DNA of 64,000 bases from Blautia sp. An81. Lineage in GTDB: Bacteria > Bacillota > Clostridia > Lachnospirales > Lachnospiraceae. The notes below the pieces were generated by a model. It saw only the letters and a program-made list of their open reading frames with translations. It ran no database searches and was not told the origin of the DNA. Location of the stretch: positions 1-64,000 of the forward strand of contig NZ_NFHH01000002.1 in NCBI RefSeq assembly GCF_002161285.1, read 5' to 3'. Shown one piece after another: positions 1 through 64,000 of the stretch; the stretch's first letter is position 1; each line of letters begins with the position of its first letter. The position numbers and the translations under genes were made by a program.

Positions 1-66
1 CATTGGCTTATCATCAGTATAAGAGGATGAAGACCTGTATGTAATGGCTTTTTTAATTTGACTAGG

Positions 67-118
67 ATTGGCTATTTTAGCCTGACACTAGATGGTTATT
101 TTAACCCGACGCTAATAG
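67..118. repeat. Two tandem ~25-bp direct repeats, possible insertion-sequence end
   Basis: Two imperfect copies (67-91 and 91-118) share the pattern TGGYTATTTTARCCYGACRCTA. Tandem terminal repeats of this kind are known from IS21-family ends. A short open frame running in from the window edge (stop at 42-44) could be a transposase tail but is too short to identify. No transposase is visible. The rest of 1-294 shows only AT-rich sequence and the promoter listed next. Confidence 0.3.
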
Positions 119-216
119 CACTTCTTGGGGAGGTCAATTTGATTAGTCGTTTTGAGTATAAGTAGTCTGTTCCGAAAAAATAATAAAAACAATTAAGTTT
201 TTAAGGTTAGACAAGA

Positions 217-253
217 AAAAAATATTGTTTTAATAATATTTTTTGGGTATAAT
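217..253 (+). promoter_or_regulatory. Promoter with inverted repeat upstream of the DUF4143 gene
   Basis: TTGTTT (225-230) and TATAAT (248-253) are 17 bp apart. A perfect 10-bp inverted repeat (217-226 and 235-244, arm AAAAAATATT) covers the -35 region and could be an operator. The promoter serves the ATPase gene starting at 328. Confidence 0.5.
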
Positions 254-327
254 AAGAATATTATATATAGAATTGTTTTCGTTATTCCCTTAAGTTGTTT
301 CAATCTTTGGTGGAAGGAGGGACAAAT

Positions 328-1527
328 ATGATTATTCGACCAGACTATATTCAGGCGATAAAACCTTTTATGGACCAGCCTTTAGTAAAAATTCTTGCTG
401 GCGTCAGAAGATGCGGTAAATCAACAATATTTGAAATGCTTGCGGAAGAACTTCGCAGCCGGGGCATTCCAGATGAACGTATTATACAGAAACGATATAC
501 GGAGATGGATATTCCTGAAGACATTTCTGCGAAGGCCGTATATGAAGAATTGATTAGCAGAATTCAGGGGAAGGGCCGCTGCTATCTTCTATTGGATGAG
601 ATACAGGAGATCAAAGGCTGGGAGCGGTGTGTGAACAGCCTTATGGAAGGGCAGGATGTAGACATTTATGTGACTGGTTCTAACTCTAAATTAATGTCCA
701 GTGAATTGTCAACTTATCTAACAGGGCGATTTGTGTCCATCCCTGTTTATACCCTGTCTTTTAAAGAATATCTGACGTTTAAGAAGGAGGATTCCCGCTC
801 CTCTAAGGAATTACTGGAAGAGTATATTCGTTTTGGTGGATTTCCGATTATTGCTCTTGGAAGATATGATGAACAGAATGCCTATCAGATTGTAAATGGT
901 ATCTACCATACGGTTATTTCCAGAGACATTGTGAAGCGTCATCGGATTAATCGACAGGATCTTTTTGACCGCATTGTAAAGTACCTCATTGAAAATATGG
1001 GAAAGACTTTTTCTGCCAATTCTATTGCAAAGTTTCTGAAAAGTGAGCACCGTACTGTGTCGGTGGAATCCATTTATAATTACATCCGATGGCTTGAACA
1101 GGCATTTATCATTTATCCCTGCCATCGTTATGACATTCAGGGAAAAAGCATTTTAAAGACCCAAGAGAAATATTATCTTGCTGATGTAACTTTAAAATAC
1201 TGTCTTTTAGGATATAACCGGAAGATGCTTGACGGTGTCCTGGAAAATATCGTGTTCTTGGAGATGAAACGTCGGGGCTATGATGTTTATATTGGAAAGA
1301 ACGGAACAAAAGAAATTGATTTTATTGGAGTACGTCGGAATGAAAAAATTTACGTTCAGGTCTGTGTACAGCTTCCTGAAAATTCAGACCGCGAGGTGGG
1401 AAATCTGATGGAAATCCAGGACCATTATCCCAAGTATGTGGTAACCACCAATAGCATGGATGTGGGGATAGAAAATGGTATTCGGATTGTTCATCTCCAT
1501 GATTTTCTCTTGTCAGAGATATGGTAA
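328..1527 (+). CDS. DUF4143-family ATP-binding protein (AAA_14)
   Basis: A 399-residue cytosolic P-loop ATPase of the AAA_14/DUF4143 type. Visible motifs are a Walker A GVRRCGKST near residue 27, a Walker B LLLDEIQ near 89, a sensor-like TGSNS and TGRF near 118-135, and a C-terminal DUF4143 region with an EIDFI motif like that of PD-(D/E)XK nucleases. The start at 328 was chosen because AAGGAGG lies 8 bases upstream; an in-frame TTG at 295 lacks such a site. The cellular role of the family is unclear, though members often sit in accessory or defence islands. A diverged paralogue lies at 53122-54318. Confidence 0.85.
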   Translation: MIIRPDYIQAIKPFMDQPLVKILAGVRRCGKSTIFEMLAEELRSRGIPDERIIQKRYTEMDIPEDISAKAVYEELISRIQGKGRCYLLLDEIQEIKGWERCVNSLMEGQDVDIYVTGSNSKLMSSELSTYLTGRFVSIPVYTLSFKEYLTFKKEDSRSSKELLEEYIRFGGFPIIALGRYDEQNAYQIVNGIYHTVISRDIVKRHRINRQDLFDRIVKYLIENMGKTFSANSIAKFLKSEHRTVSVESIYNYIRWLEQAFIIYPCHRYDIQGKSILKTQEKYYLADVTLKYCLLGYNRKMLDGVLENIVFLEMKRRGYDVYIGKNGTKEIDFIGVRRNEKIYVQVCVQLPENSDREVGNLMEIQDHYPKYVVTTNSMDVGIENGIRIVHLHDFLLSEIW

Positions 1528-1576
1528 AATATAGTTTCCAATAGGACTGAAGATGAAGAAAGCAGGAGTTTTAAAA

Positions 1577-2140
1577 ATGTCAAATATCACAAAATACGCC
1601 TTAGAATCCTCACTGAAAAAAATGATGCTCACAAAACCCCTGGATAAGATTACGATCCGGGATCTTACAGAGGACTGCGGGATCAGCCGCATGGCATTCT
1701 ATTACCATTTTAAAGACATTTATGACTTGGTAGAGTGGGCCTGTGTGGAGGATGCTGCTAAAGCATTGGAGGGAAAGAAAACCTATAGGACCTGGCAGCA
1801 GGGGCTGCTGCAGATCTTTGAAGCTGTATATGAGAACCGGCCTTTTGTATTGAATGCCTTCCGTGCCCTGGACAGAGAAAAGATCGAGAAATTCCTTTTC
1901 GGGCTGACATCAGATCTGATTTTGGGCGTTGTGGAAGAACAGGCGCAGGAAAAGTCTGTGACGGAAGAAGAAAAGCGGTTTATCGCAGATTTTTATAAAT
2001 ATAGTTTTGTGGGGATCATGCTGGACTGGATCCAGAAGGGAATGAAAGAAGATTACAGGGAGACTGCGGATGCGGTCTGTATTATCCTTCATGGAACCAT
2101 CGCTCATTCCATTGATAATTTTACAAAATACCGGAAATGA
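1577..2140 (+). CDS. TetR/AcrR-family transcriptional regulator
   Basis: A 187-residue DNA-binding regulator. The N-terminal HTH (residues about 10-55) has the classic TetR pattern: TIRDLTEDCGISRMAFYYHF, then a short helix and an all-alpha ligand-binding domain of the DhaS-like type. ATG 1577 has AGGAG 8 bases upstream and is preferred over the upstream in-frame ATG at 1553. It lies 139 bp before the oleate hydratase gene on the same strand, so control of that gene, perhaps in response to a fatty acid, is a reasonable inference. The effector cannot be read from sequence. Confidence 0.88.
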   Translation: MSNITKYALESSLKKMMLTKPLDKITIRDLTEDCGISRMAFYYHFKDIYDLVEWACVEDAAKALEGKKTYRTWQQGLLQIFEAVYENRPFVLNAFRALDREKIEKFLFGLTSDLILGVVEEQAQEKSVTEEEKRFIADFYKYSFVGIMLDWIQKGMKEDYRETADAVCIILHGTIAHSIDNFTKYRK

Positions 2141-2151
2141 TAAAAAACTGA

Positions 2152-2181
2152 ACATTTCCTTTATTCTGTAAATGGAAATGT
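2152..2181. promoter_or_regulatory. Inverted repeat, candidate TetR operator or terminator
   Basis: ACATTTCC (2152-2159) and GGAAATGT (2174-2181) form an 8-bp inverted repeat with a 14-base spacer just after the TetR stop codon and before the oleate hydratase gene. There is no U-run, so an operator is somewhat more likely than a terminator. Confidence 0.35.
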
Positions 2182-2279
2182 ATGGTGGATTGACGTAGGA
2201 TAAGTCCATAGAAAAACATATGAAAACACAGCAAAATCTGCATCAGCGGATATCTGAATTTAGAAAGGCGGTATAATCT

Positions 2280-4277
2280 ATGGCAAAAAAATCTGCAGCA
2301 ATCGGGATTGTCTCCGCAGCAGCGGCAGGCGCAGGAGCAGCTTATCTGGTACGAAAGGTAAAAGGATCTGAAGGACCGGAAGCAGGGAAAAAGAAGGAGA
2401 GAAAAGAAAAGGACAGAGCCGGCACTGAACCAGGAGCAGGATACAGGAATACAGAACTTGGAAAACATGAGAAAAACCGGAAAGGAATCTATTACAGCAG
2501 CGGAAATTATGAAGCTTTTGCCAGGCCGGAGAAGCCGGAAGGCGTGGAGGAAAAGAATGCCTATATTGTAGGCAGCGGACTGGCGGCTCTGGCAGCGGCC
2601 TGCTTCCTGGTCCGGGACGGACAGATGCCGGGAGAACAGATCCATATTCTGGAAGCCATGGACATTGCAGGAGGAGCCTGCGATGGGATTTTCGACCCTT
2701 CCAGGGGTTATATCATGCGGGGCGGACGAGAAATGGAAGATCATTTTGAATGCCTCTGGGATCTTTTTCGCAGCATTCCTTCCCTGGAAGATCCGGAACT
2801 TTCTGTGCTGGATGAATTCTACCGGCTGAATAAACACGATCCCAATTATTCTCTGTGCCGTGCAACTAAAGACCGGGGAAAAGATGCACATACAGATGGA
2901 AGATTTAACTTAAGCCAGAAGGGCTGTATGGAGATCATGAAGCTGTTTCTGACAAAAGATGAGGACCTGTATGATAAGACTATTGAGGACGTATTTGACG
3001 AGGAAGTATTTGACTCAACTTTCTGGCTGTACTGGAGGACTATGTTTGCCTTTGAGAACTGGCACAGCGCCCTGGAAATGAAGCTGTATTTTCAGAGATT
3101 TATCCACCATATTGCAGGGCTGCCGGACTTCAGTGCTCTGAAATTTACACGTTACAACCAGTATGAATCTCTGATTCTGCCTATGCAGAGATACCTGGAG
3201 CAGGCTGGTGTGGATTTCCAGTTTCATACAGAAGTGACCAATGTGGTTTTCGAGATCAAAGAGGGGAAGAAAAGGGCCACGGCTATTGAATGCAGGGTCA
3301 AAGGAGTGGAAAAGGGAATTCTTCTTACAGAAAAGGATCTTGTTTTTGTAACCAATGGAAGCTGTACGGAAGGTACGATTTATGGGGACCAGGAGCATGC
3401 GCCTAACGGCGATGCGCAGGTACGTACCAGCGGCTGCTGGAACCTGTGGAAAAATATTGCCAGACAGGATCCGGCATTTGGACGGCCTGAGAAGTTCTGC
3501 TCAGATATTGGGAAGACCAACTGGGAATCTGCGACGATTACCACCCTGGATGACCGGATCCTTCCATATATCACGAATATCTGCAAGAGAGATCCCCAGA
3601 CAGGAAAAGTGGTGACCGGAGGAATTGTAAGCTGTGTGGATTCCAACTGGCTGCTGAGCTGGACGATTAACCGGCAGGGGCAGTTTAAAGATCAGGATCC
3701 GGGGAAAGTCTGCGTCTGGGTCTATGGACTTTTTACCGATGTTCCGGGGAACTATGTGAAAAAACCGATGAAAGCCTGCACAGGAAAAGAAATCACCCAG
3801 GAATGGCTTTATCACTTAGGAGTTCCTGCCGACCAGATCCCGGATCTGGCAGAAAACAGTGCGGTATGTGTTCCTACGATGATGCCCTATATCACAGCCT
3901 TTTTTATGCCAAGGACTAAGGGAGACCGGCCAGAGGTGATTCCGGAAGGCTGTACAAACTTTGCTTTTCTCGGACAGTTTGCAGATACGCCGAGAGATAC
4001 AGTATTTACCACAGAATATTCTGTCCGCACAGCTATGGAGGCTGTCTACGGGCTTCTGGGTATTGACAGAGGCGTACCGGAGGTTTGGGGAAGTGTCTAT
4101 GATATACGGGAACTTCTGAAAAGCAGCATATGCCTGATGGACGGAAAATCCCCTCTGGAGATCCGGCTTCCCGGACCTCTTAACGGATTGAAGAAGCCGG
4201 TGCTGCATTTTATTAAAGGGACAGTAATCGAAAAGGTCCTGCGGGATTATGATGTTCTGAGGGACGGTATGATTTAA
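2280..4277 (+). CDS. ohyA: Oleate hydratase (myosin-cross-reactive antigen family)
   Basis: An FAD-dependent hydratase that adds water across the cis-9 double bond of oleate to give 10-hydroxystearate, a detoxifying step for unsaturated fatty acids in gut bacteria. At 665 residues it is longer than the usual 560-650. The FAD-binding motif VGSGLAALAAA lies at about 97-107, and the family motif RGGREME at about 147-153 carries the catalytic glutamate. The extra N-terminus has a small-residue hydrophobic helix (about 6-24) and a charged linker to residue 85, suggesting membrane attachment. AAAGGCGG precedes the ATG. The TetR gene upstream is the probable regulator. Confidence 0.93.
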   Translation: MAKKSAAIGIVSAAAAGAGAAYLVRKVKGSEGPEAGKKKERKEKDRAGTEPGAGYRNTELGKHEKNRKGIYYSSGNYEAFARPEKPEGVEEKNAYIVGSGLAALAAACFLVRDGQMPGEQIHILEAMDIAGGACDGIFDPSRGYIMRGGREMEDHFECLWDLFRSIPSLEDPELSVLDEFYRLNKHDPNYSLCRATKDRGKDAHTDGRFNLSQKGCMEIMKLFLTKDEDLYDKTIEDVFDEEVFDSTFWLYWRTMFAFENWHSALEMKLYFQRFIHHIAGLPDFSALKFTRYNQYESLILPMQRYLEQAGVDFQFHTEVTNVVFEIKEGKKRATAIECRVKGVEKGILLTEKDLVFVTNGSCTEGTIYGDQEHAPNGDAQVRTSGCWNLWKNIARQDPAFGRPEKFCSDIGKTNWESATITTLDDRILPYITNICKRDPQTGKVVTGGIVSCVDSNWLLSWTINRQGQFKDQDPGKVCVWVYGLFTDVPGNYVKKPMKACTGKEITQEWLYHLGVPADQIPDLAENSAVCVPTMMPYITAFFMPRTKGDRPEVIPEGCTNFAFLGQFADTPRDTVFTTEYSVRTAMEAVYGLLGIDRGVPEVWGSVYDIRELLKSSICLMDGKSPLEIRLPGPLNGLKKPVLHFIKGTVIEKVLRDYDVLRDGMI

Positions 4278-4374
4278 AAAGGGGGATGCAAACGGACGCT
4301 GCCGGATTGTTTCATGATAGATTTTATGGTACACTGAACGAAATATGGATATTTCATTGTAAAAGGAGTACACT

Positions 4375-5859
4375 ATGCCAGTTTTTGATTTTAATAACTC
4401 ACCGGAGGACCAAAAGGTTCCTGAATGTACCTATAAAGTCTTTTATACCAACTGCCCGGAAAGTTCTCCGGGGCATCCTATCCTGGTCCTGGACAACAAG
4501 TCGGGGAAGCTTGTCCATCATTCCAACGGTATCTTTACTAATCCCATCCGGCGGACAGCCTTTGAGTTTAAAGGAGAGGAGGGGACTGTCAGCGAGGATA
4601 TCCTGGAAATAGATGCCCGTTTTGTCAGTCTTCTGAAATGGCTGGGAGAAAACCACATTAATGTGCGGCTTTCCGGAGCTGTAAAAGGGGATAAGTATGC
4701 AGTATACAAGATTCGAGAGATTGCCTTTGGCGGAGGGGTGAAGCTTTCAGCAGAGGATGGATTTCTGCAGTTTATGATTGAACGGCTGCTGGCCAGTGAC
4801 GCTCCATCTCAGGAAATCCCGGATGAAGACGAAGAAGAAACAGGGGACAGCATGAAACTGACCAGTATTCAGAGTATTACGGATTTTATGAACTGTGCAG
4901 GAAGGACTCTGCCGGATAATATCCGTCTTTGGGCCAGAAGAAATCTGGCTGTTGCCAAGTCCAATGAGGTGTCGCCAGAGGAGCGGCGCCACGCCCAGAG
5001 AGCCCTTTCCATTATGATGAATATCCAGTGGAAAGGTAATTATTTCGAGGCTATTGACCCGGCGGAGGCCCGGCGGATTCTGGATGAAGAGCTGTACGGC
5101 ATGGAATCTGTGAAGCAGAGGATTATTGAGACCATTATTCAGATCAACCGCACCCATACTCTGCCTGCCTATGGCCTTCTGCTCATCGGTCCCGCAGGAA
5201 CGGGAAAATCTCAGATCGCTTATGCAGTGGCCCGTATCCTGAAGCTGCCCTGGACTACCCTGGATATGAGTTCCATCAATGACCCGGAACAGCTTACCGG
5301 GAGTTCAAGGATCTACGCCAATGCAAAGCCGGGGATCATCATGGAGGCTTTTTCCATGGCCGGAGAGTCCAATCTGGTCTTTATTATCAATGAGCTTGAT
5401 AAGGCGGCTTCCGGAAAAGGAAACGGCAATCCGGCGGATGTACTCCTGACCCTTTTGGATAACCTGGGATTTACAGACAACTATATGGAGTGTATGATCC
5501 CCACATCAGGAGTTTATCCTATTGCCACAGCTAATGATAAGGATCAGATCAGCGCCCCTCTTATGTCCAGGTTTGCAGTGATTGAGATCCCGGATTATAC
5601 GGCAGAGGAGAAAAAGGTGATCTTCTCAAAATATGCTCTTCCAAAGGTACTGAAGCGGATCGGCATGGAGGAGAAGGAGTGTACCCTGACCCCGGAGGGA
5701 CTGGAGGCAGTGATCGAGCTGCATAAGAACACCAGCGGCATCCGTGACCTGGAGCAGGCGGCGGAGCACATTGCGGCCAATGCCCTGTACCAGATAGAAG
5801 TAGACCATATGAAGTCAGTGGCTTTTGACGGGGAGATGGTGAGAAAGCTTCTGGGATAA
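4375..5859 (+). CDS. AAA+ ATPase, Lon/MoxR-like module without protease domain
   Basis: A 494-residue cytosolic protein. The first ~150 residues match no domain I know and end in an acidic stretch near 148-155. The AAA+ module covers about 235-480: Walker A GPAGTGKS near 272, Walker B region FIINELDKA near 337, sensor 1 ATAND near 381 and an arginine finger in PLMSRF. The arrangement resembles the Lon ATPase, but no Ser-Lys protease domain follows. In Walker B the usual aspartate before glutamate is asparagine, which may lower ATP hydrolysis. AAAGGAG precedes the start. Substrate and partner are unknown. Confidence 0.75.
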   Translation: MPVFDFNNSPEDQKVPECTYKVFYTNCPESSPGHPILVLDNKSGKLVHHSNGIFTNPIRRTAFEFKGEEGTVSEDILEIDARFVSLLKWLGENHINVRLSGAVKGDKYAVYKIREIAFGGGVKLSAEDGFLQFMIERLLASDAPSQEIPDEDEEETGDSMKLTSIQSITDFMNCAGRTLPDNIRLWARRNLAVAKSNEVSPEERRHAQRALSIMMNIQWKGNYFEAIDPAEARRILDEELYGMESVKQRIIETIIQINRTHTLPAYGLLLIGPAGTGKSQIAYAVARILKLPWTTLDMSSINDPEQLTGSSRIYANAKPGIIMEAFSMAGESNLVFIINELDKAASGKGNGNPADVLLTLLDNLGFTDNYMECMIPTSGVYPIATANDKDQISAPLMSRFAVIEIPDYTAEEKKVIFSKYALPKVLKRIGMEEKECTLTPEGLEAVIELHKNTSGIRDLEQAAEHIAANALYQIEVDHMKSVAFDGEMVRKLLG

Positions 5860-6077
5860 AAGTCCTTCTTCGTAGTTTTTCTGCATTTTATGTAGATTTT
5901 ACCCAGTATTTATAGGATTTAAATAAAGATATGGTAAAATGTCTTTCAACATTCCGGGGGAATGGAGAAAAGATATTTTTCCATATCTTTTTTTGTAAAA
6001 ATGAAAAATATCTGTATGGAAAAAATCAAAAGGGAAACCAGGGAAATGTAGAGAAGCTACGAAGGAAGAGATTGGAA

Positions 6078-6695
6078 ATGGAATATAAGAGTTTTATTTT
6101 TGAAGTCCGGATCGTGGATATCCCGGCAAAAGTGATCATGACCAATATCCGCCACCTGGAGGAGGTCTTAAAGGCTTTGTCTTCCTATGAATTTGTCCGG
6201 GCGGTAAATGCCCTGGAAAAGGCAGAGAACATTTCCGTGTATGCAGTAGAAAATTCCTCCTGCACAGCTGAGGATTTTGCTACAAAAATGACTTATATCG
6301 GAAAGCAGGTATATTTTAACAAAGACGGCTATATGCAGAAGGTCAACGCCAAGAACCTGACAGAGCGGGACGTGGCCATAGGGATTTCCCATACCGGCCA
6401 GTCCCGGCATACAGTGGATGCTCTGCGCTGCGCAAAAGAATCGGGGGCCATGACCATAGCTATCACCAATTATCAGCAGGCCCTGATCAACAAGTATGCA
6501 GATATTATTTTATGCACAGAAAATACCCAGTATATGTACGGCAATGCCATTTTTTCCAGAAGCGCCCAGATCTCCCTGGTGGATATGCTGTATCTGGGGG
6601 TTTTCCTGAAGAATTACGACTATTATGCAGAGAAGCTGAATAACAGCTGGAAAAACATACAGGATCTGGTCTATGAAAGAGACAGCCGGTTTTAA
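6078..6695 (+). pseudogene. SIS-domain protein, MurR/RpiR-type regulator lacking its HTH
   Basis: The 205-residue product matches the C-terminal sugar-isomerase (SIS) half of RpiR-type regulators, which sense phosphosugars: GISHTGQSRHTVDAL and the following helix are typical. The N-terminal HTH of about 75 residues is absent, and no frame upstream supplies it. ATG 6078 has AAGGAAG about 9 bases upstream, so a short protein could still be made. The broken genes just downstream make a 5' deletion remnant the likelier reading. It would not bind DNA by itself. Confidence 0.6.
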
Positions 6696-6720
6696 AAGAC
6701 GGGTAGAAAAACTACAAGGC

Positions 6721-6780
6721 GAAAATCACAGAGAAGAGGATTCTTTGAGGAATCTTAACTTCCCTGTGATTTTTGTTTTT
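6721..6780 (+). terminator. Rho-independent terminator
   Basis: AAAATCACAG (6722-6731) pairs with CTGTGATTTT (6764-6773), followed by TTTTTG and more T. It closes the SIS-domain unit. Confidence 0.75.
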
Positions 6781-6914
6781 ACAGCAGACACCTATAATCC
6801 AAGGTGCAAGGAACAAGGCGGGAACTTCCGGAGAAAATTCTGGAAAGGAAACTGCCGGATCAGAAATCTGAAGAATGAAACATGAAAAGTAAAAGATGAA
6901 AAGGAGAGTGTGTT

Positions 6915-7951
6915 ATGAAGAAAAAAATCTGTATTGCCCTGATCGGAGCTTTGACGGCAGCTGCTTTTGCAGGCTGTTCTGGGGGAGGAAGCAGCCAGAG
7001 CGGCGAGACTACAGCAGAGACTGCAGGTTCCCAGGAGGCCGGCACAGAAACCTCTGAAGGCGGAAGTGCCCAGAAGGCGGATTCCGGTGAGATCACAGTG
7101 TATACAGCACTGGAAGACGAGCAGGTGTCAGATTATCTGGCAAAGTTTAATGAAACATATCCGGACATTACGGTAAACGTAGTCCGGGAATCTACGGGAA
7201 TCATTACAGCAAAGCTGATAGCGGAGAAGAAGTTTATGTGTCTCACGGCGCCTTCCGTCCATTTGCTTTTTCAAAGTCCATTACAGAGACTACTACTTAT
7301 GAATATGACCCGAACCTGAAAAGCCGTGTGGTATTTGAAGACGGAAAATTTATTCAGGTGCCTCCTTTTGCCCGTCCAAGGGAGATCGACCTGCCCCAGC
7401 CATATGGAAAGACTACCCAGTATATCATTCCCCATTCAGAAACTGTTACTTTAGCTCAGGCATTAAAGGATAAAGGAGTACGTCTCATCGAGGTGAGAGG
7501 TACCTGGCCAAAGCAGAACATGACCCTGGTAAGAGGCCTTTATGACTACGGTATCCTGAAAAATCCGGTGGTAAAAGTAGGGGATACAGAGAAGGGCCTG
7601 ATGAGTATTATCGGCAATTATCTGGTGGACAGCGAAGAAGGAAAGACCACAGAATTATACGGATATGCCCTTCACGTAGAAGTTGTGGGCTACAAAGACG
7701 GGGGGAAAAAACAGGGAATTATTTACCACACCCATCCGGCTTCTGACGGCAGCGTGGAAGGCTGGGAAGGTCTCCGGGCATATACCAGAAATGTGGGAAT
7801 TCCTCTTGCTATAGCAGCAGAACAGCTTGCAAAAGGCAATGTAAAAGGAACCGGCATCCTGATCCCGGAAGATGCTTTTGAGCCGGAACTGATCTTTAAA
7901 GAGCTGGAGAGAAGAGGGATCTATATGCACGAGAGCTGGAACAATCTGTAA
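6915..7951 (+). pseudogene. Deletion fusion: substrate-binding lipoprotein 5' end joined to saccharopine dehydrogenase 3' end
   Basis: The first part encodes a lipoprotein signal (lipobox ending AFAGC), a Gly/Ser/Glu linker and the first strands of an Fe3+-type ABC substrate-binding protein ([11 protein letters not shown], then [15 protein letters not shown]). Around 7225-7232 homology switches to the C-terminal catalytic region of a saccharopine dehydrogenase family protein, beginning [14 protein letters not shown] in another frame and ending at 7951. The join lies in a GAAGAAG microhomology and is out of frame, so the signal-peptide frame stops at 7319. A GTG at 7238 could restart the dehydrogenase tail, but it lacks the Rossmann half. 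Neither product should work. Confidence 0.8.
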
Positions 7952-7987
7952 AAACAAAAAGAGAATAACAGCTTCCTGAAAGTACGG

Positions 7988-8869
7988 TTACGAAAAGGAA
8001 TTTTTAATAAACTCTGTCATAGCCCGGGCCCCGTCTCCCTGATGACGGAGGCGATGGTAAGTAAGATAGAGATAACGCCCATCTGTAAGCCAGGAAGGAC
8101 GGAGGATACGGATATTTTCATAGGAAGCCAGGGATTCTGTTTCCGCTACAATAGAGATTCCCAGTTCCTGGGAGACAAGCTGGGCGATAGAGTCTTCGCT
8201 GTAGGCAAAATGAGTAATCTGAGGAGTCAGGCCATACTTCTGAAACAGGCCAGAGACCTGGCGGTACATGGGATAATCGGTAAGATAGGAGACAAAGGGA
8301 ATCTCCTGGATATCCTCTGGGGTGGCAAAGTCCAGACCTGCATAGGGAGCGGAGGACGGAAGGATCAGGACAAAAGGCTGATAGATTATAGGAATCTGGA
8401 CAATATCCGGATCAGGTTCTATCCGGGAACAGATGCCCAGATCAAAGCGCCCTTCTTTGATACCTTCGGCGATTTTATCACTGGGCATTTCATCAGAGTA
8501 GATCAGATATTTGCCCTTTGTGGCAGCCATAAAGTCACGAAAAAGGCGGGGGATACAAAGATATGCGATAGAGGCAGTATAGGCGAAATGGATTTCCATA
8601 TTCAGCTTGTCTGCCTCTTTTTTCAGATGTTTTTTGACGGCTTCGGTCTGCTGGAGGATGCTCCGGGCATAGGGAAGCAGCTCTCTCCCGTAGGAGGTAA
8701 GGGCGATGCCTCTGCCCTCCGATTGGAACAGAGGAACTTCCAGCTCGGCCTCCAGCTTTTTTATGGAAATGCTCAGGCTGGGCTGAGAGATATTTAACAG
8801 TTGCGCCGCCTTTCCTATGTGGAGCGTATTGGCAGCGGTTTCAAAATATTTCAACTGGTCAAGGGTCAT
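7988..8869 (-). CDS. LysR-family transcriptional regulator
   Basis: A 293-residue LysR regulator with an N-terminal winged HTH (MTLDQLKYFETAANTLHIGK, then AAQLLNISQPSLSISIKKLE) and a periplasmic-binding-protein-like effector domain. The start at 8869 was chosen because AGGAG lies 6-7 bases upstream; the open frame reaches 8899. It is divergent from the MATE gene at 9023, and a LysR-type box lies between them (8922-8936), so it probably controls itself and the exporter. The effector is unknown. Confidence 0.9.
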   Translation of the reverse strand: MTLDQLKYFETAANTLHIGKAAQLLNISQPSLSISIKKLEAELEVPLFQSEGRGIALTSYGRELLPYARSILQQTEAVKKHLKKEADKLNMEIHFAYTASIAYLCIPRLFRDFMAATKGKYLIYSDEMPSDKIAEGIKEGRFDLGICSRIEPDPDIVQIPIIYQPFVLILPSSAPYAGLDFATPEDIQEIPFVSYLTDYPMYRQVSGLFQKYGLTPQITHFAYSEDSIAQLVSQELGISIVAETESLASYENIRILRPSWLTDGRYLYLTYHRLRHQGDGARAMTEFIKNSFS

Positions 8870-8921
8870 GATGTTCTCCTTTCCTGAATGTCCATTCAAG
8901 ACCTTTGATTTGAAATGATAT

Positions 8922-8986
8922 ATAGTTTTAAACTATGAATTAATTAAAATCATATATTTTACTGCTGAAAAAGTCAATGCTATAAT
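8922..8986 (+). promoter_or_regulatory. LysR-type box and promoter for the MATE gene
   Basis: ATAGTTT-T-AAACTAT (8922-8936) is a perfect palindrome with the T-N11-A pattern of LysR boxes. TTTACT (8958-8963) and TATAAT (8981-8986) are 17 bp apart and drive transcription rightwards to 9023. Confidence 0.6.
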
Positions 8987-9022
8987 CCTTTTAGAATAAG
9001 GAAAAGAAGGAAGAAGAGTGTT

Positions 9023-10381
9023 ATGGAAAGCAAAGAAAAGACCATGGATCTGACCACAGGTCATCCATTAAGACAGATTTTAATATTTTCGATACCTCTG
9101 GTGTTCGGTACGATTTTTCAGCAGCTTTACAGTTTTGCAGATACTGTAATTGTAGGACGGTGCCTGGGCTCAGATGCTTTGGCGGCGGTAGGAGCTACAT
9201 CCTCTCTCCACTTTCTCATATTAGGCTTTGTTCAGGGGGCATGTGTAGGCTTCGGCATACCTGTGGCTCAGAGCTACGGAGCTAAGGAACGAGATGAAAT
9301 GTGCCGGTATTTGTGGAATGGGACTTGGATCTGCCTGCTTATCAGTCTGTTTTTGTCTCTTGGTTCTGTTTTGCTGACAGATACTCTTTTGGCGATCATG
9401 AACACGCCGGAAGAGATTTTTTTTATGGCCAGGGCCTATATTGTAATTTTGTTTGCAGGAATATCTGCAAGTGTTCTCTATAATTATTCTGCCAGCGTAA
9501 TGCGGGCAATGGGAGACTCCAGACACCCTTTTTATTTTCTGCTGTTTTCCAGTGTGCTGAATGTAATCCTGGACTATGTTCTCATTGCATTTTTTCATAT
9601 GGGTGTGTCGGGAGCTGCGGCAGCTACGGTGTTCAGTCAGTTTGTCAGCGGAGCCTTAAATGTGTGGTGGATGTTCCGGCGCATGGATATGATACAGGGG
9701 AAAAAGAGCCAGATGAAACCTTCTCTTCCTCATATAAAACGCCTCTGCGTGGTGGGCCTTCCTATGGGTTTTGAGTATTCTGTGTCTGCCATAGGGGCGG
9801 TAATCCTGCAGAATTCCATTAACACCCTGGGAAGCGGAGCAGTGGCGGCCCAGACAGCAGGAGAGAAAATCCGTCAGATGTTTACCCTGCCTATGGAGAG
9901 TGTGGGAATGGCCATTGCCACCTATGCCGGACAGAATTTTGGAGCCGGAAAGCTGAAAAGGATACGGCAGGGAATCAAACAGGGTATGGTGATACAACTG
10001 GTCTACTGTGCCGTAATCTGGGCAGTTTTGCTGGGGATGAATGGGCTGCTGGTACAGATTGTCCTGGGAGAAGCCCAGCCGGAAATCAGTGCAGAGGCCG
10101 GGCGGTATTTGTTTATTGTGAGCTGCCTGTTTATATTCCACGGCTCTTTGATGGTTTTCCGAAATACTCTTCAGGGAATGGGCTACAGCTTTCACGCCAT
10201 TATCTCAGGAGTCTGGGAGCTGGCAGGAAGGAGTCTGGGAGGCTGGCTGGCCGTTCATGGAGCCGGTTTTACAGCGGTCTGCCTGGCAAATCCTCTGGCC
10301 TGGATATTTGCTCTGTGCTACTGTATCTACATGGTGAGATATTTCCTGAGGAAAAACGAAAGAAAACAAAACTTGACTTAA
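9023..10381 (+). CDS. MATE-family efflux transporter
   Basis: A 452-residue inner-membrane antiporter of the multidrug and toxin extrusion family with about twelve hydrophobic segments. The N-terminal LRQILIFSIPLVFGTIFQQL followed by ADTVIVGRCLG is the conserved first helix pair. Length is normal and the frame complete. Substrate cannot be predicted. It is divergent from a LysR gene with an operator-like palindrome between them. It is one of three MATE genes in the window (also 31482 and 37049); these are not close copies of each other. Confidence 0.9.
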   Translation: MESKEKTMDLTTGHPLRQILIFSIPLVFGTIFQQLYSFADTVIVGRCLGSDALAAVGATSSLHFLILGFVQGACVGFGIPVAQSYGAKERDEMCRYLWNGTWICLLISLFLSLGSVLLTDTLLAIMNTPEEIFFMARAYIVILFAGISASVLYNYSASVMRAMGDSRHPFYFLLFSSVLNVILDYVLIAFFHMGVSGAAAATVFSQFVSGALNVWWMFRRMDMIQGKKSQMKPSLPHIKRLCVVGLPMGFEYSVSAIGAVILQNSINTLGSGAVAAQTAGEKIRQMFTLPMESVGMAIATYAGQNFGAGKLKRIRQGIKQGMVIQLVYCAVIWAVLLGMNGLLVQIVLGEAQPEISAEAGRYLFIVSCLFIFHGSLMVFRNTLQGMGYSFHAIISGVWELAGRSLGGWLAVHGAGFTAVCLANPLAWIFALCYCIYMVRYFLRKNERKQNLT

Positions 10382-10424
10382 AAAGCTTATAAGTGCAATA
10401 TTAAGGTACAGGCTAGGAGGGAAT

Positions 10425-11933
10425 ATGAAAGTTATTTATCAGATTTGTGGAAAGATAAGTCTGCTATGCTACATATTTATTCTGTATCAGATATGGCACT
10501 TATGTCAGTTTGGCGGGATCAGAGCTCATTTCATGGTGCTTCTGCCAAGCGGGACTGTGTTTTTGATGAGCTTTGTTTTATGGCTGATTTCCAGGAAATA
10601 CAGGAAAAAAGAGGACGATAACACGCCCATGAAAAGAAAGATTCTGTGGGCAGAGGGAATTGTTGTATCTATTGCCACGGCCTATCTGATCGGCCAGATC
10701 ATCTATACGGGAATTCCTTATAATGGAGCGCTGTCCTGGAAGATAGACCAGCGGCTGAACCAGAAAGAAGTGACCCTGGAGCATGACAATTTTTTTGAGA
10801 ACGGTGTGGAAGGGGTTCTTGCGGATCTGGACGAAGCTTTGGATATGCCGGAAGAGCTTTACATTGTGAATCAGTATCAGATGACTTTTGATGAGACTGG
10901 AAAAATTAAGACGATTTATACGTTTTTATATGGGCAGGATGAGAATGGAAAGACCAATACATACCTTATTGACTATGACGAGAGCAGCGGTCCTAACATA
11001 ACAGTCCGTATTAATGGAAATGCCACAACGGATTATGAGGAGGACAAGAGGCTGGAGCCTATGCTGACCATTCTCCAGAAGGCTCCCTGCGAAGAGGCAG
11101 TAAAGACCTGGGCCCAGGCAGACATAGGAGAAGAGTATGAAATCCTGTATATGGGAAGACGCTCCTTTAACTCAGCCTCAGGACTGGAATATCTGCCGGG
11201 AGATGCAGACGGCGATGGTACAGAAACAGGGACCAGCTCCTTTGGACAGATGTATGAGGAAGGAGAAATCCTGGGATTCGAAGTTTCTCTTCATATACCT
11301 GATGTGGAGTATGTAACACCTGTCCGGTATATAATGGAACCGGAATATATCAGTCCGGAAGCACTGAATGAAGAACAGGAACAGCAGCAGACAGAGACTG
11401 CCAAAGAGGCGGGGACATGGAGTGTAGATAATACAGACGGCACCATGTATTTCTTTTTAGATGAGAAACTGGGCTGGCGGCTGGTTGTGGCAGATGCGGC
11501 GGCTGGCAGCAGATTTTACAAGATGGAAAAGACAGAGGACGGCGGAACTTCCTGGGAAATATGCAATGAAGATCCCTTTGGAGGAGAAATCGGCGTGACG
11601 GAAGGCCTGGTATTCTTTGATGAGAACTTTGGATTTGCAGGCCTTACGGGAGCCTCCCAGTCTTATTCCAGGCTATATATGACCAGGGACGGAGGCGCCA
11701 CCTTTACCCAGGTGCAGCTTCCCATGGATTCAGTTACGGAGCTTCCGGAAAGTGGGAGAGAAGCTGGATTTACGGTCAACGATTATGACTATCTGTCCAT
11801 GCCTGAGGAACAGGACGGGAGTCTAACCATCCTGGCGGTAACAGGGGCCGGAGAACAGGAAGGAATCCTGTTTCAGTCAACAGACCAGGGAGAGACCTGG
11901 TCTTATGGAGGAGTCTCTACAGCTGCTTCCTGA
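10425..11933 (+). CDS. Membrane-anchored protein with BNR/sialidase-type repeats
   Basis: A 502-residue protein with three hydrophobic N-terminal segments (about 8-28, 35-57, 75-97) and a large extracytoplasmic part. The C-terminal half has Asp-box-like repeats (EDGGTSWEI, RDGGATFTQV, TDQGETWSYG) typical of beta-propeller BNR domains. The usual sialidase arginine triad is not apparent, so binding or sensing is likelier than catalysis. It follows the MATE gene by 43 bp with AGGAGGG before the ATG, so the two may be cotranscribed. The specific function is unknown. Confidence 0.6.
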   Translation: MKVIYQICGKISLLCYIFILYQIWHLCQFGGIRAHFMVLLPSGTVFLMSFVLWLISRKYRKKEDDNTPMKRKILWAEGIVVSIATAYLIGQIIYTGIPYNGALSWKIDQRLNQKEVTLEHDNFFENGVEGVLADLDEALDMPEELYIVNQYQMTFDETGKIKTIYTFLYGQDENGKTNTYLIDYDESSGPNITVRINGNATTDYEEDKRLEPMLTILQKAPCEEAVKTWAQADIGEEYEILYMGRRSFNSASGLEYLPGDADGDGTETGTSSFGQMYEEGEILGFEVSLHIPDVEYVTPVRYIMEPEYISPEALNEEQEQQQTETAKEAGTWSVDNTDGTMYFFLDEKLGWRLVVADAAAGSRFYKMEKTEDGGTSWEICNEDPFGGEIGVTEGLVFFDENFGFAGLTGASQSYSRLYMTRDGGATFTQVQLPMDSVTELPESGREAGFTVNDYDYLSMPEEQDGSLTILAVTGAGEQEGILFQSTDQGETWSYGGVSTAAS

Positions 11934-12333
11934 ATTTTAGAAGAGTAGTTCCAGTTTTTTGACGAAAGGTCTTGATGAAGTAGCTTTGACCCTGGAAGCC
12001 GTAGGAGGCGGATATTTCCAGGATGGACAGGTCGGTCTGGATCAGGAGCTGCCGGGCCTTTCGAATCCTCAGGTCAATAATATACTGCATGGGAGAGGTG
12101 CCAATGATGTTCTTGAAACATCGCAGGCAGCTTCTGGGACTTAGTGAGGCGCTGGCCGCAATCTGCTCCAGATGGATTTCTTCTGTGTAATGCATCTGAA
12201 TATAAGAGAGCATATCCAGAACACGGCTGAGCTCCTGTCTGCTGTGGACATGTTCCGGAGGTGTGTCCGGCTTATATTTTTCCCAAAACACACTGTCCTG
12301 GGAACCATACAGCAGAGAAGGAGAAAAGAGAAT
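11917..12333 (-). pseudogene. AraC-family regulator, 5'-truncated (DNA-binding domain only)
   Basis: The surviving product holds the two AraC HTH motifs (LEQIAASASLSPRSCLRCFK; ILEISASYGFQGQSYFIKTF) and a short stretch of linker (ILFSPSLLYG). The N-terminal cupin-like sensing domain is gone. Homology stops at about 12333, exactly where homology to the opposite-strand MFS gene begins, so one deletion removed the divergent promoter region and both 5' ends. No ribosome site precedes the remaining frame. It overlaps the end of the BNR protein gene by 17 bases, tail to tail. Confidence 0.75.
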
Positions 12334-13308
12334 GGATGTATGTGTCCTGGGCAAGGCTGATCAGCCGTTTTGGCACGGGGAAAATAACAGCGGTGAGCAC
12401 TTCCATGACTGCGGCATCCCTTTTAGGATTTTCCTTTTCCGGAAATATCTTTTTCCTGTGCCTCAGTGCAGTTCCTCTGGGACTGGGAGCAGGAGCCATA
12501 GATACGGCATTGAACAATTATGTGGCACTGCATTATAAAGGTACTCACATGAACTTTCTCCACTGCTTTTATGGAGTTGGAATATCATTGAGTCCTTTTC
12601 TCATGTCTTTTGCTCTTTCCGCTACGTCCTGGAGAAATGGATACCGAATGGTATTCTGCTTTCAGGCATGTATAGGGCTGCTGACTATTGTGACCCTTCC
12701 CCTTTGGAAAAAGGTAAATCACCTGCCGGGAGGCCCCAGGGAAGTACAGAGCCGAAATATTGCTTTTCTAAGTCTGATCAGGTCGGCAAAAGTGAGAAAA
12801 TCCTGCCGGGTATTCATAGGCTCCTGTGGAATAGAATATACCTGCGGAGTCTGGGGTGCTACATTTCTTGTAAATGCCAGAGATATGTCCGCTTCTGCCG
12901 CTGCTCTGGACTGGACAGGGAGTGACCCTGGCAGCTATTGTATTGCTTCTCCTGCCTGGAGTAAGCAGCTATCCGGGAATCGGACTGTTTTGCATCGGCC
13001 TGGGAAACGGAGCAGTTTTCCCCAATATGCTTCAGACGACGCCGGAAGATTTTGGCAGGGAAAATTCTCAGGCAGTGATGGGAGTACAGATGGCAGCGTC
13101 CTATATAGGAACTATGCTCCTTCCAGCACTGTTCGGAATGATTGCTCAGTATATAAATGCGGCCCTTTTTCCATTCTATCTGTTGATTTTGTATGGGATC
13201 ATGATAGCGCCGGCGTTTGGTCCCTTGTACGCCGGCGCTAATGGGAAGTCTGGGATTGGAAGTAAGAAAAAGCCCGGAGTGGGCGGCAGAAGGATAGGGG
13301 TATTGTAG
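12334..13308 (+). pseudogene. MFS transporter, 5'-truncated, internally deleted and frameshifted
   Basis: The reading frame resembles FucP-like major facilitator proteins but begins abruptly in the second to third helix (LISRFGTGKITAVS). Recognisable stretches are LGLGAGAIDTALNN and THMNFLHCFYGVG. Near 12905, after ARDMSASAAA, roughly 35 residues are missing and the frame changes; the last helices continue in another frame (GQGVTLAAIVLLLLP) to a stop at 13308. Together with the truncated AraC gene this marks a deletion scar. No functional transporter is expected. Confidence 0.8.
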
Positions 13309-13461
13309 GAAAAAGGTACGAAGCATCTAGATAAACAGCAGTAAAAATTGGACTTTGAAATCCTCGGAAATTGCATTAATTTACACTGTTTACAATCTTA
13401 TAAACTTACCAAAGTATCTTATAAAATTACGATGCCGGCGCATTGACACCCATAATCTGCT

Positions 13462-14073
13462 TTGCTAGACTATAATATAATTAGAGAGCAGGTGGGATTT
13501 AAAAATGAGTTTTTAGAAGAACAATTGAATGCAGCCGGTTTTTTTCAGTACGGTGTTGTAGATACTATGGACATTAATTTTTCGCAAGAAGTACGGGCCA
13601 TGTGTGAGGTAAATACCTGCCGGGAACATGGTAAAACATGGGCATGCCCTCCTGCAGTGGGAACTGTGGATGAATGCAAAAAAAGGATACGGCAATACGA
13701 GAAAATGCTGATTTTTTCAGTAAAATATGACTTAGAGGATTCATTTGATTTTGAAGGAATGATGGAGGGCGCTAAACAATTTAAGAAGGCATGCAGAGCC
13801 TTTGATAAGGCCATAAAACCTTATCTGGAGCACTATCTGATCTTGTCAAATGAAGGCTGTGATTTATGTAAGGAATGTACATATCCTGATGCCCCTTGCC
13901 GCTTTCCTGACCGTGTGCATGGCTCACTAGAAGGAAATGGGATTTTTGTGAACGAAATTGCAAAGCTGGCCCAAGTTAAATATAATAACGGGGCAAATAC
14001 AGTAACCTATTTTGGCGCTTTAGTATGTAATGAAAAGGATTTGAAAGAGCTTGAGAATTTAGAAGTAAAATAG
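13462..14073 (+). CDS. DUF2284 domain protein (putative metal-binding)
   Basis: A cysteine-rich protein of about 200 residues belonging to DUF2284. The conserved cores are visible: CEVNTCREHGKTWACPPAVG near residue 49 and NEGCDLCKECTYP near 132, suggesting a bound metal or cluster. The start is uncertain: TTG 13462 overlaps promoter-like sequence (TTGACA at 13443, TATAAT at 13471), and GTG 13492 is another option. The gene lies directly left of the mobile element. Its biochemical role is not known. Confidence 0.7.
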   Translation: MLDYNIIREQVGFKNEFLEEQLNAAGFFQYGVVDTMDINFSQEVRAMCEVNTCREHGKTWACPPAVGTVDECKKRIRQYEKMLIFSVKYDLEDSFDFEGMMEGAKQFKKACRAFDKAIKPYLEHYLILSNEGCDLCKECTYPDAPCRFPDRVHGSLEGNGIFVNEIAKLAQVKYNNGANTVTYFGALVCNEKDLKELENLEVK

Positions 14074-14100
14074 TAAATAAAAAGATCTCCAATAATACCA

Positions 14101-14116
14101 CCGTTGAGACGGTTGT
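14101..14116. repeat. Left attachment site (attL)
   Basis: CCGTTGAGACGGTTGT. The last 11 bases recur exactly at 25339-25349 in the recombinase gene, and the first 11 recur at 27382-27392. Confidence 0.6.
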
Positions 14117-14414
14117 CTTGCTTTCCAAGGGAGAAATCGACTCGAAGAAAGTACGGGTGGAGTTCTCGTTGGAGGACATGGATATGTCAGGGTTCCAGAA
14201 GGGCGCGACCTATGAGCAGATTAAGGCGTATGTGCTGGAACATACGGGTCTGAAGGTATCTTCCCTGTATATCTCACAGATAAAGCGCAAGTGCGGGTTG
14301 GATGTGGGACAGAACTATAACCTGTCAAAGAAGGAAGATGCAAAAGTGCCGCAGTGTCCGCCGGAGAAGGAAGCGGCGATTATGGAGGCGTTGAAGCATT
14401 TTCAAATGATATAA
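14106..14414 (+). pseudogene. rlmD (rumA) 3'-end fragment at the left end of the element
   Basis: The frame reads VETVVLLSKGEIDSKK onwards for about 103 residues, ending PPEKEAAIMEALKHFQMI. This matches the C-terminal extension found on clostridial RlmD/RumA 23S rRNA uracil methyltransferases. The catalytic part is missing and the sequence upstream is not rlmD. In elements that insert here, the left end normally supplies a replacement 3' end that restores the host gene. Here that piece stands alone, so it is non-functional in this position. A TTG at 14118 opens an ORF but has no clear ribosome site. Confidence 0.7.
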
Positions 14415-14581
14415 CCATTGCATTAAGAAGCGGGTAGTTTAGCTTTGTCTTTTTTCGTAGCTGTGCAATTCACTGTTTCGTGAATTTGTGAACAAAATGT
14501 TGTAAAAAAGTAAAATTAAAGTGCTGTAATATAGGTTAGGTGATGTGGTCAATTAATGACCATTTTATGAGGGAGGAAAAG

Positions 14582-16033
14582 ATGGGAAATGCAATCATAA
14601 AAAAGGATATTTTGCTTGACCTTAGTGTTGGAAATGCTGGATTTGAGTTTTCTACATCGATAGCTGATGCAATGACAAAAGCAGAAGCAGAACTTGTGGT
14701 TTTAAATGAAACCGTAGATTCTATCAAAGGCCTTAAGTCGGATTGTGATAAACTGGATTACATTCTGGCGGCAAGTTCCGGTGCGTTGTGTGGTTTTATT
14801 GACATCTTTTTAGTGGGTAAGCCCGGTGAATCTCCGCTTGGCGATATTACGGATAAATGGTTTGCGGCCAGAACAATGGACTTCGCAAAACTATGTCATC
14901 CAGAGAAAAAGAACTTTGAAAGTCTTGATTCTGCATTAAGATTTTTGGAAAAAGAATTTAAAGTTCCTTATGACCAGACCGGACTCGGCGATGCTGGAAG
15001 GGCCGTTTTTGATTTGACTGCTAAAAACCATCATTTCAAATCGCTGGCGCACAATCCAAGCTTATTAGGGCTGTTCTTCTCTATTCTCGATCAGTTCAGC
15101 AATACATCCCATTTTATTACAGACGGTCAACTTATTTCCTTACAGCAAGCTGATGAAAAATGGGAGCTACAGGGCAGCAATATTCCAAGTAAATTGTTTT
15201 GTGGTTTTGCAAATTGGATAGGCCACCTTATTTCCGATGTATCTGGCTCATCGTCCAGTGCGGCTAAAGGAAATCGTGGTACAGGCCTTCCGTCTCCGTT
15301 ATGGACATGGACTAATGATATTATTGCCATAAAGTCTAAATTGGGCCTTAGAGTGACTGAAACGGACAAGGCTATGAATGAACTGGCATTGAATATCTTT
15401 GACAAAGGTTATGATACCCGTTTTCAGACAGCACAGGCAATACCTGTATTTTTGAATGAGCTATTTGTTAGACTTATCTATGCCATTCGTCGTTTGTTTA
15501 GATATTTTTCTATTACGCCAAAGCCAGAGCGCTCTTTTGCACTTATGTGGAAGACATGTGAGCCGTTTTCAAATGCTACAGTTAAGCGAATGCTGACTGT
15601 TGCGCACGGTACATTCTGCTTGGTAGATGTCGGCGATGCAGTAGGTAGATCGTTTGTGGCTGGTGGAGGAGCATTCAATGCTGTAGAGTTCGTCCTGCGA
15701 CTCAACGTTGTAGGTGTAGGTCGATTTGCTATATCCCTCTATGGTGAGACAAGGAGAGCAATCACATACAATCACGCTAAGAAGGAATCGGATTTTGCAT
15801 CAAGGGAAATCGTTATAGTTACCAATTACATAGAAGGTCTGAAAATACTGGCTCGCCAGTACAATGACAGTCACCTGCTGATGTTTGTCAGTGATTTTGA
15901 AAAAAGCGATGCGTATGTAGAAGCTTTTGGAAAATCTGCAAAATTAGCTGAATTACGTAACGTTCCATCAAATAAAATTTTGAAAACCAAGTCGGATATC
16001 GACAATTACTTTGGAGGAAAAAGAAATGGCTAA
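14582..16033 (+). CDS. Unassigned 483-residue cargo protein, gene 1 of a two-gene module
   Basis: I do not recognise a named domain. The protein is mostly helical, with moderately hydrophobic stretches around residues 60-78 (AASSGALCGFIDIFLVG) and 165-185, and a Ser/Gly-rich loop (DVSGSSSSAAKGNRGTG) near 220. There is no signal peptide. ATG 14582 was chosen because GGAGG lies 6 bases upstream; the frame is open from 14540. It overlaps the next gene by 8 bases, so the two are translationally coupled. As cargo of a mobilizable element, with a membrane-active partner, a role in defence or inter-element conflict is an inference only. Confidence 0.6.
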   Translation: MGNAIIKKDILLDLSVGNAGFEFSTSIADAMTKAEAELVVLNETVDSIKGLKSDCDKLDYILAASSGALCGFIDIFLVGKPGESPLGDITDKWFAARTMDFAKLCHPEKKNFESLDSALRFLEKEFKVPYDQTGLGDAGRAVFDLTAKNHHFKSLAHNPSLLGLFFSILDQFSNTSHFITDGQLISLQQADEKWELQGSNIPSKLFCGFANWIGHLISDVSGSSSSAAKGNRGTGLPSPLWTWTNDIIAIKSKLGLRVTETDKAMNELALNIFDKGYDTRFQTAQAIPVFLNELFVRLIYAIRRLFRYFSITPKPERSFALMWKTCEPFSNATVKRMLTVAHGTFCLVDVGDAVGRSFVAGGGAFNAVEFVLRLNVVGVGRFAISLYGETRRAITYNHAKKESDFASREIVIVTNYIEGLKILARQYNDSHLLMFVSDFEKSDAYVEAFGKSAKLAELRNVPSNKILKTKSDIDNYFGGKRNG

Positions 16034-17135
16034 GAAGTTATCAAAGCTTCAAATGGCGCAGCAAAAAGCTGAAGCTGCTGCGAAGAAAACAAATCAAAGA
16101 ATCAACGAGCTTGGTGGACATACCAGTGCACTGTACACATCACTGACTACGATACAGTCTTTGTTTGACCGTATTCGTAATGTGCCTGAAGAAAATATGC
16201 TAAAGTATGAGAAACTGAAAGCCATCAGAGTGAACTGGAAACAACAGGCTGAGAAAATCGAGCTGGAATATCAAAAGGCAGAGGTAAAGGCTGCTGGTCA
16301 AGGAGCAGCAGGTGTTGGTGCGGGTGTTGCAGTTGTAGCACTCGGTCCTACAGCTGCTATGGGTATTGCGACCACATTTGGTGTGGCTTCTACCGGCACA
16401 GCAATATCTGCTTTAAGTGGTGCAGCAGCGACAAACGCTGCACTGGCTTGGTTAGGTGGAGGTGCTTTGGCTGCTGGTGGCGGTGGAATGGCCGCAGGAA
16501 GTGCATTCTTAGCTCTTGCGGGACCGGTTGGTTGGACGATTGCCGGTATTTCCGTTATGGCAAGCGGTTTAATGTTTTTTAAGACAAAGAGCGATAAGGA
16601 AAGGCTGGAAAATGTATATACGCTTATTAGCAATCGTGATATCAAATCGTATGAGTTGGCTATCGTTGAGTTAAGTGAGCGAATTACAAGAATTATAGAT
16701 GAGTCTGGAAAATTGAATGAGGCCATCGCAAAGATTGAAACATTCGGAACAGACTATGCACAGATGACGGAAGAACAACAATATGAGTTGGGGGCGTATG
16801 TTAATTTGATGGAAGCCTCCACCATGCTGTTGGTTAATCCTATTTTGGGACTTCAGCCGAAGTATACAGAGCAGGACTTTGACAAGCTGTGCGCAGTTGA
16901 AAGCGATTTGTATAAACGCTATTTCAAGACTCACAAAACGATGGTTATTTCTATGGCCAACTTATTATATAAAGTTAAGCTCGATGATAAGGATAAAAAA
17001 TTGCTGGCTAAGTCTTTGAAGAAAAACAAAGAATTTTTAGCTTCCGTGCAGATGACCAAGAAGGAATTGGACGCTGATGATATTTCTATGATTGAAAGAG
17101 CGTTGAATCACCGGTACAAATATAGTACATATTAA
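16026..17135 (+). CDS. Glycine-zipper membrane protein, gene 2 of the two-gene module
   Basis: The 369-residue product has a charged coiled-coil N-terminus (1-85), a long Gly/Ala-rich hydrophobic region (about 90-175) with runs such as LAWLGGGALAAGGGGMAAG and GPVGWTIAGISVMASG, and a helical C-terminal domain. Regions like this occur in proteins that insert helical hairpins into membranes or form pores. ATG 16026 follows GGAGG at 16014-16018 and overlaps the upstream gene. A terminator follows. A sensor plus membrane effector pair is plausible but unproven. Confidence 0.6.
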   Translation: MAKKLSKLQMAQQKAEAAAKKTNQRINELGGHTSALYTSLTTIQSLFDRIRNVPEENMLKYEKLKAIRVNWKQQAEKIELEYQKAEVKAAGQGAAGVGAGVAVVALGPTAAMGIATTFGVASTGTAISALSGAAATNAALAWLGGGALAAGGGGMAAGSAFLALAGPVGWTIAGISVMASGLMFFKTKSDKERLENVYTLISNRDIKSYELAIVELSERITRIIDESGKLNEAIAKIETFGTDYAQMTEEQQYELGAYVNLMEASTMLLVNPILGLQPKYTEQDFDKLCAVESDLYKRYFKTHKTMVISMANLLYKVKLDDKDKKLLAKSLKKNKEFLASVQMTKKELDADDISMIERALNHRYKYSTY

Positions 17136-17147
17136 AAAAGCGAAAAA

Positions 17148-17193
17148 GCGTCTCGCCGCCGGAATCAAAATCCAGTGGTGAGGCGTTTCTGTT
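17148..17193 (+). terminator. Terminator of the two-gene module
   Basis: A 15-bp stem with G-U pairs (17148-17162 with 17172-17186), a 9-base loop and a following T-rich tract, 12 bases after the stop codon of the second gene. Confidence 0.65.
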
Positions 17194-17710
17194 GATAAAT
17201 GCTAGCTTTTCAAACCGGTGAGCTTACTTCATGTTCGGGGAAGACAACCTGACAAACCTAGATGGAGTGGGTAATCGCTATACGAATGTGAGGTGCCGAG
17301 AGGCGTGGCTTCTTTAGATCGGGGTTTACAATAGAGGCGAGTAGCATCCCTGGTGGCAAGGGGATTCCAAAGGGGAACGGCGTTCTCCTTTGTCTGAGGT
17401 GTTCAGAGGGGATAGAGTTCCCCTTTGACCGGAAGAATCCAAAGAAACCGGCGGTTTCGTGGCACACGACTTTCCCCGGAAAGTCTAGTGTGTTATACCT
17501 TTGTGGAGCAGATGGCAGCCGGAATTGTAGCACATCCTGAAAAGTGTGGCCACAGTTGCGGCGTTCTGGCGGGAAAGGTTGCCCCTTGCGGGGCAGCATA
17601 AGCGACAGAAAAAGGCTGGCAGGCGGTGCGGGCAAGCACTGTCTGTCAGCCGTGTCATTTGCGGAACAAAGGTATATCAAAGCCCCCGTCAGCCGCTGCT
17701 TCCCATCGTA
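17194..17710. other. Gene-free region holding oriT and inverted repeats
   Basis: No convincing gene on either strand. Besides oriT it contains AAAGGGGAAC and its complement GTTCCCCTTT (about 17366 and 17417), a strong small hairpin TGCCCC-TTGC-GGGGCA near 17580, and TATACCTTTGT (17494-17504) whose complement recurs near 17666. Such structure fits an origin or regulatory region rather than coding sequence. Confidence 0.6.
17463..17505 (+). promoter_or_regulatory. oriT: oriT of the MobV (pMV158) type
   Basis: The sequence has the parts of the pMV158 oriT in the same order: GCACAC, a perfect hairpin GACTTTCC-CC-GGAAAGTC (17468-17485), then TAGTGTG|TTATAC (17486-17498). TAGTGTG/TTA is the known nick site of the pMV158 relaxase. 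The matching MobV relaxase gene is at 22210. Nicking would be expected between 17492 and 17493. Confidence 0.85.
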
Positions 17711-18373
17711 TCAGAACCACCACGGCAGCTTTCCGCGCAGGCTGTCCATCGCCTCGCCCTCCACCTTCTTTGTCCGGCTCTCGCTGAGATGGAAATGGAG
17801 CGCCGCGCCGATCAGCGGGTGCTCGATTCCATCGGTAAAGCCATAGCGGTACAGCAGATAGGTCTGCTCTCTGGCTGTCAGCTTGTCCAGCGCCGCATAC
17901 AATTCTATCAGCTGCTCTTTTTGGATATAGATTTGCTCCGGCGTTTGGGTGTGAGGGTCGGCTATGGCTTCGATCCGCAGCATCCGTTCATCCTCTGAGA
18001 GAACGTCATCCAGATATACTCTCTGGAAGCCGGGGCCGTCTTTCTTATCCGCCATCCGTTGCTCAAATAAACCGAGGGCGGCGCGGATGCAGTCCGTCAT
18101 GGCGTTGCGGAGCGCCGGTGCTGCATAGGTCAGAAATTTCATGCCCCGTCCGGCATCAAACAAAGGGATCGCGTTCAGCAGGCCGATACTTCCCTCCTGC
18201 ATCAAATCATCCAAATCAATTCCAATATCATTTTCATCCAGCCCCATGTTTCGGTATTGCTCCAGCGCAATTTTTCGGATGAATCCCAGATTCTTTTCCA
18301 GCAGAATGTCACGGGCAGCCGTATCCCCTTTCTGTGCCAGTCTGCACAGCTGCTCATTGCTCCGGGTCGGCAT
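17711..18373 (-). CDS. Sigma-70-like RNA polymerase factor of the mobile element
   Basis: A 220-residue protein with a sigma region 2 (NLGFIRKIALEQY, then DLMQEGSIGLLNAI and FLTYAAPALRNAM) and a region 4-like HTH near the C-terminus (LTAREQTYLLYRYGF). CAGGAGAAG sits 7 bases before the ATG. It overlaps the XRE gene upstream by 20 bases, so the two form an operon read away from the primase. Such small sigma-like factors are common on conjugative and mobilizable elements of Bacillota, where they probably switch transfer genes on. No anti-sigma gene is seen. Confidence 0.75.
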   Translation of the reverse strand: MPTRSNEQLCRLAQKGDTAARDILLEKNLGFIRKIALEQYRNMGLDENDIGIDLDDLMQEGSIGLLNAIPLFDAGRGMKFLTYAAPALRNAMTDCIRAALGLFEQRMADKKDGPGFQRVYLDDVLSEDERMLRIEAIADPHTQTPEQIYIQKEQLIELYAALDKLTAREQTYLLYRYGFTDGIEHPLIGAALHFHLSESRTKKVEGEAMDSLRGKLPWWF

Positions 18374-19193
18374 TTTGCTTCTCCTGCGCGTGGTCTAAGG
18401 TGGATTGGAGAAATTCCGTCAGCGCCTGACCGAACTTGTCTAATGCTTCCTTTTGCACACCGTCCATCCCCGCTGCGCTCTGGGTGACGGCGGCGGAAAT
18501 CATTTCGGGCGTGATGGTCGGAGTATGAACATCCGCCCCTTTGGTGAGTTCGGTAAACATCTGCTGAGTGATGCCCTTGGTCAAGGACTGCGCTGCTGTG
18601 AAATCGTTGCCGATCTCTTTCTTCACTTCCCGCAGCGCCGCCATAAATGTGTTCTGTATCATCGTCAGGTCTGCCTGATATACGGGAACTTTCTGCCGGT
18701 TGACAGTTCTGGCCGCCTGCACCGCAGCGTCTGTTTTATTGTTTCGGCGCAGCATGGCGCTGAGAGTAGTAAGCATCTGGTTCTGTCCGGCGAAACCGGC
18801 GGCCAGCGTATCGTCAAAATATTGCTCAATCATATAGGTGACTTCTGCAAAGCGAGGGCTTTCCAAAAGGCGGTTGACGATCTCTGCATTGGCTTTTCCG
18901 GTGTACAGATTCCGCGCCGCCTGCACCGACAGGCCCAGTTCTTCAATATCAAAATTTGTCCGGTCGGGCGTGTTGACTTCCCCCAGCAGGAAATCTGTGG
19001 AGACTTCAAACACTTTCGCAATGCGGAGCAAATGTTCTGTGCTGATCTTATCAGTCTTACCGCTGACAAACCGGCTGATGGCGCTCTCGGTGCTGCCGAT
19101 GCGGGTCGCCAGCTGTGCCTGGGTAATTTTATGTTCCTTCATAAGCTCCTGCATCCGCTGCCGGATATTGCCGGGCAGATAGGCTCCCTCCAT
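18354..19193 (-). CDS. XRE-family HTH regulator with helical C-terminal domain
   Basis: A 279-residue protein. Residues 8-70 form a lambda-repressor-type HTH (ITQAQLATRIGSTESAISRF) ending in a linker (STDFLLGEVNTP). The rest is helical and of unknown fold. ATG 19193 was chosen over GTG 19202 because GAGAGG is correctly spaced for it. It is cotranscribed with the sigma-like gene and divergent from the primase at 19427. It probably keeps the element quiet or controls both directions; that is inference from position. Confidence 0.75.
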   Translation of the reverse strand: MEGAYLPGNIRQRMQELMKEHKITQAQLATRIGSTESAISRFVSGKTDKISTEHLLRIAKVFEVSTDFLLGEVNTPDRTNFDIEELGLSVQAARNLYTGKANAEIVNRLLESPRFAEVTYMIEQYFDDTLAAGFAGQNQMLTTLSAMLRRNNKTDAAVQAARTVNRQKVPVYQADLTMIQNTFMAALREVKKEIGNDFTAAQSLTKGITQQMFTELTKGADVHTPTITPEMISAAVTQSAAGMDGVQKEALDKFGQALTEFLQSTLDHAQEKQNADPEQ

Positions 19194-19275
19194 GTGACGC
19201 ACCTCTCTTCTGAAAACTCTCTTTATCCATTATACCTGATAAAACCAGCGCGGGCAAATGCTTTCCGCTGGCTTC

Positions 19276-19326
19276 GCCGCTCTGAGGTCTTGCATTTTTG
19301 CAAGATTTCAGGGCGGCGTTTTTTCA
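19276..19326 (+). terminator. Long hairpin with T-run between the divergent XRE and primase genes
   Basis: GCCGC..CTGA..TCTTGCA pairs with TGCAAGA..TCAG..GCGGC over a TTTT loop and is followed by GTTTTTTC. Read rightwards it is a good intrinsic terminator or attenuator in the leader of the primase gene at 19427. TCTTGCA recurs just after it. Confidence 0.55.
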
Positions 19327-19426
19327 TTTCTTGCACTTTTAGCGGATTTTTCGGTTTATAGGCTTTTTCCCCGTATATTCAGGCAGACGGGCAGATACCG
19401 TCAATAAATAATGGAGGACAAAGCCT

Positions 19427-20047
19427 ATGAATTTATTTGAAACTGTAAAATCCGCTGTCACCGTGAAGCAGGCCGCCGAATACTACGGCTGTAAGGTCAA
19501 CCGGGGCGATATGATCTGCTGCCCCTTCCACGATGACCGGCATCCCAGCATGAAGCTGAACAGGGATTATTTCTATTGCTTTGGCTGCGGGGCTACCGGG
19601 GATGTGATCGATTTTGTGGCGCGGCTGTTCGGCCTGAGCAGCTACGAGGCCGCAAAGAAGCTGGCCTATGACTTTGGCATCGACCCGGACAAGCCCCCGG
19701 CAGCGATGGCTTTGAAAAAGCCCTATCCGCTGGCGCAGGCTTTCCGCAACGATGAGATACACTGCCAGCGGGTGCTCTGCGATTATCTGCATCTGCTGGA
19801 ACGCTGGAAGGTCGAATATGCCCCGCAATCGCCGGAGGATGAACTGGATGACCGCTTTGTGGAAGCCTGTCATATGATCGAGTATGTAAATGATTTGTTG
19901 GACGTTCTCATGTTTGCGGAACTGAAGCAGCGTGTGAAAGCGGTGGATATGCTGCTGAAGGACGGCACTATCACCGCGCTGGAGCAGCGGCTCAGACGTC
20001 TGGAAAAGGAGGTGCAGCACCGTGGCGAAGAACGAGCAATCGCGTGA
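19427..20047 (+). CDS. CHC2 zinc-finger DNA primase of the element
   Basis: A 206-residue protein starting with a CHC2 zinc ribbon: CCPFHDDRHPS near 32 and YCFGCGATGDVIDFV near 50 supply the Cys/His ligands typical of DnaG-type primase N-termini. No TOPRIM catalytic domain follows, so it may act with the overlapping helicase gene as a split primase-helicase. AGGAC precedes the ATG. Its last 26 bases overlap the next gene. Role: replication of the excised element. Confidence 0.85.
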   Translation: MNLFETVKSAVTVKQAAEYYGCKVNRGDMICCPFHDDRHPSMKLNRDYFYCFGCGATGDVIDFVARLFGLSSYEAAKKLAYDFGIDPDKPPAAMALKKPYPLAQAFRNDEIHCQRVLCDYLHLLERWKVEYAPQSPEDELDDRFVEACHMIEYVNDLLDVLMFAELKQRVKAVDMLLKDGTITALEQRLRRLEKEVQHRGEERAIA

Positions 20048-21395
20048 GGCCAACCAGCCCATCTGGTTTGACGGCAAGAGTATCAATGAAGCCCTGTTTT
20101 GTGATGATTTTCTCGACAGACACAAAATCATCTACACAAACGGGGCTTTTTTCACGCCTGATGGCCGCGTGACCGATGAGCTGCCACTGCGTGGAGAAAT
20201 TTTTGAGGAACTGAAATGCTGTGCGGTCAGCAATATCCCCCGCAAAATCAGCAATATCGTGGAGCTGATGAAGCTGGCGGCGCTGGTAGAGGATTTCCCG
20301 CCGGAGGCTGACCGCATTCATCTGGCAAACGGCACGTTGTTTCTGGATGGCTCCTTTACGGAGGGAAAACCGGACATCGTGCGTTGCCGCCTGCCGGTGG
20401 CCTATAATCCCGATGCGCCCACGCCGACCCGCTGGCTGGCTTTTCTGGATGGGCTTCTTTACCCGGAGGACATTCCCACTTTGCAGGAATATATCGGCTA
20501 CTGCCTGATCCCCAGCAACAAGGGACAGCGCATGATGGTCATTAAGGGCAATGGCGGCGAGGGTAAGAGCCAGATCGGCGCGGTGCTGTCCGCCCTGTTC
20601 GGCAGCAACATGAAGGACGGCAGCATCGGCAAAATTTCCGAGAACCGTTTTGCCCGCGCTGATCTGGAACACATTCTGCTGTGTGTCGATGATGATATGC
20701 GGATGGAGGCCCTGCGGCAGACCAACTATGTCAAATCCATCGTCACCGCACAGGGTAAAATGGATTTGGAGCGTAAAGGCAAGCAGAGCTATCAGGGATG
20801 GATGTGCGCCCGGCTGCTGGCATTCAGCAATGGCGACTTGCAGGCTCTCTTTGACCGCAGTGATGGCTTTTATCGGCGGCAGTTGGTGCTGACCGCCAAA
20901 GAGAAACCTGCCGACCGTGTGGATGATCCCGACCTGGCAGAGAAGATGAAGGCCGAGGTGGAGGGCATTCTGCTGTGGGCTTTTGCGGGATTGCAGCGGT
21001 TGGTAGCGAACAACTTCAAGTTCACCGAGAGCCAGCGCACCAAAGAGAACCGGGAGGCCGTCAAGCGGGACAACAATAACGTGTTTGATTTTCTGGAATC
21101 CGAGGGCTATATCCGGCTGAAAGCGGATGCGTCCATCAGTTCAAAGGATTGCTACGACATTTACCGGATGTGGTGCGAGGAAAATAGCCTGACTGCACTC
21201 AAACGCCGCAGCTTCAGCGATGCGCTGGTGGCAGCCTGCGGTAAGTACAATCTGGAACACTGCAACACGATTACCAATTCGGCAGGACGCCGGGTATGGG
21301 GCTTTATGGGGATCGAGGCAGTGGCAAGGCCGCATATAAACGAGTTTACGGACGCTTCACAGTGTACGTACGTACCGGAAGACTGGCGGGATTGA
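20022..21395 (+). CDS. Phage/plasmid primase-helicase, P4 C-terminal type
   Basis: A 457-residue superfamily 3 helicase of the P4/D5 family. Walker A GNGGEGKSQIG lies near 179, Walker B LLCVDDDM near 223, and an SF3 sensor region (LLAFSNGDLQAL) near 266. A C-terminal winged-helix-like segment follows. The GTG start at 20022 has AAGGAGG 9 bases upstream. With the upstream CHC2 primase it forms the replication module. The last codons overlap one arm of an inverted repeat (21364-21425). Confidence 0.85.
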   Translation: MAKNEQSREANQPIWFDGKSINEALFCDDFLDRHKIIYTNGAFFTPDGRVTDELPLRGEIFEELKCCAVSNIPRKISNIVELMKLAALVEDFPPEADRIHLANGTLFLDGSFTEGKPDIVRCRLPVAYNPDAPTPTRWLAFLDGLLYPEDIPTLQEYIGYCLIPSNKGQRMMVIKGNGGEGKSQIGAVLSALFGSNMKDGSIGKISENRFARADLEHILLCVDDDMRMEALRQTNYVKSIVTAQGKMDLERKGKQSYQGWMCARLLAFSNGDLQALFDRSDGFYRRQLVLTAKEKPADRVDDPDLAEKMKAEVEGILLWAFAGLQRLVANNFKFTESQRTKENREAVKRDNNNVFDFLESEGYIRLKADASISSKDCYDIYRMWCEENSLTALKRRSFSDALVAACGKYNLEHCNTITNSAGRRVWGFMGIEAVARPHINEFTDASQCTYVPEDWRD

Positions 21396-21425
21396 TTTCC
21401 GATCTGGTCGCCGGTACGTATGTAC
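21364..21425. repeat. 15-bp inverted repeat at the end of the helicase gene
   Basis: GTACGTACGTACCGG (21364-21378) pairs with CCGGTACGTATGTAC (21411-21425) with one mismatch. The left arm is inside the coding end and the right arm beyond the stop. Confidence 0.55.
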
Positions 21426-21988
21426 GCAGCGATTGACCCTGTTACCTCATATATTGTAGAGGAGCTTCATTTGGATAAAGTGGTCGTGCCCATTTTGGGT
21501 ACACCTATTTTGATGTGTAAAAGTGGTTATGGATATTTTGTCCACCACCAGAACCGTGAAATTCTTCGCGCTTTTGTGCTGTGAAGTAGGTGTGGTCATT
21601 TTGACCACACCTGAAGCGGTCAGCAAAAGCGGTGATTTTGCAGGCATATTTTAGAGCAATCTCAAAACAGCGAAATGTTTCTCTTTTATCCGTATACAGT
21701 TCGCCGGATGGCGGCTCACGGAACGACGTACAGATTGCAGCATTTTGTGACAATACAGCCCGAACAGTGAAAAGTCCCGCATTTCTGTGAAGTCGAATAT
21801 TCCGCCGTTGACCAACGATACGCAGGGAATCATTTCTATCGCAAAACAGCATTTGCACAAATTTCACCATTGACCAAAGCCGGTGCGCTCCCCAGCGTAG
21901 CCGGTTCTTTTTATGACGCAACCGAAAATCATGTTTTATCTATCAAGTGACAAAGGGCTTCACTTGCGAAAATGGAGGAATATATTTT
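21396..21988. other. Gene-free region of the element with hairpins
   Basis: No supported gene. It contains the right arm of the 15-bp inverted repeat and a perfect 11-bp hairpin AGGTGTGGTCA-TTT-TGACCACACCT (21588-21612), plus a weaker GTGCCCA-TTT-TGGGTAC near 21488. The location between the replication and mobilization genes suits a replication origin or regulatory site. Confidence 0.5.
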
Positions 21989-22207
21989 ATGAAGTCAAGT
22001 ATCCGAAACGAAATCAAGGCGCAGATCATCCGCGCCGGTTACACCATGCAGGAAGTCGTTGACCAGCTGCACGATGAGTATGGGTGGAGCGACAGCGTAT
22101 CCAATCTTTCCGGAAAATTGCAGCGGGAATCACTGCGGTATCGGGAGGCCGTAGAACTGGCTGACGTGCTGGGATATGACATTGTCTGGCAGAAACGGAG
22201 GGATTGA
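21989..22207 (+). CDS. Small putative HTH protein upstream of the relaxase
   Basis: A 72-residue basic protein (MKSSIRNEIKAQIIRAG at the start, then a predicted HTH around YTMQEVVDQLHDEYGWS). ATG 21989 follows GGAGG by 11 bases. It ends two bases before the relaxase start, so the two are coupled. Small DNA-binding proteins in this position may be relaxase accessory factors that bind oriT or the mob promoter. The specific function is unknown. Confidence 0.6.
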   Translation: MKSSIRNEIKAQIIRAGYTMQEVVDQLHDEYGWSDSVSNLSGKLQRESLRYREAVELADVLGYDIVWQKRRD

Positions 22208-22209
22208 GC

Positions 22210-23196
22210 ATGGAAAAAGCACAGTACGCGATTATGCGATTTGCAAAATACAAGGGTCCTGAAATCGGCAATATCGAGGCCCATAACGAGCGCACAAAGG
22301 AAAAGTACGCCAGTAATCCCGATGTGGATACCAGCCGAAGCAAGTACAACTTCCATCTGGTCAAACCGCCCAGCAAGTACCGGGCGGAGTCAGAGAGGCA
22401 AATTGCCGCTGCCGGATGCCGTACCCGGAAAGACAGTATTCGTATGATCGAGACGCTGTTCACAGCCAGCCCGGAGTTCTTTAAGGGAAAGAAACGGGCG
22501 GAAATTCGGGTGTTTTTCGAGGAAGCTCTGCTCTTTCTGGAACAGCATCAGTCCAAAGAGACAATTATATCCGCCGTGGTGCATATGGACGAGAAAACGC
22601 CCCACATGCACCTTTGTTTTGTACCTTTGACGGAGGATGGCAGGCTCAGCGCCAAAGACATTATGGGCAACAAAAAGAAGCTGACCTGGTGGCAGGATGA
22701 ATTTTGGAAACACATGGTCAAGAAGTTCCCGGATTTGGAACGAGGCGAAAGCGCCAGCCTGACCGGGCGCGACCACATCCCGCCCCGCGTATTTAAGGAG
22801 ATGACCAGACTGACCAAACAGAAAAGCAAACTGGAAGATCTGCTCACCGGAATCAATCCCTTTAACGCCAAAAGCCGGGCGGAGGAAATCTGCAAGATTC
22901 TGGATACCTATATTCCCAGCGTAGAGAAGATGGACACGCTGCTGCGGAAATATGGCGTAGTCTTCACGAAAACAGCATCCGAAAACAAAAAGCTGAAAAC
23001 GAAAAATGCCGAACTGGAAGAATCTCTTGCATCGGCGCAGAAGGTCAGCACATTAAAGCAGATCGAAGACCTCAAGCTAGGGCGCGACTATGACAGTGCT
23101 GTGGCGATTTTGGAACAGATACCGGCAGAAGTTTTGAACATCTATGCGCAGAGCAGCCATAGAGGAAAGGAGCGGCCTATTGAGCAAAGTTTATGA
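22210..23196 (+). CDS. mobV: MobV-family relaxase (Pre/Mob)
   Basis: A 328-residue plasmid mobilization relaxase. The three MobV motifs are visible: HNERTK near residue 25, NFHLV near 46, and the metal-binding HMDEKTPHMHL near 125. The C-terminus is coiled coil. It nicks oriT and leads the transferred strand into a recipient. ATG 22210 follows GGAGGG by 6 bases and is preferred over the overlapping TTG 22204. The matching oriT is 4.7 kb upstream at 17463-17505 rather than next to the gene, as is more common. Confidence 0.92.
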   Translation: MEKAQYAIMRFAKYKGPEIGNIEAHNERTKEKYASNPDVDTSRSKYNFHLVKPPSKYRAESERQIAAAGCRTRKDSIRMIETLFTASPEFFKGKKRAEIRVFFEEALLFLEQHQSKETIISAVVHMDEKTPHMHLCFVPLTEDGRLSAKDIMGNKKKLTWWQDEFWKHMVKKFPDLERGESASLTGRDHIPPRVFKEMTRLTKQKSKLEDLLTGINPFNAKSRAEEICKILDTYIPSVEKMDTLLRKYGVVFTKTASENKKLKTKNAELEESLASAQKVSTLKQIEDLKLGRDYDSAVAILEQIPAEVLNIYAQSSHRGKERPIEQSL

Positions 23197-23377
23197 TGAT
23201 CCGAAATATAATGCGGCGTTTGACCGCTGTGTTGATGTAATGGCGCGGCTGTTGCAGAAGTACGGGCCGCAGCTGTTGAGGCAGATGCAGGAGACTGCGA
23301 AGGATAGCTGTACACAGTCTGCGGTATCAGGAAAGCAACCCGTTCCTGTGTATCAGGAATTTGACAAAGCCGCTTGA
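23180..23377 (+). CDS. Small conserved protein downstream of the relaxase
   Basis: A 65-residue protein starting at TTG 23180 (AAAGGAG 6 bases upstream), overlapping the relaxase end by 17 bases. The sequence begins MSKVYDDPKYNAAFDRC and is helical, with no recognised domain. Its coupling to the relaxase suggests a mobilization accessory role. Confidence 0.5.
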   Translation: MSKVYDDPKYNAAFDRCVDVMARLLQKYGPQLLRQMQETAKDSCTQSAVSGKQPVPVYQEFDKAA

Positions 23378-23391
23378 TATAAATTAAATTT

Positions 23392-23440
23392 ACACGTTGC
23401 GTATTTGCTTGGCGCATGCTATAATAAATACGCAACGTGT
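23392..23440 (+). promoter_or_regulatory. Promoter enclosed by a perfect 15-bp inverted repeat
   Basis: ACACGTTGCGTATTT (23392-23406) and its exact complement (23426-23440) flank TTGCGT (23397-23402) and TATAAT (23420-23425), which are 17 bp apart. A repressor bound here would cover both promoter boxes. The HTH gene starting at 23466 is the obvious candidate. Confidence 0.75.
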
Positions 23441-23465
23441 ATTTTTGCTTTATGGGGTAAATGAA

Positions 23466-23711
23466 ATGGACTGCAAAACCAAAATAAAAGAATTGCGGGA
23501 AAGCACTGGCATGAATCGCAAGGAATTTTGTAAATATTTTCAGATTCCCTATCGGACTGTGACAGAATGGGAACTGGATAACCGCCATGCGCCGGAATAT
23601 GTGCTCCGTTTGTTGGAGTACTACATTCAGAATGAAGGTCTGGCGAAGAAGAAAGTTACGGATGAATGTTCAGAGATGGAAGAAAGGGGCGGCCTGCATG
23701 AAAAAAACTAA
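23466..23711 (+). CDS. Small HTH regulator preceding the recombinase
   Basis: An 81-residue protein with a short HTH: IKELRESTGMNRKEFCKYF followed by PYRTVTEWELDNRHAP, of the type seen in XRE-like excisionase/repressor proteins of mobile elements. ATG 23466 lies downstream of the promoter at 23392-23440, which excludes earlier in-frame starts. It overlaps the recombinase start by 14 bases. It probably autoregulates and controls recombinase expression through the flanking inverted repeat. Confidence 0.7.
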   Translation: MDCKTKIKELRESTGMNRKEFCKYFQIPYRTVTEWELDNRHAPEYVLRLLEYYIQNEGLAKKKVTDECSEMEERGGLHEKN

Positions 23712-25551
23712 AACAAAATGCTATCTCTACACACGGGTATCTACTTCCATGCAGGTGGACGGATACAGTCTGGATGCTCAGCGAGACAAACTGCGGAAAT
23801 ACGCTGAATACGAAGATATGGTAGTGGCCGGTGAATATTCTGATGAAGGCTTTTCCGGCAAGAATATTCAGGGCAGACATGAATTCCAGCGGATGCTGCA
23901 AGACATTCAGGACTGCAAAGACGGCGTGGAATATGTGCTGGTATTCAAGCTGTCCCGGTTCGGCAGGAATGCCGCTGATGTGCTGAATTCTTTGCAGCTG
24001 ATGCAGGATTTCGGTGTCAATCTGATTTGTGTGGAAGATGGCATTGACAGTTCCAAAGATTCCGGCAAACTGATGATTTCTGTCCTTTCTGCGGTGGCAG
24101 AGATAGAGCGTGAGAATATCCGGACACAGACGATGGCTGGACGGGAGCAGAAAGCCCGTGAAGGAAAATGGAACGGCGGCTTTGCCCCTTATGGATACCG
24201 TCTTGAAAAAGGCGAACTGCTGATTGCTGAGGATGAAGTGGACGTGATCCGAACTATCTTTGACCGCTATATTCACACCAACGATGGCGTCAGCGGCGTG
24301 GCAAAATATCTGAACCGGCAGGGCTTTGTGAAGAAGTTAAGGCAGAACGGCACCATTCCCGGTTTTTCTGCCAGCTTTGTGAAGAGTATCATTGACAATC
24401 CGGTATATATGGGAAAAATCGCCTATGGCAGACGCCGGACAGAAAAGAAGCTGGGCACCCGGAATGAGATGCACGTGGTTGAACAATCGGAGTTCCCTGT
24501 GTACGAAGGAAAACACGAGGCTATCATTTCAGAAGAAGATTGGAACCTCGCGCAGGAGAAGCGGAAAGTCAATGCTTATCGGCGCGAGAAGGTCAACGAT
24601 CCTACCCATGCGCATATTCTGTCCGGCATTCTGAAATGCCCCTGCTGTGGTAAAAGCCTATATGGGAATATTGCAAAAGCCCACAGCAAGGACAAAAAGA
24701 CCCGCTATTACTATTACTGCAAGAATACGGTAACGCCAACAGGCCACGAGTGCACTTTCCGGCTGAACATTGAACAGACAGAGATGAACCGCATGGTAGC
24801 GTCAATTATCTCCGCTATGGTCAGCGACCCACGGTTTGCGGATGCAATCAAGGCGAAAATTGGCTCCGCTGTCGATACGAACGACTTAGAGAAACAGCTG
24901 GAAGCGTTGCAAGCGCAGCTTCGGCAGACGTTAGGCACAAAAGCCCGCCTGGAACGGCAGATGGACAATTTGGATGTGAATGACCCGTATTATGACCGAA
25001 AAATTTCTGATTTGCAGCGCCGCTATGACGAGCAATATGGTAAAATAGATGAGGTCGAAGTTCAGATTGACGATGTGCAAAGCCAGATACGGAGCATCCG
25101 GCAGGAGAAAATTTCGGGTGATAATATCTACCGTCTGTTGCTGGCATTCGATCAGGTCTATGAAGCAGCCTCCGAAGTGGAGCGGAAGGAGTTCATGCGG
25201 GCGTTTATTGAGCGGATTGAGTTATTCCCGGAAAAGCAGCCGGATGGCAACTGGATTAGGAAGATTATCTTCAACTTCCCTGTCCCGGTGAATGGAACAG
25301 AAGTGAAAGAATTGCCCTTGGAAAATGAAACAATGGTCGAGACGGTTGTACTTTTGTCCCACAAATCCCCGGACAGTGCTATTAGCGTAAAGGTAGAATT
25401 TGGAGAAGGCAACGATAAGATATCATTGGATGCGATTGCAGAACGGGCGAAGAAATATCAGCCGAAACCGAAAATTACATATAAAATGATACAGGAATAT
25501 GTGGAGCAGAAGTATGGATTTAAGGTACATACCGCTATATTGCAGAAGTGA
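23698..25551 (+). CDS. Large serine recombinase (integrase of the element), C-terminus fused to rlmD sequence
   Basis: A 617-residue serine integrase that joins attP and attB. The resolvase domain starts YTRVSTSMQVDGYSLDAQ with the catalytic serine near residue 14. A recombinase domain, a zinc ribbon (CPCCGKSLYG, then YYYC) near 316-345 and a coiled coil follow. After about residue 547 the protein enters attR and reads into an rlmD 3' remnant (VETVVLLSHKSPDS), so the last ~70 residues depend on the integration site. ATG 23698 was chosen because AAAGGGG precedes it and earlier starts lie in the HTH gene. Confidence 0.9.
   Translation: MKKTKTKCYLYTRVSTSMQVDGYSLDAQRDKLRKYAEYEDMVVAGEYSDEGFSGKNIQGRHEFQRMLQDIQDCKDGVEYVLVFKLSRFGRNAADVLNSLQLMQDFGVNLICVEDGIDSSKDSGKLMISVLSAVAEIERENIRTQTMAGREQKAREGKWNGGFAPYGYRLEKGELLIAEDEVDVIRTIFDRYIHTNDGVSGVAKYLNRQGFVKKLRQNGTIPGFSASFVKSIIDNPVYMGKIAYGRRRTEKKLGTRNEMHVVEQSEFPVYEGKHEAIISEEDWNLAQEKRKVNAYRREKVNDPTHAHILSGILKCPCCGKSLYGNIAKAHSKDKKTRYYYYCKNTVTPTGHECTFRLNIEQTEMNRMVASIISAMVSDPRFADAIKAKIGSAVDTNDLEKQLEALQAQLRQTLGTKARLERQMDNLDVNDPYYDRKISDLQRRYDEQYGKIDEVEVQIDDVQSQIRSIRQEKISGDNIYRLLLAFDQVYEAASEVERKEFMRAFIERIELFPEKQPDGNWIRKIIFNFPVPVNGTEVKELPLENETMVETVVLLSHKSPDSAISVKVEFGEGNDKISLDAIAERAKKYQPKPKITYKMIQEYVEQKYGFKVHTAILQK
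25339..25349. repeat. Right attachment site (attR)
   Basis: GAGACGGTTGT, identical to 14106-14116. It lies inside the recombinase reading frame at the switch to rlmD-like sequence. Confidence 0.6.
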
Positions 25552-25681
25552 AAAGGGCATTGGGATTAACAATGTATGATGCGCCTAATGCGGCAGAGGA
25601 ATTGAAGCAGCCGAGGAAACATCCGCCGAAAGAAAAGGCAGAAGCGATAATGGAGGCGCTTAAGTATTTTGAGGTAATCTA
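25350..25681 (+). pseudogene. Second rlmD (rumA) 3'-end fragment, with a 1-base deletion
   Basis: From attR rightwards the translation matches the RlmD C-terminal extension (VETVVLLSHKSPDS and TYKMIQEYVEQKYGFKVHTA). Near 25536 one base is missing, so the recombinase frame stops at 25551 while the rlmD-like sequence continues in the next frame (VKRALGLTMYDAPNAAEEL) to a natural-looking end (EAIMEALKYFEVI) at 25681. It is a different rlmD type from the left remnant. It shows that this side was once an rlmD gene end. Confidence 0.75.
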
Positions 25682-25682
25682 A

Positions 25683-25940
25683 ATGGATGAAAATATTTAC
25701 CAGATTGCAGAGCAGATAGTCCAATTACATCAGAAAGCCCATGAGGTTTATTTGCCATTAGTTGAAGATGTGTGCAGCAGAACTGTGTCAGAAGATGAAT
25801 TGTCACATTTGTTAGATTATTTACTGGACTTTGCGTGTGATGAAAAAATCCTGGGATTGTACAAAAGGGTATGTAGAAAGTATTTGGATGTATATCCCGG
25901 TTGTATTAGGGATTATATTGAAGCATATCGGGAAATGTGA
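25683..25940 (+). CDS. Small acidic conserved hypothetical protein
   Basis: An 85-residue helical, acidic protein (MDENIYQIAEQIVQLHQKAH at the start; CDEKILGLYKRVCRKYL near the end). No domain recognised and no signal peptide. GAGGT precedes the ATG, which overlaps the end of the rlmD remnant. Function unknown. Confidence 0.45.
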   Translation: MDENIYQIAEQIVQLHQKAHEVYLPLVEDVCSRTVSEDELSHLLDYLLDFACDEKILGLYKRVCRKYLDVYPGCIRDYIEAYREM

Positions 25941-25956
25941 GGAGAGGAGGATACTT

Positions 25957-26813
25957 ATGGCGAAAATTGTTAAGGAGACTATCCATGCAAAAGGTATTGA
26001 CATAGGAATCTATACTACAAATTTTGAAAATGAATTTATTTCATTAACGGATATTGCAAAATATCGAAATGAGACGACCCGCGATTTGTGATTCAAAACT
26101 GGATGCGAAATAGAAATACAATTGAGTTTTTAGGCGTTTGGGAAGAACTGCATAATCCAGATTTTAACCGTGTGCAATTCGAGGCGGTTAAAAATGAGGC
26201 TGGATTAAATCGTTTTGTTATGACACCGACAAAATGGATTACGCAGATGAATGCTATCGGTATTGTCTCAAAAGCAGGACGTTATGGCGGAACATATGCC
26301 CATAGCGATATTGCCATGTCTTTTGCAACATGGATTTCTCCAGAGTTCCAGCTATATATCATGAAAGATTACAGGAGATTAAAGACTGATGAGAATAGTC
26401 GGCTATCTCTGAATTGGAATTTGAACAGAGAGATTTCTAAGTTGAATTACAGGATACATACTGACGCAATTAAGGATAATTTGATACCGCCAGAATTAAC
26501 ACCTGCACAGGTAGCGTATACCTATGCAAATGAAGCAGATATGCTGAATGTTGTTTGGTTTGGAAAGACGGCTAAGCAATGGAAAGATGAAAATCCGACT
26601 GTTAAAGGGAATATGCGGGACGTAGCAACATTGAATCAGTTACTGGTACTTGCGAATCTGGAAAGTTATAATGCGGTTTTAATAAATCAGGGTAAGAATC
26701 AGAAAGAGAGGATGGAATTGCTTCGGCAGTTGGCGGTACGGCAGTTACAGACATTGGAAACGGTAAACTTAAATAACTTGCCAAAATTAGGCATGGAAAT
26801 CAAAAAGAGATAG
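25957..26813 (+). pseudogene. KilA-N domain protein, frameshifted
   Basis: KilA-N proteins are phage-derived DNA-binding proteins. The gene starts well (GAGGAGGATACTT before ATG 25957) with MAKIVKETIHAKG, but after FISLTDIAKYRNET the frame runs into TGA at 26089. The rest continues in another frame from VIQNWMRNRNTIEFLGVWE and includes TPTKWITQMNAIGI and GGTYAHSDIAMSFATWIS, to 26813. A small indel near 26080 explains the break. The second part could only be translated from an internal start and lacks the first strand of the domain. Confidence 0.8.
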
Positions 26814-26867
26814 GAAAGCATAGAGGAGTAGCATGAAATATATGGGTTTATTGTAACAAATGCTTCT

Positions 26868-27347
26868 ATGAAGAAAAATTTCAAAAACGAATTAAAGCGG
26901 CAACGAGATAGCGTAGCTTTAGAAAAAATGTCTACAATGCCATATGAAGTACTGGCTCTAATGGACGAAATGATAGAGTCAGGAAAAATAAAAAATGAAA
27001 CTCAAAAGAAGATAACAATGGAACAAAATTTTAAACACTTTAAAGAGATTATGAATACGATATATTCTTATGGAACGGAAAAATCCATAAAGATAGTATC
27101 CTTAATGCAAAAAGAAAATTATGCTGCAAATGGGAAAACTGCTTCCTTAGATAAGTATAGAATGATGTCATCATATGTTTTATTAGCAACGCAAATTAAG
27201 CATGATGTCACGGAAATTTCTGTAAGTCCTGAGTTATGGTTTCAAATGCGTTTAACTGATTATGAAGCAAATAGAGAAGAATTTATGAATGCAAATAATA
27301 AGTTGGTAGACGAATTGAAATTAAAAGAGGAATTTAAAATAAAGTAG
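26868..27347 (+). CDS. Hypothetical AT-rich accessory protein
   Basis: A 159-residue, lysine-rich, helical protein with no recognised domain. The coding sequence is clearly more AT-rich than the core genes. The ATG has only a weak upstream ribosome-like sequence. It lies between the broken KilA-N gene and a third copy of the att-like sequence, so it is probably part of an older integrated element. Confidence 0.4.
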   Translation: MKKNFKNELKRQRDSVALEKMSTMPYEVLALMDEMIESGKIKNETQKKITMEQNFKHFKEIMNTIYSYGTEKSIKIVSLMQKENYAANGKTASLDKYRMMSSYVLLATQIKHDVTEISVSPELWFQMRLTDYEANREEFMNANNKLVDELKLKEEFKIK

Positions 27348-27381
27348 GATTTGTATATGTTTTTGTGGGAATCTGGTAATA

Positions 27382-27392
27382 CCGTTGAGACG
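27382..27392. repeat. Third att-like copy (CCGTTGAGACG)
   Basis: Identical to 14101-14111; both are preceded by TAATACC (here directly, at 14101 with three extra bases). The block 14101-27392 is thus bounded by an 11-bp direct repeat in addition to the recombinase-proximal pair. Confidence 0.45.
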
Positions 27393-27444
27393 ATAAACGT
27401 TCCAAAATGAAGTCAGGAAGGTCACCGAATGGTGGAAAGAACTA

Positions 27445-27520
27445 AAGAAAGAGACAGTCTCACAGAGAATCCAGGTTTTGAAAAAGCCCGAATTTTATGG
27501 GATTGTCTCTTTCTTGTATA
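27445..27520. terminator. Hairpin between convergent accessory units
   Basis: A 15-base arm AAGAAAGAGACAGTC (27445-27459) pairs with GATTGTCTCTTTCTT (27501-27515) with one G-U pair; the loop is about 41 bases. It lies between convergent genes and could terminate either strand. Confidence 0.4.
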
Positions 27521-27538
27521 TTAGGGATTAAATCAGTA

Positions 27539-28398
27539 TTAAAAGGATATTCCCTTTATACTTTTAAGAATAATATCTTTATTCCTTTCATGGAGATATG
27601 CGAGGTTCAATTTAGCTTTCTGATATTTTAAATAAGAATCTCCGGTTTCAGTAATGAGAAGGTCAGTGAAGTATCTTTCCCAGCTAAAATAGCTTCTGCT
27701 GTCTATATATTTTTCTTTTTTGTTGTTTGGACATATAAGCGATTCATTTCTGGACCAATGGCGGCACCATCTGCGATAACGCATACTTCTTCATTGTCTA
27801 CATTTTTCAACATTGAAAAAATATTAGATTTTCCATTGGAGCTTTCACAAGAAATCTTTTTTTCTAAGCTGACAAACTTGAAGAATTCGTAGCCGGAATT
27901 AGAGTCTTCAGTAATAATCTTTTGCGGCTTTATCGGAAAATCTGAGTTATTTGAATAAATCCGATAGATTTCCTGATAGACTTTCTTTGTATTTTGATAT
28001 TTTCCGGAAGAATGCATGCCATAGATTTCTTCAACGCTATATGGAAGATTGTAGAGATTTTCTCTGGTTATCAATACAAAATAATTATCAGAATTACGTA
28101 TAGCGGAAGCAAATTCTTCTGTGTTAATAAAAGTGTTTTCTTCATCAGTGAAAAAAATAGTTCCTGAGGAGGCCTTTAAAATCAGTTCCCAGTTTGGCCC
28201 TTCCAGCACTCGGCATGGTACGTCACAAACCACATCTATTCCGCTTGAAATTCCCAGATTTTCCGCCTGCCGGAGCATATTGATCAGGGTTGTCTTCCCA
28301 GTAGCGCTATCCCCCTGAATAACAGTGATATTTCTTTTAATTTCAAATTCGTAATGTAAGCGATTGTTCTGTACGATTATTTTATGCTTTCCTTTCAT
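27539..28398 (-). CDS. P-loop ATPase with a possible -1 ribosomal frameshift
   Basis: The first frame (28398 down to 27703) starts MKGKHKIIVQNNRLHYEFE, has a Walker A QGDSATGKTT near residue 29 and an FFTDEEN motif near 84, and stops after YVQTTKKKNI. At 27721-27715 the mRNA reads A-AAA-AAG, the classic -1 slippery heptamer. Slipping there gives TTKK-EKYIDSRSYFSWERY and runs to a stop at 27539, making one product of about 285 residues. A simple indel in the A-run is the alternative. It follows the DUF4869 gene by 8 bases. Function unknown. Confidence 0.6.
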
Positions 28399-28406
28399 AC
28401 CCTCAC

Positions 28407-28847
28407 CTATACATACTCTCCAGCAATATTGACAAATTCTTCCATATTGTGGACGATTTCTCCTGTGTTAAGGATTCGAGCCTGGAAATTTTCGTCCCCG
28501 AAATTCATAATGTGCCGGAGATTAATAGTCAAATCTTTTAAATCCCCGATTTTTAAAATCCATTTTGCACAGTTATCACCACAGGCAGATGCGTTAAAGA
28601 TTTTACCGGAATCGTCAAAGGCCATTAAAATCAGTGTCTTTACACCCCCTGACAGTTCTCTGGTGGAGATTGGTCCCAGAACAGGGCTGTCAATCAGTCG
28701 AGAGCTTATTACCACAGACTTATCTACGTCCTTAATCATTTGAACGGACAGTTCCTCTGTAATCCATTCGTCCTCGTATCGGTTGTCAAAGTATATCGGG
28801 GGATAGTAAATCGCTTCCTCCATTTTTCCGAGGTAAATATTCAGCAT
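28407..28847 (-). CDS. DUF4869 domain protein
   Basis: A 146-residue cytosolic protein of the DUF4869 family (MLNIYLGKMEEAIYYPPIYF, then VLGPISTRELSGGVKTLILM). The start at 28847 has GGGAGG upstream and replaces the longer open frame to 28877. It forms a two-gene operon with the P-loop ATPase downstream. This pairing suggests a joint role in an accessory or defence-like function, but none is established that I know of. It is AT-rich relative to the core genes. Confidence 0.65.
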   Translation of the reverse strand: MLNIYLGKMEEAIYYPPIYFDNRYEDEWITEELSVQMIKDVDKSVVISSRLIDSPVLGPISTRELSGGVKTLILMAFDDSGKIFNASACGDNCAKWILKIGDLKDLTINLRHIMNFGDENFQARILNTGEIVHNMEEFVNIAGEYV

Positions 28848-28889
28848 AAGAAACCTCCCTGTCCATAAAAATCCCATCTAAATAATTTA

Positions 28890-28990
28890 AGTATACCATG
28901 AAGCAGGGAGCCAAGCGAGTATTTATGCTCATTTGGCGACTGCCCACGATACTAGCATCTATGGGGCTAGTATACCATAAAGCAGGGAGC
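28890..28990. repeat. 79-bp-spaced direct repeat with hairpins
   Basis: AGTATACCATGAAGCAGGGAGC (28890-28911) and a copy with one change (28969-28990). Between them are imperfect hairpins GCCAA...TTGGC (28910-28938) and ACTAGC...GCTAGT near 28950-28971. It resembles a dispersed structured intergenic repeat. Confidence 0.6.
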
Positions 28991-29111
28991 GAAGGAAAAA
29001 ATTTTTTCACGTAAAACCGACAAAACCCTTCGGTATATACTCAAAAACTTATTGGCTATTCTGTATAGAGGCAAATTATTCTACAATTATTCAAGAAAGG
29101 AGAGATTTGTA

Positions 29112-30257
29112 ATGCAGAAGTTTGTATATGAATATGCAACCAAGGTTTATTTTGGAGCAGGTGCAGTGAAGGAACATCTGACCCAGGCAGTTTCCGGATA
29201 TGGACAGAATGTTATGCTGGCTTATGGCGGCGGTTCTGTTAAGAAAAACGGAATTTATGATCAGGTAAAGAAGATTCTGGAAGACGCAGGTAAAAAAGTT
29301 ACGGATTTTTCCGGAATTATGTCGAACCCTACTTACGCCAAGGTACAGGAAGGAGCCAGTCTGGCAAAGAAGGAAAATATTGATTTCATCCTGGCAGTAG
29401 GAGGCGGATCCGTTATCGACTGCTGCAAGATTGTAGCAGCCCAGGCGAAGACAGAGGAAGACCTGTGGGAGATGGAGATGACAGAGCATAAATTCCCTAC
29501 AGAGGTACTGCCTATGGGAGCCATTGTCACAGCTTCCGGTACAGGCGCAGAGATGAACGGCGGCGCCGTGATCACCAACGAAGAAAAGGTAATAAAGGCC
29601 GGAATGGCAGCCGCAGCCCCCAGATTCGCCATTCTGGACCCGGAATATACTATGTCTGTGCCAAAAATGCAGGTGATTTCAGGAGCTTTTGATACCCTGA
29701 GCCATGCTATGGAGACCTATTTCGGAAATTCCGACCAGGACAATGTATCAGACGACGTGGCCCTTTCCATTATGCGAAATACAGTCACCAATATGAGACG
29801 GCTTTTAAAGAATATCAATGACGTCCAGGCAAGAGGCAACCTTATGTGGGATTCTGCTATGGCAGAAAATGGAATCCTGAAGGTGGGAAGAGTCACAGAC
29901 TTCCAGGCTCACCAGATGGAACATCAGTTAGGCGCTTATACAGACTGCAATCATGGTCAGGGATTGGCAGTTATCCACCCTGCTTATTACCGCCATATTG
30001 TGAAAGATGCTGAAGAAAAATTCCAGAGATTCGGAAAAGAAGTCTTTGGTGTGGATACCGCCCAGGCCGGTGTGGAAGCTTTGGCTGATTTTATCAAAGA
30101 ATGTGGACTGCCGACAAAAATGGGAGAATTAAAATCAAAGGTAGAGATTACACCGGAGATTTTGAGAAGTGTGGCAGATACTTGCAACGTGATCAAATGC
30201 AATCCAAGAGAACTGAGCAGAGATGAGATTTACGACCTGCTGATGGAGTGTATGTAA
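29112..30257 (+). CDS. Iron-containing alcohol dehydrogenase (BDH-like)
   Basis: A 381-residue group III NAD(P)H-dependent alcohol dehydrogenase. It has the nucleotide-binding GGGS motifs (AYGGGSVKKNG near 37; AVGGGSVIDCCK near 96) and the C-terminal metal-binding region with HAMET and the HQMEHQLGAYTDCNHGQG stretch, whose Asp/His residues bind iron. ATG 29112 follows AAGGAGAG. It reduces aldehydes to alcohols in fermentation. It is a close relative of 35236-36402, with the same length class and conserved metal region. Confidence 0.9.
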   Translation: MQKFVYEYATKVYFGAGAVKEHLTQAVSGYGQNVMLAYGGGSVKKNGIYDQVKKILEDAGKKVTDFSGIMSNPTYAKVQEGASLAKKENIDFILAVGGGSVIDCCKIVAAQAKTEEDLWEMEMTEHKFPTEVLPMGAIVTASGTGAEMNGGAVITNEEKVIKAGMAAAAPRFAILDPEYTMSVPKMQVISGAFDTLSHAMETYFGNSDQDNVSDDVALSIMRNTVTNMRRLLKNINDVQARGNLMWDSAMAENGILKVGRVTDFQAHQMEHQLGAYTDCNHGQGLAVIHPAYYRHIVKDAEEKFQRFGKEVFGVDTAQAGVEALADFIKECGLPTKMGELKSKVEITPEILRSVADTCNVIKCNPRELSRDEIYDLLMECM

Positions 30258-30264
30258 ATATAGA

Positions 30265-30359
30265 ACAGAAAATGAGCGGCACTGTCTGTAAAGACAGACC
30301 CTTTGGGGAATGTGCAGTCTGTCCGGGAGATATTGCCGGGGCAGCTGCACATTTTCTGT
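30265..30359 (+). ncRNA. Candidate structured RNA, three-way junction
   Basis: ACAGAAAAT (30265-30273) pairs with ATTTTCTGT (30351-30359). Inside are a hairpin GTCTGT-AAAG-ACAGAC (30284-30299) and a second arm GTGCAG/CTGCAC (30312-30317 with 30345-30350). It lies between the alcohol dehydrogenase and the SDR remnant. It may be a terminator, a leader or a small RNA; no known class is recognised. Confidence 0.35.
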
Positions 30360-30402
30360 ATAGGGAAAAAGCTTTGAAAGAATTAAGACAGGAGGGAAAG
30401 AA

Positions 30403-30561
30403 ATGAGCATCTGGCTGATCACAGGATGTTCCAGCGGACTGGGAAAGGGAATCGCCCAGGCAGTGCTGAAACGTGGAGAAAAAGCAGCAGAAACCCAGAT
30501 GGAAAACAGGCTGAAGGAAATCCGGGAATGGATGGAGGTAAGCAGCCAGTCCGACTACTGA
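30403..30561 (+). pseudogene. Short-chain dehydrogenase remnant with in-frame internal deletion
   Basis: The 52-codon frame begins like an SDR enzyme (MSIWLITGCSSGLGKGIAQA, the NAD-binding TGxxxGxG) and then passes directly into what looks like an SDR C-terminal tail (ETQMENRLKEIREWM). About 200 residues including the Ser-Tyr-Lys catalytic centre are missing. AGGAGGG still precedes the ATG. The stop lies 21 bases before the next gene, so the former gene was probably first in an operon with the esterase and MATE genes. Confidence 0.75.
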
Positions 30562-30582
30562 TAGAAGAAGGGAGAGGAGAAC

Positions 30583-31485
30583 GTGATAAATAAGGATACA
30601 AAGGTGGCAGACGTAATAGAGGATCCTCTTTTTAAGGGATATGGCAGACTGATCTTTCCCACAGCTTTCGGGAGACCTTCACCGTCTATGCCCCTTTCCC
30701 AGGCAGGCTCTATGTTGATCTACCATAATTATGTAAATACAGACACCACCCTGGATGTAATACGGCACATGCAGAAGGAAGCGAAGGCGGGACGCCGGAT
30801 TTTTTACGATATTTATACAGAGGCGGAGAAAAAGCGGGACCCGGATAAACGGGATACCGGACTGTTTTTCTTCCGTGGAAAGCCCAATGCTCCCTTTGTC
30901 TTGGTCTGTGCAGGAGGGGGCTTCTACTATGTAGGGGCAATCCATGAAAGCTTTCCCCACGCTTTGGAACTGAGCCGCCGGGGATATAACGGATTCGCCC
31001 TGATCTACCGCACAAGGACAGCAGATACTGCCTGTGAGGACCTGGCCAGAGCCATCCGCTTTATCTTTGAGCATAAGGCGGAGCTGGAGGTGGATACAGA
31101 GGGATACTCTCTCTGGGGAGGCTCGGCAGGAGCCAGAATGGCCGCCTGGCTGGGGGCCTACGGACCGGGAGCTTTCGGAGAAGGAGAGCTGCCCAGAGCG
31201 GCTGCAGTGATCATGCAGTATACAGGACACAGCCAGTACAGCAGGCTGGATCCTCCAACTTATGCCTGTGTAGGAGACAGGGACGGCATTGCGGACTGGC
31301 GGGTCATGAAGAACCGTCTGGAATGCCTGGAAACCCTGGGCACAGATACAGAATTTCATCTATATCCCGGCCTGCGCCATGGCTTTGGCCTGGGCGTTGG
31401 AACCAAAGCTGAGGGCTGGCTGGACGATGCAGTGAGATTCTGGGAGAGAAACAGAAAAAGAAAGAAGGCACACAGGAGAAGATGA
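30583..31485 (+). CDS. Alpha/beta hydrolase (esterase/lipase-like)
   Basis: A 300-residue cytosolic serine hydrolase. The oxyanion stretch CAGGGFYYVG, nucleophile elbow GGSAGA near 178, a GDRD acid site and LRHGFG with the catalytic histidine are visible, matching BD-FAE/acetyl-esterase-like enzymes. GTG 30583 follows GGAGAGGAG. Its last bases overlap the MATE start (ATGA), so the two are cotranscribed. Substrate unknown. Confidence 0.8.
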   Translation: MINKDTKVADVIEDPLFKGYGRLIFPTAFGRPSPSMPLSQAGSMLIYHNYVNTDTTLDVIRHMQKEAKAGRRIFYDIYTEAEKKRDPDKRDTGLFFFRGKPNAPFVLVCAGGGFYYVGAIHESFPHALELSRRGYNGFALIYRTRTADTACEDLARAIRFIFEHKAELEVDTEGYSLWGGSAGARMAAWLGAYGPGAFGEGELPRAAAVIMQYTGHSQYSRLDPPTYACVGDRDGIADWRVMKNRLECLETLGTDTEFHLYPGLRHGFGLGVGTKAEGWLDDAVRFWERNRKRKKAHRRR

Positions 31486-32843
31486 AAAAAGAAGTCTCGG
31501 AAAAAGAACTCTTTGAGACCATGCCGGTCCCTAAAGCAGTAGCCACTCTGGCCATTCCTACGGTGATCAGCCAGGTGGTGACAATGATCTATAATCTGGC
31601 CGATACCTTTTTTGTAGGACAGATCGGGAACCCCTATATGGTGGCAGCAGTATCCCTGGTCTCGCCATGGTTTAACCTGCTGACTGCTCTGGGAAACCTT
31701 TTCGGATTGGGAAGCGGAAGCCTTATTTCCAGAATGCTGGGGAGAAATAACCACAGGGATATTAAAAATGTATCTGCTTTCAGCATATGGGGAGGAGGGA
31801 CTGTTACTCTGGCATTTTCCCTTCTGACATTCCTCTTTCGAGAGCCTCTTTTAAATTTTCTGGGTGCAAGTCCGGATACCTATGGATATGCAGAAAGTTA
31901 TCTGAACTGGGTAGTGGTTCTGGGGGGAGTGCCTACTATGCTGAGTTTGACTCTGGGGCATCTGCTGAGGAGTGAGGGACATGCCAGACCTGCCAGTATC
32001 GGTATGATGTTTGGGGGTATCCTGAATGTAGTGCTGGACCCTGTGCTGATCTTTGGCTTTCATCTGGAGGTAACGGGAGCTGCCATAGCAACGGCATTTT
32101 CTAATCTTGCCTCAGTGGTATTTTTTGTACTTATGTATATTCGTTTGAGAGAGAAAACAGCAGTGTCTCTTCACCCCAGACACTTTACTTTCCGGTTTGT
32201 AGGGCGGATTTTCTCTGTAGGACTGGCTTCGGCCCTGGCTACGGCTCTTGGAAATGCTTCAAATATGGTTATTGTAAAATTGTCCTCCGGATATGGGGAT
32301 ATTCCTGTGGCGGCCTATGGCATTGTAAAGCGGATCGATCAGTTTCCGTTGAATGTCTCTATGGGACTGTGTCAGGGATTTATGCCCCTGGTAGGTTATA
32401 ACTATGCAGCCAGAAATTACAAGCGGATGCGGTCAGTATCCTTCTTTTCCTGGAAAACAGCGCTGATTCTGTCAGCTTGTTTTGTGGCCTGCTTTGCAGT
32501 ATTTGCCCCTCAGATTCTCCATCTTTTTATTCCAGAGCCGCAGACCAGCGCATTGGGCGCCAGGTTTCTCAGGATTGCCTGTCTGGCAGTGCCCCTTACA
32601 GCAGTGAACTTTCTTATCAGCTATACCCTTCAGGCTATGGGGAAAGGCCCTCAATCGGCTATCCTTACCTTCAGCCGTCAGGGGCTTCTGAATATTCCTC
32701 TGTTGATTCTCATGAATATAACTGTTGGACTTTATGGCATGATCTGGACCCAGCTGGTAGTGGAAGTGATCATGCTGCCAGTATCCTTCGGCATGTACAT
32801 GCACACACTGAAAGGGCTGAAAAATGTGGAAAAGCAGGAATGA
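31482..32843 (+). CDS. MATE-family efflux transporter
   Basis: A 453-residue multidrug and toxin extrusion protein with about twelve membrane helices. ATLAIPTVISQVVTMIYNLA followed by DTFFVGQIG is the conserved first helix pair. The frame is complete and starts by ATGA overlap with the upstream esterase, with AGGAGA before it. Translational coupling suggests the exporter and esterase act on related compounds, an inference only. Confidence 0.9.
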   Translation: MKKEVSEKELFETMPVPKAVATLAIPTVISQVVTMIYNLADTFFVGQIGNPYMVAAVSLVSPWFNLLTALGNLFGLGSGSLISRMLGRNNHRDIKNVSAFSIWGGGTVTLAFSLLTFLFREPLLNFLGASPDTYGYAESYLNWVVVLGGVPTMLSLTLGHLLRSEGHARPASIGMMFGGILNVVLDPVLIFGFHLEVTGAAIATAFSNLASVVFFVLMYIRLREKTAVSLHPRHFTFRFVGRIFSVGLASALATALGNASNMVIVKLSSGYGDIPVAAYGIVKRIDQFPLNVSMGLCQGFMPLVGYNYAARNYKRMRSVSFFSWKTALILSACFVACFAVFAPQILHLFIPEPQTSALGARFLRIACLAVPLTAVNFLISYTLQAMGKGPQSAILTFSRQGLLNIPLLILMNITVGLYGMIWTQLVVEVIMLPVSFGMYMHTLKGLKNVEKQE

Positions 32844-32897
32844 TTCCAGGGGAAAATGTGGAAAACAGAGAATACAGTAAAAGAGGTGAACAGAGAT

Positions 32898-33836
32898 TTG
32901 AAAGAAAAGATAATGGCTTTTTTCATGGCTGGCATTCTGCTTTTTATGGGCGGATGCGGAACTATGGAAAACAGAGATACAGAAAATAATACAGAGACTG
33001 GTTCTGAAACAACTTCTGCTCTGGCAGGTGATTCAGAAGAAACTTCCAGAACAGAGGATTCCCAGGAGAGCGCTTCCGGAACAGAGGAAAAGGGCGATTA
33101 TGTGACAGAAGGCACAGAGGAATACCGGGGATTTACTCTGGATAATGTGCTCCATTCAGAAACCCAGGGAGATATCCATTTTAACCTTTATGTTCCTGAC
33201 AGCTACGATGGAGAGGAACCCTGCGCAGTGTTTTTCACTCTGCCAGGTTATGAAGGATTGTATTTCCAGGGAGTGGGGGAAAACCTCTACAGCGAGAACT
33301 TTGGATTTGAAGCCCAGGCCTATGACCCGGATATGATCATTGTGGCCCCTCAACTTTCAGACTGGGGAGAGACCTCGGCGGATCAGACTATTGCCCTAGT
33401 GGAATACTTTCTGGCGAACTATAACATTGACCTGGACAGAGTTTATGGAGAAGGCTATTCAGGAGGAGGAGAAACCATGTCCCAGGTTATGGGAAAGAGG
33501 CCGGAGCTTTTTGCAGCTTATCTTCAGTGCAGCTCTCAGTGGGATGGGGATTATGAACCGGTTATAGAAAGTCGGACTCCGGTGTATTTTGTTATCGGAG
33601 AAAGTGATGAATACTATGGCTCTCAGCCCACCCAGGAGGCCTATGACAATCTGTATGAGCTTTACCGGCAGGAAGGTCTATCTGATGAGGAAATCAATCA
33701 GCTTCTGGTGCTGGACATCAAAGATGCAGATTATTTCGAAAGCCAGGGTGTGACCGTCCAGCATGGGGGCGGCAATCTTTTCGCCCAGGATGAGGAGATC
33801 ATGGGGTGGCTTTTCAGCAAGCAGAGAGAAAATTGA
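32898..33836 (+). CDS. Lipoprotein esterase-like alpha/beta hydrolase
   Basis: A surface lipoprotein of about 312 residues. TTG 32898 gives a typical signal peptide (MKEKIMAFFMAGILLFMGGC, lipobox before Cys) with AAGAGGTG 9 bases upstream; the longer ATG frame from 32856 has poorer spacing. A Ser/Thr/Glu-rich linker follows the cysteine. The hydrolase domain has GYSGGGETM with the nucleophile and a late HGGGN histidine, similar to PHB-depolymerase/feruloyl-esterase-like enzymes. Extracellular ester hydrolysis is likely; the substrate is unknown. Confidence 0.75.
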   Translation: MKEKIMAFFMAGILLFMGGCGTMENRDTENNTETGSETTSALAGDSEETSRTEDSQESASGTEEKGDYVTEGTEEYRGFTLDNVLHSETQGDIHFNLYVPDSYDGEEPCAVFFTLPGYEGLYFQGVGENLYSENFGFEAQAYDPDMIIVAPQLSDWGETSADQTIALVEYFLANYNIDLDRVYGEGYSGGGETMSQVMGKRPELFAAYLQCSSQWDGDYEPVIESRTPVYFVIGESDEYYGSQPTQEAYDNLYELYRQEGLSDEEINQLLVLDIKDADYFESQGVTVQHGGGNLFAQDEEIMGWLFSKQREN

Positions 33837-33844
33837 AAAAGATA

Positions 33845-34066
33845 AAATTCTACAGATATGGAGGAAGGAAGATTTTTGAACTGAAGCCAGGGGCAGTGGT
33901 GGTATCTGCCAGAAGAGCAGGAACTACCGCCACCATAGACCAGATGAATAAATATCTGCTGTATGCCTAGATGCCGGTAGTTTTTTCCCGATACTGGAAC
34001 ATGGTCCATGGGCAGACTCCGGATCAGCACCAATTATATCCGGTAAAGAAAAATAAAGAGTATTGA
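33845..34066 (+). pseudogene. Flavodoxin-family (NADPH-dependent FMN reductase-like) 3' remnant with internal TAG
   Basis: The frame matches the C-terminal half of Clostridial flavodoxin-family oxidoreductases: LKPGAVVVSARRAGTTATID, then after TAG at 33968-33970, MPVVFSRYWNMVHGQTPD. About 95 N-terminal residues, including the FMN phosphate loop and cysteine motifs, are absent; the fragment begins a few bases after the esterase stop, a deletion scar. The TAG stands where homologues commonly have a Gln-like residue (expected A-Q-M), in the context GCC-TAG-ATG. Confidence 0.7.
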
Positions 34067-34091
34067 CAGCGAACCTTTGCCGCATTATATT
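34063..34091 (+). promoter_or_regulatory. Promoter of the LysR gene
   Basis: TTGACA (34063-34068) and TATATT (34086-34091) separated by 17 bp, about 70 bases before the LysR ATG. Confidence 0.7.
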
Positions 34092-34163
34092 TTTTACAAT
34101 AGTAAAGTTAAAAAGTATCAGGACGCTGAAAATATTCTATAAATAAAGGAAGGGGAAAGACTT

Positions 34164-35051
34164 ATGTACAACCTGCAGCTTGAGACGTTTATTGTTGTGG
34201 CGGACATGGGGAGCTTTAATAAGGCGGCAGAAGCTCTCTATATCACGCCCCCCGCTGTTACCAAACAGATCAATCTTCTGGAAAAAGATCTGGGCCTGAA
34301 GCTGTTTAACAGGACCCATCGGGGCCTTGCCCTTACAGAGGCGGGAAAATCTCTTTACAGAGATTCCAAATATATCATCCAGTATTGTAAGGAATCTGTG
34401 GAGCGGGCCAGAAAGGCTATGGAGGAGAAGGATAATATTATCCGGATCGGGACCTCTCCCATGACCCCTGCCGGGCCTCTTATGCAGATCTGGGCCAAGG
34501 TACAGAAAGATTATCCGGATATCAAGCTGCAGATGATCCCTTATATGAACAGTCTGGAAAATGCCAGGGAGATTCTGAAAAATCTGGGAGAGAATATTGA
34601 CGTAGTAGGAGGCATCTTTGATGAGACTATGCTGAAGCTTCGCCAGTGTTCCGGACTGGAGCTCTCCAGACAGCGGATCTGCTGTGCGGTTTCTGTGAAC
34701 CACAGACTGGCCGAAAAGGAGATGCTCACTTTCCAGGACCTGTATGGAGAAAATTTCCTGATGATGCACCGGGGCTGGAGCAACTATGTAGATGAGCTCC
34801 GGGATGACATCTGGAAAAACCATCCTCAGATTAATGTAATAGATTTTGACGTATACAGTGTGGATATTTTTAACCAGTGCGAGAACAGTAATGACATCCT
34901 TATGGCAGTAGAAAACTGGAAGGAGGTCCACCCATTGCTGAAGGTGATACCGGTAGAGTGGAAATATACGATTCCCTACGGAATCCTCTATTCTCAGGAG
35001 CCTTCTGCCCTGGTAAAGAGATTTCTGAAAGGGATACAAAAGACTTTGTAA
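34164..35051 (+). CDS. LysR-family transcriptional regulator
   Basis: A 295-residue LysR regulator. The HTH is clear (FIVVADMGSFNKAAEALYIT, then PPAVTKQINLLEKDLGLKLF) and the effector domain full length. GGAAGGGG precedes the ATG at 34164. Unlike the textbook layout it is not divergent from its likely target: an intrinsic hairpin and then the iron alcohol dehydrogenase at 35236 follow on the same strand. It may control the redox genes around it; no perfect T-N11-A box was spotted. Confidence 0.9.
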   Translation: MYNLQLETFIVVADMGSFNKAAEALYITPPAVTKQINLLEKDLGLKLFNRTHRGLALTEAGKSLYRDSKYIIQYCKESVERARKAMEEKDNIIRIGTSPMTPAGPLMQIWAKVQKDYPDIKLQMIPYMNSLENAREILKNLGENIDVVGGIFDETMLKLRQCSGLELSRQRICCAVSVNHRLAEKEMLTFQDLYGENFLMMHRGWSNYVDELRDDIWKNHPQINVIDFDVYSVDIFNQCENSNDILMAVENWKEVHPLLKVIPVEWKYTIPYGILYSQEPSALVKRFLKGIQKTL

Positions 35052-35085
35052 ACACAGATATAGCTAGTATAAAGTGAAAGGTATG

Positions 35086-35140
35086 TACTGGGAAACTAAT
35101 GGAGACTTCTGCGGAAGTCTCTTTTTTCTTATAATAAAAG
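35086..35140 (+). promoter_or_regulatory. Hairpin/TATAAT module, copy 1
   Basis: TACTGGGAAACTAATG, then the hairpin GAGACTTC-TGCG-GAAGTCTC (35102-35121) with TTTTTT, then CTTATAATAAAA. The hairpin plus T-run can terminate the LysR transcript. The same order of parts recurs before the flavodoxin lipoprotein genes at 40701 and 45582. Confidence 0.65.
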
Positions 35141-35235
35141 CTGTAAAATAAACAGAAACGGGACAGGCCCAGGAGAAAACTCTCAGGTAAATGCAGGCGC
35201 AGATTGATAAAAACTAACAGGAGGGGACACAGGTA

Positions 35236-36402
35236 ATGAATAATTTTATATATGAAAATAAGACCAAGGTCTTTTTTGGACGGGGATGCGTAAAGGAATT
35301 TCTGACCTGTCTGGTAAAGGATTATGACACCATAATGATGGGCTACGGACAGGGCTCTGTAAAAAGAAACGGGATATATGATGAGGTTCTGGGAATCCTT
35401 ATGAGAGAAGGTAAGACCGTGGTGGAATTTCCGGGGATCATGCCGAATCCTACCTATAAAAAAGTAATGGAAGGCGTAAAACTGGCAAGAGCCCATCAAG
35501 TGCAGATGATATTGGGAATCGGCGGCGGTTCTGTGATGGACTGCTGTAAGGCAGTGGCTCTGGCAGCCAGATATAAGGGAGACGCCTGGGAAAACTTCTG
35601 GGACAGGAAGGGAATCGTTGATTTTGAACCAATACCGGTAGGGGTGATACCCACCACTGCAGGGACAGGAAGTGAGTGCAATGGCGCCGCTGTGATCACC
35701 AATGAGGAGGAAAAGGTAAAAATCGGCTATGATTATCCTAAATGCAACCCGGAGTTTGCCCTTATGGACCCTGCATATACATTCAGTGTGCCCAAGGAAC
35801 AGATGGTATCCGGGGCCTTTGACAGCCTTTCTCACATTATGGAAACTTATTTCAGCGGTCCAGACAGAGACAATGTGTCTGATGATGTTGCAGAGGCGCT
35901 GATGCGGAACGTGGTGCGGAATCTGCGGACTGCCGTGAAGGACCAGGAGGATTACACCGCCCGTAGCAATCTTTTCTGGAACTCCACTTTGTCGGAAAAC
36001 CGGCTGATCAAGCTGGGAAAGAAAGGAGACTTTGGATGTCATCTGATGGAACATCAGCTGGCGGCCTATACAGACTGTAATCACGGGGAGGGAATGGCAG
36101 TGCTGCATCCTGTGTACTACCGCCATATTTACAGAGATGGTTTGAAAAAATTCGTAAGGTTCGCCAGAAATGTATGGGAGATTTCCGGAGAGGGAAAAAG
36201 TGAGGAAGCCCTGGCAGAAGCAGGAATTGACGCTCTGGCAGATTTTATCCGGGAAATCGGACTTCCCGCCACCCTGCGGGAGCTGGGGATGAAGGACAGG
36301 AAACAACTGGGAGAGATTGCGGAATCCTGCCATTTTTCACCGGGAAGCTACCGGAAGATGACTTCCGGGGAGATACTGGAGATTTTCCAGGAGTGCTTTT
36401 AA
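35236..36402 (+). CDS. Iron-containing alcohol dehydrogenase (BDH-like), paralogue
   Basis: A 388-residue group III alcohol dehydrogenase, clearly paralogous to 29112-30257. It shares the start FIYENKTKVFFGRGCVKEFL, the GYGQGSVKRNG loop, GIGGGSVMDCCKAVA, and the metal-binding LMEHQLAAYTDCNHGEGMAV. In the first loop GQGS replaces the GGGS of the paralogue. AGGAGGGG precedes the ATG. It is likely a butanol/aldehyde-type reductase in redox balancing; expression may depend on the hairpin module upstream. Confidence 0.9.
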   Translation: MNNFIYENKTKVFFGRGCVKEFLTCLVKDYDTIMMGYGQGSVKRNGIYDEVLGILMREGKTVVEFPGIMPNPTYKKVMEGVKLARAHQVQMILGIGGGSVMDCCKAVALAARYKGDAWENFWDRKGIVDFEPIPVGVIPTTAGTGSECNGAAVITNEEEKVKIGYDYPKCNPEFALMDPAYTFSVPKEQMVSGAFDSLSHIMETYFSGPDRDNVSDDVAEALMRNVVRNLRTAVKDQEDYTARSNLFWNSTLSENRLIKLGKKGDFGCHLMEHQLAAYTDCNHGEGMAVLHPVYYRHIYRDGLKKFVRFARNVWEISGEGKSEEALAEAGIDALADFIREIGLPATLRELGMKDRKQLGEIAESCHFSPGSYRKMTSGEILEIFQECF

Positions 36403-36569
36403 TATGCTGAATGGACATCTTCGATGACACAGGGAGAAGCTTTTGAAGGGCTATTTGAAAATATTGTATAGATATCTGCGGATTGATAGAGTATAATAAA
36501 ACGATACAATTTACATTGATAATATCATTCCGAGAGGACAGGCGTATAAAAGGTTATAGGAGGTAAGGC

Positions 36570-36761
36570 ATGAGTAGAGAAACATTAAAAAATCTTATAG
36601 AACTTGTTCCTGAAAATGAAATAGATATCCTATATCATGTAATTGTTAAATTTATCCCGGAAGTGGAGCCTGAACCAGAGGAAATAGAAGCAATACGTGA
36701 AGGACGTAAGGACAGAGCTGAGAATGGAACGGTATCTCATGAAGAAATAGACTGGGGATGA
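36570..36761 (+). CDS. Small antitoxin-like protein (orphan)
   Basis: A 63-residue acidic protein (MSRETLKNLIELVPENEIDI at the start, EEIDWG at the end) resembling RelB/Phd-type antitoxins that pair with RelE toxins in Clostridia. AGGAGGTAAGG precedes the ATG. Directly downstream, LTITIRYARLQA at about 36768 looks like the first strand of a RelE toxin but the frame has no toxin body, so the partner is probably lost. The antitoxin assignment is by general pattern, not a certain domain hit. Confidence 0.5.
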   Translation: MSRETLKNLIELVPENEIDILYHVIVKFIPEVEPEPEEIEAIREGRKDRAENGTVSHEEIDWG

Positions 36762-36900
36762 CCAGAATTGACAATTACCATCAGGTATGCTAGACTACAG
36801 GCAGTTACTCGGAGGGTCGGCTGTAAAAAAGGCCGGCTGGATAAGAGGCTGGTTGAGATATCTGTTCCTCGGAGGGCAAGTCGTTCAGCAGAAATGGCAG

Positions 36901-36948
36901 GCCGGATAAGAGATAAGCTGAGATGCTTATTCCTTATCCGGCTTTTTT
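36901..36948 (+). terminator. Rho-independent terminator
   Basis: GCCGGATAAG (36901-36910) pairs perfectly with CTTATCCGGC (36933-36942), followed by TTTTTT. It separates the antitoxin-like gene from the MATE gene. The rest of 36762-37048 shows no supported gene. Confidence 0.85.
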
Positions 36949-37048
36949 CAGCGGTTTTTGAAAGACCTTGTGGCCCTTTGAGGCAGGGAAACAGACTAGC
37001 AGGGCCTTTCGGGTTCTTCTGCACTAGAAACGATTGGAGGAAAAGAAA

Positions 37049-38386
37049 ATGGATTTTTTAAACGGCAAGATTAAAACCCTGTATTTTAAGTACTTGTCTG
37101 CAGCCTTTGGAAGCGCACTGATCACGTCCATCTATTCCATAGTTGATATGGCTATGGTGGGACAGTACCACGGGCCGGAAGGCTCCGCAGCTTTGGCGGT
37201 AGTTGCACCGGTGTGGAATATCATCTACAGCCTGGGACTTCTGATGGGAATCGGGGGCTCTGTTCTTTTCAGCACTATCAGAGGAAAGGCAGACGGCGAT
37301 ATCCGGAAGTCCAATCAGTATTTTACCGCTTCGGTAATCGGCTCTGTTATACTGGCCGCAATCGTCTGGCTGCTGATCATCTTTTTTGATAAACAGCTTC
37401 TGGTTTTCTTTGGAGCGCAGGATAATACTCTGACCCTGGCAAGGGAGTACGTGGAGCCTATTAAATTTGCCATTCCCTTTTTCCTGTTTAACCAGATGCT
37501 GGCAGCTTATTTGAGAAATGACAAGAATCCGTCCCTGGCCACAGGGGGAGTTCTGGCTGGGGGTATCTTCAATATCTTTGGAGACTATTTCTTTGTATTT
37601 GTCTGCGATATGGGGGCGTATGGAGCAGGACTGGCTACTGCTATCGGTTCTGCCATTAGCTTCCTGGCTATGCTGTCTCATTTCTTTATGAAGAAAAATA
37701 CCCTTCGGCTGGTAAAACCGGAAGGACTTTTTAGAAAACTGAAAGAAATTACGGTCACTGGATTTTCTACCTTTTTCATCGATGTGGCCATGGGCATCCT
37801 GACCATTCTGTTCAACAGACAGATTATGATCTATCTGGGAACAAACGCCCTGGCAGTCTACGGAGTGATCGTTAATATCAGCACCTTTGTTCAGTGCTGT
37901 GCCTACAGCGTGGGACAGGCTTCTCAGCCGATTATTTCCACCAATTATGGAGCCGGACTGGGAGACCGGATACGTGAGACATTGAAATATGCTTTGGGAA
38001 CTGTTGATTTTTTCAGCATCCTGTGGACAGCTCTGAGCATGCTGATCCCGAACGCTTTTATTCGTCTGTTCATGGCGCCTACCGAAGAGGTGCTTGCCAT
38101 TGCGCCCGCCATTATCCGGTGCTACGGGATTTCTTTCCTGTTACTGCCGTTAAATGTGTTTTCTACCTATTACTTCCAGGCCCTGATGAAGCCGAAGATC
38201 GCGTTTATCGCTTCTGTAGCAAGAGGACTGGTGATCAGCGGAATCCTGATCTACCTTCTGCCGGCAGTATTGGGCGGAAATACCATCTGGTTTGCAATGC
38301 CGATCACAGAATTAGTTGTGGCTGTTTTTGTTGTCAGTGAAATGGTAAAATATACAAAACAACTGAGCACAGAAAGGAAGGGATGA
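37049..38386 (+). CDS. MATE-family efflux transporter
   Basis: A 445-residue membrane protein of the MATE family with about twelve helices (GSALITSIYSIVDMAMVGQY near the N-terminus). ATG 37049 follows TGGAGG by 8 bases and replaces the TTG at 37034. Only two bases separate its stop from the next start, so it is cotranscribed with the cytidylate-kinase-like gene, a pairing that recurs in Lachnospiraceae. Substrate unknown. Confidence 0.88.
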   Translation: MDFLNGKIKTLYFKYLSAAFGSALITSIYSIVDMAMVGQYHGPEGSAALAVVAPVWNIIYSLGLLMGIGGSVLFSTIRGKADGDIRKSNQYFTASVIGSVILAAIVWLLIIFFDKQLLVFFGAQDNTLTLAREYVEPIKFAIPFFLFNQMLAAYLRNDKNPSLATGGVLAGGIFNIFGDYFFVFVCDMGAYGAGLATAIGSAISFLAMLSHFFMKKNTLRLVKPEGLFRKLKEITVTGFSTFFIDVAMGILTILFNRQIMIYLGTNALAVYGVIVNISTFVQCCAYSVGQASQPIISTNYGAGLGDRIRETLKYALGTVDFFSILWTALSMLIPNAFIRLFMAPTEEVLAIAPAIIRCYGISFLLLPLNVFSTYYFQALMKPKIAFIASVARGLVISGILIYLLPAVLGGNTIWFAMPITELVVAVFVVSEMVKYTKQLSTERKG

Positions 38387-38388
38387 CT

Positions 38389-38994
38389 ATGAACAAAATC
38401 ATTACCATTGGCCGTGAGTTCGGAAGCGGCGGACGTGAGCTTGGCAGGAGACTGTCAGAAAAGCTGGGATTTGCTTACTATGATCAGGAAATCATCAGTG
38501 AGATCGCCAGAAGAACAGAGATGTCGGAGCATTATGTCCAGTCTGTGGTGGAACATCAGCCCCACTTCTCTTTTCCCATTCATATCGGGCGGAGTTTTTA
38601 CCCCACAGCCAGCCCTGTTTTCGACCTGACCATGACCATCTACCAGGAGCAGTCCAGGATCATCCAGGAAATGGCCATGAAATCAGATTGTGTTATCGTA
38701 GGACGCTGCGGAGATTATATCCTGCGGGATCAGAAGCCTTTCCGGATCTTTGTCTACGCAGATATGGAAAGCAAGATGATAAGGTGCCGGGAAAAAGCCT
38801 CCCAGGAGGAGAAAATGACCGATAAGGAATTAAAGCAGCATATTCTTGGCATCGATAAAAAACGGGCGAAATACTACGAATTCTATACCGGCCATAAGTG
38901 GGGCGATAACCTGAATTTTGATATGTGCATCAATACTTCCCATATGGTCATCAAAGAGATGGTGCCTGCACTTGCAAAACTTTTTGAAAACTAA
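38389..38994 (+). CDS. Cytidylate kinase-like family protein
   Basis: A 201-residue P-loop kinase: IITIGREFGSGGRELGRRLS contains a Walker A-like glycine loop, followed by KLGFAYYDQEII and a VIVGRCGDYIL stretch typical of the cytidylate-kinase-like family (AAA_26). These differ from the housekeeping Cmk, and their substrate is not established. ATG 38389 has AAGGAAGG at the right distance; ATG 38383 overlaps the MATE stop but sits too close to that site. The second gene of the MATE operon. Confidence 0.8.
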   Translation: MNKIITIGREFGSGGRELGRRLSEKLGFAYYDQEIISEIARRTEMSEHYVQSVVEHQPHFSFPIHIGRSFYPTASPVFDLTMTIYQEQSRIIQEMAMKSDCVIVGRCGDYILRDQKPFRIFVYADMESKMIRCREKASQEEKMTDKELKQHILGIDKKRAKYYEFYTGHKWGDNLNFDMCINTSHMVIKEMVPALAKLFEN

Positions 38995-38999
38995 AACAG

Positions 39000-40298
39000 C
39001 TATATGGATTTTGCATTAGGATAGATTTTTTCCATCCGTTCATCGTCAAAGTGCTGGTCTATGACCTTTTCCCATCCGCTTTCGGCAGCAGGTCCCCCGT
39101 CCCTCTGGTCATAACGGATCAGAGCGACGACGGAGACCAGCATATTGACTGCCATGAATGCAGCCAGGACCCATGTAAGGATATATCCCCATAACTTGGG
39201 GATTTTTTCTATGCAGGCAGACAGTGGCGGATACAGCCATTTGATCCAGATAACTGCGGCAATGCCCCAGAAAAAGCAATACAGAAGGTTGACCCTTCCG
39301 TCCAGGTTAAAGGGGATATCGCTGTAGTCCCAGAATACCTTTCCGAAGACAATCTCGGAGAGTACGCTGCACACATATTCATAGGCTCCTCCAAGAAAGG
39401 TGCCTACGAAAAAGAGATACCGGTCCGGCTTCTCTTTGTCTTTATACAGGAGTACGGTGGCAAATACAATGGCAAATCCCCATACAATGCTGAAAGGTCC
39501 CCAGACCAGACTGCTCCTGCTCATCCAGACCCCGGCAGTGATCCGGCAGAAAATGGTTTCCACAAAGTCCCCCAGGATACAGGCAATGAAAAACAGCCAG
39601 AAGAGTTTGTAGAAACCACACCCTTCAGCGAATTTTCCTTCCATGCGGATTTCCTCGGCTCTTTCCATGATTACGGGGTAAGCTTTTGCCATACGGTGTT
39701 CTACGTGGCCCACAATAGAAGCTCCGAACCTGTTTGTAAAAACAGAAATCTTCCGCCTTACACGGGCTGCTCCTGGAATCTCGTTTTTAATATGAAAGAC
39801 TGCGGCCAGAGAGAGGAGAATGTCCAGAAAGACAGCGATACTACATATCCAAACCAGCAGCTGTGCGAAAAAATCCGGGATCAGCCGGTATGCCAAAAGG
39901 AGAAACCGGTTTCCATACCGCATGCTGAGAAGCCCCAGTACCGCCCACAGAATACTGTACTGCAGGCAGATATAACCGTCATAATTCCATTTCTTACCTG
40001 AATAATCCCACCACTTATGACTGTTCAGCCGTTCCAGCAGTTTTCCGGTGAGCCATTCCACCATGGTAGCCAGAATACCGCAGCCTATAAGAAGAAAGAA
40101 TGTATTATCCAGCAGATCTCCGGTAGTCAGGGTCATAAGAACTGCGGCGATTCCATAGACAAGACAGAAAGGACCTGTTGAGAATCCTCTGTTTATAAAT
40201 CTTCGGTTTTTTACTGTACCTACTACTGTCTCAATGATCCATCCCAGAAAAGAATAGATCAGAAGCAGCCATAAAAGCTCTGTGATCGTATAGTCCAT
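39000..40298 (-). CDS. Putative ABC transporter permease (CmpB-like, duplicated)
   Basis: A membrane protein of about 432 residues with at least ten helices. Two related halves each start with a helix and the motif FLGWIIETVVG / FVETIFCRITAGVW, then WGPFSIVWGFA / STGPFCLVYGIA, fitting the ABC_trans_CmpB family. The start at 40298 fits the first repeat and a promoter-like TATACT at about 40414 on this strand; the open frame extends to 40520. No ATPase partner is adjacent. Function unknown despite the family name. Confidence 0.7.
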   Translation of the reverse strand: MDYTITELLWLLLIYSFLGWIIETVVGTVKNRRFINRGFSTGPFCLVYGIAAVLMTLTTGDLLDNTFFLLIGCGILATMVEWLTGKLLERLNSHKWWDYSGKKWNYDGYICLQYSILWAVLGLLSMRYGNRFLLLAYRLIPDFFAQLLVWICSIAVFLDILLSLAAVFHIKNEIPGAARVRRKISVFTNRFGASIVGHVEHRMAKAYPVIMERAEEIRMEGKFAEGCGFYKLFWLFFIACILGDFVETIFCRITAGVWMSRSSLVWGPFSIVWGFAIVFATVLLYKDKEKPDRYLFFVGTFLGGAYEYVCSVLSEIVFGKVFWDYSDIPFNLDGRVNLLYCFFWGIAAVIWIKWLYPPLSACIEKIPKLWGYILTWVLAAFMAVNMLVSVVALIRYDQRDGGPAAESGWEKVIDQHFDDERMEKIYPNAKSI

Positions 40299-40562
40299 AA
40301 CATTCAATACCCTTGTATATGCAGGGCATCCCCTTTCTATAGTTTTTCCGGAATTCAATCCGGACTTCATTTTCCCGGAATAAAAGGCGAGAAAACGGAG
40401 AATTTCTGGATATAGTATAGCAGATATAAAGAAGAGAAGATACTTACTATTTTCTAAAGATAGGAGGAACTTGTACCAGGGGGCTATGTATTTTAAGGCA
40501 TAGCCTTCTGTCTGTGACATATAATTACAAACAAAATATAGCAGTATGTACCTAAAGGTTCC

Positions 40563-40617
40563 TACTGGTAAACTAAACGAGTCTTCTGAGGAAGGCTCGT
40601 TTTTCTTATAATAAAAA
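40563..40617 (+). promoter_or_regulatory. Hairpin/TATAAT module, copy 2
   Basis: TACTGGTAAACTAAA, the hairpin CGAGTCTTC-TGAG-GAAGGCTCG (40578-40599) with T-run, then CTTATAATAAAA. Stem bases differ from copies 1 and 3 but pairing is kept. GTACCTAAAGGTTC just upstream is near-palindromic and may be an operator. Confidence 0.65.
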
Positions 40618-40700
40618 TGTAAAAACAGTCTGCTGGATTTCGTGGACAGCAGTGTCTGTATCAGCGGACATGGAATTTTAGCAAGAAAGGACAGTGGGGT

Positions 40701-41468
40701 ATGAGAAAAAGAATCGCAGCATTAATGATAACAACGATTTTTGCCCTGACAGGGGCAGGGTGCAGCCAGAATGATTCTTCCGGGCAGGCAGCAGACAGCA
40801 GCAATGCCCAGGAGGAGGAGGCGGCAGAAGACGGCAATGCCCAGGAGACTCCAGCAGAAGATACCGGAGATACAGCTTCTTCCGATACGGAAACGGCTCA
40901 GGAAGGCCAGTCTGAAAGCTCCAATATCCTCATCGCCTATTTTTCTGTGCCTGAGGATGTGGATACAAAAGGAATCGACGCCAATGCAGGAGCCAGCGTT
41001 GTGGTAAGAGAGGGCCAGGTCATGGGAAATCTGGAGTATATGGCAGATGTAATCCAGCAGACCATTGGCGGAGATCTGTTCCGGATCGAGACTGTGGAAG
41101 AATATCCTCTGGACCATGAACCACTGGTAGATCAGGCAGCCGAAGAACAGGATGAAGAAGCCAGACCGGAACTGTCCACACAGATAGAGAATCCGGATCA
41201 GTATGACACTATCCTTCTGGGGTATCCTAACTGGTGGGGGGACATGCCTATGGCGCTGTACACTTTCCTGGAGGAATATGACTTTTCCGGAAAGACCATT
41301 ATTCCTTTTACTGCCCATGGAGGCAGCGGTTTTTCTGACACAGTGGATACCATTGCAGAGCTTCAGCCAGATGCAGAAGTCAGCGATGAGGGACTGAGTA
41401 TTTCCAGAAATGATGTAGCAGAAGCTCAGGAAGAGATCAGCTCCTGGGCCCAAGGATTAGAGAGGTGA
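40701..41468 (+). CDS. Flavodoxin-like lipoprotein
   Basis: A 255-residue secreted lipoprotein: signal peptide with lipobox LTGAGC, an acidic Gln/Glu/Asp-rich linker (about 22-72) and a flavodoxin_4 domain. ILIAYFSVPEDVD is the first strand, where FMN-binding flavodoxins have a Thr/Ser loop, and LLGYPNWWGDMPM and PFTAHGGSGFS are the later FMN-contacting loops. It probably carries electrons to or from an extracytoplasmic partner. It leads a run of aldo/keto reductase genes, suggesting a shared redox role. Confidence 0.82.
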   Translation: MRKRIAALMITTIFALTGAGCSQNDSSGQAADSSNAQEEEAAEDGNAQETPAEDTGDTASSDTETAQEGQSESSNILIAYFSVPEDVDTKGIDANAGASVVVREGQVMGNLEYMADVIQQTIGGDLFRIETVEEYPLDHEPLVDQAAEEQDEEARPELSTQIENPDQYDTILLGYPNWWGDMPMALYTFLEEYDFSGKTIIPFTAHGGSGFSDTVDTIAELQPDAEVSDEGLSISRNDVAEAQEEISSWAQGLER

Positions 41469-41475
41469 AGATAAA

Positions 41476-42480
41476 ATGAAAAAGCGTATTTTAGGAAAAG
41501 ATTTAGAGGTTTCTGCAGTGGGACTGGGCTGTATGGGCATGAGCCATGCCTACGGCCCTGCAGCGGATAAAAAAGAGATGACAGAACTGCTGGCCCAGGC
41601 GGTAGAGATGGGCTATACCTTTTTTGACACAGCGGAGGTCTATGGAACCCCTGAGAATCCCCACGATAATGAGGAACTTCTGGGAACGGCGCTGAGGCCT
41701 TACAGAGACCAGATTGTCCTGGCTTCTAAATGCGGAATCCGGTTTGACGAGACTTCTTCTGCAGTGAATAAGCCTCTGATACCCGATGGAAGGCCGGAGA
41801 CCATTAAGAAATCTGCAGAGGGCTCTCTGAAACGACTGAATACAGACCATTTGGATCTTTACTATATCCACAGGATTGACAAAAATGTGCCTATTGAGGA
41901 AACGGCAGGAGCTATGAAGGAACTGATAGAAGCCGGAAAGATTACCCATTGGGGTATTTCCGAAGCAGATGAGGACACTTTGCGGAGGGCCTGCAAAGTC
42001 TGCCCGGTAACTGCAGTACAGAACCGCTACTCTATGATGTATCGGGATTATGAGGCGCTGTTCCCTGTACTGGAGGAGCTTCAGATTGGATTTGTGGCCT
42101 TTTCCCCGCTGGCAAACGGATTTCTTTCTGCGAAGTACAATAAGGATTCCAAGTTTGCAAAAGGAACCGACTACCGCAGTGTAATGCCTCAGTTTTCACC
42201 AGAGGCCATAGATAAGAACCAGGAGATGCTCCGGTACCTGGAAGAGATAGCAGATAAGAAAGACGCCACCCCGGCTCAGATCTCTCTGGCCTGGATGCTG
42301 GCAAAGAAGCCCTGGATCGTACCCATCCCCGGAACCAGAAAATACGGAAGACTGCTGGAAAATGCCCAGGCTTCAGAGGTTGAACTCACAGACCAGGAAG
42401 TCAGGGAACTGGATAAAATGCTGGATACGGTTCCTATGTCAGAAGTATTCGGCGGTTCCAGAGTAAAAGAAAAAAAATAG
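41476..42480 (+). CDS. Aldo/keto reductase
   Basis: A 334-residue NAD(P)H-dependent oxidoreductase with the (beta/alpha)8 fold. The catalytic tetrad is recognisable: FFDTAEVYG (Asp, Tyr), ASKCGI (Lys) and DLYYIHRID (His). It resembles the AKR11/AKR13-type subgroup that includes YajO/YakC-like enzymes. It follows the flavodoxin lipoprotein by 7 bases, so it is cotranscribed. A second, broken aldo/keto reductase gene lies next. The true substrate is unknown. Confidence 0.9.
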   Translation: MKKRILGKDLEVSAVGLGCMGMSHAYGPAADKKEMTELLAQAVEMGYTFFDTAEVYGTPENPHDNEELLGTALRPYRDQIVLASKCGIRFDETSSAVNKPLIPDGRPETIKKSAEGSLKRLNTDHLDLYYIHRIDKNVPIEETAGAMKELIEAGKITHWGISEADEDTLRRACKVCPVTAVQNRYSMMYRDYEALFPVLEELQIGFVAFSPLANGFLSAKYNKDSKFAKGTDYRSVMPQFSPEAIDKNQEMLRYLEEIADKKDATPAQISLAWMLAKKPWIVPIPGTRKYGRLLENAQASEVELTDQEVRELDKMLDTVPMSEVFGGSRVKEKK

Positions 42481-42509
42481 GGCAACAAAAGAAAGCAAAT
42501 TAAAAGTAG

Positions 42510-43376
<867 letters not shown>

Positions 43377-43396
43377 AACTTAGGAAAGGAGTCTGA

Positions 43397-44428
43397 ATGA
43401 AAAAGAAAATTGCAGCGGCGGTGGTGCTGGTAATTGTGATCCTGGCCTGCATTATAGGCTACTATCTGTACAGGATGTGGCCTATGCTGAGCACCACTAT
43501 GGGAGAAGTGGAAAATACAGAGGAACATCAGTCTCATCTGGCGGGAGATCAGCCTTCAGAGGAGGAAAATGTATCTACTGTTTATATGACTACAGAAATT
43601 TCTCCTGAGGGACTGATGAATGCTTACCAGGCCCTGGGAGTGGAGCTGACAGGAGAAAATACGGCAGTGAAGCTGTCTACAGGCGAACCGGGAAGCAACT
43701 ATCTGGATCCGGATCTGATCAAAGATTTGGTCCAGTATGTGAATGGCACTATTGTAGAGTGCAATACAGCCTATCAAGGCTCCCGTACAGAGACGCAGAT
43801 GCACTATCAGGTAGCAGAAGACCATGGATTTACGGATATTGCAGATTTCGTGATCATGGATGAAGACGGCTCTGTGAGTATTCCGTTGGAGGGCGGTAAC
43901 CGGATGACCGAAAATCTGGTAGGGGCCCATTTCCCGGAGTATGACGGATTCCTTGTGCTGTCCCATTTTAAGGGCCATGCCATTGCCGGATTCGGCGGCG
44001 CTATTAAAAATATTTCCATTGGAATGGCTTCTCAGGAAGGAAAGTGCCTGATCCACACGGACGGCGCCAGCCATACCAGCCCCTGGGGCGGAGCCCAGGA
44101 TCCCTTCCTGGAGTGCATGGCGGAGGCTGGAAAGTCTGTGCAGGACAGCCTGAACGGAAATATTCTGTATATCAATGTGCTGAACCGCTTGTCCGTAGAC
44201 TGTGACTGCGACTCAAGTCCTGCAGAGCCGGACATGCACGATATCGGTATCTTGGCTTCCACGGATCCGGTAGCCATTGATCAGGCCAGCGTGGATCTGA
44301 TCTATGAAGCAGAAGACGGAGCTTCTCTGGTAGAGAGGATGGAATCCCGGAATGCGGAGCATGTGCTTCAGCATGGAGAAGAAATCGGCCTGGGAAACCG
44401 GAGCTATGATCTGGTATCTATTGATTAG
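43397..44428 (+). CDS. DUF362 domain protein, membrane-anchored
   Basis: A 343-residue protein with an N-terminal membrane anchor (AAAVVLVIVILACIIGYYLY, residues about 6-25), a short linker and a DUF362 domain (FLVLSHFKGHAIAGFGGAIK is the signature region with a conserved His/Lys). DUF362 proteins often accompany iron-sulfur or corrinoid systems and may help in their assembly or electron transfer. No ferredoxin domain is attached here. AAAGGAG precedes the ATG. It follows the broken reductase by 20 bases. Confidence 0.8.
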   Translation: MKKKIAAAVVLVIVILACIIGYYLYRMWPMLSTTMGEVENTEEHQSHLAGDQPSEEENVSTVYMTTEISPEGLMNAYQALGVELTGENTAVKLSTGEPGSNYLDPDLIKDLVQYVNGTIVECNTAYQGSRTETQMHYQVAEDHGFTDIADFVIMDEDGSVSIPLEGGNRMTENLVGAHFPEYDGFLVLSHFKGHAIAGFGGAIKNISIGMASQEGKCLIHTDGASHTSPWGGAQDPFLECMAEAGKSVQDSLNGNILYINVLNRLSVDCDCDSSPAEPDMHDIGILASTDPVAIDQASVDLIYEAEDGASLVERMESRNAEHVLQHGEEIGLGNRSYDLVSID

Positions 44429-44514
44429 GCTTTTCAAGGTGACTGCTGAAAACCGGATAAGGGAACTGGCCGGAATCTTTAGACAAGAATGAAACAGAAC
44501 AGGAGAGAAAGGGC

Positions 44515-45417
44515 ATGTTGGAAGTTATAGAAAGAGAATTTATCTATATCAGCTATTATTTTATGGTGCAGCTGCGGCAGATTTTTGTCTACTGGGTGGC
44601 AGGCATGGTCATTGGCTCTCTTGTCTCTGTATTTGCAAAAAATGCCATCCATAGTCTCTTTGGAGGACTGAAAGATAAAAAAATGGGAATCTGGGGAGTG
44701 ATCCCTGCAAGCCTGCTGGGAACCTTATCTCCCCTGTGCATGTATGGGACCATTCCCATTGCTGCCTCTTTTTCCCGGCAGGGAATGCGGGACGACTGGC
44801 TGGCGGCCTTTATGATGAGCAGCATTTTGCTGAACCCTCAGTTAATGCTTTACAGTACAGCCCTGGGAGGCCAGGCTCTGGCGGTCCGGCTGGTTACCTG
44901 CATTTTCTGCGGGATTCTGGCAGGGCTACTGGTACATTTTCTTTGGGGAAAGAAAGAATTTTTCCGCTTCGACGGGTTTGCGCCAGGCCCAGGCCGTGAC
45001 ACGGACCCTGATCTTTTCCTCCGTTTTTTTAAAAATCTGGGGAGAAATGTGAGAGCTACGGGCCCATATTTCCTCATAGGCGTTCTTCTTTCTGCATTGT
45101 TTCAGAGATATGTACCGGCAGATGCTTTTGCCAGTCTTTTTGGAGAGAATGAGGGATTCGGCCTTCTTTTGGCAGCTACTATCGGCGTGCCCCTTTATGC
45201 CTGCGGGGGAGGGACTATACCCCTTCTGCAGCAGTGGCTGGCTTCGGGCATGAGCATGGGCGCGGCAGCCTCCTTTATGATCACCGGCCCTGCCACCAAG
45301 ATTACCAATCTGGGTGCTTTAAAAATCGTGCTGGGCTTCCGGCATTTTTTTCTATATCTGATTTATGTGATGCTTTTTTCTATGGTAAGCGGATTTATTG
45401 TAAACCTCGTGCTATAG
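44515..45417 (+). CDS. Predicted permease (SO_0444/ArsP-like metal efflux type)
   Basis: A 300-residue membrane protein with about eight helices in two halves. GVIPASLLGTLSPLCMYGTI and the later GVPLYACGGGTIPLLQQWL are the paired cysteine-containing motifs of this permease family, followed by FMITGPATKITNLGAL. Members export metals, metalloids or organoarsenicals. No ArsR-type regulator or metal-binding companion is adjacent, so the substrate stays open. AGGAGAGAAAGG precedes the ATG. Confidence 0.78.
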   Translation: MLEVIEREFIYISYYFMVQLRQIFVYWVAGMVIGSLVSVFAKNAIHSLFGGLKDKKMGIWGVIPASLLGTLSPLCMYGTIPIAASFSRQGMRDDWLAAFMMSSILLNPQLMLYSTALGGQALAVRLVTCIFCGILAGLLVHFLWGKKEFFRFDGFAPGPGRDTDPDLFLRFFKNLGRNVRATGPYFLIGVLLSALFQRYVPADAFASLFGENEGFGLLLAATIGVPLYACGGGTIPLLQQWLASGMSMGAAASFMITGPATKITNLGALKIVLGFRHFFLYLIYVMLFSMVSGFIVNLVL

Positions 45418-45478
45418 GACAAGAGACAGGAAAGAGATGGGTCTGGGGCGGGAGTCCACACAGAAACCATAAGGTTAA

Positions 45479-45531
45479 TACTGGAAAACTAATGGAGTAT
45501 TCTTTTAAGAAGAATACTCTTTTATAATAAA
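45479..45531 (+). promoter_or_regulatory. Hairpin/TATAAT module, copy 3
   Basis: TACTGGAAAACTAATG, the hairpin GAGTATTCTT-TTAAG-AAGAATACTC (45495-45519) with TTTT, then TATAATAAA. It precedes the split flavodoxin lipoprotein gene at 45582. Confidence 0.65.
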
Positions 45532-45581
45532 GCTGCAAAGTGAAATACAGAAAAAACACTTTATGAAAGAGAGGATATGAT

Positions 45582-46138
45582 ATGGCATATAAGAAGAAAT
45601 ACGCAGCATTTCTGCTTACTGCAGTGCTGGGAGCATCTCTGGCAGGCTGCGGCGCTTCCGGAGGAAATACCCGGGAAGAAACTGCAGCTCAGACAGAAGC
45701 AGCACAGGAGGATGCAGCCCAGGAAGGCACCACCCAAGAAGATACTGCACAGGCAGATACTGTGCAGGGAGAGGAGAGTACAGAGAGCAGCTCTCAGGAG
45801 ACAGACGAGGCAGGCAGTTCGGAAGAGAATGCAGGAGGAAGCAACATTTTAATCGCTTATTTTACCGCAGCGGAAAACAGCGGTGTAGATGCAGAAGCTT
45901 CTGCCAGTTATTCAGAAGTAGATGGAGAGGCCAAGGGAAGAATGGAGGCCCTGGCATAGATGATCCAGGCGGAAACAGGAGGAGACCTGTTCTCCATCCA
46001 GACAGAGGAAGTTTATCCTGCCGATGGAGGAGACTTGATCGACTATGCTGCCGAAGAGCAGGATGAAGATGCCCGCCCGGAACTTAGCACACACATTGAA
46101 AATCTGGATAATTACGACACGATCTTTATCGGCTATCC
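45582..46138 (+). pseudogene. Flavodoxin-like lipoprotein gene, 5' part (split by insertion)
   Basis: Paralogue of the 40701 lipoprotein: signal peptide with lipobox SLAGC, Gln/Glu-rich linker, then ILIAYFTAAENSGVD. A TAG at 45957-45959 interrupts the frame (GCA-TAG-ATG; homologous position Gln), after which MIQAETGGDLFSIQ and DNYDTIFIGYP continue in the same frame. The gene is cut after GGC-TAT-CC by the insertion at 46139-51354; its 3' part is at 51362-51590. The TAG and the insertion are two separate lesions. Confidence 0.85.
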
Positions 46139-46149
46139 TAAAATGGAGC
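46132..46149. repeat. Left junction of the 5.2-kb insertion
   Basis: Core GCTATCC (46132-46138), T, then the arm AAAATGGAGC (46140-46149). The core is repeated at the right junction and the arm is inverted there. Confidence 0.8.
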
Positions 46150-46260
46150 AGGGTTTTAGCTGTGTATAGCGTCTACCAAGTAACAATACAACCGAATATA
46201 GCCACACAATACACAAAGCATAGGAAAAAATGTGTATGCAGTAAGTGGGAATATATAATG

Positions 46261-46299
46261 ACTGGCAAGGAGAAAAGACACTCCATATGCCAGTTTTTT
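46261..46299 (+). terminator. Terminator near the left end of the insertion
   Basis: ACTGGCA (46261-46267) pairs with TGCCAGT (46288-46294), with an inner GGAG/CTCC, then TTTTTT. The region 46150-46499 otherwise holds no supported gene. Confidence 0.75.
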
Positions 46300-46499
46300 G
46301 TTAGGTAGATTGTAGATCACACCAGAGATGAGATGAAAACGCTGAATTCTAGCATTACCAGAATGGACGAGCAGATTGCCCGGTGTATGGTGATTCACCA
46401 AATGCTTAGTACCTGGATATCGGATACGCTGACCTTGCAGCCGGATTGTGTATATGAACGAGACGAGCAGAACAGGAGCGGATCAGCGTACCGAAGCTG

Positions 46500-46760
46500 A
46501 TGAAGATGACAGGACTGTCGAGAGGATTCTTTTATAAGAACGCAGAAGTCCGCAGGGAAATGGATCTGGCACTGGAGCGACAGACCGGGGTGATCGACAA
46601 AAGACGGGGAATCCTTGATAGCGCTATGGATAAGCAGATAGAGACCTTGCAGTATCAGATTGCACAGCTGCAGGCAGAAAATGAAGAACTGAAAAAGAAG
46701 AATTTGAGATTGCAGAAAGCACTGAACAAAAGAGACGTAAACCTCGCAAAGAATTTGTAA
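46500..46760 (+). pseudogene. Tn554-type TnpC remnant (DUF6262-like)
   Basis: The sequence MKMTGLSRGFFYKNAEVRRE matches the HTH part of TnpC, the small accessory protein of Tn554-family transposons, followed by a coiled coil (QYQIAQLQAENEELKKK). The matching frame extends upstream to about 46456 (ERISVPKLMK) and is cut by a stop there, so the N-terminus is missing. The partner recombinases TnpA and TnpB are absent. It is the only visible trace of the mobility genes of this insertion. Confidence 0.65.
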
Positions 46761-46883
46761 ATCATAAAATTGAAAACAATCAACACTGACCGGGTATGCG
46801 GGACGCATACCTGTTGGTGTTATGGAAATAGAATGCAAATTGCTTTTACCTGAGAATAATTCCATGATTTTTATTCAATTAAC

Positions 46884-46911
46884 TCGACTTATTATTTATT
46901 TGTCGTATAAT
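46884..46911 (+). promoter_or_regulatory. Promoter of the conflict-system operon
   Basis: TCGACT (46884-46889) and TATAAT (46906-46911), 16 bp apart, 31 bases before the GTG start at 46943; AAGGAG precedes that start. Confidence 0.6.
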
Positions 46912-46942
46912 GATAATATAAATCATGTAAGGAGTTAATGTT

Positions 46943-48214
46943 GTGGGTAGAGGTAATGATGCAATACCAACATGGAGCGGATTCAATTATCAAGGAAAAA
47001 TGATGCTATTATATGTTTTGGAATTGATAAATCAAATAGAACAAGATAAAGACGAAAAAATATATTCTGTCGAATTAGAAAAAGATGAGGATTTTTGTAT
47101 TATCTGTGATTCAGAATATAAGTCATTTCATCAGGTCAAAGCCTATTTGTCAAAAAACAAATGGAATAGTTATAGTAAAGCTATGGACAAGCTGTTACAG
47201 CATAGAGCTGAGTCAAGTAATCCAACAGCAAAATGTTATCTTACAGTTGCGAAAGAAATAGAAGATTGGGAAGATACATCCAACACATATAATACAAGTA
47301 TTGAATTATATAAAAGATCAAACAAAGTAGTTGGGGTTTGTGAAGTCAGAGATGAAATCAATAAAGAAATTGCAATATATTTGAAAAATAAAAAATACAC
47401 TGACAAAGCGATAGAAGTCGTATATGCAGAATTATGCTTATTTTTAGATGATATTATTGCAAAAATGCATAGACAAGCTTTCGGGAAAAGAAAGTATATA
47501 ATAAGTTTTTCTGACATTATAGGACTTGTAGAAGCTGCCATCGAAAAAGAGGAAGTTCGTAAAGAATTCTATTTAAAAGAAAGAGTTTACGAATATGTCA
47601 TGGAGAATATTGAAAAGGCTTTGAATAATTTATGTGAAGAGGAATGTGCAACTTCTCTAGAAAATTGTAACAAAGTATGTGCAGCTAAATGTGGATATGA
47701 AAAGATAATGGAAATTATTGATTATAGTCAGTTTTGTAAATTGCTTAATCCAAGTAAACGAGAAGATTGGGACAATGAATTAGCTTTGGTAGAAAACTTG
47801 CCGATTGAAAAAATACAAAGTGAAATTTATGAATTGTTATACCAAAGTGATACTCCTGAAAAGGTTACAGGGGATAATTATGGATTATACTTACAATCAA
47901 AACATTCGCAGGCACCAAACCAACAGATCATACCTACATTTTTAGATTTAACACGTGGAGCTAAAAAAGAACAGGCGTTGCAGCGTATTTTTCAAAATAT
48001 TATTAATAATACAGACATTATAGATATACTAGCAGGAAATAGCATTACTGTTATTCCAGGAAGTTATTCAGGCTCGTTGTCTCAGGCACAAATTACATCT
48101 GGTTGGAAAGAGAGTTCTCCTGATAAAGTAAATGGATATTACAAAGATATAGAACTGATCTCGGCACAGGAATTGAAGGAAAAATTCGAAAAAAATGGAG
48201 GTAATCATGATTGA
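46943..48214 (+). CDS. ABC-3C system nuclease-like component (CTD protein)
   Basis: A 423-residue protein. The N-terminal ~100 residues fit a restriction-endonuclease-like fold: GFNYQGKMMLLYVL, then ELEKDEDF and FHQVKAYL, the Glu-Asp-Gln-x-Lys pattern of Mrr/Cap4-type nucleases. A cysteine-rich stretch (CEEECATSLENCNKVC) near 233 is followed by a C-terminal domain shared by first genes of ABC three-component systems. The GTG start has AAGGAG 7 bases upstream. It is coupled to the next gene by overlap. Likely the effector that cuts DNA when the ATPase partner is triggered. Confidence 0.75.
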   Translation: MGRGNDAIPTWSGFNYQGKMMLLYVLELINQIEQDKDEKIYSVELEKDEDFCIICDSEYKSFHQVKAYLSKNKWNSYSKAMDKLLQHRAESSNPTAKCYLTVAKEIEDWEDTSNTYNTSIELYKRSNKVVGVCEVRDEINKEIAIYLKNKKYTDKAIEVVYAELCLFLDDIIAKMHRQAFGKRKYIISFSDIIGLVEAAIEKEEVRKEFYLKERVYEYVMENIEKALNNLCEEECATSLENCNKVCAAKCGYEKIMEIIDYSQFCKLLNPSKREDWDNELALVENLPIEKIQSEIYELLYQSDTPEKVTGDNYGLYLQSKHSQAPNQQIIPTFLDLTRGAKKEQALQRIFQNIINNTDIIDILAGNSITVIPGSYSGSLSQAQITSGWKESSPDKVNGYYKDIELISAQELKEKFEKNGGNHD

Positions 48215-48923
48215 CATAATAATGGATATCATTCGCTTATTAAATGAAGGAAATGTTATTCCGATGCAAAAGGATCAAAACACAAAAATTGATTTATATA
48301 ATGACCAAGTGCAATTATTTGTGGATAGTTCGGGAGAAGAAAACAAGTATTATTATTTTGCTGAATTTGCAATAGATGATGAACAGGATAATTTAGCACA
48401 GATTGAAGATGTGGTATTAAATAGTGATGTATATACAGTTATAGGAAAGCCTAAGCCAAGTAATTCATATATGATATTATTATGGAAGGTAGAGCAGATA
48501 GATGAAAGCCTATATCCATACATCATACAAATTGAAGAAAACGAATTCTTTTATAAAAAATATGTATTCTACTACACAGAAAAGGAACAGAAATGTTTTT
48601 CGGAATGGTATGGGACATTGAATATTGATAAAAAACCGGTGCTTGATACAGTATTAGAGGCATTGCAGTCTTTGAACGATGAGTCGGATCAGATGCAATT
48701 CTTGACTCGGCTATTGAGCAAAGTTCCATTTTTTAATCCGGTATTTCCGAAAGCTGTCATGAATGATTTTAGTAAAATGGTAAGACAAAAAATAGATGGG
48801 ATAAGGAAACAAAAGAATACTGTTGAAATGATAAATGATATATTCATAAAGTCGATTGAAGAAGAAACTTTTGATACAGAAGTGTTATCTGACATGATAT
48901 ATCAAAAAATAATGGAGGAATAA
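48207..48923 (+). CDS. ABC-3C system middle component
   Basis: A 238-residue acidic protein with no catalytic motif recognised. ATG 48207 follows GGAGG by 5 bases and overlaps the upstream gene by 8 bases; its stop lies 4 bases before the ATPase gene. Size and position match the middle component of ABC three-component conflict systems, thought to link the SMC-like ATPase to the effector. The assignment rests mainly on gene order. Confidence 0.65.
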   Translation: MIDIIMDIIRLLNEGNVIPMQKDQNTKIDLYNDQVQLFVDSSGEENKYYYFAEFAIDDEQDNLAQIEDVVLNSDVYTVIGKPKPSNSYMILLWKVEQIDESLYPYIIQIEENEFFYKKYVFYYTEKEQKCFSEWYGTLNIDKKPVLDTVLEALQSLNDESDQMQFLTRLLSKVPFFNPVFPKAVMNDFSKMVRQKIDGIRKQKNTVEMINDIFIKSIEEETFDTEVLSDMIYQKIMEE

Positions 48924-48927
48924 TTGG

Positions 48928-51216
48928 ATGGGGTATACATTTAAAAGTATCTGTATTAGAAACTTTAAATATATAACAGATAATAAGCCTTTGGAATTTG
49001 ATTTTATGAATAGCAATATTGTAATTTTGGATGGTCAGAACGGATATGGCAAGACTACATTATTTGATGCCATTGAAATTCTACTGACGGGGAGAATAAA
49101 GCATTTTAATCCAAGTTTACAAAATCGAAAAACGGAAACTTTGGGAACACTGGCCAATGATATGGGAAAAGATATAGTTATTACAGCTATTTTATTATCC
49201 GATATCGGCGAAGAAATGCATATAGAGAGAAAACTTTTATGTAAAAATGAATTCAAAAGTAGTCTTAAGCTTAACGCTCAAGATATTAGTCAGGATGAAC
49301 TGTATAATAAACTTCATTTGAGTTCGAGTATGTTTGAAATAGGTACATACATTTCTCAAAGTGAATCTTTGGACTTTTTACAAAATAAGTATAGGGATAG
49401 AAAGAACTCGGTATCGTCTCTTTTGGATGATTCTGAAATATCAGATAAAATTCAGGCATTGAAATCAGTTCAAGAATGTATTTTTAGTAAAGTGCAAAAA
49501 GAGACTGAAGAGAAAGAGAAACAAATACAAGAAATCGAGAAAAAAGTAAAAGAGATAAAAGAGCAGGCAGATCATATTGTCATAAATACAGAATTGCCAG
49601 GCGAAGATATACGATTATTTGACGATGTAGAATATGGATTTGATGTTATAAGATTAGATCAAGGAGTTACTTATGAGACAGTTATTCAACAACTTAAGCA
49701 AATTGAAGAATTTCTAGAGAATTATGATGAATTTGTTCGATACAAAACCAATTCTATTATACGGGAATTACAGAGAACTCCCAAAAAATTGTTTATGGCA
49801 TTATTCTATCAAAAAGAAATAGAATTACTTAAGAAAAAAGAGGATCTAATAAACGAGTTAATTAAAAGTAAAGAATTGTTAACAAACTATACAAATAGCA
49901 TATGGTCAGTGGATAAAACAATTTTTCAAAAAATCAAAATCGATCCAGAAGTAATAAAACAAATAGAAACACTTTTATTAAAGCAGAAAAAAGAACAAAG
50001 TCAGTTGAACGATGCAGATAAAGTTTTGGCACAAATGACAAGGGCTAGAAGGGGGCTTATTAAAGAATTCAATACTGCTGTGGAGGCTGAAAAGTTCAGT
50101 AAAAATAAATGCCCACTGTGCGGAACTATTTTTGAGGATATTGATTCAGCTATTACAGAAACGGAACAATTTATAAAAAATATTCATACGGATGGTATAA
50201 AAATAATTGAAGATCTTGAAATTCAAATAGTAAATTTGTTCGAAGAAAAAATTATTCCTGTCTTAAAAGAGTTTCTTGAGGAAAACAAAATATTAATAAA
50301 CATAAACGATAGTTTACTAGGTTGTAAAGGGCTCTCAGTGGAGAAATTACAGCAATTAATGGACAAAGCAAATATATCGGAATTCAATTCTAAGGAAAAT
50401 GAAAATTTCGATATTGAAGAATTTTCTCAAAGATATGAAACGCTACTGAAGGAACTTAAGGAAAAAGAAGTTCCTAACAAAATTATTTTTCAAGAAAAGC
50501 AGGTTGAACTGTATAAATCAATTCACAATACTTACTACCATAATAAGAAACCACAGCATACGGTAGAAACGTTACGAAGTAAGGAACAATTTGTTGCAAA
50601 GCTATTTAATGACAATCTCTCTATGAGACTTTCTTCTGAAGAGACACAAATGAAAAAACTTAAAAGTGATTATGAGAAATATAAGAAGAAAGCAGATATC
50701 ATGGTAGACTCGGTAAAAATATTGCTTAACAAGTACGAGGATGCAAACAAAGAATATCAAACACAACTTATCAATGCAATTAAAATTCCATTGATGGTAT
50801 ATAGTGGAAGAATTATACAGAATTATCCTTTAGGTTTAGGAATTAGAGCAGTTGTTAAAACTAATCAACTAGTATTTGAAGCAGGTTGCAAAAGTGGAAA
50901 TGATGTCTATAATATTTTGAGTACAGGACAACTAAATGGTCTTTCGATTGCATTGCTGCTATCAATAAAAAATGTATATGGCAATACAGAGGGGTTGGAC
51001 ATTTTACTTATAGATGACCCACTTCAAACTATTGACGATATAAGTGCAATTTCCCTTGCAGATTTATTGACACAGCAAGGGATTGGGCAAATTGTATTGT
51101 CAACACATGAAGAAACGAAAGCAGCTTTGCTTCGATATAAATTTAAACGTGCAGGAATGAGTGTTTTAGAACAGAATATGCAGGCACTTTATATGAGAGC
51201 AGTGACAGAAGAATAG
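48928..51216 (+). CDS. ABC-3C system ATPase (SMC/Rad50-like)
   Basis: A 762-residue ABC ATPase of the SMC/RecN-like type. Walker A GQNGYGKTT lies near 36, two long coiled-coil arms surround a Rad50-like zinc-hook half-site CPLCG near 394, the ABC signature LSTGQLNGLS near 663, Walker B ILLIDDPLQ near 691 and the switch histidine in STHEE near 727. GGAGG precedes the ATG. It probably senses invading or aberrant DNA and licenses the nuclease-like partner. Its stop is about 140 bases before the right end of the insertion. Confidence 0.85.
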   Translation: MGYTFKSICIRNFKYITDNKPLEFDFMNSNIVILDGQNGYGKTTLFDAIEILLTGRIKHFNPSLQNRKTETLGTLANDMGKDIVITAILLSDIGEEMHIERKLLCKNEFKSSLKLNAQDISQDELYNKLHLSSSMFEIGTYISQSESLDFLQNKYRDRKNSVSSLLDDSEISDKIQALKSVQECIFSKVQKETEEKEKQIQEIEKKVKEIKEQADHIVINTELPGEDIRLFDDVEYGFDVIRLDQGVTYETVIQQLKQIEEFLENYDEFVRYKTNSIIRELQRTPKKLFMALFYQKEIELLKKKEDLINELIKSKELLTNYTNSIWSVDKTIFQKIKIDPEVIKQIETLLLKQKKEQSQLNDADKVLAQMTRARRGLIKEFNTAVEAEKFSKNKCPLCGTIFEDIDSAITETEQFIKNIHTDGIKIIEDLEIQIVNLFEEKIIPVLKEFLEENKILININDSLLGCKGLSVEKLQQLMDKANISEFNSKENENFDIEEFSQRYETLLKELKEKEVPNKIIFQEKQVELYKSIHNTYYHNKKPQHTVETLRSKEQFVAKLFNDNLSMRLSSEETQMKKLKSDYEKYKKKADIMVDSVKILLNKYEDANKEYQTQLINAIKIPLMVYSGRIIQNYPLGLGIRAVVKTNQLVFEAGCKSGNDVYNILSTGQLNGLSIALLLSIKNVYGNTEGLDILLIDDPLQTIDDISAISLADLLTQQGIGQIVLSTHEETKAALLRYKFKRAGMSVLEQNMQALYMRAVTEE

Positions 51217-51344
51217 AAAGAGAGTGGAAGGCCAGAGATAAACGGAATCAGACTTTATCGCTGGCTTTTCCTATAAAAATCGGAACACAGTACACAAGTC
51301 TACATCCAGTTAAATCCCGAGTTTTTAAGGGATTCTAGGAAGGG

Positions 51345-51361
51345 GCTCCATTTTGCTATCC
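51345..51361. repeat. Right junction of the 5.2-kb insertion
   Basis: Arm GCTCCATTTT (51345-51354), the inverse of 46140-46149, followed by the core GCTATCC (51355-51361). Confidence 0.8.
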
Positions 51362-51590
51362 GATCTGGTGGGGCATCGCCGCCTGGCCGGTAGACTCCTT
51401 TGTAGAGAACAATGATTTTACAGGAAAGACTGTGATTCCATTTGCAACCTCCGCATCATCAGGACTTGGCGAAAGCGGACAGCTTCTGGCGGACATGGCA
51501 GGAACTGGAAACTGGCAGGAAGGTATGAGATTCGGCTCCAGACCAGACGAAGCAGATGTGCAGGAATGGGTGAATGGACTGGGGTTGTAA
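51362..51590 (+). pseudogene. Flavodoxin-like lipoprotein gene, 3' part
   Basis: Continuing from the split codon, the frame reads I-WWGIAAWPVDSFVENNDF, GKTVIPFATSASSGLGESG and ends ADVQEWVNGLGL with TAA at 51588-51590. This is the second half of a flavodoxin_4 domain. Joined to 45582-46138 it gives a complete lipoprotein apart from the TAG at 45957. It has no start codon or ribosome site of its own. Confidence 0.85.
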
Positions 51591-51648
51591 ACATTGAGAA
51601 CAGAATAGGTAGAAATAGGGGCAGGGTATTGGGTATCCTGCCTTTTTT
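51562..51648 (+). terminator. Flavodoxin tail repeat A with terminator
   Basis: First of three ~90-bp related segments (also 52875-52960 and 54325-54417). It ends in the stem GGCAGG (51620-51625) / CCTGCC (51637-51642) with TTTTTT, the terminator of the flavodoxin gene. 51649-51891 holds no supported gene. Confidence 0.75.
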
Positions 51649-51891
51649 AGTGCCATTTAAGGGGCCAAAAGAGATTTTTAAATGGCATTTTGAATTTCTT
51701 AAAAATAGGAAAAAAGATAATTTACTTATTGGGAGGAACAACAGCTACGCTGATATTCTGATAGATATCGCTGTGATTCTATGATATACTATGTGGCAAA
51801 AGAATCACAGGGCAAAGGGTGTTTTTTTGGGGCATGATAATACCAGGAAAGCAGAAACCATTCATTTGATTATATATGGGAGGCAGATACC

Positions 51892-52689
51892 ATGCCATTA
51901 TTTGACAATGAAAATAGAATCTTACAGATCGAAACAGAAAAAGAGGAAATTTTTAAGTTTATGGAAAATCCGCTGATCAGTCAGCCGTTTACCGAAGATT
52001 TTGCCAAGAGGTTTTCATGGAGTACAAATGCAATCGAGGGAAATACACTGTCACTGGAAGAAACAATCGCAGTGATCGATTACGATGAAGTAAGATCGAA
52101 CCATACCTATTCAGAATATACAGATGCAAAAAATGCGTACTATGCAATTCGGAAAATGCTGCTTCCCTTTGCGAAGACAGTTATTGATGAAGAGTGGATC
52201 CAGAAGGCAAATGGATATATCAGACATATGCAGGGAGAGTATAGAGATACCACGGTTTATATTGGAAATCTGGCGGAAGCTGTATACTATCCGCCGGATC
52301 CGCAGGATATTCCGGAGCTTATGAAAAGTTGGATCAGGGAAACAAATATAGAAGCAGTGACAGTGAAAGAGGTTTTTGAAAAAATTGCAGCCAATCATGT
52401 CCGGTTTGAACGGATCCATCCTTTTGCAGATGGAAACGGAAGAACCGGGAGGATGATCATTAATCAGCAACTGATCAATAACGGGTTGCTGCCTGTCTCA
52501 ATCCAGCCGACTGGAAAGTACAGAGAAGCATTCAGAAGATATGATAAAAGAGAAGATCTTTCAGAAATGGTCTATGTTTTGTTGAGAAGCGAACTGGAAT
52601 CTTTTGACAGAGTCCGCAGCCTGGCTTTGAAACTTTCCAAAGATCGGGAGAAACAGAAAAAGGAAATGAAACATATTCAAAACAGATAG
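51892..52689 (+). CDS. Fic/DOC family protein with N-terminal inhibitory motif
   Basis: A 265-residue Fic protein, which usually transfers AMP from ATP to a protein target. The active-site motif HPFADGNGRTGR (near 181) is complete. The N-terminal TNAIEGN (near 46) fits the inhibitory motif [S/T]xxxE[G/N] of class II Fic enzymes, which self-restrain activity. The flap region (VYIGNLAEAVYYPPDP) is also present. The ATG at 51892 lies just after GGAGGCAGATACC. It stands alone between flavodoxin-tail repeats, suggesting capture as an accessory gene. Confidence 0.88.
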   Translation: MPLFDNENRILQIETEKEEIFKFMENPLISQPFTEDFAKRFSWSTNAIEGNTLSLEETIAVIDYDEVRSNHTYSEYTDAKNAYYAIRKMLLPFAKTVIDEEWIQKANGYIRHMQGEYRDTTVYIGNLAEAVYYPPDPQDIPELMKSWIRETNIEAVTVKEVFEKIAANHVRFERIHPFADGNGRTGRMIINQQLINNGLLPVSIQPTGKYREAFRRYDKREDLSEMVYVLLRSELESFDRVRSLALKLSKDREKQKKEMKHIQNR

Positions 52690-52696
52690 AATCGAT

Positions 52697-52782
52697 AGGA
52701 TCTGTAACAGAAGGCCATCCGGACAAAATGTAACCCAATCGTGGACATTATACTGGATGTGTGTCTGAAAGAAGATGCCACA
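52697..52782 (+). pseudogene. metK 5' fragment (S-adenosylmethionine synthetase)
   Basis: GSVTEGHPDKM is the conserved N-terminal motif of MetK. After ATG-T two bases are missing, and the match continues in another frame (NPIVDIILDVCLKEDA). Only about 30 codons remain and there is no start. It is a stray fragment of a housekeeping gene whose functional copy should lie elsewhere. Confidence 0.7.
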
Positions 52783-53032
52783 CTTTTGTATCCTGTTAAG
52801 CCCAGTAAAATCAAGGGCTAGGAGAAACGACCTCCGGTTTAGTATCCGGTCAGGAGCGGATGAAGCGGATGTTCAGGAATGGGTGAATGGACTGGGACTG
52901 TAATTGTTAGAAATAGAATATGCAGAAATGTGGGCAGGGTGTATGGCATCCTGCCTTTTTGCATGGGAAAAAGAAACAGTCACAGGGTCATTTTCAAAAA
53001 ATAAAATATATTGTTTTTTTGAAAGCGATATC
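52783..53032. other. Patchwork intergenic region
   Basis: Between the metK fragment and the next promoter there is a second flavodoxin tail and its terminator (listed separately). GTTAAGCCCAGTAAAATC near 52795 loosely resembles sequence at 51308-51330 beside the right end of the 5.2-kb insertion. No gene is supported. Confidence 0.4.
52835..52960 (+). pseudogene. Flavodoxin 3' tail, copy B, with terminator
   Basis: The frame GADEADVQEWVNGLGL with TAA at 52901-52903 repeats the end of the split flavodoxin gene. The stem GGCAGG (52933-52938) / CCTGCC (52950-52955) and TTTTT follow. Nothing of the rest of the gene precedes it. Confidence 0.75.
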
Positions 53033-53061
53033 TTGCATATACTCTATGCAGACGATATAAT
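53033..53061 (+). promoter_or_regulatory. Promoter with palindrome for the second DUF4143 gene
   Basis: TTGCAT (53033-53038) and TATAAT (53056-53061), 17 bp apart. TGCATA-TACTC-TATGCA (53034-53050) is a perfect inverted repeat covering the -35 box and spacer, a likely operator. Confidence 0.65.
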
Positions 53062-53121
53062 AAGCACAACAGTATGATTTCGAAAAAATAAAAAAATATA
53101 ATTTTTGAAAGTGGTGACAAT

Positions 53122-54318
53122 ATGAAAATAATTACGAGGAGAAAATACCTTGATAGAATTATTGAACTGAATGGAACGCCTGATATTAAAATTATTACTG
53201 GTATTCGACGCTCGGGCAAGTCGAAGCTGATGCAGGCGTATATTGAATATTTGAAAAGTCAATTTGAAAATATTAACATTATTTTCATTGATTTTATGGA
53301 CCTGGCATATGAAGAAATTAAGGAATACCATGCATTGCATTCCTATGTGGAAGAAAATTATCAGGCAGGAAAAATAAATTATCTTTTTGTTGACGAAGTC
53401 CAGATGTGTCCTAAATTTGAACTTGCGATCAATAGTCTGTATTCTAAGGGAAAATACGATATTTACGTAACTGGCTCAAATGCTTTTTTGCTGAGTGCTG
53501 ATCTGGCAACTCTTTTTACAGGACGTTTTATTGAAATTCATGTGTTCCCTTTCAGTTTTCAGGAATATTGCCAGTATTATGATGAAATCAGCGATAAAGA
53601 CAAGCTTTTTGATAGTTATTCAATGCAGGGCGGTCTTGCAGGTTCCTATCTGTATAGAACAGAGAAAGACAGAACGAACTATATCAAAGAGGTTTACGAA
53701 ACGATTGTTACAAGAGATCTGGTGCAGAAATATGCCTTGCCTGATACGTTTGTTCTGCAGCGGTTGAGTGAGTTCCTTATGGATAATATCAGTAACCTGA
53801 CATCTCCGAATAAGATCAGCAAACTGCTGACAGCTAATACGATTACGACGAATCATGTGACGGTTGGAAAATATATTAAATATTTGTGTAATGCCTTTGT
53901 TTTTTATGACATTAAGCGTTATGATATTCGGGGGAAAAAATATCTGGAAAGTTCAGAAAAATTCTATTTATGTGATACTGGTATCAGGTACGCAGTTCTC
54001 GGAAGCAGAAACATGGATTATGGTAGAATATATGAGAATATAGTCTGTATCGAACTTCTTCGCCGTGGATATGATGTTTATGTCGGAAAACTGTATCAGA
54101 AAGAAATCGACTTTGTGGCACAGAGAGGAAGCGAAAAAATATATATTCAGGTAAGTGATGATATTTCCGGACAGGAAACATTTGAGAGGGAGTGTTCACC
54201 GCTGCTTCAAATACGAGATGCTTATCCTAAGATGATTATCGCCCGGACCAGACATCCGAAATACAGCTATGAAGGAGTTAACATTCACGATATAGCTGAC
54301 TGGCTGCTGCAGGAATAG
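53122..54318 (+). CDS. DUF4143-family ATP-binding protein (AAA_14), paralogue
   Basis: A 398-residue P-loop ATPase: Walker [10 protein letters not shown] near 27, Walker B YLFVDEVQ near 89, [20 protein letters not shown] near 118-137, and a C-terminal DUF4143/nuclease-like region with KEIDFVAQ. It shares the full architecture of 328-1527 but is clearly diverged. GTGGTGA is a weak ribosome site before the ATG. A palindromic promoter precedes it, as in the first gene. It sits between flavodoxin-tail repeats B and C. Confidence 0.85.
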
Positions 54319-54324
54319 TTTGAT

Positions 54325-54417
54325 GGAGTGGGGAATGGGAGAATGGACTGGGTCTGTAACTGCTGAGAACAGAATATTTTGGAAATATGGGCAGGGTATT
54401 GGGTATCCTGCCTTTTT
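54325..54417 (+). terminator. Flavodoxin tail repeat C with terminator
   Basis: A third, more decayed copy of the flavodoxin end (GGAATGGGAGAATGGACTGGG) followed by the stem GGCAGG (54390-54395) / CCTGCC (54407-54412) and TTTTT. It serves as terminator of the second DUF4143 gene. Confidence 0.7.
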
Positions 54418-54438
54418 CCTGCTTAAATCTATATTTTA

Positions 54439-54476
54439 TAGGACAATTATAGGACATTAATAGGACAATATGTCCT
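54439..54476. repeat. Three TAGGACA repeats at 11-bp phase plus inverted copy
   Basis: TAGGACA at 54439-54445, 54450-54456 and 54461-54467, and TGTCCT at 54471-54476, so the last pair is the palindrome AGGACA-ATA-TGTCCT. One-turn spacing suggests cooperative protein binding upstream of the chimeric reading frame at 54505. Confidence 0.6.
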
Positions 54477-54504
54477 GTTAAACAGTGATGTAGATGGAAA
54501 CAAT

Positions 54505-54888
54505 ATGAATAAATCAGATGTGATTGACAAAGAAAATTATATTCCAGGAGAACCTATTTTTACCGGGGATATTGATATCCCAGGGATGACAGAAGAAACT
54601 CTTAGATATCATTTAAAAAAGCTTACTGACAGCGGAAGCATATCTCTTACTGGTGTGTATCTGGTTACCTTTTCAATTGTGGGACCGATTCTGGGACCAT
54701 TGTTTGATAAGTATAATCTTCACAGGAAGAACTTGTCCCGCATGCTGGAAGATACGGGAACCGTCTTTTCGCCTATTATTCCATGGAGCAATATCTCTAT
54801 CTTTATCCTGGGAACGCTGGGAGTCAGTTCCTTTGAATATGCCACAATCCTTGAAGACACTTGGATTGTGGCATTTCCTGCGTTATGA
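54505..54888 (+). pseudogene. Chimeric frame: winged-helix-like start joined to NhaC antiporter 3' fragment
   Basis: The first ~47 residues end in a winged-helix-like TEETLRYHLKKLTDSGSI. From SLTGVYLVTFSIVG onward the sequence matches the C-terminal part of NhaC-type Na+/H+ antiporters (LHRKNLSRMLEDTGTVFSP, IPWSNISIFILGTLGV). The parts are joined in frame by deletion. The 127-residue product has neither a full DNA-binding domain nor a transporter. No clear ribosome site precedes the ATG. Confidence 0.65.
54839..54877 (+). terminator. Terminator of the former nhaC gene
   Basis: A perfect 12-bp stem ATGCCACAATCC (54839-54850) / GGATTGTGGCAT (54863-54874), followed by a short T-run. Confidence 0.7.
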
Positions 54889-54990
54889 AAAAGAAAGGAT
54901 GGGCCTGCTTCTTGCCATCCCCCCCTCTAGATGTTAAAATCTTTAACAGAGAAATAAATTAGAGAAACCTACTGAAGGAGCCATAAAATC

Positions 54991-55419
54991 GTGAAAAATA
55001 ATGAAAAATTCCAGACGGATGTGGAAATGGTTCCCAAGGCTCTCCGGGACCAGGCCCAGACCAGGGAGCCGGAAGAGGAAGCAATTGGACTTTATAGGAA
55101 ATTTACTACTACAAAACAAGAGCCTGTGCGGCTGGCAGCGGCCCTTCGTGGATTTTTTCTGCCTGAGGCAGAAGACCAGGAGAAAGAGGCCTATGGTATA
55201 TATCTGAAAAGCAGGATCCGCCCGGCAGTAGAAGCCCTGATTGACGGCGATGATGTAGAAAAGCTGGAAGAACTGGAGTCTCTGGGCTGGTTGGATGGAA
55301 AGAATCTGGACAGTTTTATCCGGATTGCCAGACAGAAGCAGAAAAACGCTGCACTGGTATGGTTCTTACATTTGAAAAAAGAAAAGAACGGCTTTAAAGA
55401 CAGGGATTTTTCCCTTTAG
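54991..55419 (+). CDS. Unknown protein, first gene of the VWA/MoxR/Hsp70 operon
   Basis: A 142-residue acidic helical protein with no recognised domain (YRKFTTTKQEPVRLAAALRG; LEELESLGWLDGKNLDSFIR). The GTG start has AAGGAG 9 bases upstream. It is 23 bases before the VWA-like gene and the sizes and spacing fit one operon. It may be an adaptor or substrate-recognition component of the chaperone/ATPase set; that is inferred from position only. Confidence 0.55.
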   Translation: MKNNEKFQTDVEMVPKALRDQAQTREPEEEAIGLYRKFTTTKQEPVRLAAALRGFFLPEAEDQEKEAYGIYLKSRIRPAVEALIDGDDVEKLEELESLGWLDGKNLDSFIRIARQKQKNAALVWFLHLKKEKNGFKDRDFSL

Positions 55420-55442
55420 CAGTATGAAGGCAGGTGAGAGGA

Positions 55443-56786
55443 ATGGACGGGATATTTGAGGAAAGACAGCAGGAGGAGGCTCGGAAGCGCCGGGAGGACC
55501 TGGGAATCCGGATACTGCAGAACTGCCGGAATGAGCTGTATTCTTATTTTCCTTATCTGGACGGGGCATTTGCCGGTCTGCCATACCGGCCACGGGAAAA
55601 GGACAGGACTATAGGTACAGATGGTGAGTATCTTTATTTTTCGCCGGACTTCCTAATCTGGAAATACAGGGAAAATCCCCGGAGCATCCGGCGGGGATAT
55701 CTGCATATGCTTCTACACTGTCTGTATCTCCATCCTTTTTACGGAGAAACCTTTCCGCCAGGGGAATGGAAGGACAGAGAGAGATGGAATCTGGCCTGGG
55801 ATATGTGGGTGGAAGAAATCATAGAGAGAGAACAGATACCTGACCTTTCGCCAGGGAGAGATCCTATACGGGAACAATGTTTTGGGATTATGAGAGGACA
55901 GTCTCTGTCAGCAGAGAAAATATATCATATGCTGGAAGCAGGAAGATTTCCTTATACTGCTAAGGAACTTCACAGGGCTTTTTCTTTTGATGATCATCGA
56001 TGCTGGGAGAAGAAAAAGCAGGAGAAAAAAGGAGCAGGGACCAGAAAAAAATGGGAGGAGATCCGTTCTCTTACCGGACAGAAAAAGCAGCAGAAAAAGA
56101 AAAGAGCAGGAACCCACAGTGGATCTGATGAGGAGGAAGTGGAAGTACGGTTTCGGAGAAAGTATGACTACCGAAAGTTCCTGAAACGATTTGCAGTGCC
56201 AAGGGAAGAGGTAGAGCTGGATACAGAGAGTTTTGATTATATTTTTTATAATCTGGGTATGGAGCGGTATGGGAATACTCCTTTAATCGAGCCCTTAGAA
56301 TATAAAGAGGTGAACCGGCTGGAAGAATTAGTTATTGCCATTGACACGTCCAGTTCCTGTTCAGCGGAAAGGGTCCAGGGATTTCTGGGGGAGACCTATG
56401 GGATACTGGAGGAAAAGGAGAACTTTTTTCGGAAGATGAAGGTCTATCTAATCCAATGCGACAGCTATATTCAGGATGTGAAGGTCATCCATTCTGAGGG
56501 AGAGTGGAGGGCCTACAGTAGAAATATCAAGATCCGGGGCAGAGGCGGTACAGATTTTCGTCCGGTGTTCCAATATGTCCGTGAGCAGCAGGAAAAGAAG
56601 GAAATCCGGAATCTGAAGGCCCTTATCTATTTTACAGATGGAGACGGGATTTATCCTCAGAGTAAGCCGGATTATGAAACTGCATTTGTATTTCTGGAGA
56701 AGACGGCCAAAATGGATATGGTGCCGGACTGGGCTTATAAACTGGTCGTTCCGGCAAAGACAGGGAAACAAGAGGGAGCACTATGA
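55443..56786 (+). CDS. VWA-like domain protein (DUF2201-type)
   Basis: A 447-residue cytosolic protein. The N-terminal half carries a histidine-rich motif (LHMLLHCLYLHPF near 85) and a tryptophan-rich stretch (WNLAWDMWVEEII), as in the putative metallopeptidase domain of this family. A lysine-rich linker follows, then a VWA-like domain with MIDAS residues AIDTSSSCS near 298, GGTDFRP near 361 and YFTDGDG near 393. Such proteins work with MoxR AAA+ ATPases, here the next gene, which overlaps by 4 bases. Confidence 0.8.
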   Translation: MDGIFEERQQEEARKRREDLGIRILQNCRNELYSYFPYLDGAFAGLPYRPREKDRTIGTDGEYLYFSPDFLIWKYRENPRSIRRGYLHMLLHCLYLHPFYGETFPPGEWKDRERWNLAWDMWVEEIIEREQIPDLSPGRDPIREQCFGIMRGQSLSAEKIYHMLEAGRFPYTAKELHRAFSFDDHRCWEKKKQEKKGAGTRKKWEEIRSLTGQKKQQKKKRAGTHSGSDEEEVEVRFRRKYDYRKFLKRFAVPREEVELDTESFDYIFYNLGMERYGNTPLIEPLEYKEVNRLEELVIAIDTSSSCSAERVQGFLGETYGILEEKENFFRKMKVYLIQCDSYIQDVKVIHSEGEWRAYSRNIKIRGRGGTDFRPVFQYVREQQEKKEIRNLKALIYFTDGDGIYPQSKPDYETAFVFLEKTAKMDMVPDWAYKLVVPAKTGKQEGAL

Positions 56787-58309
56787 ACATAAAAGAGGCA
56801 AAAACAGAGATTATCAATACTATTCGAGCATATAACAAGAAAGACGACCTGGGATGCTACACCTTTCCTTTGGTAAGGCAGAGGCCTATTCTCCTTATGG
56901 GACCTCCCGGAATCGGAAAGACCGCCATTATGGAGCAGGCTGCCCGGGAATGCAGAGTAGGACTGGTAGCTTACACCATTACTCACCATACCCGGCAGAG
57001 CGCTATTGGACTTCCACACATTGAGACGAAAATGTATCAGGGAAAAGAAGTTAGTGTTACAGAATATACCCTCAGCGAAATTATTGCTTCCGTGTATCGG
57101 TGCATGGAGGACACAGGAAACAAAGAAGGGATTCTCTTTATCGACGAGATTAACTGTGTATCAGAAACTCTGGCGCCGACCATGCTCCAGTTTCTTCAGA
57201 ATAAGACTTTCGGAAGTCATAAGGTGCCCAGAGGGTGGATTATTGTTGCAGCAGGAAACCCTCCGCAGTATAACAAATCCGTCCGGGAATTTGACATTGT
57301 TACTTTGGACAGAGTGCGTAAGATTGACGTAGAAGCAGACTGTGACGTATGGATGGAGTATGCCTGCCGCCAGGAAGTCCATCAGGCAATCCTATCCTAT
57401 CTGAGGATTAAGAAAGAAAATTTCTATTCTGTGGAAAACACCGTAGACGGAAAGTTTTTCGTCACAGCCAGAGGCTGGGAAGATTTGTCAGAAATCCTGA
57501 AAAGCTATGAAGCGTTCCAGATTCCTATAACGGAGGCTTTAGTCAGTCAGTATCTTCAGAAGGAAGAGACGGCCAGGGATTTTACAGCCTATTATCAGCT
57601 GTACCGAAAATATGGAACAGATTATGGGATTACGGATATACTGGAAGGCAGCCTTTCAGACAGAGACTACGAGGAAAAGGCGGCTATGGCTGGGAAAGGC
57701 GGTTTTGAAGAGAGGTTTACGGTAGTGAACCTTCTGATGGGAGCTCTTCATACCTCCTTTGCCGGCTTTGCAGGAAGAGAAGGAAAGCTTATCAGCCTTC
57801 ACGAAGCCCTGGGCTATCTGAAAAACTATGTCCGGGAACACGGAGAAATCCAGGACATAGAGGCCTTTATCCAGAACCGAAGGAACAGTATGGAAGTGAA
57901 GATAGAAGCAGGATTGATGACGGAGAAAGAAATCGGAAAAGAAAACTGGGTGATTGGAAAGCTGGAAGAATATTGCCTGAACCTGAAAAAAGAACATATC
58001 CGGAAATCTTCAGAAGGATTTGAAAGGATTAAAGAGTATTTCAGCAGAGAGACTCATGAGAGAAGCAAGGAGATAGAGAAAATCCTGGAACAGACAGAAA
58101 GAGCCTTTAGATTTGCAGAGAAGTCCTTTGGAGACGGACAGGATATGGTACTTTTTGTATCCGGCTTGACCCAGGACACTCTGGCTATGGATTTCCTCAG
58201 CCTTCATGAAAGTCCGCTGTATATGAAATGGAGCGAAAAGCTTCTTTACAGGAAGGAAGAGGAAAAGCTTCTGGAAGAATGCAGGAAGGAAGAAAGCATG
58301 CTGGAATAG
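56783..58309 (+). CDS. MoxR-family AAA+ ATPase
   Basis: A 508-residue AAA+ ATPase: Walker A GPPGIGKTA near 37, Walker B ILFIDEINC near 114, sensor 1 AAGNPP near 154 and an arginine-finger region near 172. A long helical C-terminus follows. It starts by ATGA overlap with the VWA gene, so the two are coupled. MoxR/VWA pairs act like chaperones that remodel or activate other complexes; the Hsp70 and J-domain genes downstream support a protein-remodelling role. Confidence 0.87.
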   Translation: MNIKEAKTEIINTIRAYNKKDDLGCYTFPLVRQRPILLMGPPGIGKTAIMEQAARECRVGLVAYTITHHTRQSAIGLPHIETKMYQGKEVSVTEYTLSEIIASVYRCMEDTGNKEGILFIDEINCVSETLAPTMLQFLQNKTFGSHKVPRGWIIVAAGNPPQYNKSVREFDIVTLDRVRKIDVEADCDVWMEYACRQEVHQAILSYLRIKKENFYSVENTVDGKFFVTARGWEDLSEILKSYEAFQIPITEALVSQYLQKEETARDFTAYYQLYRKYGTDYGITDILEGSLSDRDYEEKAAMAGKGGFEERFTVVNLLMGALHTSFAGFAGREGKLISLHEALGYLKNYVREHGEIQDIEAFIQNRRNSMEVKIEAGLMTEKEIGKENWVIGKLEEYCLNLKKEHIRKSSEGFERIKEYFSRETHERSKEIEKILEQTERAFRFAEKSFGDGQDMVLFVSGLTQDTLAMDFLSLHESPLYMKWSEKLLYRKEEEKLLEECRKEESMLE

Positions 58310-58393
58310 CAGACGCTTTTCTTATAAATGATGACATGGCCGGTTTTTGGCTGAAAAGCCGCCGGTATTAGAAAGACAGGAAGGGGGGATTTT

Positions 58394-60193
58394 ATGTCAT
58401 ATCTTTTAGGCATTGACCTGGGAACTACCAATTCCCTGGGCTGCGTATATAAAGATGGAAGGATTCAGCTGATTCCCAATCGCTACGGTTCCTATCTTAC
58501 GCCCAGCGTAGTCAGTGTAGATGAAAACCAGGAAATTATTGTAGGTGAAATTGCAAAGGAACGGCTTATTACCGCTCCTGAAAGAACGGCCAGTTCTTTC
58601 AAGCGGTTTATGGGAGAAGAGAAGACCTTTCATCTGGGAGGCCTTAACTTTACCCCGGAGGAACTGTCCAGTTTTGTGGTCCGCTCTATTGTGGAGGATG
58701 CCCAGGCTTATCTGGGAGAGGAGATTGAGGAAGTGATCATTTCGGTTCCTGCTTATTTCCACGACAAGCAGCGGTATGCCACGAAAAAGGCAGGGCTGCT
58801 GGCCGGGGTCCAGGTCCATCGGCTGATCAATGAGCCCAGTGCGGCGGCTTTGGCCTCCTATATGGATAACGGAGAAGAGCAGCTGTTTCTGGTCTTTGAT
58901 TTCGGAGGAGGAACTCTGGACGTATCCATTGTGGACTGCTTTGAAAATGTGGTGGAAATTGAGGCTGTGGCAGGAAATAACCATCTGGGAGGGGATGATT
59001 TCCATCAGATTATGGTGGAAGCCTTTCTGAAAGAGCATGGCATTCCAAAGGGTGATGTGTCCAAAAAGGATTTGGCGGTACTGGAAAGACAGGCGGAAAA
59101 ATGCAAGCGGGAATTGAGCGACGCCCAGGAAAGCAGGATGACTGCCTGGATAAAGGGGCAGGAGTATACCAGTGTATATACCAACCGCCGGCTGGTGGAG
59201 GAAAGCGCCGGAATCTTCTATAAGATTAAGGAGGTGCTGAACCATGCGGTAAAAAGTGCCCAGATACGTCCGGAGGATTTGTCTGATATTGTTATGGCAG
59301 GAGGTTCCAGCAAGATGCCTGTTGTCACATCCTATGTATCTCACTTGTTCCACCGGGAGCCTCAGATTAATCTGAACAGTGATGAAATGATTGTCCGGGG
59401 ATTGGGGTATCTCTGCGGCGTTAAGGCAAGGGAACAGTCGATCAAAGACTATGTACTGACGGATATCTGCCCATTTTCTCTGGGAACAGCCACCAAAAAT
59501 GCCAGCGATGCCAGCAACCCTTATTTTACCCCGATCATTCCCAGAAATACCGTGCTCCCCTGTTCCAGAGTCCATAGATTTTACACGGCGGAAGACCATC
59601 AGAGACAGGTGACCTTCCCGGTGCTTCAGGGGGAACATGTCTATGCCAGAGACAACCGGAAACTGGCGGAGTATACCTTGACGGTTCCTGATGGTCCTGC
59701 GGGACAGGAGGCTTTGGATGTACGGTTTACCTATGATATTGACGGAATCCTTCTGGCGGATATACAGGTGGTCTCTACAGGCCATACTATCAGCAGCGTG
59801 GTGTCTCAGACCGTGGATGACGAGAGGCTCCAGGCCAGGATGAAGGAACTGGAGAAGCTGAAGGTACATCCCCGGGAGGTTACAGAGAACAAGCTCCTCC
59901 TCAGCCGGCTGACGACACTCTGTGAGGAATGCCCTCCCAGCCAGAGGGAATATTTTGCAGGCCTTATCGCTCTTTTTGAGAAGGTTCTGGAAGAACAGAA
60001 TCCCAGAAAGATTAAAAAATACGGGGAACAGATTCAGGACACCATTGATAACTTTTCCCTGGGAGAGGCTTTGGATGACTTTGATTTCTGGGGAGATTTT
60101 TATCAGGAAGAGGGAGAAGAAGAGAAGGAACAGGAGGAGAAACCAGAAGAAGATCTGGATTTTATGGAGTTTAGTAAAAAATGGACAAATTAA
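58394..60193 (+). CDS. Hsp70-family chaperone (divergent DnaK)
   Basis: A 599-residue Hsp70. The ATPase domain is complete: GIDLGTTNSLGCVY at the N-terminus, SVPAYFHDKQR near 120, FDFGGGTLDVSIVD near 171 and AGGSSKMPVV near 302. The substrate-binding part is present (residues about 360-500), and the C-terminus ends in an acidic Glu-rich tail instead of the EEVD-like end. It is a specialised paralogue, not the main DnaK, as no grpE or hrcA is nearby. It overlaps the J-domain gene by 13 bases. Confidence 0.88.
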   Translation: MSYLLGIDLGTTNSLGCVYKDGRIQLIPNRYGSYLTPSVVSVDENQEIIVGEIAKERLITAPERTASSFKRFMGEEKTFHLGGLNFTPEELSSFVVRSIVEDAQAYLGEEIEEVIISVPAYFHDKQRYATKKAGLLAGVQVHRLINEPSAAALASYMDNGEEQLFLVFDFGGGTLDVSIVDCFENVVEIEAVAGNNHLGGDDFHQIMVEAFLKEHGIPKGDVSKKDLAVLERQAEKCKRELSDAQESRMTAWIKGQEYTSVYTNRRLVEESAGIFYKIKEVLNHAVKSAQIRPEDLSDIVMAGGSSKMPVVTSYVSHLFHREPQINLNSDEMIVRGLGYLCGVKAREQSIKDYVLTDICPFSLGTATKNASDASNPYFTPIIPRNTVLPCSRVHRFYTAEDHQRQVTFPVLQGEHVYARDNRKLAEYTLTVPDGPAGQEALDVRFTYDIDGILLADIQVVSTGHTISSVVSQTVDDERLQARMKELEKLKVHPREVTENKLLLSRLTTLCEECPPSQREYFAGLIALFEKVLEEQNPRKIKKYGEQIQDTIDNFSLGEALDDFDFWGDFYQEEGEEEKEQEEKPEEDLDFMEFSKKWTN

Positions 60194-61461
60194 CAGCCCA
60201 AAAGGTTCTGGGCGTCAGCCCCGGAGTTTCGAAAAAGGAGATTAAGAAAGCTTATGCGGCAATGCTCCGTATGTATCACCCTGAGGATTATCCTCAGGAA
60301 TTCCAGCGGATACAGGAAGCTTATGAGGTTTTGATAAAAGGAAACGGAGACGGCGGAGGTTTCTGGGAAGAAAAGGAAGCGGATATGGAAACCGGGGTTC
60401 CCCAAGAGAGACAGGAAGAAAGCCAGAACCGGGAAAGTGAATTCGAGGCGGAAGAATCAGGCCAGCAGGAGAATGAAGAGGAGCCTGATACAGAGGAGCC
60501 GGGGCAGCAGGAACAGGAGCCTCTGAACTGGAAAGAATTGGAGCAGGAGGAATCTTTCCGCCAGGCAGGAGACAACTGGGAAACCTGGAAACGACAGCGG
60601 GAAGAGGAGCTTCGCAGGGAAGAAGAGGAAAGAAGGAAGTTTCAGGAAGAGGAAGCCCGCAGAGCCCGGCAGCAGGAAGAGCGTTACCGCAGGGCCAGAC
60701 AGGAAGAAGAACTGAGAAAAGCCCGGGAGAAAATAGACTTTGAAAAGATTGAATGGAAGGCCCGGGAGGAAAAGGAGCTGAAAGACCAGGCTAATATAGC
60801 CCTGGCCCTCAAGGATCTGGAAATCATCCTTACCACAAATTCGAAAAAACACCGGCTGAAATGCTATGAGGACTTCTTTGCCAAAGAAGAATATAAAGAC
60901 CTGCTTTTTGACCCAGAGTGTGTGGAAGGAGTCTGCAGACTCCTGGAGAATACTCACCTGAAACGGGAAGTCTATGAGATATTCGCCAGAGAATATCACA
61001 TGCGCGAATATCAGCCTGAACAGTTAAAGCCCGGTGCCAGAAAGCTGTATCATATCCTGGATTCTCACTGTAAGTTTAAGAAAAAAAGACGTAAATATTA
61101 TATTGGCGGATGGATTTTTGTAGCGGTATTGGTGCTGCTGAGAAGTATGATGAGAGCTACAGATGACAACGACTGGTTCTACTTTCTTCTTGCTCTGGTG
61201 ATAGCGGGCTTGTACTGGGGATACAGCCGTCTGCTGAAATATTATTCCAGATGGCGGATACATATTGTCTACAGTCTGCTGATCACAGTCAGCCAGTTTA
61301 TCATGCTTATGGCAGAAGCCTATACGCCTCTTCTGGGAAATCAGGAGGCGGGAGATACCTTCGGGGCTTTGGTCTTTACCGGAGGGTGCCTGTATTTTCT
61401 GATAACAGTGGCTGCTTATATAATCACCAGAATCCTACATAGATTTAAGAGACATGGATAA
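60181..61461 (+). CDS. Membrane-anchored J-domain protein with HPE in place of HPD
   Basis: A 426-residue co-chaperone. Residues 1-55 form a J-domain (KVLGVSPGVSKKEIKKAYAA; EFQRIQEAYEVL), but the HPD loop that activates Hsp70 reads HPED, so the aspartate is displaced. A long Glu/Arg/Gln-rich coiled coil (60-200) follows, then a helical region and four C-terminal membrane segments (about 310-420). It is coupled to the Hsp70 gene by overlap and would recruit it to the membrane. Confidence 0.82.
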   Translation: MDKLTAQKVLGVSPGVSKKEIKKAYAAMLRMYHPEDYPQEFQRIQEAYEVLIKGNGDGGGFWEEKEADMETGVPQERQEESQNRESEFEAEESGQQENEEEPDTEEPGQQEQEPLNWKELEQEESFRQAGDNWETWKRQREEELRREEEERRKFQEEEARRARQQEERYRRARQEEELRKAREKIDFEKIEWKAREEKELKDQANIALALKDLEIILTTNSKKHRLKCYEDFFAKEEYKDLLFDPECVEGVCRLLENTHLKREVYEIFAREYHMREYQPEQLKPGARKLYHILDSHCKFKKKRRKYYIGGWIFVAVLVLLRSMMRATDDNDWFYFLLALVIAGLYWGYSRLLKYYSRWRIHIVYSLLITVSQFIMLMAEAYTPLLGNQEAGDTFGALVFTGGCLYFLITVAAYIITRILHRFKRHG

Positions 61462-61480
61462 GATCTGGAGAGGTAGGTCG

Positions 61481-61526
61481 ACTTGTGAAAAAACAAGTAG
61501 AATAACAAGCATACAAGCACTATAAT
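61481..61526 (+). promoter_or_regulatory. Promoter region of the sugar kinase gene
   Basis: ACTTGT-GAAAAA-ACAAGT (61481-61498) is an inverted repeat, followed by further ACAAGC copies and TATAAT (61521-61526). No good -35 box is seen, which is common for regulated sugar genes. AGGAGGG precedes the start at 61608. Confidence 0.45.
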
Positions 61527-61607
61527 GTAAATTAGAATGTTAATAAAGTGTAAAGCTGTCCGCCGGGATGGGGACAGAATAAACCAGAAAAACAGGAGGG
61601 TATTTAC

Positions 61608-63209
61608 ATGAGCGCAGAAAAGAACAAAAAAGCAATTCAGGAAGGCCGGGCGGTACTTGGTATCGAGCTTGGTTCCACCAGGATCAAAGCAGTGCTGGTC
61701 AACGAGGAGAATCAGCCCATTGCTTCCGGAAGCCATGAATGGGAAAACCAGTATGTAAACAATATCTGGACCTACAGCGAGGAAGCGATCTGGACAGGTA
61801 TCCAGGACAGCTATCAGGACATGGCCAGAGATGTGAAAGAAAAGTACGGAGTGGAGATCACAAAGCTGGGAGCCATCGGCTTCAGCGCCATGATGCACGG
61901 CTATATGCCTTTTGACAAAGAGGGAAATCTTCTGGTGCCTTTCCGTACATGGAGAAACACCATGACAGAGAAAGCCAGCGAAGAACTGACAGAACTGTTT
62001 GCTTATCATATTCCTCAGAGATGGAGTATTGCTCACCTGTATCAGGCTATGCTGAACAAAGAAGAGCATGTAAAGGATATTACCTTTATGACCACTCTGG
62101 AAGGGTATGTGCACTGGAAACTTACTGGAGAGAAGGTTCTGGGAGTAGGAGAAGCTTCTGGTATGTTCCCGGTAGATATGAATATTAAGAATTATGATCA
62201 GAAGAGAATGGAGCAGTTTGAGAATCTGGCCGCTCCTTACGGATATCCATGGAAGCTCCATGAAATCCTGCCGAAAGTCCTTCTGGCAGGAGAAGAGGCA
62301 GGCCGCCTTACAGAAGAAGGAGCAAAACTTCTGGATACCACCGGAAAACTGGAAGCAGGAGTTCCTTTCTGTCCTCCGGAAGGAGATGCAGGAACAGGAA
62401 TGGTAGCTACTAACAGTGTAGCCCAGAGAACAGGAAACGTATCTGCTGGAACCTCTGTATTCTCCATGGTAGTTCTGGAAAAAGAGCTGTCTAAGGTTTA
62501 TCCGGAAATTGACCTGGTAACTACACCTACAGGAAATCTGGTAGCTATGGTACACTGCAATAACTGTACTTCAGACTTAAATGCCTGGGTGGGAATCTTC
62601 AGAGAATTTTCAGAAGCCATGGGCATTCAGGTGGACATGAACCAGCTTTTCGGCACTCTTTACAGAAAGGCTATGGAAGGGGAGGCAGACTGCGGCGGAC
62701 TGCTGGCTTACAACTATTTCTCCGGAGAGCATATCACCGGATTTGAAGAGGGACGTCCTCTCTTTGTCCGCACACCGGAGAGCAGATTCAATCTGGCAAA
62801 CTTTATGAGAGTAAATCTGTTCACTTCTCTGGGCGCTTTAAAGACTGGTATGGATATCCTTCTGAAGGAAGAAGGCGTGAAGCTGGACAAGATCCTGGGA
62901 CATGGAGGTCTGTTCAAGACCAAAGGCGTAGGACAGAATATCCTGGCTGCAGCTATTGATACTCCTGTAACTGTTATGGAGACAGCAGGAGAAGGCGGCG
63001 CCTGGGGTATTGCGGTACTGGCTTCCTATCTGATCAATAAAGAAGAAGGAGAGACTCTGGAAGAGTATCTGGATAATAAAGTCTTTGCTGGACAGGAAGG
63101 CGTTGAAGTACAGCCGGATGAGAATGATGTCAAAGGCTTTGATGAATTTATGGTAAGATACAAAGAAGGTCTGGCCATTGAGCGGGCAGCAGTAGACCAT
63201 CTGAAATAA
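61608..63209 (+). CDS. FGGY-family carbohydrate kinase
   Basis: A 533-residue sugar kinase of the FGGY family (xylulokinase/ribulokinase group). The N-terminal ATP/phosphate motif [14 protein letters not shown], the substrate region [14 protein letters not shown] and the C-terminal ATP-binding [14 protein letters not shown] are visible. It would phosphorylate a pentulose such as L-ribulose or D-xylulose; sequence alone does not decide. AACAGGAGGG precedes the ATG. Genes that might name the pathway are outside the window or absent; a long inverted repeat follows. Confidence 0.88.
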
Positions 63210-63225
63210 AAGATAAACTGCAGGA

Positions 63226-63383
63226 CCAGGGGGCTGCTGCATTAAGCGTATATCAGGAATATTTATACATTTTATGCGAATTTGTCGAGTATGGCTTTGA
63301 GACCATAGGCTCAAAGCAACGCAGACTGAGCAATAAAATGTATAAATATTCTCGATTTTATCTTAATGCAGCGGTCCCCTGGA
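63226..63383. repeat. Long imperfect inverted repeat (~158 bp), MITE-like
   Basis: Outer arms CCAGGGG...GCTGCATTAAG pair with CTTAATGCAGC...CCCCTGG. The middle arms GAATATTTATACATTTTAT (63257-63275) pair perfectly with 63332-63350. The tip holds GCTTTGAG-ACCATAGG-CTCAAAGC (63294-63317). It carries no open frame. It could be a miniature transposon, a large terminator or a structured RNA. Confidence 0.75.
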
Positions 63384-63402
63384 CTGATATGGGAGGAAGA
63401 CT

Positions 63403-64000
63403 ATGAATATAGAGAAGATCGTACTTAATGAGGAAAGAAATGTGACCCTTACTGCCTATATCCAAGAGACAGAGGGAAGGTTTGACTATATTGAGAAGCG
63501 TCCGGGAATGCTGATCATTCCGGGAGGGGGCTATCAGTACTGCTCTGAACGGGAAGCGGACCCGCCTGCCATGGCTTTTCTGAAAGCCGGGTTTCAGGTA
63601 TTTATTCTCCAATACTCCATAGGCAAAGACGCCGCATGGCCAAATCCTCTGAATGACTATGAGGCAGCTATGGAGCTGATACAGTCAAAAGAGGGAGAGT
63701 GGAAGGTATACAAAGATAAGATTGCTGTTTTAGGCTTTTCTGCAGGAGGACATCTGGCGGCCTGTGGGGCCACGATGGCAGAACACAGGCCTGCAGCGGC
63801 TGTGCTGGGATATGCGGTAACCCTGGGAGACATGGTGAAAAACTGCGAAGAGACAGCTCCCGATGTGGTATCGGCGGTAGACAGACATACCTGTCCCTGC
63901 TTTGTTTTTGCCACCAGGGATGACAGCGTAGTCCCCATAGAAAACTCTCTGGAATTTGTAACCGCTCTGGCCAAAAACGGGGTTTCCTTTGAAACTCATA
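63403..64000 (+). CDS. Alpha/beta hydrolase (acetyl esterase-like), partial at right edge
   Basis: The first 199 codons of a serine hydrolase that runs off the window. LIIPGGGYQYCSERE is the oxyanion-hole region, GFSAGGHLAA near 112 the nucleophile elbow, and ATRDDSVVP near 170 the acid residue; the catalytic histidine should lie just outside (FETH at the edge is close). It resembles carbohydrate acetyl esterases found near sugar genes. GGGAGGAAG precedes the ATG. Confidence 0.8.
   Translation, partial: MNIEKIVLNEERNVTLTAYIQETEGRFDYIEKRPGMLIIPGGGYQYCSEREADPPAMAFLKAGFQVFILQYSIGKDAAWPNPLNDYEAAMELIQSKEGEWKVYKDKIAVLGFSAGGHLAACGATMAEHRPAAAVLGYAVTLGDMVKNCEETAPDVVSAVDRHTCPCFVFATRDDSVVPIENSLEFVTALAKNGVSFETH

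What the first reader, a model, noticed from the sequence alone, without database searches (positions are those of the whole stretch)
54991..61461. Operon joining VWA, MoxR ATPase, Hsp70 and a membrane J-protein with an altered HPD motif
Five genes with overlaps or short gaps combine two protein-remodelling machines: a MoxR/VWA pair and an Hsp70/J pair. The J-domain reads HPED instead of HPD, which in canonical pairs abolishes Hsp70 activation, and its C-terminus has membrane segments. MoxR-VWA genes with chaperones have been noted among nucleotide-dependent conflict and stress systems, but this combination and the first gene (54991) are not assigned a function that I know of.
Basis: partly seen in the sequence, partly recalled or inferred. 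Interest (0 to 1): 0.7.

Follow-up and report, generated by a model that had tools for sequence, protein, structure and literature searches.

The report
Two chaperone modules sharing one operon
A bacterium carries two known kinds of protein-remodelling machine side by side, and the "faulty" J-protein motif that looked odd is in fact the usual motif for partners of this kind of Hsp70.

Summary
The five genes lie where stated, at most 84 bp apart. The Hsp70 is HscC-type and the J-protein is its DjlB/DjlC-type membrane partner. E. coli DjlB and DjlC also read HPE, and a review reports that DjlC stimulates HscC, so HPED does not mean a dead J-domain. Of 43 HscC-type genes with a readable neighbouring J-protein, 1 has canonical HPD (HPE 19, NPE 13, SPE 3, seven others once each). 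Next to DnaK, 50 of 52 have HPD. The first three genes are a separate MoxR/VWA module. Gene 1 is the helical domain usually found at the C-terminus of its leucine-rich-repeat partner. The VWA protein's "metallopeptidase" part lacks the catalytic glutamate. The five-gene order was found in 4 of 20 genomes of the genus. Three relatives keep the MoxR/VWA genes without the Hsp70/J pair, one with a deletion scar. None of 23 other HscC loci fetched from a class sample lies beside MoxR/VWA genes. So: two separable machines, probably on one transcript, link unproven. The new lead is natural loss of the HPD histidine (NPE, SPE) in HscC partners.

The parts
54991..55419 (+). Gene 1 (w1): 142-aa protein; stand-alone form of a domain that partner proteins of this MoxR/VWA module carry, usually at their C-terminus
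   Evidence: No match in Pfam, NCBIfam, PADLOC or PHROGs. An iterated profile finds the domain beside the MoxR gene in 12 of 17 class-sample loci; direct BLAST with w1 at E 1e-5 finds it in 0 of the same 17. Fused in front of the VWA protein in two genomes. Two of the longer proteins were scanned and both carry LRR_5. Helical by a low-confidence model.
55434..56786 (+). Gene 2 (w2): DUF2201_N + DUF2201, VWA-like protein with a metallopeptidase-like N-terminal domain that lacks the catalytic Glu
   Evidence: Pfam; MIDAS residues kept in 29 of 29 aligned members; HExxH glutamate absent in 27 of 27 that have the region.
55704..55718 (+). HMLLH: HxxxH of the metallopeptidase-like domain without the catalytic Glu (residues 91-95 of w2)
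56340..56357 (+). MIDAS DxSxS region of the VWA domain (IDTSSS, residues 303-308 of w2)
56783..58309 (+). Gene 3 (w3): MoxR-like AAA ATPase
   Evidence: Pfam AAA/AAA_5; Walker A and B kept in 30 of 30 aligned members
56900..56923 (+). Walker A GPPGIGKT
57134..57154 (+). Walker B region LFIDEIN
58394..60193 (+). Gene 4 (w4): HscC-type Hsp70
   Evidence: 34.5% identical to E. coli HscC over 551 columns, E 9e-113; inside the HscC group, apart from DnaK and HscA (quick tree)
60181..61461 (+). Gene 5 (w5): DjlB/DjlC-like J-protein: J-domain, charged linker, conserved region, C-terminal membrane segments
60277..60288 (+). H33-P34-E35-D36 motif of the J-domain
   Evidence: Direct reading; HPE in E. 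coli DjlB and DjlC
61096..61425 (+). Membrane-spanning region of w5 (segments at residues 306-324, 360-378, 397-415; one orthologue shows four)
   Evidence: Kyte-Doolittle scan

Best explanation
The locus is two known kinds of chaperone module on one probable transcript. Module A (54991-58309) is a MoxR AAA+ ATPase with a VWA co-chaperone whose peptidase-like N-terminus lacks its catalytic glutamate, plus a small adaptor-like protein. It would use ATP to remodel a client that the VWA/adaptor side selects. Module B (58394-61461) is an HscC-type Hsp70 with its own DjlB/DjlC-type J-protein. The J-protein sits in the membrane, recruits the Hsp70 there and triggers ATP hydrolysis through an HPE motif, as a private pair separate from DnaK/DnaJ. 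Shown by sequence: composition, HscC membership, motif, hydrophobic segments, separability of the modules. Inferred: co-transcription, activity of the HPED J-domain, the clients, and any cooperation between A and B.
For: w4 lies inside an HscC group that is one side of a branch with SH-aLRT 100 against DnaK and HscA (46 HscC, 11 DnaK, 1 HscA rows, quick tree). DjlB and DjlC read HPET; [quoted passage not shown] HscC-linked J-proteins: 1 of 43 HPD, against 50 of 52 beside DnaK. Stretches around 17 class-sample MoxR loci hold no Hsp70 like w4, and stretches around 23 HscC loci hold no MoxR or VWA gene (some stretches are cut by contig ends). Absence of module B in G105 and G117 and a deletion scar in G114. 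Overlapping or closely spaced genes; low dN/dS for all five.
Against: No experiment on these proteins. dS is above 1, so dN/dS is rough. In w4 the residue equivalent to DnaK Q378, one of two contacts of the HPD aspartate, is Leu, so activity by analogy with E. coli HscC (Gln kept) is not assured. Two NBD deletions described for HscC are also in this organism's own DnaK and so do not diagnose HscC. w4 and its orthologues are on a long branch, several rows have odd composition or long branches, and no bootstrap was run. The 84-bp gap between modules could hold a promoter; the scan finds no more sites than shuffles. G105 and G117 may never have had the pair, since the branching order is unresolved.
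Confidence: 0.77

Rival explanations
1. One coupled machine: the membrane J-protein/HscC pair loads or holds a membrane client for the MoxR/VWA ATPase, so the five genes act together in the few species that have them.
For: Gene order kept in 4 of 4 genomes that have the pair at this place, neighbours at most 84 bp apart in the window. MoxR/VWA pairs such as RavA-ViaA and NorQ-NorD act on membrane or metal enzymes (starts of abstracts in a listing); HscC and DjlB/DjlC are linked to the membrane and to Cd sensitivity (PMC8215388).
Against: 3 of the 7 genomes with the orthologous MoxR gene at this place (window counted) lack the pair; no such neighbourhood in stretches around 23 HscC and 17 MoxR loci elsewhere in the class; in the family part of the class sample (13 genomes, 5 with HscC, 10 with the MoxR gene) 4 have both, against 3.8 expected (counted).
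Confidence: 0.22
2. w5 is a pseudo-J-protein (type IV): HPED no longer triggers ATP hydrolysis and w5 only recruits or inhibits the Hsp70.
For: HPD changes such as D to N or H to Q abolish stimulation in canonical pairs (PMC8215388, PMC13254874); w4 has Leu at the Q378 position.
Against: HPE is shared by DjlC, which stimulates HscC; the R167 equivalent is kept in w4 and in 27 of 29 HscC rows compared; the motif is identical in the window and its three orthologues.
Confidence: 0.1
3. A biological-conflict (anti-phage) system of the MoxR/VWA ternary type.
For: MoxR-vWA cores are part of predicted conflict systems (PMC7159879, passages). Weak similarity of w3 to the bpMoxR model, below its cut-off (19.5 against 27 bits).
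Against: PADLOC: nothing for w1, w2 and w5, weak AAA matches for w3 (best E 3e-4) and one weak match for w4 (E 0.0045); no further gene in the operon that Pfam marks as an effector; no plasmid match for w5; DUF2201 is not mentioned in PMC7159879 (0 occurrences).
Confidence: 0.05

Closest known systems
E. coli HscC with DjlB/DjlC (ybeR-djlB, ybeU-djlC, hscC locus)
   Same: Hsp70 of the HscC group; dedicated J-protein with HPE and a C-terminal membrane segment encoded beside it
   Different: w5 has several membrane segments instead of one; no DUF1266 gene in the four five-gene stretches; hscC and J on one strand behind MoxR/VWA genes, while in E. coli hscC faces djlC
MoxR AAA+ with VWA co-chaperone (RavA-ViaA, NorQ-NorD class)
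   Same: Adjacent AAA+ and VWA genes with intact Walker and MIDAS motifs
   Different: DUF2201 architecture with a metallopeptidase-like N-terminus; LRR_5/helical third partner; no PDB relative of the w2 profile found by sequence
Jumbo-phage MoxR and metallopeptidase-vWA pair
   Same: AAA+ gene with a vWA protein fused to an N-terminal metallopeptidase domain (PMC7824862, passage; PHROG families match w2 and w3 at E 9e-42 and 3e-40)
   Different: Chromosomal; catalytic glutamate missing in w2; the authors propose virion assembly and processing for the phage pair. That the PHROG families are the same as the paper's pair was not checked.

Membership tests
HscC-type Hsp70 | Groups with HscC apart from DnaK and HscA | tested here: met
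   SH-aLRT 100 for the HscC side, 46 rows against 11 DnaK and one HscA; quick tree, no bootstrap
HscC-type Hsp70 | Deletion matching DnaK 76-101 and loss of the D211 loop | tested here: inconclusive
   Both present in w4, but also in the organism's own DnaK
HscC-type Hsp70 | Missing salt bridges, no GrpE contact, changes in the L1,2 loop and helix B | not tested
   Described in PMC8215388
DjlB/DjlC-type J-protein | HPE in place of HPD | tested here: met
DjlB/DjlC-type J-protein | C-terminal membrane anchor | tested here: met
   Hydropathy only; three segments in w5 against one in each of DjlB and DjlC
DjlB/DjlC-type J-protein | Stimulates HscC and not DnaK | not testable with these tools
   Needs purified proteins
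DjlB/DjlC-type J-protein | DUF1266 gene next door (seen in E. coli; not a strict criterion) | tested here: not met
   0 of 4 five-gene stretches; 5 of 23 class HscC stretches have one
MoxR/VWA chaperone pair | Intact Walker A and B in the AAA, MIDAS in the VWA, genes adjacent | tested here: met
   30 of 30 and 29 of 29 aligned members; VWA gene in 16 of 17 class stretches with the AAA gene
MoxR/VWA chaperone pair | AAA hexamer that binds the VWA protein | not testable with these tools
   No structure or binding data
Active zinc metallopeptidase | HExxH | tested here: not met
   Glu in 0 of 27 members that have the region
MoxR-vWA conflict systems | bpMoxR domain, or a variable effector | tested here: not met
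   bpMoxR 19.5 bits against a cut-off of 27; no effector domain found by Pfam in the five genes. Other sub-types of these systems were not tested.

The most novel reading that the evidence does not exclude
HscC-type Hsp70s define a second J-domain code: their partner J-proteins have, as a class, given up HPD, mostly for xPE (36 of 43), and in many the histidine itself is gone (NPE, SPE, once each KPE, DKE, DQE, NVD, RPD, DQA, DTA) while still driving their Hsp70. If so, the rule that His and Asp of HPD are needed, with HPE the only tolerated change, holds for DnaK-type Hsp70s only.
Probability: 0.45. Interest if true: 0.62.

Novelty: new variant of a known kind. Interest (0 to 1): 0.38.

Why it matters
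It turns an apparent defect into a rule. In the sample examined, J-proteins beside HscC-type Hsp70s almost never carry HPD, so the motif can help to recognise private Hsp70/J pairs, and natural NPE and SPE forms give ready test cases for what the HPD motif does. It also ties the first gene to a MoxR/VWA partner domain that has no Pfam match, and shows that the five-gene array is a lineage-specific joining of two machines rather than a new system.

Tried and rejected
Rejected: HPED as loss of function (DjlB/DjlC precedent). Rejected: five genes as one conserved system. Rejected: active peptidase. Rejected for lack of support: defence system. Led nowhere: the fold of w1 without an alignment gave mean pLDDT 51, all helices, and was not used for a fold search. 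The PDB profile search found nothing for w2; w3 matched only short stretches of three AAA proteins. The w1-domain profile gave 11 PDB rows, the best at E 6e-8 being protein A fusions in which no single stretch passed on its own; I read this as helix composition. The Pfam scan of 16 w1-domain members gave no match better than E 0.03. The promoter scan found 8 sites against 9.2 expected.

Searches for print: 'HPE motif' with J-domain, 0 papers; HPE, J-domain and HPD as whole words, 2 papers, one with the DjlB/DjlC sentence, the other seen in the listing only; at least three of MoxR, VWA, Hsp70 and J-domain, 8 papers, none with all four; DUF2201, 4 papers, none on its function by title; COG3864, none; MoxR with HscC and operon, 1 paper, listing only. 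Barriot et al. 2020, a survey of bacterial J-proteins cited in PMC8215388, was not found under the DOI that I recalled and may already report the motif census.

17 of the 19 other class genomes with the MoxR gene were fetched (G140 and G274 were not). The 43 pairs include 4 orthologues from the window's genus and several close pairs, so they are not independent; the tree needs at least 7 changes at the first motif position (H against not H) and 4 at the third. In two pairs (E. coli and L114) the J gene is on the other strand, and in L116 it is 658 bases away. The J-domain profile was built from 8 domains, 5 of them HscC-type. The motif triplets were entered by me from the J-domain strings; an alignment check printed positions 2-4 of the motif (one column off) and agrees at positions 2 and 3. 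Several stretches behind one search are cut by contig ends.
Full report
WHAT IS THERE. The five genes are real and placed as stated. Spacing is +14, -4, +84 and -13 bp. A carbohydrate kinase gene (FGGY) follows 146 bp later. Against the same genes in G101, dN/dS is 0.060, 0.075, 0.055, 0.050 and 0.099 for genes 1 to 5. dS is above 1, so these are rough, but all five look like working genes.

THE HSP70/J PAIR. Compared with four E. coli proteins, w4 matches HscC at 34.5% over 551 columns, and the w5 J-domain matches DjlB (E 1e-6) and DjlC (E 2e-5). In a 58-row tree (quick method, no bootstrap) all 46 HscC rows, w4 among them, form one side of a branch with SH-aLRT 100 against 11 DnaK and 1 HscA. 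w4 with its three orthologues sits on a long branch, and the tool flagged other long or oddly composed rows, so its place inside HscC is less sure than its membership. Two NBD deletions that PMC8215388 lists for HscC are present in w4, but also in the organism's own DnaK, so they prove nothing here.

THE MOTIF. E. coli DjlB and DjlC both read HPET. I then asked how general it is. In a class sample of 293 genomes an HscC-type Hsp70 (E at most 1e-105) was found in 19. All 23 such genes other than the window's were fetched, and 22 have a J-protein on the same strand within 300 bases; L070 has none. Adding the window, its 3 orthologues, two more genomes of the genus (L030, L031), E. coli and 14 of the 16 HscC loci of the genome-contig scan gives 43 pairs: HPE 19, NPE 13, SPE 3, and HPD, DKE, DQE, NVD, RPD, DQA, DTA and KPE once each. 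The third letter is E in 38, D in 3 and A in 2. L105 and L109, on contigs of about 3 kb, had no readable partner. As a control, of 64 DnaK loci from the same scan 52 had a J-protein within 1.5 kb, and 50 of the 52 read HPD; the other two read SPD and HPP. Within the window's own genome the three other J-domains found also read HPD.

WHAT THE HSP70 SIDE SHOWS. In DnaK the HPD aspartate contacts R167 and Q378 (PMC8215388, part 1 of section 8). The R167 equivalent is kept in 27 of 29 HscC rows outside E. coli (Cys in L078, Asn in L082). Q378 is kept in 11 of 29 and is Leu in w4. The one HPD-bearing partner (L082) belongs to the Hsp70 with Asn at R167. I saw no one-to-one match between the first motif letter and Q378. 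In w5 the two residues after the conserved Ala-Tyr are Ala-Ala, where the three other J-domains of this genome have Arg-Lys, Arg-Asp and Arg-Lys, and DjlB and DjlC have Leu-Ala (alignment). This fits a pair that has moved away from the DnaK interface.

THE MEMBRANE PART. Three hydrophobic segments in w5 pass the threshold; orthologues show three, three and four. DjlB and DjlC show one each. Of 20 other HscC-linked J-proteins scanned, 13 have at least one segment and 7 have none (L031, L065, L067, L068 and the genome-contig loci were not scanned). A membrane anchor is common, not universal.

THE MOXR/VWA TRIO. In the same class sample the AAA gene (E at most 1e-60) was found in 20 of 293 genomes. 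In 17 fetched stretches the VWA gene is present in 16; in the other the AAA gene is at the contig start. Walker A and B are intact in 30 of 30 aligned members and MIDAS residues in 29 of 29. The HExxH glutamate is missing in 27 of 27 that have the region, so the label 'putative metallopeptidase' does not describe an active enzyme here. Gene 1 has no match in four libraries. A search with it in 100 family genomes found relatives in 7 (E at most 0.001). These and others are domains of about 95 residues, usually at the end of proteins of about 260 to 840 aa beside the same module (in L087 it lies inside). Two such proteins were scanned and carry LRR_5. In two genomes the domain is fused in front of the VWA protein. 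An iterated profile finds it in 12 of 17 class loci, but direct BLAST at E 1e-5 finds it in none of the 17, and the profile was trained on the loci it then found, so this is a description, not an independent test. By name search the module is not described in the held papers, but a MoxR and metallopeptidase-vWA pair of jumbo phages is (PMC7824862, passage), and PHROG families match w2 and w3.

ARE THE TWO MODULES ONE SYSTEM? The J-protein was found in 2 of 100 family genomes, both of the window's genus, and in 4 of 20 genomes of the genus. All four have the five genes in the same order next to the FGGY gene (in G116 the FGGY gene runs off the contig; in G028 an opposite-strand ORF hid genes 1 and 2 in my ORF list, and searches show them). 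Three more genomes have the orthologous AAA gene, 84% identical, without the pair. In G105 and G117 the AAA gene is followed after about 90 bp by the FGGY gene. In G114 about the first ten codons of hscC are followed directly by the sequence that normally follows the J gene: a deletion of the pair as a unit, with a PDDEXK-like ORF beside it. G114 is 76% complete and its contig ends before gene 1, so only the AAA and VWA genes are seen there. An eighth genome, G108, shows only a fragment of the AAA gene. Two further genomes, G102 and G106, have an HscC elsewhere with a 1098-aa J-protein reading NPED. Trees of the AAA, VWA and FGGY genes do not resolve whether G105 and G117 lost the pair or never had it. 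In the class sample 5 genomes have both an HscC and the MoxR gene, and only in the window's are they on one contig. No MoxR or VWA gene was found in the stretches around 23 HscC loci, and no such Hsp70 around 17 MoxR loci. In the family part of that sample (13 genomes) 4 have both, against 3.8 expected. The pair therefore looks like an accessory unit placed behind the trio in one small clade.

MECHANISM. Most likely each module works as its kind does. HscC with a membrane J-protein acts on proteins at the inner face of the membrane. The MoxR/VWA module remodels a dedicated client chosen by the VWA/adaptor side. Co-expression is likely from the spacing; cooperation is possible and untested. For HscC partners the striking fact is the near absence of HPD. 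Whether NPE and SPE forms are active is unknown; Asn or Ser could still offer a hydrogen bond where His bonds to the linker backbone (inference).

VERDICT. Real, conserved in a few species and mostly of known kinds. The combination is a local variant. The interest lies in the motif rule and its test, not in a new five-gene system.

Noticed in passing
54505-54888: Short ORF with an NhaC-type Na+/H+ antiporter fragment after an unrelated N-terminus: looks like a remnant or fused fragment.
   Followed up: no
G000:C1 (L032:8860-12611): A second copy of the LRR_5/w1-domain, VWA and MoxR trio in the same genome, AAA about 50% identical to w3; no Hsp70 in the 19 kb fetched.
   Followed up: partly
L061:2788-3531 and similar places: DUF1266 genes lie near HscC/J pairs in 5 of 23 class stretches, as ybeU and ybeR do in E. 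coli: a possible third partner of HscC systems.
   Followed up: partly
L082: The only HPD-bearing HscC partner sits beside the HscC whose R167 equivalent is Asn.
   Followed up: no
L028:2541-3743: PDDEXK_2-like ORF (E 0.005, below cut-off) beside the scar of the deleted hscC-J pair in G114.
   Followed up: partly
phage records H1-H7: Seven unannotated 'Bacteriophage sp.' records from human faeces hold w3 relatives at 42-59% identity over 84-95% of the query; they may be bacterial contigs filed as phage.
   Followed up: no
L159: Moorella stamsii: a 126-aa J-protein near a divergent DnaK-like Hsp70 reads HPPE.
   Followed up: no
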